Virus record (IMG/VR): IMGVR_UViG_3300027573_000136
Span: 1-20,945 of that record
Length of the DNA stretch: 20,945 bases
Source: a virus
Reading direction: 5' to 3' (one strand)
A model generated the notes under the pieces. It saw only the letters and a program-made list of their open reading frames with translations, was not told where the DNA came from and did no database searches. The position numbers and the translations under genes were made by a program. The stretch's first letter is position 1. Each line of letters begins with the position of its first letter. Of the stretch, positions 1 to 20,945 are shown one piece after another.

Positions 1-2415
1 CCGCCCGGGGAAGTCGAACGTGACGACGCCCCGCTTCGAGACGCACCCGTGGTTGACCACGACGTCCTCCCACGCGCGCCCGCGCTGCGCGTCGGCGTCG
101 GACTCCACGGGGAAGTAGTTGAGGCGCTTGATCGAGTCCCGGCAGAAGAAGAGCCCGATCGTCCCTAGGCGCCGGATGACCATGATCTTCTCGCGCCGGC
201 GCGTGGCGACGTTGATCTTGTACAGGGAGGGGAAGTACTCGTAATCGTCCGGCACGCTAGCCCATGCGACCCCGTCCTGCGTGAGGTCGTTCACGATAAG
301 CTGGCCCTCGATCACGTCCCCGGTGTCGCACGAGGGCGGTGGGCCGTTCGCGCCGATCGTGATCGTCTCGCCGATCTGCGTCGTGAATAGGACCGTCCGG
401 AACTCCTCGCCGTCGAGGTTGACGTCGACGCCCGAGAAGAAGACCTTGACCTCGACGCCGTCGATGTAGTGCCGCTGGTAGATGGCGCTCGCGGCGCGGA
501 CGACGTGGAGGAGGAACGTCCCGTCGACGAAGTCCTGGAGGCCAGTGTTCCACGTCCGGCCCCACGTGTCGCCGTTCCCACCGGCCGTGATATACGCCAT
601 GCGGAGGCCGCCGGTGGTCTCGCTCGAGCCCTGTCCCGTCCGGTTGCCGACGTTAAGCTTCTGGTTCGTGTCGGCCCCGCTCACGGTCATCTTGATGTTG
701 AAGCCGCGGTCCTCCCCGGACGCGTCGGCGCCGAGTTCCGGCCCGTCCCACATGTAGCGGATGCGGACCTGGACGCCGACGACTTGCCGGCCGGAGTACG
801 CGGTCGTGTTGATGAATCCGAACGTCTGGAGCCGCACCCCCATCGAGCCCGCGTTGTTGGGCGTCTCCGCGAGGTTCCCGTCCACACTCTGGCCTGGGCC
901 GAACGTGACGGTCGCGCTCGAGATGGCGGCCGTATGGGGCTTGTCGAGGGTGATCGTGTTCGGGGAGCCCGCGAGGGTCGAGGCGACGGTAGCGCCCGCG
1001 GCGATCCCGTTGAAGTAGACGGGCATCCCGACCTTGACGCTTGTGATGCTCGAGGACGTCGTCAGGGTGAGGGCGTCTTCTGCCCCAGTGCATCCCGTCA
1101 CCGTGACGGCCGCGGCTCCCAGGAACCCGGCCGCGTTCGCGAACGCGATGTACCCGGAGTTGTCCTGGGCGGACGCGGAGACGAAGGCCGTCGCCGGGTT
1201 CGCGTCCTGGACGTCGAACGTAGTGAGGGCGATGTCCACCGTCGCGACGCGCCGGAACAGGTGGAGGGACGGGATAGGGCTCGTGAGGGGCTGGCCCGGC
1301 GACATGTAGATGCGCCAGTGCGTCGCGAGGTTCGTCCCGTTCGTCCCGTCGTTGTACTTGAACGTGGTCCCGTCGGCGTTGCGCGTGATCCGCACGGCCT
1401 GGGACGTGAAGTCCGCGATCGTCACGAACTGCGGGTCGCCGTCGAACGTCCCCTCGACCTCGTCCGGCGAGTCCGGGTTGAAGACCTCCGTCACGAGGAA
1501 GAAGTACGTCGCGTTACCGAGGTTCTGGGGCCACGTCCCGCTGATGCGCTCGGCCCGCATGTTCGTCACGGGCTGCATCCCGACGAAGCGCGAGGTGAGC
1601 GTGTTCGTCCCGGAGACGTCCTTGTAGTAGACGCGGCGCGGCTTGTTCCCGGGCGAGAGGACGAGGTACGCCTCGTTCTGCTTGATCGCCTCCGCGTGCT
1701 CGTCCCCGCTCCCGTTCTGGAGCCCCTCGAGGAAGGACGTGAACGTCCCCGTGTCCCCCGTGTAGGCGGACGAGTAGAAGCGGGAGTTCGCGTACGCCAT
1801 GAGGGCGTCGGCGTTCCCCGCGTCGAACGTGAGGTAGAGGACGGCCTTGATCGGGGACGAGATGACTACGGTCTCGGTCCCGGCCGTGGACGCGACGTCG
1901 AGCGTGAGTTGGGACGCGGAGTCCACGCTCGCGATCGTGGCGTTGGCGCCGGTGAGGGCGCCCTTGACGAACATGAAGGGCTCGTAGACGGAGAACGTGA
2001 GCGTCACCGTCGCCGAGGCCGTGGCCGTCTTCGAGAGTTCGATCTCGCTCGTGCTGGTAAAGGACGCGACGTAGGTATTGGCCTGGATGCCTGACCCGTA
2101 GACGCGGCGCCCCACTAGGGCGGACGTGAAGAGGGCCGCGGACGTCACCGTCCGGTCTCCGATCGCGGTCGTGCTTGAGAGGTCCGAGCCGAACCCGTTC
2201 GTCTTCGTCGCGGTCAGGCCCGAGAGGACGACGCTCGTGACCGTGTCCGCGTGTACCGTCCCGTAGACGGCACGACCCGGCGCCTTGAAAATCGCCGGGT
2301 CGTTGGGTCGGTAGATGCAATCGTCTGCCTTCGCGACCTCCCCTTCCCCGAGGAGGGAGGCGTCCCGCGCCGTCACGACGCCCTGATGGAACATCTCCTT
2401 GAAGGGGGTGGCCAT
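1..2415 (-). CDS. Large beta-rich tail/virion protein (tail nozzle-like), partial at window edge
   Basis: The frame stays open from the ATG at 2415 to the window edge, giving 805 codons with no stop, so the protein is cut at its C-terminal side. The start overlaps the stop of the adaptor gene (TAATG), implying translational coupling. The protein is rich in Thr, Val, Gly and Asn and looks all-beta. It carries about three copies of a small module, at residues about 93-142, 150-187 and 449-505, with the pattern V-x2-G-x2-V-x-G-x-G-I-x-A-G-x-x-V-A-S followed by a T-L-containing strand and V-T-x-F. The N-terminus (MATPFKEMFHQG) and position directly after an adaptor-like protein resemble the tail tubular B/nozzle-type proteins of short-tailed phages. 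That role is inference. A tail fibre or other large virion protein is the alternative. Certainty that it is a real gene is high; certainty about function is moderate. Confidence 0.85.
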   Translation of the reverse strand, partial: MATPFKEMFHQGVVTARDASLLGEGEVAKADDCIYRPNDPAIFKAPGRAVYGTVHADTVTSVVLSGLTATKTNGFGSDLSSTTAIGDRTVTSAALFTSALVGRRVYGSGIQANTYVASFTSTSEIELSKTATASATVTLTFSVYEPFMFVKGALTGANATIASVDSASQLTLDVASTAGTETVVISSPIKAVLYLTFDAGNADALMAYANSRFYSSAYTGDTGTFTSFLEGLQNGSGDEHAEAIKQNEAYLVLSPGNKPRRVYYKDVSGTNTLTSRFVGMQPVTNMRAERISGTWPQNLGNATYFFLVTEVFNPDSPDEVEGTFDGDPQFVTIADFTSQAVRITRNADGTTFKYNDGTNGTNLATHWRIYMSPGQPLTSPIPSLHLFRRVATVDIALTTFDVQDANPATAFVSASAQDNSGYIAFANAAGFLGAAAVTVTGCTGAEDALTLTTSSSITSVKVGMPVYFNGIAAGATVASTLAGSPNTITLDKPHTAAISSATVTFGPGQSVDGNLAETPNNAGSMGVRLQTFGFINTTAYSGRQVVGVQVRIRYMWDGPELGADASGEDRGFNIKMTVSGADTNQKLNVGNRTGQGSSETTGGLRMAYITAGGNGDTWGRTWNTGLQDFVDGTFLLHVVRAASAIYQRHYIDGVEVKVFFSGVDVNLDGEEFRTVLFTTQIGETITIGANGPPPSCDTGDVIEGQLIVNDLTQDGVAWASVPDDYEYFPSLYKINVATRRREKIMVIRRLGTIGLFFCRDSIKRLNYFPVESDADAQRGRAWEDVVVNHGCVSKRGVVTFDFPGR

Positions 2416-3329
2416 TACGTCCTCCAGGGGTCGATCGGGTACGAGCGCTGGACGAGCCGGTCCCCGTAGACCTCCATGCTAGATTTCATGCGGACGTCCT
2501 CGTCCTGAATCTCTTGGTCGTCGGCGTTGGCCGCGGTCGTGTTCCTCGAGGCGAGGCCGCCGAGGATGTCGATGCGCGGGTCGTTCGAGTTCAGTTGCGA
2601 CAGGAACCAGACCTTGCAGTCGTCCAGGAACGTGTAGAGCAGGTCGTCCGGGATGTCGATCGGGTCGGCGGCGCCGTCGATATTGCGGTAGTACTTGAGG
2701 AGCATATTCTCGGCCACGTCCGGGGCCATGTACGCCTTCATGCGCGCGCGCTGGTCCGCCGCGGTGAAGCCGCTGCCGGAGCCCGGGGACGACGGGCCGA
2801 TGCCCGTCAGTACCTGCGTCGACTCCTGGTCCACGACCTTCCGGTCCGCTTCGCGATCCCGGATGATCTCCATCGTGCGCTTCGACGTGAGGATGCGCGC
2901 GGAGTAGAAGTCACTGAAATCGTGCGGGAGGTAGTAGTCTCGAACGCCCACGAGGATCGGGATGTACGCGGCCATCGTGAATGCCTGCGAGCCCATCGTC
3001 GCGTTGCTCGAGAGCGTGAAGACGGTCAGGCTAGTGATGCTCGCGATCGTGGCGCCTGCCGCGAGCCCGCCCCCGCTCACGCCCTGGCCGACGTTGAGGC
3101 CGGCCGTGCTCGCGACGGTGACTACAGTCCCGACGCCGCCGCCCGCGTCCGCCACTGTGCCGGTGACGGAGCGCGTGACGGCGTTGTCCTTCTTGAGGAA
3201 CTCCCACGTCATCTTGGACCACTTCTCGGCAGTCGCGAGGATCGCGTCGCCAGCTAGGGCGAGCTTGTTCGCGTCGCCCTGGGCCCCGGCCACTCGGGCG
3301 ATGTAGATTTTCGCGTTCGCTAGGGTCAC
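2415..3329 (-). CDS. Head-tail adaptor (connector)-like protein with an inserted beta module
   Basis: This 304-residue protein starts at a GTG that overlaps the stop of the glycosyltransferase gene (GTGA), with AGGAAGG upstream. An N-terminal helical part contains E35-K-W-S-K-M-T-W-E-F-L. The segment at 66-119 is a Gly/Ala/Thr/Val-rich beta module. The fold then resumes with Y132-Y-L-P-H-D-F-S and a helical C-terminal half containing I224-D-I-P-D-D-L-L-Y and W241-F-L. The helix, then YxLPxDF, then IPDxLxY pattern and the position between capsid and large tail genes resemble adaptor/gatekeeper proteins that bind the portal ring. This is inference from layout and general pattern, not a proven match. 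A small tail structural protein is the alternative. Confidence 0.65.
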   Translation of the reverse strand: MTLANAKIYIARVAGAQGDANKLALAGDAILATAEKWSKMTWEFLKKDNAVTRSVTGTVADAGGGVGTVVTVASTAGLNVGQGVSGGGLAAGATIASITSLTVFTLSSNATMGSQAFTMAAYIPILVGVRDYYLPHDFSDFYSARILTSKRTMEIIRDREADRKVVDQESTQVLTGIGPSSPGSGSGFTAADQRARMKAYMAPDVAENMLLKYYRNIDGAADPIDIPDDLLYTFLDDCKVWFLSQLNSNDPRIDILGGLASRNTTAANADDQEIQDEDVRMKSSMEVYGDRLVQRSYPIDPWRT

Positions 3330-4741
3330 TTCTTGACCTTCCTCGCCTTCACGGCTTTGCGCTTTGCGCGCGGTACCTTCTTCACCTTGGGGGAGGCCAC
3401 TGCCGCGGCGTTGGCTTCGGCGCGGAGCCGGTCGGCCTCGGGATCATAGGGGCACTCCTTCATCTTGCGGAGGCGCAGTTCGTGGTAGAAGTCGTAGAGG
3501 GCCGGGACCGTCTTGAGGTAGTGCCTGTTCTCGAGGACCCAGGCCTTGCCGCCGGCCGCGACTTTCTTCCGTAGCTCGGTGTTCTTGATGAGTTCCTCGA
3601 GGTTCGCCGCGAAGGACTCGGCCGCTAGGCGCTGGTCCTTGTTCGGGTCGTAGAGAAGGCCCGTCTCGCCGTCCACGATCTCCTCGTTGTACGGCGGCAT
3701 GTCGGGCGCGAGGGTCGCCTCCGGGCGCGGCCCGATGGAGCCCTCGTAGAACTTGATCGCGCTCTTCGACCTCGAGAACTCGTCGTCGCGGAGGACGCAG
3801 ATGTTGATGTCGCAGTCCAGGATCGCGCGCTTCGTCTTGTAGGCCTCGTACGGGACCCACGGGTGAATCTCGAGTTGCTTCTCGGGGATCGCGTCCGTGA
3901 TCCAGTTGAAGACTTCGCCGAAGATGACGAACGTCACGTGCGGGTACTTCTTCGCGATGTACGTCATCGCGGGCTTGAGGGCGAACCAGTCGCTCATGTG
4001 CGAGCCGCCGCCCTGCCAGAGGACGCGGATGTTCTTCTTGCGAGGGACGAGGTTCGGGAAGTACCAGTCCTCCGGGATGATCGAGTTCGGGAAGACGTGC
4101 GTCTGCGGGTACCCGTTCGTCTCCTGGTGGTACTTCGCGAGCCACTTGCTCGGGGTCGTGAAGGCGTCGCACTTCCGGACGAACTCGTGGAGCTTACGGT
4201 TCCAGTTCTGGTTCCGCGTCACGTCGAAGACGAAGCCCTTGTCGCCCTCCGTCACGCCGTCCTGCCACATAATGATCTTGCGGCCGTCGTTGAGGATGGT
4301 ACCGACGGAGTCGCCGGGGTTCAGGAGGTCGCCGGCCTCGGTGCGGACGCCGTAGCACGCGTACGTGTTGTTGAACGGGTGGACCCAGTCGAGGTTGTCG
4401 TCGATGTCATACACGAGCGAGGGAGGGTAGATCATCTTCCCATTGATCGTGCCGGTCTTCATGCGCCTGCACGATTCGATGAGTCCCTCGCCGGACTCGG
4501 GCTCGCACGCGTAGAAGAGGTTGATGTCGGACGTGAGCATCGAGACGATGGACCGGCGGTCCCTCACCTCGGGAATGTGGTGGTGCTTCCCGCGGTCCTC
4601 GAAGCACTCGGCGAGGCCGAGCTTCATGAGGCCCATGAACGGGACCTCGATCCGGTAGTAGACGCACGCGGAGTAGTCGCCCCTCGCGGGGGCGTACGTG
4701 TGCATCTTCCAGTCTGGGTGCGGCTGGAACTTCTCGCTCAC
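3326..4741 (-). CDS. GT-B glycosyltransferase (GT4-like) in the virion operon
   Basis: The protein has 471 residues. The frame is open further upstream, but GTG at 4741 is chosen because it has an AAAGGA site 5 bases before it and follows the previous stop by 17 bases. The N-terminal half has a Y28-Y-R-I-E motif typical of the acceptor domain, D112-I-D-D-N-L-D-W, and a T195-T-P-S-K-W segment. The C-terminal domain begins at about R239-V-L-W-Q-G-G-G and contains S326-K-S-A-I-K-F-Y-E-G and E354-I-V-D-G-E-T-G-L-L-Y, the pattern of the nucleotide-sugar binding region of group 1 (GT4) enzymes. The last 21 residues are strongly Lys/Arg-rich, an added tail of unknown use that might bind DNA or a virion partner. 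It probably transfers a sugar in the cytoplasm. The acceptor (capsid, tail protein or DNA) is unknown. Confidence 0.85.
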   Translation of the reverse strand: MSEKFQPHPDWKMHTYAPARGDYSACVYYRIEVPFMGLMKLGLAECFEDRGKHHHIPEVRDRRSIVSMLTSDINLFYACEPESGEGLIESCRRMKTGTINGKMIYPPSLVYDIDDNLDWVHPFNNTYACYGVRTEAGDLLNPGDSVGTILNDGRKIIMWQDGVTEGDKGFVFDVTRNQNWNRKLHEFVRKCDAFTTPSKWLAKYHQETNGYPQTHVFPNSIIPEDWYFPNLVPRKKNIRVLWQGGGSHMSDWFALKPAMTYIAKKYPHVTFVIFGEVFNWITDAIPEKQLEIHPWVPYEAYKTKRAILDCDINICVLRDDEFSRSKSAIKFYEGSIGPRPEATLAPDMPPYNEEIVDGETGLLYDPNKDQRLAAESFAANLEELIKNTELRKKVAAGGKAWVLENRHYLKTVPALYDFYHELRLRKMKECPYDPEADRLRAEANAAAVASPKVKKVPRAKRKAVKARKVKK

Positions 4742-4758
4742 GGCATTCCTTTCTGGCC

Positions 4759-5106
4759 CTACTGGGCCTTGGCGACTGCCTTGCGACGGTAGTCGCACGC
4801 GCGCCCCATCGGGGTCTTGAGCCACTCGTAGAACTTGCGTTTGTCCGTCAGAATCTCCGGGTCGACTCGGAGGATGATGTTCGCGACCTTGAGCGGGATG
4901 TGCGCGACCTTCTGGATGCCGAAGTCCTCCGAGAATCCACCGACGCCCGTGAACTTCCCGCGGCGCGTGATCTCGTTGTTCATCCGGCTCAGGTTCTCGA
5001 TCGCCTCGATGTACCCGCCGAGTTCCGGCGAGCGGTCGTCCGTGAAGACTGGCTCGAACACCTCCTCGAGGAGCTTCTTGTCCGCGGGGGCGAGCGCCAG
5101 CTTCAT
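4759..5106 (-). CDS. Hypothetical virion-operon protein, 115 residues
   Basis: The ATG at 5106 overlaps the stop of the preceding small gene (ATGA). The product is 115 residues, mixed charge and soluble, with no signal peptide or membrane segment. It has an acidic N-terminal third (about residues 9-40), a glycine-rich centre (G53-V-G-G-F) and a basic C-terminus ending YRRKAVAKAQ. I do not recognise the family. Its position between the capsid region and the adaptor, and tight coupling on both sides, argue for a head or connector accessory protein, but nothing in the sequence proves this. Confidence 0.75.
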   Translation of the reverse strand: MKLALAPADKKLLEEVFEPVFTDDRSPELGGYIEAIENLSRMNNEITRRGKFTGVGGFSEDFGIQKVAHIPLKVANIILRVDPEILTDKRKFYEWLKTPMGRACDYRRKAVAKAQ

Positions 5107-5303
5107 CCGCGACCTCCGCGCTTGATCATGTTCTCGAGCATGTCCTGCGACGCGCCCTGCGCGGCGTCGTTGCCGGCCTTCTTCTGGCGGTGCATCTCGC
5201 GCTCGCCGGCCTGTCCGCGCGCGCCGGTCTGGCGGGCCGTGAACGTGCCCGACGAGAACTTGTTCGCGCGCTGCTTCGGGGTGAGGTCTTCGTTGCGGGG
5301 CAT
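5103..5303 (-). CDS. Small basic hypothetical protein, 66 residues
   Basis: The start is placed at ATG 5303 (MPRNEDLTPKQRANKF) because AGGAG lies 6 bases upstream. The frame is open further but without a good site. The protein is hydrophilic and rich in Arg, Lys, Gln and Gly, with a C-terminus ending MIKRGGRG. It looks disordered or helical and has no membrane segment. It sits 8 bases after the preceding gene and overlaps the next by ATGA. The family is not recognised. A minor head protein is possible on context only. Confidence 0.7.
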   Translation of the reverse strand: MPRNEDLTPKQRANKFSSGTFTARQTGARGQAGEREMHRQKKAGNDAAQGASQDMLENMIKRGGRG

Positions 5304-5311
5304 CGTGTCTC

Positions 5312-5575
5312 CTACATAGGTCCTGCGTCGCCGCTGCGGCCGGGGACGCGGTTGTTGTCGACGGGCATCGAGATCGGGTTGACCGTGACGCCTGGGGTGC
5401 TCGGGTTCGAGCCCTGGCACTCCGCGCCGTTGGGGCCGACGCCCGACGTGGGCGCGCCGACCATGCTGTCTACGGAGACGTCAGGGAACAGCTTGGTGCG
5501 GAGGATGGCGCCCGCCGGGGGAGTCTTCCCGGACGAGGGCCCGTACGTCTTGGGACCGCTCTTCTGATTCGGCAT
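5312..5575 (-). CDS. Pro/Gly-rich small protein downstream of the capsid gene
   Basis: The product has 87 residues and begins at ATG 5575, with GGAG 7 bases upstream. It is rich in Pro, Gly, Ser and Val with few charged residues after the first 20, and lacks helices or membrane segments. It is the first gene after the major capsid gene, where many phages carry a head decoration or fibre-like protein. That is a positional inference only, and I do not recognise the sequence. Confidence 0.65.
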   Translation of the reverse strand: MPNQKSGPKTYGPSSGKTPPAGAILRTKLFPDVSVDSMVGAPTSGVGPNGAECQGSNPSTPGVTVNPISMPVDNNRVPGRSGDAGPM

Positions 5576-5600
5576 CGTTGTCTCCGTTGGAAGTATTGGG

Positions 5601-5651
5601 GGTGCGCGCGACGCACCATCCGAGGGCCGCGTTTACGGGGCGCTGTGCCCC
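5601..5651 (-). other. Two short hairpins downstream of the capsid gene
   Basis: In the 99-base gap between the capsid stop and the next start there are two perfect inverted repeats. At 5601-5617 the arms are GGTGCG/CGCACC with a 5-base loop. At 5637-5651 the arms are GGGGC/GCCCC with a 5-base loop. Neither is followed by a T-tract in the leftward direction, so they are not classical intrinsic terminators. They could attenuate, process or stabilise the abundant capsid message. This is the longest non-coding gap in the leftward operon. Confidence 0.45.
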
Positions 5652-5674
5652 TTCCCTCCCCACTACTCGTTGGT

Positions 5675-6673
5675 CTAGGCGTCGCCCAGGAGCGCGGCGT
5701 TTTTGTTGTTGATCGACTTGATCATGCCGTCGGCCTTCTCGTTGAGGACCTCGAGGCATCCCTCGCCGACCACGATTCCGTTCACGCTATCGCCGAGCTT
5801 CCCGACGTAGTCGTGATGGACGGGATCGAACCACGCCCACCGATTCTTCGCACGCTCGAGGATGAACATCGTCCCCCGAACGTCCGTCGCGGCGCCGGAC
5901 GCGGCCGTCGTCGTGTTCGTCGACTGCGGCACGTGCCGATCCAGAACGATCGCGAGCAGGCCGAAGTCGGAGTCGAACATGTCGATGCCCTGGATCAGCT
6001 TCTTCTCGGCCGCAGCGATGTTGCGGTTCTGCTGCACGAGCGTGAAGGCCGACACCTGACGCTTCACGGCCGGGGACACGAACACCTGATCGGGGTTCCC
6101 GCCCGCCGTGTAGATCGTCTGGAGCATCGAGTTGAAGTCGTTGACGGTCAACTGACCCGCCGTCGCAGCCGCGCCAAGCGAGGCCGGGTACGCCGTGTTG
6201 CTCGTGATGAAGTTCTGGAAGCCCTTCATCACGCGCGCGGTGCCCGTCGCGCCCGTGGCCGACGTCAGGTTCGCGAACACGCTCGTCTCGATGTCGGTGG
6301 CGAGTTCCTTCGTCGCCTTGTCGATCTCGTGCGTGTAGGTGTTCCCGATCGCGGCCGGGTTGGCCTTCATCTGAGTACGCGTCACGCCGATGTCCTTGCG
6401 GAAGATCATCGAGACGTTGGTGACGCGCGTGGGGGTCGTCGACGTGACGTACGTGTACGCCGCGCCTTCGATGGCGCCCGTGGTCACGGGGCTACGGAGC
6501 GTGTCGACGAGCCACTGATGCAGCACGGACTGCGCCTGGGTCTTCGGCGCCTGGGCGAGCCAGGGCGTATCCCAGGGGGTCTGGAGCGTGTAGACGTCGA
6601 TCAGGTCTTCCCTGTTGACGTCGTTGCTCTGGCCGCCCAAACCATATTTGTATGAGCCAGCAGAAACGGACAA
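5675..6673 (-). CDS. Major capsid protein, SU10/DUF5309 type
   Basis: The protein has 332 residues and is expected to form the icosahedral shell with an HK97-like fold. Family hallmarks as I recall them: an N-terminal R21-E-D-L-I-D-V-Y-T-L followed by T-P-W-D-T-P-W-L (32-39), H52-Q-W-L-V-D-T-L, a central helix A120-T-K-E-L-A-T-D-I-E, and G191-G-N-P-D-Q-V-F-V-S-P-A-V-K before the C-terminal beta-rich domain. The order portal, scaffold, capsid supports the call. The start is TTG at 6673 with GAGGT 7 bases upstream; no ATG or GTG in this frame gives a full N-terminus. The gene follows the scaffold by 13 bases. The family assignment is from memory of the pattern, not a search. Confidence 0.9.
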   Translation of the reverse strand: MSVSAGSYKYGLGGQSNDVNREDLIDVYTLQTPWDTPWLAQAPKTQAQSVLHQWLVDTLRSPVTTGAIEGAAYTYVTSTTPTRVTNVSMIFRKDIGVTRTQMKANPAAIGNTYTHEIDKATKELATDIETSVFANLTSATGATGTARVMKGFQNFITSNTAYPASLGAAATAGQLTVNDFNSMLQTIYTAGGNPDQVFVSPAVKRQVSAFTLVQQNRNIAAAEKKLIQGIDMFDSDFGLLAIVLDRHVPQSTNTTTAASGAATDVRGTMFILERAKNRWAWFDPVHHDYVGKLGDSVNGIVVGEGCLEVLNEKADGMIKSINNKNAALLGDA

Positions 6674-6686
6674 GTTTGTTACCTCA

Positions 6687-7613
6687 CTACACCCGCGGGT
6701 TCAGTTCCGGGATGTGAGCGATGAGTGGGCCATAGAGGATGCGGTTCGCTTCTGCCTCGCGCCCCGACATACGGAGGTCCCTGATGCGCTGCCAGTCTTC
6801 TGGCGTGCGCGGGTACCCGTCGACGGACGGCGTGACTTCGCGCGCCCCTCCGGCCTGTGATGTGAGCATGGTCGCGTCGCCGCGATCTCTGTTCACCTGG
6901 ACTTGAGTTGCGTCGTTTGCGGACTGAGCAATCTGGGTGGTCCTGAGTGCGTTGTCGTACGCGAGGTACCCGATCTCCATCGCGGCGGCGAAGTGGCCCG
7001 CGGCCCAAAGGGCGGACACCCTGTCTCGCAGGGCGGGCGTTGCGACTACGAACGCCTTGACGTCCTCCACCTTGGGAAGGAAGTCGGGATACGTCTGTAC
7101 CATGTACGCGTCGGCCTGCTGCATCGCGGCGCCCGTCGCGCTCGCGGCCTGGTCCTTCTCCGAGAGCTTGCGTTCGATGCGCGCGTCGATGTCGGTCGGG
7201 TCGATCCCGTACTGCTCAACCCATTTCTGGTACTCGGGGTCCGAGCGATCCACCGGCCTAGCGGGGTCGACCCTCCCAGGCGTCAGTGGCGCCGGCGTCG
7301 TCTGCTCAGGGGCAGCGGCCCGGGCCAGAAACTCATCGTTCTTGGCCTTGAGGGCGTTGAAGCTGTGGATCAGCATGTGATGACCCTTCTCCAACTCCTC
7401 GACGGTCTTGAACTTGTTCGCGTACAGCTTCTCTCCCTCGGTCGGCGCGGGCGAAGCTGACGGTGCCACGGCGGCCGGTTGCGGGGCCGCGCTAGGGGCA
7501 GGTGCAGCGACCGGCAGGGTCGGCCTGCCGGTGTTGCCCGTGTCAAAGTCCTTCTGGACGTCCTGCGAAATCTGCGCCATCAGGTTGTCGAACGGGCGGT
7601 CTTCGGTGCTCAC
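6687..7613 (-). CDS. Capsid scaffolding protein
   Basis: The protein has 308 residues and starts at GTG 7613, with AAAGGAG 6 bases upstream. It is highly charged, has an Ala/Pro-rich low-complexity linker at about 34-57, then predicted helical or coiled segments (about 65-100 and 140-230) with no Cys or membrane segment. A C-terminal basic segment contains P252-R-T-P-E-D-W-Q-R-I-R-D-L-R. Such composition and the place just before the major capsid gene are typical of internal scaffolds that direct shell assembly and are later removed. No protease gene lies next to it, so exit or cleavage is unexplained here. Confidence 0.75.
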   Translation of the reverse strand: MSTEDRPFDNLMAQISQDVQKDFDTGNTGRPTLPVAAPAPSAAPQPAAVAPSASPAPTEGEKLYANKFKTVEELEKGHHMLIHSFNALKAKNDEFLARAAAPEQTTPAPLTPGRVDPARPVDRSDPEYQKWVEQYGIDPTDIDARIERKLSEKDQAASATGAAMQQADAYMVQTYPDFLPKVEDVKAFVVATPALRDRVSALWAAGHFAAAMEIGYLAYDNALRTTQIAQSANDATQVQVNRDRGDATMLTSQAGGAREVTPSVDGYPRTPEDWQRIRDLRMSGREAEANRILYGPLIAHIPELNPRV

Positions 7614-7651
7614 GTCGTACTCCTTTCGCGGCTACGGTCGTCGCTTGCCGC

Positions 7652-8047
7652 TCAGATTGGGTCCGTCGGTGAGATAGCAGCGCGCTCCTCACCGTACGGG
7701 CCGCGTCCGCCATGAGCAATCTCCTCATAGCGTTTTGAAACAGAGTCCTGCATCTCCTCCTCGCGGTTGCGCTGCTCCTGCTCGTGCAGGATTTCGCCGG
7801 GCGCATTCATGATGGCGCGGCAGGCCGCGATGTACCCTCGGAGGTAATCGTCCGGTTTCGTGTCTCGGCGCTTCGCAGTAGGGTCTGCGAGTTCCGTGAG
7901 TGCTCGCTGCTGGAGGCCCATCAGGAGCGGGATGAAGAAGTCGTTGTAGGCCTTCGAGCCGAGGAGGAAGATCAGGTCCCGCGGGTCGGCCGCGGCGAGT
8001 TCGTCCTTCGTGAAGACCTCGTTCGTGGTAGGTGCGGGCTTGATCAC
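7652..8047 (-). CDS. Small helical protein between portal and scaffold
   Basis: The product has 131 residues. GTG 8047 is preferred because AAAGGA lies 5 bases before it and the portal stop lies 10 bases upstream; the open frame extends into the portal gene but that part is a shadow. The body is predicted helical, with D67-Y-L-R-G-Y-I-A-A-C-R-A-I-M in the middle and a strongly charged Glu/Gln/Arg helix at 86-111. Phages often carry a small protein of this sort between portal and scaffold, with no fixed function that I can name. Confidence 0.75.
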   Translation of the reverse strand: MIKPAPTTNEVFTKDELAAADPRDLIFLLGSKAYNDFFIPLLMGLQQRALTELADPTAKRRDTKPDDYLRGYIAACRAIMNAPGEILHEQEQRNREEEMQDSVSKRYEEIAHGGRGPYGEERAAISPTDPI

Positions 8048-8057
8048 GCGGTCCTTT

Positions 8058-9956
8058 CTACTGGCCGAGGAACTGCGCCAGCGCCATCGCACCGTCCCCG
8101 GTGCCTTGCGTGTTGTCCGGGATGTTGGCCGCGTCGCGCTCTCCGGCCATCTCCATCACCTGCGACATCTGCGCCATCTGGTTCGCGTTCTGGTTGATGA
8201 GTTCGTTCACGTTGTCCATGTCGAACTCGCGGAAGATTTGCCGGAAGAAGTTCACGAAGTTCACGGCGCCGGCCGCGTACGGGTTGCTCGAGACGGCCTG
8301 GAGGAGCGGCACGAGTTCTTGCCGGCGAACGAGCTTCGAGAGGTTGTTCGTCGCGCCGACTGCGCGCGCCGTGTACGAGTTCGCGAGTTCGTACCCCTCG
8401 AGCGTGGTCCGCGTGTCCTGGAGCGGGGCACCGGTGTCGGGGTCCGTCTGGGCGTTCTCGCCGAGGATGAAGACCTCGACCGGCCCCTCGAGGAACTGGC
8501 GGTTGAGCCGCATCATCATGTTCGCGAGCGGCTCGAGGTACATCTCCTCGTAGATGCGCGACTCGAGGAGGAGGCGGCTCCCTGACGCCTCGCGCCGGCT
8601 CATGAAGGCCCGCGCCGTCTCGCGGTCCGGGCCGCTTGCGAGGCCCTGCACCGTGTCGTCCGTTATGCCGGTCGCGCGCTCGATGTAGGCGGCCATCTCG
8701 GCCGTCATCCCGGCGCCGGCCTGCATGCCGCGTAGGTCGACGGGCATCGGCATCAGCTTGTCGTTGGGGGGGCCGTCCGTCCCGATCCAGCGCCCGGGCT
8801 TCGCGTAGAGGCCCTGCGTGTTGATGCCGGCGTTGCGGTCGTAGAACCACATCGGGTCGATCACGATGTCGGCCGCGTCGAGGCGCTGGTTGACGTAGCG
8901 GTTCGCCGTCAACTGGAGCTTCTCGGCGACTTCGGCCTTGCCCGCGGCGTGGAAGTAGTTCGGGTCCGGCGTGGCCGAGTGGTGAACGAATGGCTTCTGC
9001 CGGTGCCAGAACGGGTTCCCGCGCGCGCGCATGAGGTACTTGCGGTTCGCGAGGGAGATGACTACGTTCGTCTCGCCCCCGACCGCGAGTTCCGTCGGGA
9101 TGATCCCCCAGTACTCGCGAATCTCTACGGGGCGGCTGAACTTGTCGAGGATGCGCGACATGTCGTCGGACATGCCGAGCCGCGCCATGTACTTCCGCTG
9201 GACGACGTCGTCCGCGGTCGAGTCGGCATTGGCGCCCTCGCGCTCCATGCGCGCTACCTCGACCGGGTCGAAGATGGGCTCGCGACCGTCAGGCCGCTGC
9301 GCCGAGAGGGCGCGGCAGTCGTCTAGGTCGAGGTAGTACCGACGCCCGAACCACTTCATCCCCTTGATGCGGGGGAAGCCGGGTTGCGGGTACGAGTCGA
9401 GGAGGTCGACGTTCTCCCAGTTCGGGCCGTCGAACGTGATGACGTCCTCCTCGCGAATCTGGCGCGCGCGCTGCGTCGACATCGGCATGGAGACGTACTC
9501 GTCGAACTTGACGTGCTCCCACCGGCGGTCCCACATCACCTGCGAGACGGCCGTGCCGTAGAGGCCGGCGCAGACGTGCGTGTTGACTTCCTTCATGAAG
9601 GCCTCAGCGTCCTTCATCTGGGCCCCGATGAGGGCCTCGTTCTTGAGGGCGATGGGCTTGTCGTTCGGCCCGTACCCGCGGAACTGGATGATCGGCCACT
9701 GGTTCAGCGACGCCGCCGTCTTCCTCGCGGCGTCCGCCCACACGGCCGCGTAGATGAACGGGACGTGGACGTTGTTCTTGTGCGGGTGGAAGCGCCCCGT
9801 GTAGATGCCGCGCCAGACGTCGTAGAGGCGCGGCAGCTTCGTCCGGACGTCGTGGAAGTACTTCTCCGAGTAGTCGAACCTCGAGTTCACGAGGTTGACC
9901 AGGGCGTCTCGGAAGAGTTCGGGGTTCGCTGGCCGCTGAATCTGAGTGAACGCCAT
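8058..9956 (-). CDS. Portal protein
   Basis: The protein has 632 residues and starts at ATG 9956 with GGAG 6 bases upstream, overlapping the exonuclease stop by one base. Portal proteins form the twelve-subunit ring through which DNA is packaged. Supporting patterns are W48-R-G-I-Y-T-G-R near the N-terminus, the segment L-T-A-N-R-Y-V-N-Q-R-L-D-A-A-D followed by D-P-M-W-F-Y-D (middle), P-G-R-W-I, and an extended C-terminal helical region with a Gln/Asn-rich end. The length and order (large terminase, exonuclease, portal, scaffold, capsid) fit. The length is more like portals of short-tailed phages, consistent with an adaptor/nozzle tail. Confidence 0.88.
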   Translation of the reverse strand: MAFTQIQRPANPELFRDALVNLVNSRFDYSEKYFHDVRTKLPRLYDVWRGIYTGRFHPHKNNVHVPFIYAAVWADAARKTAASLNQWPIIQFRGYGPNDKPIALKNEALIGAQMKDAEAFMKEVNTHVCAGLYGTAVSQVMWDRRWEHVKFDEYVSMPMSTQRARQIREEDVITFDGPNWENVDLLDSYPQPGFPRIKGMKWFGRRYYLDLDDCRALSAQRPDGREPIFDPVEVARMEREGANADSTADDVVQRKYMARLGMSDDMSRILDKFSRPVEIREYWGIIPTELAVGGETNVVISLANRKYLMRARGNPFWHRQKPFVHHSATPDPNYFHAAGKAEVAEKLQLTANRYVNQRLDAADIVIDPMWFYDRNAGINTQGLYAKPGRWIGTDGPPNDKLMPMPVDLRGMQAGAGMTAEMAAYIERATGITDDTVQGLASGPDRETARAFMSRREASGSRLLLESRIYEEMYLEPLANMMMRLNRQFLEGPVEVFILGENAQTDPDTGAPLQDTRTTLEGYELANSYTARAVGATNNLSKLVRRQELVPLLQAVSSNPYAAGAVNFVNFFRQIFREFDMDNVNELINQNANQMAQMSQVMEMAGERDAANIPDNTQGTGDGAMALAQFLGQ

Positions 9957-10567
9957 CAGGTCTCCATGCCGGCTTTCTGTGGCAGCCGGAGCCAGTCGGG
10001 GATGTCGATTTCGAGCAGGGCCCCGTCGTGATCCCGGAGGCCGCCGTGGCGCCGGACGTAGTCGAGGAGTTGCCTCGTGAGGTCCACGTCGGCGCGGCAG
10101 TACGTGATGAGTTCCGCGAAGCGGCCCTGCCGCGCGAGTTCAGGCGCGTGGGCCCCGCTCCCGGACTTCCCGATCCCCATCGTGCGGAGGGACGACTCGC
10201 CGAGCTTCCAGCCGCGCTCGCGCGACCGCCCTTCGCGGTCAAGTGCATCCTTGATGAGGTCGAAGATGTCGATGTGGTACTTGACGGCGACGCGCCGGTT
10301 GAGCAGGTTCTGGACGATCTGGAGGTCAAACTCCTTCGAGTTGTACCCGACGAGGACGATCCCGGGCTGCTCGATGAGCCGCGCGAAGTCCTCGAGGGTG
10401 AAGTCGTCGTAGAGGTAGTGGTCGTCCGTCTGCGAGTCGTACGCGACGAGGGCCGAGACGCCGCCCTTGCCCTGCTTGAGGGCGTTCCAGCCGCCGACCT
10501 CGTCCGGGCCCTTGCGGGTCTCGAGGTCGAAGACGATTACGTGGAGCGGCTCATACGGGGTGGTCAT
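9956..10567 (-). CDS. DEDDy-type 3'-5' exonuclease (RNase H fold)
   Basis: The protein has 203 residues. Three exonuclease motifs can be read. Motif I is F13-D14-L-E16-T. Motif II is G74-Y-N-S-K-E-F-D81-L. Motif III is Y156-C-R-A-D160, giving the Y-x3-D form (DEDDy). These acidic residues would bind two metal ions and remove nucleotides from DNA or RNA 3' ends. The pattern resembles the YprB-like/predicted 3'-5' exonuclease group. It is unusual that it lies between large terminase (17-base overlap) and portal (1-base overlap) instead of with replication genes. This placement suggests a role in packaging, end processing or host-DNA breakdown late in infection, which is inference. The ribosome site is weak, so it may be coupled to terminase translation. 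Confidence 0.85.
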   Translation of the reverse strand: MTTPYEPLHVIVFDLETRKGPDEVGGWNALKQGKGGVSALVAYDSQTDDHYLYDDFTLEDFARLIEQPGIVLVGYNSKEFDLQIVQNLLNRRVAVKYHIDIFDLIKDALDREGRSRERGWKLGESSLRTMGIGKSGSGAHAPELARQGRFAELITYCRADVDLTRQLLDYVRRHGGLRDHDGALLEIDIPDWLRLPQKAGMET

Positions 10568-12308
10568 ACCACTCGCTTTCTCCGGTGCGACCCGGGTTCA
10601 TGTACTCCTCGACGCGTCGCCTGCGCGCGTCGCCGTGCAGTTCCAGCCGGTAGTTCAGGCCCGGCCGTAGGACCTCGTCCCCGGGCTGCATGGGGTCGAC
10701 GCTGTGAGACGCCTCGGGGCGGATCGGCTTCTTCCACACGCCGGGCTGCCAGATGTCGGACGCGGCGTCCGCGATGTCGTCGTGGTCGCCCTTGTCGAGG
10801 TTGACCATCTCGTACATCAGGCGCTCGAGGTGCTCCGTCCCGCGGATGAGCTTGACGTAGCCCTCGGCCCAGTAGGCCGCGGCCTTGCGGAGGCGGGCCG
10901 CCTTGTGCGCCGTGCGGTTGAAGAGGACGATCGAGTCGGGGCCGATGCGGAAGCCGGCCATCGCGAGCGAAATCTGGAGGAGGGCCTTGAACGTCCCGGC
11001 CTTCCCGCCGCCCTCTAGCTCGTCCGTGAGTAACTTCGCGCGGATGCCTCGAGCCCGGAGGCTCATGAGGTACCCGCAGAGCTTCGAGATGAACTGCTCC
11101 GCGCGGTCCGTCTTGTTCCGGATGATGCGGTCGATGAAGACCGTCCCGTCGTCCCGGAGTGAGTGCAGGACCCCGATGATCACGTTGAAGTCGCCCTTCG
11201 CGATCCGCTCCTCGAGCTTGAACGCGCAGTCGAGGTGGATCGTCGCGAAGTCGATCGCGGGCACGTCGTCGCGCGAGATTACCATCCGCTCGAGTTGCGC
11301 GAACTCGAGTGGCATGTGCTCGCCGATCGCGGGCGTGTTCTGAATCTGGGACGAGAACCCGATCGGGTCGTTGAGTTCGCGCCGCTCGAGTTCCTCGTAG
11401 GAGTAGACGGCCGGGAAGACGGGGCGGCCCTTCGGGTACTCGTCCGACTTCCGGTTCGGGTCGCGGCCCTGGAGGAAGTAGACGTGGCACTGCCCGTCCT
11501 TGTTCGGCGCGATCCCGTGCGGGTCCGGGTTCGGGATTCCGCTCCAGGTTGCGACGCCCTCGGTGTTCATGATGTGGCCCGGGACGTCGTTCTGCGCGTA
11601 CCGCGTCATCGAACCGAGGAAGAACCCCGCCTTCGAGAGCGCGTACATCACGGAGTCGTACGTCTCGCGCGCGTCCGTGAGCGTCTTCTCCGAGAGCGTC
11701 TCCTGCGAGTTCGGGTCGTCGTAGGCGACGGCGACGGGGTGCATGCCGGTGATGCCCATGTCGAGCCCGTACGTACCGATCGAGGGCTCCGAGATGGACA
11801 TGGCCCGGCGCGCCGCGTGGAAGACTTCCTTCTCGTTCCACGTGCGCGTCTTGTCGCGCCAGTTCCCGTAGAGCCACGCGAACCACGCGTACTCGTCCTC
11901 GCCGGAGATGACGCCCTTCACGGCCGAGAGGAAGGCCTTCGCCTTCGGGTGCGTCTCGGAGCCGATGTAGGCCGTGACGTCCGGGTCGTCGAGGTGCATC
12001 CAGAGCATCGCGGCCTTCGTGCCGCAGACGGTCTTGCCGACGTCGCGCGGGAGAATGCTGAGGAGGACCTTCCGCTTCTGGACGCCGCGCTTCGACCACG
12101 CCTTCCACTCCATGATGTGCGTGGAGAGCCACTCGAGGAAGGGCTTGTGCGGGTCGGGCGTGAGCCAGCGCGGCTTGCCCGTCTTCACGAAGTACCACTC
12201 GGCGCCCCACGCTATACGCGTGAACCACCAGAGGGAGTGGTCGCTCGTGCCGGGGGCGCACGCGTCGCGCCAGAACTCGCGTTCAGCTTCTAGGGGCCAC
12301 TCTTTCAC
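10551..12308 (-). CDS. terL: Terminase large subunit
   Basis: The protein has 585 residues from GTG 12308, which overlaps the preceding stop (GTGA); the longer open frame upstream is a shadow. The N-terminal ATPase has a Walker A-like P87-R-D-V-G-K-T (the first Gly of the classic motif is absent, common in terminases) and Walker B V192-A-V-A-Y-D197-D198. The C-terminal nuclease has D360 in T-I-H-L-D, D429 in L-L-T-D-E-L-E, and D508/D510/D511 in G-D-H-D-D-I-A-D-A, the usual three-acid RNase H-like site. It powers DNA translocation into the procapsid and cuts concatemers. A hydrophilic extension of about 50 residues follows the nuclease domain. Confidence 0.92.
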   Translation of the reverse strand: MKEWPLEAEREFWRDACAPGTSDHSLWWFTRIAWGAEWYFVKTGKPRWLTPDPHKPFLEWLSTHIMEWKAWSKRGVQKRKVLLSILPRDVGKTVCGTKAAMLWMHLDDPDVTAYIGSETHPKAKAFLSAVKGVISGEDEYAWFAWLYGNWRDKTRTWNEKEVFHAARRAMSISEPSIGTYGLDMGITGMHPVAVAYDDPNSQETLSEKTLTDARETYDSVMYALSKAGFFLGSMTRYAQNDVPGHIMNTEGVATWSGIPNPDPHGIAPNKDGQCHVYFLQGRDPNRKSDEYPKGRPVFPAVYSYEELERRELNDPIGFSSQIQNTPAIGEHMPLEFAQLERMVISRDDVPAIDFATIHLDCAFKLEERIAKGDFNVIIGVLHSLRDDGTVFIDRIIRNKTDRAEQFISKLCGYLMSLRARGIRAKLLTDELEGGGKAGTFKALLQISLAMAGFRIGPDSIVLFNRTAHKAARLRKAAAYWAEGYVKLIRGTEHLERLMYEMVNLDKGDHDDIADAASDIWQPGVWKKPIRPEASHSVDPMQPGDEVLRPGLNYRLELHGDARRRRVEEYMNPGRTGESEWYDHPV

Positions 12309-12919
12309 AGCATCGCCCCCTGGTTCATTTGTGGAAGTAGGCAGATGACCTCGTCGTGGTAGACGGGCCCGCCGAACTTGTCGACGGTCCGCGTGATGAA
12401 GGACCAGTCCGTCCGGTACCAGTCCGTGAACGCGTAGTCGGCCATCTTCGGGAGGTTCTCGCGGGGGGCCACGATCTGCTGCCCGCTGACCTTGCAGAAG
12501 GCGATCGACTGGCTCATGAGGATTCCGGTGTGCTTCATGGCGAAGATGTGCGCCTTGTCCGTCGCGCCGGTCACGCCAGCGCGCACGACGTCGAACGCGT
12601 GCGACTGTAGCTCGTCGTCGTCGCCGATGAACCAGACCATGTCGCCCGTCGCGTTCTGGACGCCGACGTCGCACGGGGTGCAGCCCCAGTCGTTCGCGCG
12701 GACGGCGAGTTCGACGTAGCGGAAGCGCGCGTCGGCGAGGGCCTCGATCTGCTCCCGTACGTTCGGGCAGGGGCCGTCGCCCACGACGACGAACTCGTCC
12801 TCGGCGCCGATGTAGTAGAGGACGTCCTTGAGGAGGCGCGCGAACGTGGACCGCCCGATCGTCGGGCAGATGAGGCTAAGGCGCGGACTTGAAGAAGGAC
12901 TGGATGGCGTCGATGACAC
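12305..12919 (-). CDS. GT-A glycosyltransferase (family 2-like)
   Basis: The protein has 204 residues. The only usable start is GTG 12919 (GAGGAG upstream), because no other start precedes the first strand. The gene therefore overlaps the aminotransferase by 44 bases. After a Ser/Pro-rich leader comes L14-S-L-I-C-P-T-I-G-R, then E42-F-V-V-V-G-D48-G, G92-D-M-V-W-F-I-G-D100-D-D (the DxD-like metal and nucleotide-sugar site) and a C-terminal Y-H188-D-E. This is the GT-A plan, but it is shorter than most family 2 enzymes. No membrane segment is seen, so it probably acts on a soluble acceptor. It ends in a four-base overlap with large terminase. Paired with the sugar aminotransferase, it may attach an amino sugar. 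Confidence 0.8.
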   Translation of the reverse strand: MSSTPSSPSSSPRLSLICPTIGRSTFARLLKDVLYYIGAEDEFVVVGDGPCPNVREQIEALADARFRYVELAVRANDWGCTPCDVGVQNATGDMVWFIGDDDELQSHAFDVVRAGVTGATDKAHIFAMKHTGILMSQSIAFCKVSGQQIVAPRENLPKMADYAFTDWYRTDWSFITRTVDKFGGPVYHDEVICLLPQMNQGAML

Positions 12920-13958
12920 GGTCCTGCTCCTCGTGCGTGATGTCTGCGTGGAGCGGGAGCGAGAGGACCTCGCGCGACGCCTCCTCGGACACGGGCCAGG
13001 GGCCCCGGCCTACGTTCTCCCCCATGAAGGTCGGCTGGAGCGGGACCGGGAGGGGGTAGTGGATGAGCGTCGGGATGCCCGCTGCCTCGAGGTGAGCGCG
13101 GAGGGCGTCCCGGAGCGGGGTGCGCGCGACGTAGAGGTGCCAGACGCGATGAGGCCCGAACCCCGTGAGGAGCCCGAGCCGCGGAATCTTGAGGCCGTCG
13201 TGGTAGTACTCGGCCGCGCGCTCGCGCGCCGCGTTCCTCTCTCGGAGGTGCGGGAGCTTGACGCGGAGGATCGCCGCCTGGACCTCGTCCATCATGGAGT
13301 TGAGGCCGCCCGGGGGCTCATGTACGTACCGGTCCGTGCGCCCGCCGTCCCGGAGGAGGCGGCACCGCTCGGCCACGATGGGGATGTTCGTGTTGATGGC
13401 GCCGGCTTCGCCGAGGGCGCCGAGGTTCTTGGTCGGGTAGAAGGAGTACGCGGTCGCGTGCGCGTGCCCGAGACCGGCCGCGCCGTGCGCGTGGGCCGCG
13501 TCCTCGACGACGACGAGGCCGTGGGCCGCGGCGACCTCCATGAACTTCACCATGTCGGTGACGTTCCCGTAGAGGTGGACCGGGACGATGGCCTTCGTGC
13601 GGGGCGTGATGAGGCGCTCGTAGTCCCAGACGTTCGGCATGTGGGACTCCCGGTAGATGTCGACGAAGACGGGCGTCGCGCCGGTCGCGCGGATCGCGAG
13701 GGCCGTGAAGCCGACGCAGTGCGCGGGCGTGAGGACCTCGTCCCCGGGGCCGATGCCGAGGGCCGTGAGGGCGATGCGGATGGCGTCGGTGCCGTTGCCC
13801 ACGCCCACCGCGTAGCGCTGGCCCGTGAAGGCGGCCCACTCGGCCTCGAACGCCTCCGTCTCGGAGCCGCCGAGGTACCAGCCGCTGTCGATGACGCGCG
13901 TCACCGCGGCCTTGACCTCGTCCTTGTACGGGAGCATGAGGTCGAGGTTGAAGTTCAT
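12876..13958 (-). CDS. DegT/DnrJ/EryC1-type sugar aminotransferase
   Basis: The protein has 360 residues from ATG 13958, with AAAGGA 8 bases upstream and ATGA overlap with the acetyltransferase stop. It belongs to the PLP-dependent family that converts a nucleotide-linked keto-sugar to an amino-sugar. Visible motifs are G54-N-G-T-D-A, V127-H-L-Y-G, E152-D153-A-A-H (D153 would hold the PLP nitrogen), and S172-F-Y-P-T-K177-N-L-G, with K177 as the Schiff-base lysine. The length is slightly shorter than many family members. No dehydratase or sugar nucleotidyltransferase is in the window, so the keto-sugar would come from the host or from genes outside. The product could be a 3- or 4-amino sugar; this cannot be told from sequence alone. 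Confidence 0.9.
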   Translation of the reverse strand: MNFNLDLMLPYKDEVKAAVTRVIDSGWYLGGSETEAFEAEWAAFTGQRYAVGVGNGTDAIRIALTALGIGPGDEVLTPAHCVGFTALAIRATGATPVFVDIYRESHMPNVWDYERLITPRTKAIVPVHLYGNVTDMVKFMEVAAAHGLVVVEDAAHAHGAAGLGHAHATAYSFYPTKNLGALGEAGAINTNIPIVAERCRLLRDGGRTDRYVHEPPGGLNSMMDEVQAAILRVKLPHLRERNAARERAAEYYHDGLKIPRLGLLTGFGPHRVWHLYVARTPLRDALRAHLEAAGIPTLIHYPLPVPLQPTFMGENVGRGPWPVSEEASREVLSLPLHADITHEEQDRVIDAIQSFFKSAP

Positions 13959-14494
13959 CCGTCGAGTCCTTTCAGGATCGCGTCGTAGTCGGGGTACCCG
14001 AGTTCGGCCCGGATGTGGCGCCTGATCCACTCGGGGACCCGTGGGCCCGGGCCTGGGTGGTAGAGGGTCTGGACGCCGTCCTTCTCGCCCGTGACGTACC
14101 AGCCGTTCTTCGTGTTGAGGTGCCGGATCGCGCCGTTCGAGGCGAGTTGCTCGCCCTTGAGGGGCTTGCCGGCCGCCTCGATATAGTGCTTGATGATCTG
14201 GTCCCCGAACCCGCTGCTCCAGTGCGCGGGGGCTACGGCAAAGAAGGGAGACGCGTAGTCCCCGTGGTCCGTGAGCATCGAGAAGGCCACGGCCTCCCAC
14301 GGGCGCTCGTCGTCGCGCCAGAGGAAGACCCTGACGTTAGCGTGGTCCTCAATCTTCCACCACCTCTGCTGGCCTTCCGGCGTCATCTCCGGGAGGGGCC
14401 TCGTGAAGTAGCTGAGATTGGCATTGAGAATCGGCCGGAGCGCCTCGATCAGGATCGGGTCGCTGTCCCGCGTCAGTAGAGTCGGCCGCAGCAT
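13955..14494 (-). CDS. GNAT-like N-acetyltransferase
   Basis: The protein has 179 residues, with AAAGGA 8 bases before ATG 14494. Features that fit a GNAT fold are the first strand-helix segment (about 14-50, with W45-W46), a central strand V54-R-V-F-L-W, F84-F-A-V-A-P then the acetyl-CoA loop S93-S-G-F-G-D-Q-I-I (compare Q/R-x2-G-x-G/A), and N120-x-A-I-R in the last part. The overall pattern resembles acetyltransferases encoded beside DegT aminotransferases, which acylate the new amino group. Substrate use is inferred from the neighbour, with which it has an ATGA overlap. It also overlaps the preceding membrane-protein gene by 146 bases in another frame. Confidence 0.7.
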   Translation of the reverse strand: MLRPTLLTRDSDPILIEALRPILNANLSYFTRPLPEMTPEGQQRWWKIEDHANVRVFLWRDDERPWEAVAFSMLTDHGDYASPFFAVAPAHWSSGFGDQIIKHYIEAAGKPLKGEQLASNGAIRHLNTKNGWYVTGEKDGVQTLYHPGPGPRVPEWIRRHIRAELGYPDYDAILKGLDG

Positions 14495-14669
14495 CGGGGG
14501 TCCTTTCTGTCTCGGTGGTATCGGGGCGGGCCGCCCCCATGACCGGGTACTGCGGGATGGCCGCGTCCATCGTCCTGCCCCGGTAGAGGATCGGGTGTGG
14601 CTTCATCGAGTAGGGAACGAGAGAGATGGAGGCCGCGAACATGAGCACGAGGCCGACGAAGGTCGTCAT
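14349..14669 (-). CDS. Small single-pass membrane protein, 106 residues
   Basis: ATG 14669 overlaps the preceding stop (ATGA) and has AGGGAA 4-5 bases upstream. Residues 3-20 (F-V-G-L-V-L-M-F-A-A-S-I-S-L-V) form one hydrophobic segment. The rest is hydrophilic, rich in Asp, Pro, Ala and Thr and low in complexity. The last 146 bases lie inside the acetyltransferase gene in another frame, so the C-terminus may be an accident of overlap and the true selected part may be only the first 60 residues. No family was recognised. It could serve as an accessory envelope protein, but that is a guess. Confidence 0.5.
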   Translation of the reverse strand: MTTFVGLVLMFAASISLVPYSMKPHPILYRGRTMDAAIPQYPVMGAARPDTTETERTPDAAADSTDAGQRPDPDRGAPADSQCQSQLLHEAPPGDDAGRPAEVVED

Positions 14670-14902
14670 TGCTTCCCTGGGCCGAGGAGGCCCGCGTTCG
14701 GGGGCGGCGTCTTCGGTACCTTGAGGACGTCGATCAGGTGCGACTGGTGGAGGAAGACGCGGGCCGCTTCGCCCGTGAGGACGCAGCGCGGCTCGCAGGG
14801 GCAGTCCGCCCCGTTGTACTCGTGGTTCGGCCTCTCCGTGCGGGGGACGATGTGGTAGTCGGCCGCGACGTCCTTTTTGCGGGCCATATAGTCGGGCCTC
14901 AT
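14666..14902 (-). CDS. Small Cys/His protein, 78 residues
   Basis: ATG 14902 is chosen because it overlaps the previous stop (ATGA); an in-frame ATG at 14887 is the alternative (MARKKD). The body has H21-I-V-P-R, H31, then C39-P-C-E-P-R-C45 and H57-Q-S-H60. The pattern VVPxxD/E...H...CxCxP...H is one I recall in small proteins of many phages and mobile elements; here it is HIVPRxE, H, CPCxPxC, H. The spacing of Cys and His residues suggests metal binding. No function is known to me. Confidence 0.65.
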   Translation of the reverse strand: MRPDYMARKKDVAADYHIVPRTERPNHEYNGADCPCEPRCVLTGEAARVFLHQSHLIDVLKVPKTPPPNAGLLGPGKQ

Positions 14903-15102
14903 GCGAGCCTGTAGTCCGTGAGTGCGTTGTTGACGTGCATGTAGTCCTCGCCCGGCCAGAGTTCGGACGGGGCCCACGCGCCGGGGAGCTTCGTCGGTCG
15001 GGGTTGCCCTGCCTCGAGGGCGCGGAGGCGCTTCGTCGCGTTCTCGCTGACCTCGCGGATCATCTCTTCCTCGGTCTGGCGGCGGTACGTGAGTTCGGCC
15101 AT
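14899..15102 (-). CDS. Small hypothetical protein, 67 residues
   Basis: ATG 15102 has GGAGGG about 7 bases upstream and overlaps the stop of the micro-ORF by one base. The N-terminal half is a charged, probably helical segment (T9-E-E-E-M-I-R-E-V) and the C-terminal half contains P41-G-A-W-A-P-S-E-L-W-P. No motif was recognised. It is coupled by ATGA to the Cys/His gene that follows. The composition and the strong ribosome site support a real gene. Confidence 0.65.
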   Translation of the reverse strand: MAELTYRRQTEEEMIREVSENATKRLRALEAGQPRPTKLPGAWAPSELWPGEDYMHVNNALTDYRLA

Positions 15103-15149
15103 CAGTACCCTCCCGTGCTCTTTGGCTTCCTTGGCTTGCGCTTGGGCAT
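15102..15149 (-). CDS. 15-residue basic micro-ORF
   Basis: The ORF encodes MPKRKPRKPKSTGGY. It begins one base after the metallopeptidase-like gene stop, has GGGAG 8 bases upstream, and its stop (TGATG) overlaps the next start. Every junction matches the gene-to-gene joints in this operon. The peptide has seven Lys/Arg in its first 10 residues, a nucleic-acid-binding composition. It may instead serve only to couple translation between its neighbours. Confidence 0.35.
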   Translation of the reverse strand: MPKRKPRKPKSTGGY

Positions 15150-15150
15150 C

Positions 15151-15525
15151 TCACTCTCCCATCTTCGCGGCGACGGCCCGCGCCCAGAGGGAGAGGAGCC
15201 GTTCGTTCTTCGGGTTGTTGATGTAGTCGCCGAGGTCGTCGGCGAGGGCCTTCACCATCGCCTCCTCGAGTTCCTCGGAGAAGAGGGTCGCGACGTTGTA
15301 CTGCTGCTCCATGAAGACGTGGAGGAGTTCGTGGATCGCGATGGTCAAGACGGCCGCGTTGCGGCCGTCGATTTTGATGCGGATGTTCCTCAGGTCCGAC
15401 CCGGCCCCGTCGTACGTCGTGAGCCCGTGCTCCCTACGGAGTCGGGCCCTCTTCATTGAGACCGCCGGCGAGTTCATCAGCGCCATCAGCGCCTCGAGCA
15501 TCTTCCGTCGGTTCATCCGGGGCAT
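15151..15525 (-). CDS. Small HEXXH metallopeptidase-like protein
   Basis: The protein has 124 residues from ATG 15525, with GGAG 8 bases upstream. The core is A63-I-H65-E66-L-L-H69, a zinc-protease HEXXH motif, followed 15-18 residues on by a run of acids (E84, E85, E87, E88) that could give the third zinc ligand. The N-terminus is basic (R-K-M, K-R-A-R-L-R-R) and residues 44-56 look like a short beta hairpin. It is small for a peptidase. The HEXXH plus helix context and lack of a signal sequence suggest a cytoplasmic or virion peptidase-like protein. Capsid or scaffold maturation is a possibility, unproven. It overlaps the upstream gene by 92 bases. Confidence 0.65.
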   Translation of the reverse strand: MPRMNRRKMLEALMALMNSPAVSMKRARLRREHGLTTYDGAGSDLRNIRIKIDGRNAAVLTIAIHELLHVFMEQQYNVATLFSEELEEAMVKALADDLGDYINNPKNERLLSLWARAVAAKMGE

Positions 15526-15799
15526 TGGTCACTCCGATGAGGCGGCCCGGGAGAAGCGCGAGTCCGCGCGTGTTGATGAGTCCGCTCTTGTCTACGCGGT
15601 AGATGGGCTCGATGTACACGTCGTGCGCGTCGATCGGCGTCGGCGCGAGGTTGACGAAACTTTCGAGTATGTCCTCGTCGACGCGCTTGCGGATGACTTC
15701 CGCGGGGGTCATCCCCGCGTACTCGTCGATCTCGTCACGCGTCGCGAACCTCGGGAAGCGGAACGTCGGGGGCATCTGGTCGTTGTACGGGGCCGGCAT
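15434..15799 (-). CDS. Hypothetical protein, 121 residues
   Basis: ATG 15799 has GGGAGG 5-7 bases upstream. The gene lies inside the end of the small-terminase gene for 65 bases and overlaps the metallopeptidase-like gene for 92 bases, both out of frame. Residues 1-92 look like a folded domain: F13-R-F-P-R-F, T30-P-A-E-V-I-R-K-R-V, and I63-E-P-I-Y-R-V-D-K-S-G. The remainder is acidic, Gly-rich and low in complexity. I do not recognise a family. Its place directly after terS suggests a packaging accessory, by context only. Confidence 0.65.
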   Translation of the reverse strand: MPAPYNDQMPPTFRFPRFATRDEIDEYAGMTPAEVIRKRVDEDILESFVNLAPTPIDAHDVYIEPIYRVDKSGLINTRGLALLPGRLIGVTNAPDEPTEDARGADGADELAGGLNEEGPTP

Positions 15800-16394
15800 C
15801 GGGCCCTCCCTTTGCGAATGCGATCGTGTCGGTGAACTTCACGTAGGCCTCGCCGAGCCCGCGCGCGAGTGCTTCCATCACTGCTCCCTGGCCGTCGATG
15901 TCCGCGAGGGCCTCGACCATGAGGGAGACGCGGTGGACGCGGTCTGCGCGGGTGAGTGGTGCGCCCGGGCCGAGCGTCTTCTCGTCGGACGGGGGCTCCG
16001 TCGCCTCGAGTTCGCGGAGTGCCGCGATCCGGGACGCGTGTGGGACCTGCGGGTGGTCCGCGTAGGCCGAGAGGCGCTGCCTACGCTCCTCGCGCGTGAG
16101 GACCTTCGCGGCGCCGGACCGTACCGCGGCGTCGATGTCGCGCCGAATCTTCTCCTCGTCCGGCCCTGAGTCTGACTCGGGGTTGGGCGAGAGGGGCCGG
16201 CCGACTGCCGCGGGCGGGATGAGGCCGCCGCGGACGAGGACGTCGCGCGCGCGGGACACCGTCCGCTCGGATGCGCGCGTAGCCTTCGCTACTTCGCGGA
16301 TTGTGGCGGTCGGGTTCGCCAGAATGAACTGTTTGACGAGCTTGACCTTCCACCCCGTGAGGGAATCTGCCGGATTCGGGTCCGGATCAATCAC
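15735..16394 (-). CDS. terS: Terminase small subunit
   Basis: The protein has 219 residues. GTG 16394 is chosen because AAAGGA lies 8-9 bases upstream and the longer frame before it has no good site. It has an N-terminal helix-turn-helix (about 18-56: R33-E-V-A-K-A-T-R-A-S-E-R-T-V-S-R-A-R) that would bind the packaging site. A later segment, L99-T-R-E-E-R-R-Q-R-L-S followed by S121-R-I-A-A-L-R-E-L, is a pattern I associate with small terminases. A helical oligomerisation region follows (about 148-185) and a Pro/Asp-rich tail at the end overlaps the next gene. As first gene of the late operon and partner of TerL, the context fits. A transcription regulator with a helix-turn-helix is the main alternative. 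Confidence 0.78.
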   Translation of the reverse strand: MIDPDPNPADSLTGWKVKLVKQFILANPTATIREVAKATRASERTVSRARDVLVRGGLIPPAAVGRPLSPNPESDSGPDEEKIRRDIDAAVRSGAAKVLTREERRQRLSAYADHPQVPHASRIAALRELEATEPPSDEKTLGPGAPLTRADRVHRVSLMVEALADIDGQGAVMEALARGLGEAYVKFTDTIAFAKGGPDAGPVQRPDAPDVPLPEVRDA

Positions 16395-16636
16395 TTGGGC
16401 CGTCCTTTCCGGTTGGCGATTTCCAAAATTGTGTGTGCCACCAAGGAGTTGTACCTCCCCCTGCACGGAGGATTTTGTTTGGGGCTCCCCCCGGCCATCG
16501 CGGAACGCGCGCGCACCCCACCCTCGAGGTCGAGGCACGCATCACCGCTCCATCCCTCGCACGCCCATGCCCCTGGCCTCTCGTTGTGTGGCCTTCCTTG
16601 GGGCAGCGTGGGGATTTCGCTTGACTCAGCCCGAGT

Positions 16637-16645
16637 ATTATACCA
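16637..16645 (-). promoter_or_regulatory. Leftward extended -10 promoter for the late operon
   Basis: Reading leftward the sequence is TGGTATAAT, a perfect TATAAT with a TGN extension (minus-strand 16645 to 16637). No good -35 stands 16-18 bases upstream (CCTGTC at 17), as is usual for extended -10 promoters. Transcription would start near 16630, leaving a leader of about 235 bases before terS. It may be served by the host RNA polymerase. Regulation by an activator at the missing -35 is possible. Confidence 0.65.
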
Positions 16646-16821
16646 CACATCAGCCCCGAGACAGGCTTGGCCGTGCCTGCTTTTGGCTGCCTCGCGCGGT
16701 AACTGATAGGTGGCATGAGGATTGCGTGGGCTGGACGAGTGGGTTTTTATGCACGATCTCGTGGGGCAATTCGCACACGTCGGCACATACGCGCGTGAGC
16801 CGACGCCTGATACATCAGCAC

Positions 16822-16850
16822 TTGACTCTTGGCACGCGTCGTGCTCTACT
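16822..16850 (+). promoter_or_regulatory. Rightward sigma70-type promoter P1
   Basis: TTGACT at 16822-16827 is followed by a 17-base spacer and TCTACT at 16845-16850. The base triplet before the -10 is TGC, an extended -10. Predicted start is about 16857, directly before a hairpin and about 40 bases before the first ATG. Confidence 0.65.
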
Positions 16851-16860
16851 CTCACGTCGA

Positions 16861-16877
16861 CGCCGCGCGGTGCGGCG
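16861..16877 (+). promoter_or_regulatory. 5'-end hairpin of the P1 transcript
   Basis: CGCCGC and GCGGCG arms (6 bp, all G-C) enclose a 5-base loop just after the predicted start of P1, and before the GGAGG at 16883-16888. Such 5' stem-loops often protect phage messages from decay. It does not cover the ribosome site. Function is inference. Confidence 0.45.
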
Positions 16878-16896
16878 CGCAACGGAGGACACGAGC

Positions 16897-17133
16897 ATGA
16901 GAGAAGGATACGAGCACGCACGCATCAACGCAGCGCTCGTACAGCGCGAGGCCGAGGCCCACGCGAGAGATCGCGCGGTGCGGCAGGGCGAACGCGTGTA
17001 CGTGTACAGGCACCTCGACGTGTTCTATGTGCGCACGTCCGTCGAGGTGAGCGACCCCGTCGGGTGCAGTCTCCAGCCGCTCCCGGCTCAGGCCCAGTGC
17101 ATCTATCGCTGGCCCAAGGAGGAAACGTGCTGA
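16897..17133 (+). CDS. Small hypothetical protein, 78 residues
   Basis: This is the first gene of the rightward operon. ATG 16897 has GGAGG 8 bases upstream. The N-terminal half is a charged helix (R9-I-N-A-A-L-V-Q-R-E-A-E-A-H-A-R) and the C-terminal half is a beta-like part: V34-Y-V-Y-R-H-L-D-V-F-Y-V-R-T. Three Cys are spaced through the last third. No family was recognised. It ends 7 bases into the next gene. Confidence 0.75.
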   Translation: MREGYEHARINAALVQREAEAHARDRAVRQGERVYVYRHLDVFYVRTSVEVSDPVGCSLQPLPAQAQCIYRWPKEETC

Positions 17134-17294
17134 ACCAGAAGAACGATGCGCTCAAGCTGTTCATCTGCTTCGTGCTCATGCTCGCCTGCATCGGACTGAG
17201 CACGTGCGTCAACGGGTGCGCGACGACGCGCCCCGAACCTACACCCCAGTGCGGGCAGAGCGACCTGCCCGTGGAGGATTGGGACAATGAATAG
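17127..17294 (+). CDS. Small lipoprotein-like membrane protein, 55 residues
   Basis: GTG 17127 has AAGGAGG 5 bases upstream. After K10, a hydrophobic segment (L11-F-I-C-F-V-L-M-L-A-C-I-G-L) is followed by T-C-V-N-G-C31-A-T-T-R-P-E-P. The V-N-G-C31 with Gly before Cys looks like a lipobox, though Asn at -2 is unusual. The mature part would be about 25 residues, acidic at the end. If it is a lipoprotein it could anchor in the envelope or act as a spanin-like or exclusion protein, but no such motif can be proved. A plain transmembrane peptide is the alternative. Confidence 0.7.
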   Translation: MLNQKNDALKLFICFVLMLACIGLSTCVNGCATTRPEPTPQCGQSDLPVEDWDNE

Positions 17295-17487
17295 CTTGAC
17301 AGACCGCATCATCTCGTATGAGCTAGGTGAATTGGACGAGGACGAGGTCGTGTCCCTCTTCCAGGAACTTGTGGACCGCGGGCTCGCGTTCACGCTCCAG
17401 GGCCACTACGGACGCACGGCCGTCGCGCTGATCGAGGCCGGGCTGGTCGAGCCGGGCGGTGATGGATGGGAGGTCGTAGGGGCTTGA
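17287..17487 (+). CDS. Small phage protein of the 'LTDxIxxYExGELxED' family
   Basis: This 66-residue protein begins at ATG 17287, overlapping the lipoprotein-like gene by 8 bases. It follows a pattern I recall from many actinophages and environmental phages: L4-T-D-R-I-I-S-Y-E-L-G-E-L-D-E-D-E-V, then L24-F-Q-E-L-V, then L37-Q-G-H-Y-G-R-T-A-x-A-L-I. I believe Pfam labels it DUF7417, but the number is from memory. It is predicted to be helical and cytoplasmic. Function is not known to me. It is the best hint that the host is a high-GC bacterium. Confidence 0.85.
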   Translation: MNSLTDRIISYELGELDEDEVVSLFQELVDRGLAFTLQGHYGRTAVALIEAGLVEPGGDGWEVVGA

Positions 17488-17512
17488 CAACGCACGAACC
17501 ACGTGCTATCGT
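17484..17512 (+). promoter_or_regulatory. Rightward sigma70-type promoter P2
   Basis: A perfect TTGACA at 17484-17489 is followed by 17 bases and TATCGT at 17507-17512, with TGC as an extended -10. It partly overlaps the end of the upstream gene. The predicted start near 17519 leaves about 20 leader bases before the next ATG. It would add a second start point within the small-gene region. Confidence 0.7.
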
Positions 17513-17540
17513 AGTAGGTGTCACAACAAAGGAGGAAGTC

Positions 17541-17798
17541 ATGAGTGTGAAGTCGCGGTACGTGAATCGAGGCACCGGTGGAGGCTGGTACCTCAGCAGC
17601 TACCACACTGACGGGAAGCGCACACTCGCGCCTCTCGTCGAGGTCGAGGCGGCGACCGCCGAATTGAACCGCAAGGTGTATGGCGTCACGAACGCGAGCC
17701 GCGCAGTGGAGGTCGAGCCCGGCCTCTTCGGAGCGTGGTTCGAGACTGACAGCGCGGGACGCGTGCGGTACTTCCGTCCCGATGGCGTGGAGGTGTAG
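17541..17798 (+). CDS. Small hypothetical protein, 85 residues
   Basis: ATG 17541 (MSVKSRYVNRG) follows a perfect AAAGGAGG at 6-7 bases and promoter P2. The start is fixed by this site; an open frame further upstream overlaps the promoter and is rejected. Two short domain-like parts are seen: a Tyr/Gly-rich beta start (W18-Y-L-S-S-Y) and a second part with V65-E-P-G-L-F-G-A-W-F-E-T followed by G75-R-V-R-Y-F-R-P-D-G. No family was recognised. It has its own promoter, so it may be strongly expressed early. Confidence 0.75.
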   Translation: MSVKSRYVNRGTGGGWYLSSYHTDGKRTLAPLVEVEAATAELNRKVYGVTNASRAVEVEPGLFGAWFETDSAGRVRYFRPDGVEV

Positions 17799-17799
17799 C

Positions 17800-17979
17800 G
17801 TGAACATCGTCGAATGGATTGAGTCGTGCGAGCGTGCCCACGCGGACGCGAAGCGCGAGGGACGCACGGAGGACGCGAAGGCGCTCCACGTGCTGTGGCA
17901 CCAGGCCCTGTTGAAGTACGACGAAGCGGACCCCCTGGACTTCATCCCGGTCCAGGACGGCATGAGGGAGTCGATATGA
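17800..17979 (+). CDS. Small hypothetical protein, 59 residues
   Basis: GTG 17800 is preceded by GGAGGT at 5 bases and lies 1 base after the previous stop. The product is acidic and helical: W6-I-E-S-C-E-R-A-H-A-D-A-K-R-E-G-R-T-E and L31-H-V-L-W-H-Q-A-L-L-K. It has no membrane segment. The stop overlaps the next start (ATGA). No function was recognised. Confidence 0.7.
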   Translation: MNIVEWIESCERAHADAKREGRTEDAKALHVLWHQALLKYDEADPLDFIPVQDGMRESI

Positions 17980-18074
17980 CCACGATGCGCAAGGACCTGC
18001 TGTTCCTGATCGGTGTGTGGATCGCCCTCGTGGTCCACGAGCTTTGGTGGATCGTAGCGGAGTGGGGCAGCTAG
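17976..18074 (+). CDS. Single-pass membrane micro-protein, 32 residues
   Basis: ATG 17976 overlaps the previous stop and has GAGGGAG 5-6 bases upstream. The peptide is almost entirely one hydrophobic helix (L8-L-F-L-I-G-V-W-I-A-L-V-V) with a short basic N-terminus (M-R-K) and Trp-rich end (W24-W-I-V-A-E-W). It ends one base before the next micro-gene. Such peptides in phages are often early, membrane-acting proteins, but the role here is unknown. Confidence 0.6.
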   Translation: MTTMRKDLLFLIGVWIALVVHELWWIVAEWGS

Positions 18075-18160
18075 TGGCGACGTTCGTGGTGGTGGTCGCG
18101 GTGGTGGTCGTGGTGCTCGGCATCGGGAGCGCGGTAGCGCAGCTTACTCGGAGGTGGTAA
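18074..18160 (+). CDS. Hydrophobic micro-protein, 28 residues
   Basis: GTG 18074 overlaps the previous stop by one base; its own ribosome site is weak (GGGGCAG), so it may depend on coupling. The product, VATFVVVVAVVVVVLGIGSA then V-A-Q-L-T-R-R-W, is a Val-rich membrane helix with a basic end. The DNA is a GTGGTG-type low-complexity run, so chance is possible. The stop-start joint (TAATG) with the next gene, and the GGAGG at its end, support it. Confidence 0.45.
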   Translation: MATFVVVVAVVVVVLGIGSAVAQLTRRW

Positions 18161-18483
18161 TGCGATTCATCGAGCGGAAGATACTGGAGACGCTGATAGG
18201 GGAGGCCGCGAAGCGGGACTACTACCCGCACGTGATCGAGGCCTACGGCGTGGACGAGGAGGACGGCCGCGTGTCCCAGGACCGCATGCAGCTACGCGTC
18301 ATCATCGAGCAGGCGGACGCGTGGGACGCGGACAGCATCATCACGTTCAGGCACGCGGAGGAGGACGAGTGGTTCTGGGTCCACATGATCTGGGGCAACG
18401 GTGAATACGTGATCCACGACTACCAGGTCCACACTGACGCCGACATCATCGTCGGCGCAACGACGAAGGAGATCGAGTCATGA
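18160..18483 (+). CDS. Hypothetical protein, 107 residues
   Basis: ATG 18160 overlaps the previous stop (TAATG) and has GGAGG 5 bases upstream. The N-terminal helix (R2-F-I-E-R-K-I-L-E-T-L-I) is followed by an alpha/beta fold with several aromatic-rich strands: F63-R-H-A-E-E-D-E-W-F-W-V-H, then Y83-V-I-H-D-Y-Q-V. Strongly acidic. No catalytic motif is evident. The gene ends in ATGA with the next one. Family not recognised. Confidence 0.75.
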   Translation: MRFIERKILETLIGEAAKRDYYPHVIEAYGVDEEDGRVSQDRMQLRVIIEQADAWDADSIITFRHAEEDEWFWVHMIWGNGEYVIHDYQVHTDADIIVGATTKEIES

Positions 18484-18677
18484 AGACGGCAACGATCCGC
18501 TCGAACCCGTACACTGGCCCCTGGCACGCGATGAAGTACCGCACCACCGTCCAGGACGTGACGGGGAAGGTGCTGGCGGTGCTGTACACGGACACCCTGA
18601 TCCACACGTTTGACCTGCTGCGGGGCTTCGCCGACTCGTACAAGGTCGAGCCGGACGAGGAAGAGGTCACGGCGTAA
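18480..18677 (+). CDS. Small hypothetical protein, 65 residues
   Basis: ATG 18480 overlaps the previous stop, with GGAG 8 bases upstream. The sequence has a beta-like first part (R20? region Y20-R-T-T-V-Q-D-V-T-G-K-V-L-A-V-L) and an acidic end (E57-P-D-E-E-E). It contains no Cys and no membrane segment. The stop TAA overlaps the next ATG (TAATG). No family was recognised. Confidence 0.7.
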   Translation: MKTATIRSNPYTGPWHAMKYRTTVQDVTGKVLAVLYTDTLIHTFDLLRGFADSYKVEPDEEEVTA

Positions 18678-18841
18678 TGGGATTCCCACTCTACACCGAG
18701 CGCGCCCGGGAACTACTCCTGGGCGCGCTCGGTGTAGAGCGTGACGCGCTGCGCGAGGTGGACGACATGGAGGTCACTGACGCCATCTCGGACATGATCG
18801 AAGAGATCGACACCCTACTCGACTGGGAGGACCTGTCATGA
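18677..18841 (+). CDS. Small acidic protein whose gene contains a large hairpin, 54 residues
   Basis: ATG 18677 overlaps the previous stop and has GAAGAGG about 10 bases upstream, a rather distant site. The first third, L5-Y-T-E-R-A-R-E-L-L-L-G-A-L-G-V-E, is encoded by the two arms of a long inverted repeat. The remainder is an acidic helix (D29-D-M-E-V-T-D-A-I-S-D-M-I-E-E-I) ending DWEDLS. It ends in ATGA with the following gene. No family was recognised. Codon 5 is the first base of the hairpin stem. Confidence 0.6.
   Translation: MGFPLYTERARELLLGALGVERDALREVDDMEVTDAISDMIEEIDTLLDWEDLS
18689..18739 (+). repeat. 22-bp inverted repeat (hairpin) inside a small gene
   Basis: The left arm is 18689-18710 and the right arm 18718-18739, with a 7-base loop AACTACT. 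Twenty-one of 22 positions are Watson-Crick and one is G-T, mostly GC in the stem. It begins 12 bases after the ATG of the 54-residue gene, in codons 5-21. No T-tract follows it on either strand, so it is not a standard terminator. It could be a translation or RNase III control element, or a protein binding site. Confidence 0.9.
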
Positions 18842-18993
18842 CCAAGAGCCTAGAGGCGCGCATCAGGGAGGAACTGGATTGGATGCGCGAGCACGAGGAC
18901 CCGGAGGTGAGGGACCTCGCGCACGTATTCGAGACCATCGCGAAGGAGGTGGAGACCCTCGTGCAGTACACCCGTGCCCTGGAGGACAAATGA
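18838..18993 (+). CDS. Small helical protein, 51 residues
   Basis: ATG 18838 overlaps the previous stop (ATGA) and has GGAGG 7 bases upstream. The product is charged and almost wholly helical: L5-E-A-R-I-R-E-E-L-D-W-M-R-E then F31-E-T-I-A-K-E-V-E-T-L. It could form a coiled coil. No family was recognised. It overlaps the following gene start by four bases. Confidence 0.7.
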   Translation: MTKSLEARIREELDWMREHEDPEVRDLAHVFETIAKEVETLVQYTRALEDK

Positions 18994-19187
18994 GCGACGA
19001 TCGCGAGTACGCGGTGGTGAAGCGTGGCTCGAAGTTCCTCGTGTTCCCGACGGACGACGTCCGCGCCCAGACCGGGATCGTGTTCCCGGCCGCGGACGGG
19101 CTCACGTCGTACGCGAGGGCACGCAAGTACGCAGACTCGTGCCAGGAGGACCTAGCGTCCGTCCGGCGAGCACTGAGGCGCGTATGA
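18990..19187 (+). CDS. Small hypothetical protein, 65 residues
   Basis: ATG 18990 has GGAGG 5 bases upstream. The first half is beta-like (Y7-A-V-V-K-R-G-S-K-F-L-V-F-P) and the second half helical and basic (Y43-A-R-A-R-K-Y-A-D-S-C, then A60-L-R-R-V). It looks like a small DNA- or RNA-associated protein, but no motif proves this. The stop overlaps the next start (ATGA). Confidence 0.7.
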   Translation: MSDDREYAVVKRGSKFLVFPTDDVRAQTGIVFPAADGLTSYARARKYADSCQEDLASVRRALRRV

Positions 19188-19315
19188 CGCGCGCCTCCAT
19201 CCAGGCGAAGGTTGCGGCGCGCAAGGAGGCGCGCCCCGACCTCTACTGCAAGCACCCGCGCTGCTTATGGCGCACCACCGAGGGCTACTGCCCCAGGCAC
19301 AAGGAGGCGAAGTGA
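19184..19315 (+). CDS. Cys/His zinc-ribbon-like micro-protein, 43 residues
   Basis: ATG 19184 has GAGG 6 bases upstream and overlaps the previous stop. The basic N-terminal part (R3-A-S-I-Q-A-K-V-A-A-R-K-E-A-R) is followed by C22-K-H-P-R-C27 and C36-P-R-H39, with CxxxxC and CxxH spacing fit for one zinc ion. Small zinc-ribbon proteins in phages often bind nucleic acid or a host factor; the role here is unknown. It is followed by a GTGA overlap. Confidence 0.7.
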   Translation: MTRASIQAKVAARKEARPDLYCKHPRCLWRTTEGYCPRHKEAK

Positions 19316-19527
19316 AGGTCATGGTCGTGAAGGCGCGGCGCATGCCGCACGCGGTGGGCTGGCTCGAAGGCATCAACGAGAGCGGGAACGAAGTCGCGTT
19401 CATCCTCCCGTGGTTCCGCGTGCGCGGGATCGCGGAGGACGTGAACGCTGGCGAGAAGGTGGAGGTGTCCGTCCCGTACCACTCGATCGTCCACGTCAAG
19501 AACCCGCGCATGAGGAGGGCGGCGTGA
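19312..19527 (+). CDS. Small beta-rich protein, 71 residues
   Basis: GTG 19312 is chosen because AAGGAGG lies 4 bases upstream and the preceding stop overlaps it. The product (starting VKVMVVKARRMPHAV) alternates hydrophobic residues: W17-L-E-G-I-N-E-S-G-N-E-V-A-F-I-L-P-W, then V44-N-A-G-E-K-V-E-V-S-V. It looks like a small beta barrel. No family was recognised. It ends with a GTGA overlap to the next gene. Confidence 0.7.
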   Translation: MKVMVVKARRMPHAVGWLEGINESGNEVAFILPWFRVRGIAEDVNAGEKVEVSVPYHSIVHVKNPRMRRAA

Positions 19528-19883
19528 CACCACACATGATCCTGCCTCGGGCTGACTACCAGTATCCGAACAACGGCGACACCCAGGAGTTCCTTGCGCG
19601 GCTCATCGCGGAGATGTTCAACACGCTCCAGCGGAAGCACGGGACGCCGCACTTCCTGGACGCGGGCCCGACGCAGTGGGCCCACGTGTGCGCGCGCGTC
19701 ATGTACCCTGAGATTCCCCTTGACTTGTGGGGGACGGGCCAGGAGGTCCGAGTCCCGATCCCGTGGGAGATGCTCGTCGTGGGGGACCGCCTCTACAAGG
19801 GGCAGTTCCCGGACTTCCTCGCGGTTGAGGTGAAGGACGACAGGAACGACGGGATCGACCACCTCAGGGACCTACTGAACTGA
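19524..19883 (+). CDS. Hypothetical protein, 119 residues
   Basis: GTG 19524 has GAGGAGG 5 bases upstream; ATG 19536 is the alternative start. It is the largest protein of the rightward set. The N-terminal part has G19-D-T-Q-E-F-L-A-R-L-I-A-E-M-F and T46-Q-W-A-H-V-C-A-R-V-M-Y. The end has F94-P-D-F-L-A-V-E-V-K-D-D-R-N-D. No known domain is recognised. The gene ends four bases before the next promoter, so it closes a transcription unit. Confidence 0.75.
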   Translation: MTPHMILPRADYQYPNNGDTQEFLARLIAEMFNTLQRKHGTPHFLDAGPTQWAHVCARVMYPEIPLDLWGTGQEVRVPIPWEMLVVGDRLYKGQFPDFLAVEVKDDRNDGIDHLRDLLN

Positions 19884-19887
19884 ACCC

Positions 19888-19916
19888 TTGACAGCGGGTG
19901 AGCGCCGTGGTATAAT
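19888..19916 (+). promoter_or_regulatory. Consensus sigma70 promoter P3 with extended -10
   Basis: TTGACA at 19888-19893, a 17-base spacer and TATAAT at 19911-19916 match the consensus in every base. TGG before the -10 is an extended element. The predicted start near 19923 lies inside the right arm of the surrounding inverted repeat. It serves the gene from 19940. It is the strongest promoter in the window by eye. Confidence 0.88.
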
Positions 19917-19928
19917 GGGCGCTCACCC
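19896..19928 (+). repeat. Perfect 11-bp inverted repeat around P3 (probable operator)
   Basis: The left arm GGGTGAGCGCC is at 19896-19906, the right arm GGCGCTCACCC at 19918-19928, separated by 11 bases that include the -10 hexamer. Arm centres are 22 bases apart, about two helical turns, as for a bound dimeric repressor. In a read-through RNA it would form a hairpin ending at the AGGAGG site (19929-19934); in an RNA started at P3 the left arm is missing. Confidence 0.8.
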
Positions 19929-19939
19929 AGGAGGCACGC

Positions 19940-20080
19940 ATGACGATTCGGTGGTTCAAGACGGCGGGCTTCGAGATCGGGGCGGGCGTGCGATGGGGCG
20001 ACGCCAGGCACCGCTCGTGGCTCTGGGCGATTCACCTCGGCCCCCGCTCCCTCATGGGAGTAGTGAGGTGGTGGCTATGA
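19940..20080 (+). CDS. Small Trp-rich protein under promoter P3, 46 residues
   Basis: ATG 19940 has a perfect AGGAGG at 19929-19934, 5 bases upstream. The protein has W5, W19, W28, W30, W44 and W45 in a basic frame: T2-I-R-W-F-K-T, W28-L-W-A-I-H-L-G and V42-R-W-W-L. No family was recognised. It is the first gene after the strongest promoter and operator-like repeat, so its product is a candidate early effector or a leader peptide. It overlaps the next start (ATGA). Confidence 0.7.
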   Translation: MTIRWFKTAGFEIGAGVRWGDARHRSWLWAIHLGPRSLMGVVRWWL

Positions 20081-20361
20081 GGAAGCAGCGGCAGCTACAC
20101 CGCGCGGGCCTCGTGACGAACTTCGGCCCCAAGGCGGCGCGTGCGCGGCGCGAGCTACAGCGCGTCGTCGCGGCAGTCCGGAAGGTAATCTGGAAGCGGC
20201 CCGGCCTCCTCGTGATGTGGGTCGACCGCGACGTGCGGCAGGCCCGCGCGAGCGGGGCAGGGTTCTTCGCGAACGAGAAGCTGAACGCACCGTACCAGGG
20301 GCGCGTGATCGGGATGGGCCCGCGCGCGCTCCTCATTCTCCGAGGGAGGACGCCAGAATGA
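20077..20361 (+). CDS. Basic hypothetical protein, 94 residues
   Basis: ATG 20077 has GAGG 8-9 bases upstream; the open frame before it runs through promoter P3 and is rejected. Highly basic: R2-K-Q-R-Q-L-H-R, then A20-A-R-A-R-R-E-L-Q-R. The middle contains L45-L-V-M-W-V-D-R-D-V and the end V77-I-G-M-G-P-R-A-L-L-I-L-R. It may bind nucleic acid. No family was recognised. Confidence 0.7.
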   Translation: MRKQRQLHRAGLVTNFGPKAARARRELQRVVAAVRKVIWKRPGLLVMWVDRDVRQARASGAGFFANEKLNAPYQGRVIGMGPRALLILRGRTPE

Positions 20362-20540
20362 GAGTCGACCACGCAGCGATCCGCAAGGCCACGCTCGAAG
20401 AACTCCGGGACCTCCTCGTGGAGTACGCGGTGAAGCACGCGCGCGTCAAGGAGGAGATGTACCTGTACAAGGAGGCGCGCGAGGCCGTGACGTGGGAGAT
20501 TCAGTCCAGGGAGGATACATGTACCCCCCCGGCACCCTAG
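20358..20540 (+). CDS. Small helical protein, 60 residues
   Basis: ATG 20358 overlaps the previous stop (ATGA) and has GGGAGG 8-10 bases upstream. The product is an extended charged helix: L13-E-E-L-R-D-L-L-V-E-Y-A-V-K-H-A-R-V-K-E, ending DTCTPPAP. It overlaps the next gene by 22 bases, so its last seven residues are doubly coded. No family was recognised. Confidence 0.7.
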   Translation: MRVDHAAIRKATLEELRDLLVEYAVKHARVKEEMYLYKEAREAVTWEIQSREDTCTPPAP

Positions 20541-20767
20541 AGCTACCGTACTTCTGCGGCGACCTCTCGTGCGCGTGCCACAGGCCCTCGGCGTACTACA
20601 CGTCCGAGGGGAAGCGCCTCCGCGTCAGCCTGCGTGGCGGGCGCTGGACGGTGGAGGTGCGCGAGGACGGGCTCATCGTGGACGAGTTCTCGAACCACGA
20701 ACTCAACGTCGCGCTGGACCAGGTCCACCGCGAGTACCCAGGCATCTCATTCAACCCGGAGGACTGA
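20519..20767 (+). CDS. Small Cys-bearing protein, 82 residues
   Basis: ATG 20519 is chosen for AGGGAGG 5 bases upstream. Residues 10-20, Y10-F-C-G-D-L-S-C-A-C-H, carry three Cys and one His that could hold a metal. A beta-rich part follows, V35? region R38-G-G-R-W-T-V-E-V-R-E-D-G-L-I-V-D-E-F. The C-terminus is L57-N-V-A-L-D-Q-V-H-R-E-Y. It ends with a one-base stop-start overlap (TGATG). No family was recognised. Confidence 0.7.
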   Translation: MYPPGTLELPYFCGDLSCACHRPSAYYTSEGKRLRVSLRGGRWTVEVREDGLIVDEFSNHELNVALDQVHREYPGISFNPED

Positions 20768-20945
20768 TGAAGCCGTTCGCAGTCGCGCTCGTCCTGATCG
20801 TACTCGCGTTCGTGTTCCTCGGTGCACTCGCGCTGATGGTGATCCCACCGGCCGTCGCGATCCCGAACCCGCACTACCCGATGAACGCCCAGGCGGTGGA
20901 GCCGCCCCCGCAGCCGGACCTCGGCGCGGGCGAGGGGTTCATGTA
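20767..20945 (+). CDS. Membrane protein, partial at window edge
   Basis: ATG 20767 overlaps the previous stop and has CGGAGG about 5 bases upstream. Fifty-nine codons are seen before the edge. The segment from about residue 4 to 28 (F-A-V-A-L-V-L-I-V-L-A-F-V-F-L-G-A-L) is a membrane helix. A Pro-rich tail follows. The C-terminus is outside the window. Function is not recognised; a small membrane effector or a signal-anchored protein is possible. Confidence 0.6.
   Translation, partial: MKPFAVALVLIVLAFVFLGALALMVIPPAVAIPNPHYPMNAQAVEPPPQPDLGAGEGFM

Follow-up and report, generated by a model that had tools for sequence, protein, structure and literature searches.

Three adjacent genes, which encode a GNAT N-acyltransferase, a DegT-type sugar aminotransferase and a small GT-A glycosyltransferase (in the following referred to as the trio), recur together in a lineage of uncultured, soil-type phages. 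We consider it about an even question whether they constitute one biosynthetic-and-transfer module, by which a host keto-sugar would be turned into an NDP-N-acyl-3-amino sugar and passed on to an acceptor, most likely a virion protein. The more comprehensive reading, namely that the phage lineage finishes an N-acylated 3-amino sugar for its own virions from a host keto-sugar and that a GT-B glycosyltransferase of the head block acts together with the relocatable module, is put forward more tentatively.

Gene organization

The window, i.e. the whole analysed stretch of 20,945 bases, covers part of the genome of an uncultured phage, whose capsid protein and portal are of the SU10 type according to Pfam. 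A second record, IMGVR_UViG_3300009678_000081 (G001), is 99.96-100% identical to it and was taken as complete because an exact terminal repeat of 123 bases was found at a length of 43,995 bases. All window genes given here with coordinates are on the minus strand. The trio starts with the GNAT gene (13955..14494, 179 aa), which is followed by the DegT/DnrJ/EryC1/StrS aminotransferase gene (12876..13958, 360 aa) and the gene of the GT-A (GT2-type) glycosyltransferase (12305..12919, 204 aa, named GT2 below). The neighbouring gene encodes the large terminase subunit TerL (10551..12308; phrog_38, 1.1e-38). As claimed in the preliminary description, a second glycosyltransferase of the GT-B type (3326..4741, 471 aa) is located among the head-tail genes; the SU10-type major capsid protein (MCP; 5675..6673; PF17236, 1.2e-68) is a candidate acceptor. 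The four enzymes were found where they had been described, and their family assignments agree with the Pfam and PHROG matches. The tight overlaps were all reproduced in the sequence: GNAT stop and DegT start share ATGA, the DegT stop (12876) and the GTG start of GT2 (12919) overlap by 44 bases, and GT2 stop and TerL start share GTGA. A purine-rich ribosome-binding site precedes each cassette gene (AAAGGA for GNAT and DegT, GAGGAG for GT2), and the GC3 of the cassette resembles the rest of the phage. One relative (G009) shows a DegT frame that aligns from an ATT overlapping the GNAT stop (ATTAA, L014:6926), where its relatives have ATGA; this ATT is possibly the DegT start codon in that phage.

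We also looked for enzymes that could supply the sugar. G001 gave no sign of a dehydratase, epimerase, ketoisomerase or flippase, no further sugar enzyme was revealed by Pfam among its 58 proteins, and the GDP_Man_Dehyd and FdtA profiles gave zero matches in the trio phages tested. The absence of a dehydratase, earlier described for the window, thus extends to the complete 44-kb relative and supports the proposed reliance on host sugar nucleotides. Hence the host, or else an unrecognised enzyme, must supply the starting keto-sugar. Besides, G001 encodes a Cpn10/GroES-like co-chaperonin (L039:9333-9596; PF00166, 1.8e-15), and ORFs that read as co-chaperonin-like lie closely 5' of the trio in three relatives (G008:9833-10120, G009:40621-40899 and L149:6750-7097). 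RtcB RNA ligase-like ORFs, again assigned by reading, are present in both 65-kb relatives (G008:14094-15350 and G009:33145-34341); no such entry is on the Pfam list of G001.

Properties of the trio enzymes

The DegT protein is a full-length family match (PF01041, 5.9e-96, residues 13-353). It carries the PLP Schiff-base lysine that had been assigned to it, K177 in SFYPTKN, and not the histidine of the dehydratase branch; D153, S172 and N220 are also present. A loss of the lysine in relatives had been named as an argument against an active aminotransferase. It was looked for, and every one of the nine trio DegTs, L149 included, has retained K177; since the residue has not been lost, the enzyme is probably active. 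In the PDB profile ranking 7b0d (418 bits), DesV (2oga, 408 bits), QdtB (3frk, 400 bits) and WbpE (332 bits) come first, while the C-4 enzymes score lower (perosamine synthase 236, ArnB 228, WecE 185 and PseC 122 bits). DesV, QdtB and WbpE act on 3-keto sugars. By these scores the phage DegT is closest to NDP-3-keto-sugar aminotransferases and not to 4-amino enzymes.

An FdtA/QdtA-type ketoisomerase is encoded within 1.5 kb of DegT in 33 of 80 bacterial relatives (five of these proteins were checked by Pfam). A linked 3,4-ketoisomerase of that kind was found in none of seven phage records. The sister bacterial DegTs (L059, L077, L086 and L089) adjoin an SDR and/or a GT2 and not FdtA, which speaks against the 3-amino assignment; a 3-amino sugar is nevertheless the likely product. 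NCBIfam revealed no DegT equivalog above cut-off, and a literature search on DegT-type genes in phages found none. The nearest non-phage DegTs in the tree are enzymes from Chloroflexota and Acidobacteriota, a kinship which is no evidence on the host.

The GNAT protein matches PF00583 (5.6e-5, above cut-off) and has no match in NCBIfam. Its AlphaFold model reaches a pLDDT of 86.5, and the nearest PDB entries found by Foldseek are all GNATs (best 4.3e-9); the closest ones are of the PAT, SpeG and RimI types, none of them a sugar acetyltransferase. Within the acyl-CoA loop Q/RxxGxG/A the GxG is retained (WSSGFG in the window, QGRGYG in L003 and L018), and in the window a W replaces the first Q/R. 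GNAT homologues lead the trio in L003, G006, G008, G009, G012 and L147-L149. In a bacterial locus (L062) a GNAT adjoins FdtA and DegT; the phage GNAT profile aligns with this FdtA-linked GNAT collinearly but weakly (probability 13.5%), and no match to L078 was obtained in the same comparison. The GNAT alignment search recovered only three already-known loci.

GT2 is assigned to PF00535 (1.1e-5, above cut-off). Structure prediction, which the preliminary description had recommended for the glycosyltransferases, was run for GT2 and gave a GT-A fold (AlphaFold, pLDDT 88.3); the nearest PDB entries according to Foldseek are WrtF (2.9e-11), TarP and TarS, all GT-A. The metal-binding DxD, D100-D102 of the GDDD at 99-102, is invariant in 8 homologues. 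The highest 19-residue hydropathy of GT2 is 1.02, no membrane segment was indicated by hydropathy in GT2, GNAT or GT-B, and the trio enzymes and GT-B look soluble. There is no match to GT2 among cultured phages. In one contig (L147:6245-6919) a second GT2-like gene lies directly before GNAT, between portal and trio.

Distribution and descent of the trio

Relatives were identified by alignment scans with GT2 and DegT plus local searches. The trio is encoded in nine distinct phages, i.e. in the window/G001 and in eight more contigs (L003, G006, G008, G009, G012/L019, L147, L148 and L149), all of the SU10-type lineage; wherever a contig covers these regions, it has head genes of the SU10 type or shares the replication genes. 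Outside the lineage, not one of the fetched viral loci with DegT has GNAT and GT2 side by side with it. The three genes are adjacent throughout all nine phages, mostly in the order GNAT-DegT-GT2 and as GNAT-GT2-DegT in L147 and L148. The proposed search for the cassette order thus confirmed the adjacency but not a fixed slot beside TerL.

The trio precedes TerL in window/G001 and L003, separates TerL from portal in G012/L019 and L148, and portal from MCP in L147; these are three different slots of the head/packaging block. In the other four phages it belongs to the replication-side block, after an M15 peptidase gene in G006 and near a PD-(D/E)XK nuclease gene in G008, G009 and L149. Therefore, co-expression with virion genes is not conserved. 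A virion role had been concluded from the placement within the packaging operon; this placement is shared by the first five phages but not by the latter four, because of which the cassette position was rejected as proof of such a role. Homologues beside unrelated genes had in turn been regarded as an argument against a virion role, and the four replication-side trios indeed have nuclease/ATPase genes or an M15 peptidase gene as neighbours, although GT-B stays in the head block.

There are trio contigs whose portals are only 35-52% identical to the window portal. Since the adjacency is kept across such portals, together with constrained substitutions in comparison to L003, it is more than chance. 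All phage DegTs form a single clade (100/98). The groups G012+L148 and G006+window+L003 are well supported in the DegT tree and recur in the portal tree; both trees agree in outline and show no supported conflict. The GT2 tree is poorly resolved, also without supported conflict. Because DegT and portal trees agree, the trio appears to have been passed on within the phage lineage and moved in the process; we interpret the pattern as common ancestry plus relocation rather than repeated capture. The trio would be a relocatable unit that was retained while portal identity fell to about 35%. Two further records (G010 and G011) carry GNAT and GT2, located between exonuclease and portal, and DegT is missing from the DNA recovered, so the three genes need not always act together. 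A loss of the trio in L011 and L005 was considered and rejected: both are partial-genome records, in which absence was shown upstream of TerL only. A recently inserted host moron was rejected as well, trees and GC3 being against it.

In comparison to L003, dN/dS is 0.29 for DegT, 0.55 for GT2 and 0.68 for GNAT, and 0.05-0.18 for exonuclease, portal, MCP and TerL; for GT-B a value of 0.14 was obtained in comparison to L010. The dS values against L003 are likewise higher for GNAT (0.50) and GT2 (0.41) than for DegT (0.23), an indication of local recombination in these two genes on top of their rapid change. That they evolve faster than the intervening DegT suggests diversification or recombination of two specificity steps; the varying features may be acyl group and linkage.

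Sugar genes of the head block

GT-B is assigned to the glycosyltransferase group phrog_7162 (1.6e-14); its match to Glycos_transf_1 (PF00534, 1.7e-5, 24.9 bits) is just under the cut-off of 26.4. A homologue is encoded 3' of MCP in G003, G006, G007, G008, G009, G010, G014, L147 and L148, and every member whose contig covers GT-B has this gene in the head block. The gene with conserved placement is GT-B, not the trio. A different sugar module occupies the same head block in the related phage IMGVR_UViG_3300015263_001393 (G014, L055:6600-12341), between GT-B and the following head-tail gene. Besides NeuB (PF03102, 2.3e-40) and a CMP-sugar cytidylyltransferase, it includes ORFs that resemble a second cytidylyltransferase, a methyltransferase and, in two cases, GT2.

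Proposed pathway and alternative explanations

According to our proposal, DegT with PLP on K177 would aminate an NDP-keto-sugar supplied by the host, most probably an NDP-3-keto-6-deoxyhexose. GNAT would then N-acylate, probably acetylate, the new amine, and the small GT-A glycosyltransferase would shift the finished sugar from the nucleotide to the acceptor, a virion protein of the same cytoplasm that is possibly pre-glycosylated by the conserved GT-B. The three predicted folds, the retained catalytic lysine, the adjacency through deep divergence and the lack of recognisable upstream enzymes are the observations on which this pathway is built, and enzyme families and folds support the earlier claim of an N-acylated amino sugar. 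From them we infer action in series, the 3-amino position and acetyl as the acyl group; the virion protein as acceptor is less certain than these steps. In its favour, GT-B is always part of the head block, G014 holds another sugar module there, the sugar genes of the phages Zuko and ctQWt234 (see below) are located beside terminase or MCP, the enzymes look soluble, no envelope gene is among the Pfam hits of G001, and mycobacteriophages and Mimivirus provide precedents. Against it stands the position of the trio away from virion genes in four of nine phages (G006, G008, G009 and L149).

Virion glycosylation is the best single reading. Its main rival is that the same sugar is put on the host surface or on a lipid-linked precursor, so that an altered receptor would keep out superinfecting phages or stop progeny from re-adsorbing to debris. 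This is possible, though we judge it rather unlikely. Trios of the replication-side block, which are expected to be transcribed apart from virion genes, would fit such a role, as would the fact that surface-polysaccharide loci of bacteria, those of the bacterial relatives among them, typically hold DegT, GNAT and GT2 genes, and the presence of TarP and TarS, decorators of wall teichoic acid, among the fold neighbours of GT2. However, neither flippase nor polymerase was detected in the complete relative G001, GT2 is devoid of a membrane segment, and no integrase is among the G001 Pfam hits, so lasting lysogen conversion is not indicated. With regard to a gtrABC-type serotype conversion, no GtrA was found among the Pfam hits of the 58 G001 proteins.

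It seems improbable that the three genes are mere neighbours without a common pathway, with a GNAT that acetylates a protein or polyamine and with DegT and GT2 acting separately. The PAT, SpeG and RimI types as best GNAT structures, the lack of DegT in the recovered DNA of G010 and G011, and the difference in evolutionary rate between GNAT/GT2 and DegT agree with it, but the adjacency in nine contigs survives relocation as well as a change of gene order, and the GNAT of L062, which aligns collinearly if weakly with the phage profile, lies beside FdtA and DegT. We regard a function in DNA hypermodification, by which modified bases would be glycosylated against restriction, as very unlikely. Phage glycosyltransferases do glycosylate DNA according to literature cited in PMC12619734; yet in fold GT2 comes closest to polysaccharide and wall glycosyltransferases, and no thymidylate-synthase/hydroxymethylase-type gene (PF00303) was found in seven records, some of them fragments (G001, G006, G007, G008, G009, G011 and G014), because of which no hydroxymethyl base would be available for the known glycosylation route. 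Hardly credible at all is that the trio consists of functionless morons, i.e. host genes captured recently and now in decay. The raised dN/dS of GNAT and GT2 might point in that direction, but the frames are open, the motifs are intact, GC3 is phage-like and descent is deeply shared with the portal.

Comparison with known systems

Phage virion glycosylation has been demonstrated in few systems, and a lineage-wide module with its own transferase would be a concrete and assayable example. It would identify the host sugar pool that is drawn on, and virion proteins should show a recognisable gain in mass. Co-descent together with relocation also means that operon position alone poorly predicts the target.

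The closeness of DegT to the DesV/QdtB/WbpE type resembles the bacterial 3-amino-3,6-dideoxyhexose pathway (FdtA/QdtA, FdtB/QdtB and an acetyltransferase). The acetyltransferase of that pathway is a hexapeptide-repeat enzyme. In contrast, the phages have neither dehydratase nor FdtA, but a GNAT acetyltransferase and a glycosyltransferase of their own. DegT aminotransferase and GNAT are also combined in the enterobacterial WecE-WecD-WecF (Fuc4NAc) and in the PseC-PseH systems, in Wec together with a glycosyltransferase; however, the trio DegT scores far lower against WecE and PseC than against 3-aminotransferases.

Among annotated phages, Streptomyces phage Zuko (genes 4-5; L139, 1319-3384) has a sugar enzyme and a glycosyltransferase beside terminase/portal, and Podoviridae sp. 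ctQWt234 (L141, 1991-6654) has sugar enzymes and a glycosyltransferase between MCP and a phage stabilization protein. In both cases the glycosyltransferase is distantly related to the GT-B of the window, but the sugar enzymes (UDP-glucose dehydrogenase in the former, PhyH and NodB-like in the latter) differ from the trio, and the two clusters are independent. Virion glycans on capsid and tail tube are described for mycobacteriophages (Freeman et al. 2023, as cited in PMC12619734 and PMC10877033), where phage glycosyltransferases act on capsid or tail-tube proteins (PMC12619734), as is proposed for the trio phages. Those phages are unrelated and their glycosylation was experimentally shown, whereas that of the trio phages is predicted; phage amino-sugar synthesis is not mentioned in the text consulted.

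The UDP-Vio4NAc pathway of Mimivirus likewise combines a virus-encoded aminotransferase, N-acetyltransferase and glycosyltransferase; acetyltransferase and glycosyltransferase are linked, being fused in L142, which consists of an N-acetyltransferase plus a glycosyltransferase domain, and Vio4NAc is found on the virion fibrils (PMC10117803). Mimivirus, however, is a giant eukaryotic virus with more upstream nucleotide-sugar enzymes, a 4-amino sugar, a known fibril acceptor and a known glycan structure. Virus-encoded finishing and transfer of an amino sugar is thus known as such; the trio phages would add a case among bacteriophages, with a GT-B shared across their lineage. If our reading is true, the trio would be the bacterial-virus counterpart of the amino-sugar virion glycans of Mimivirus.
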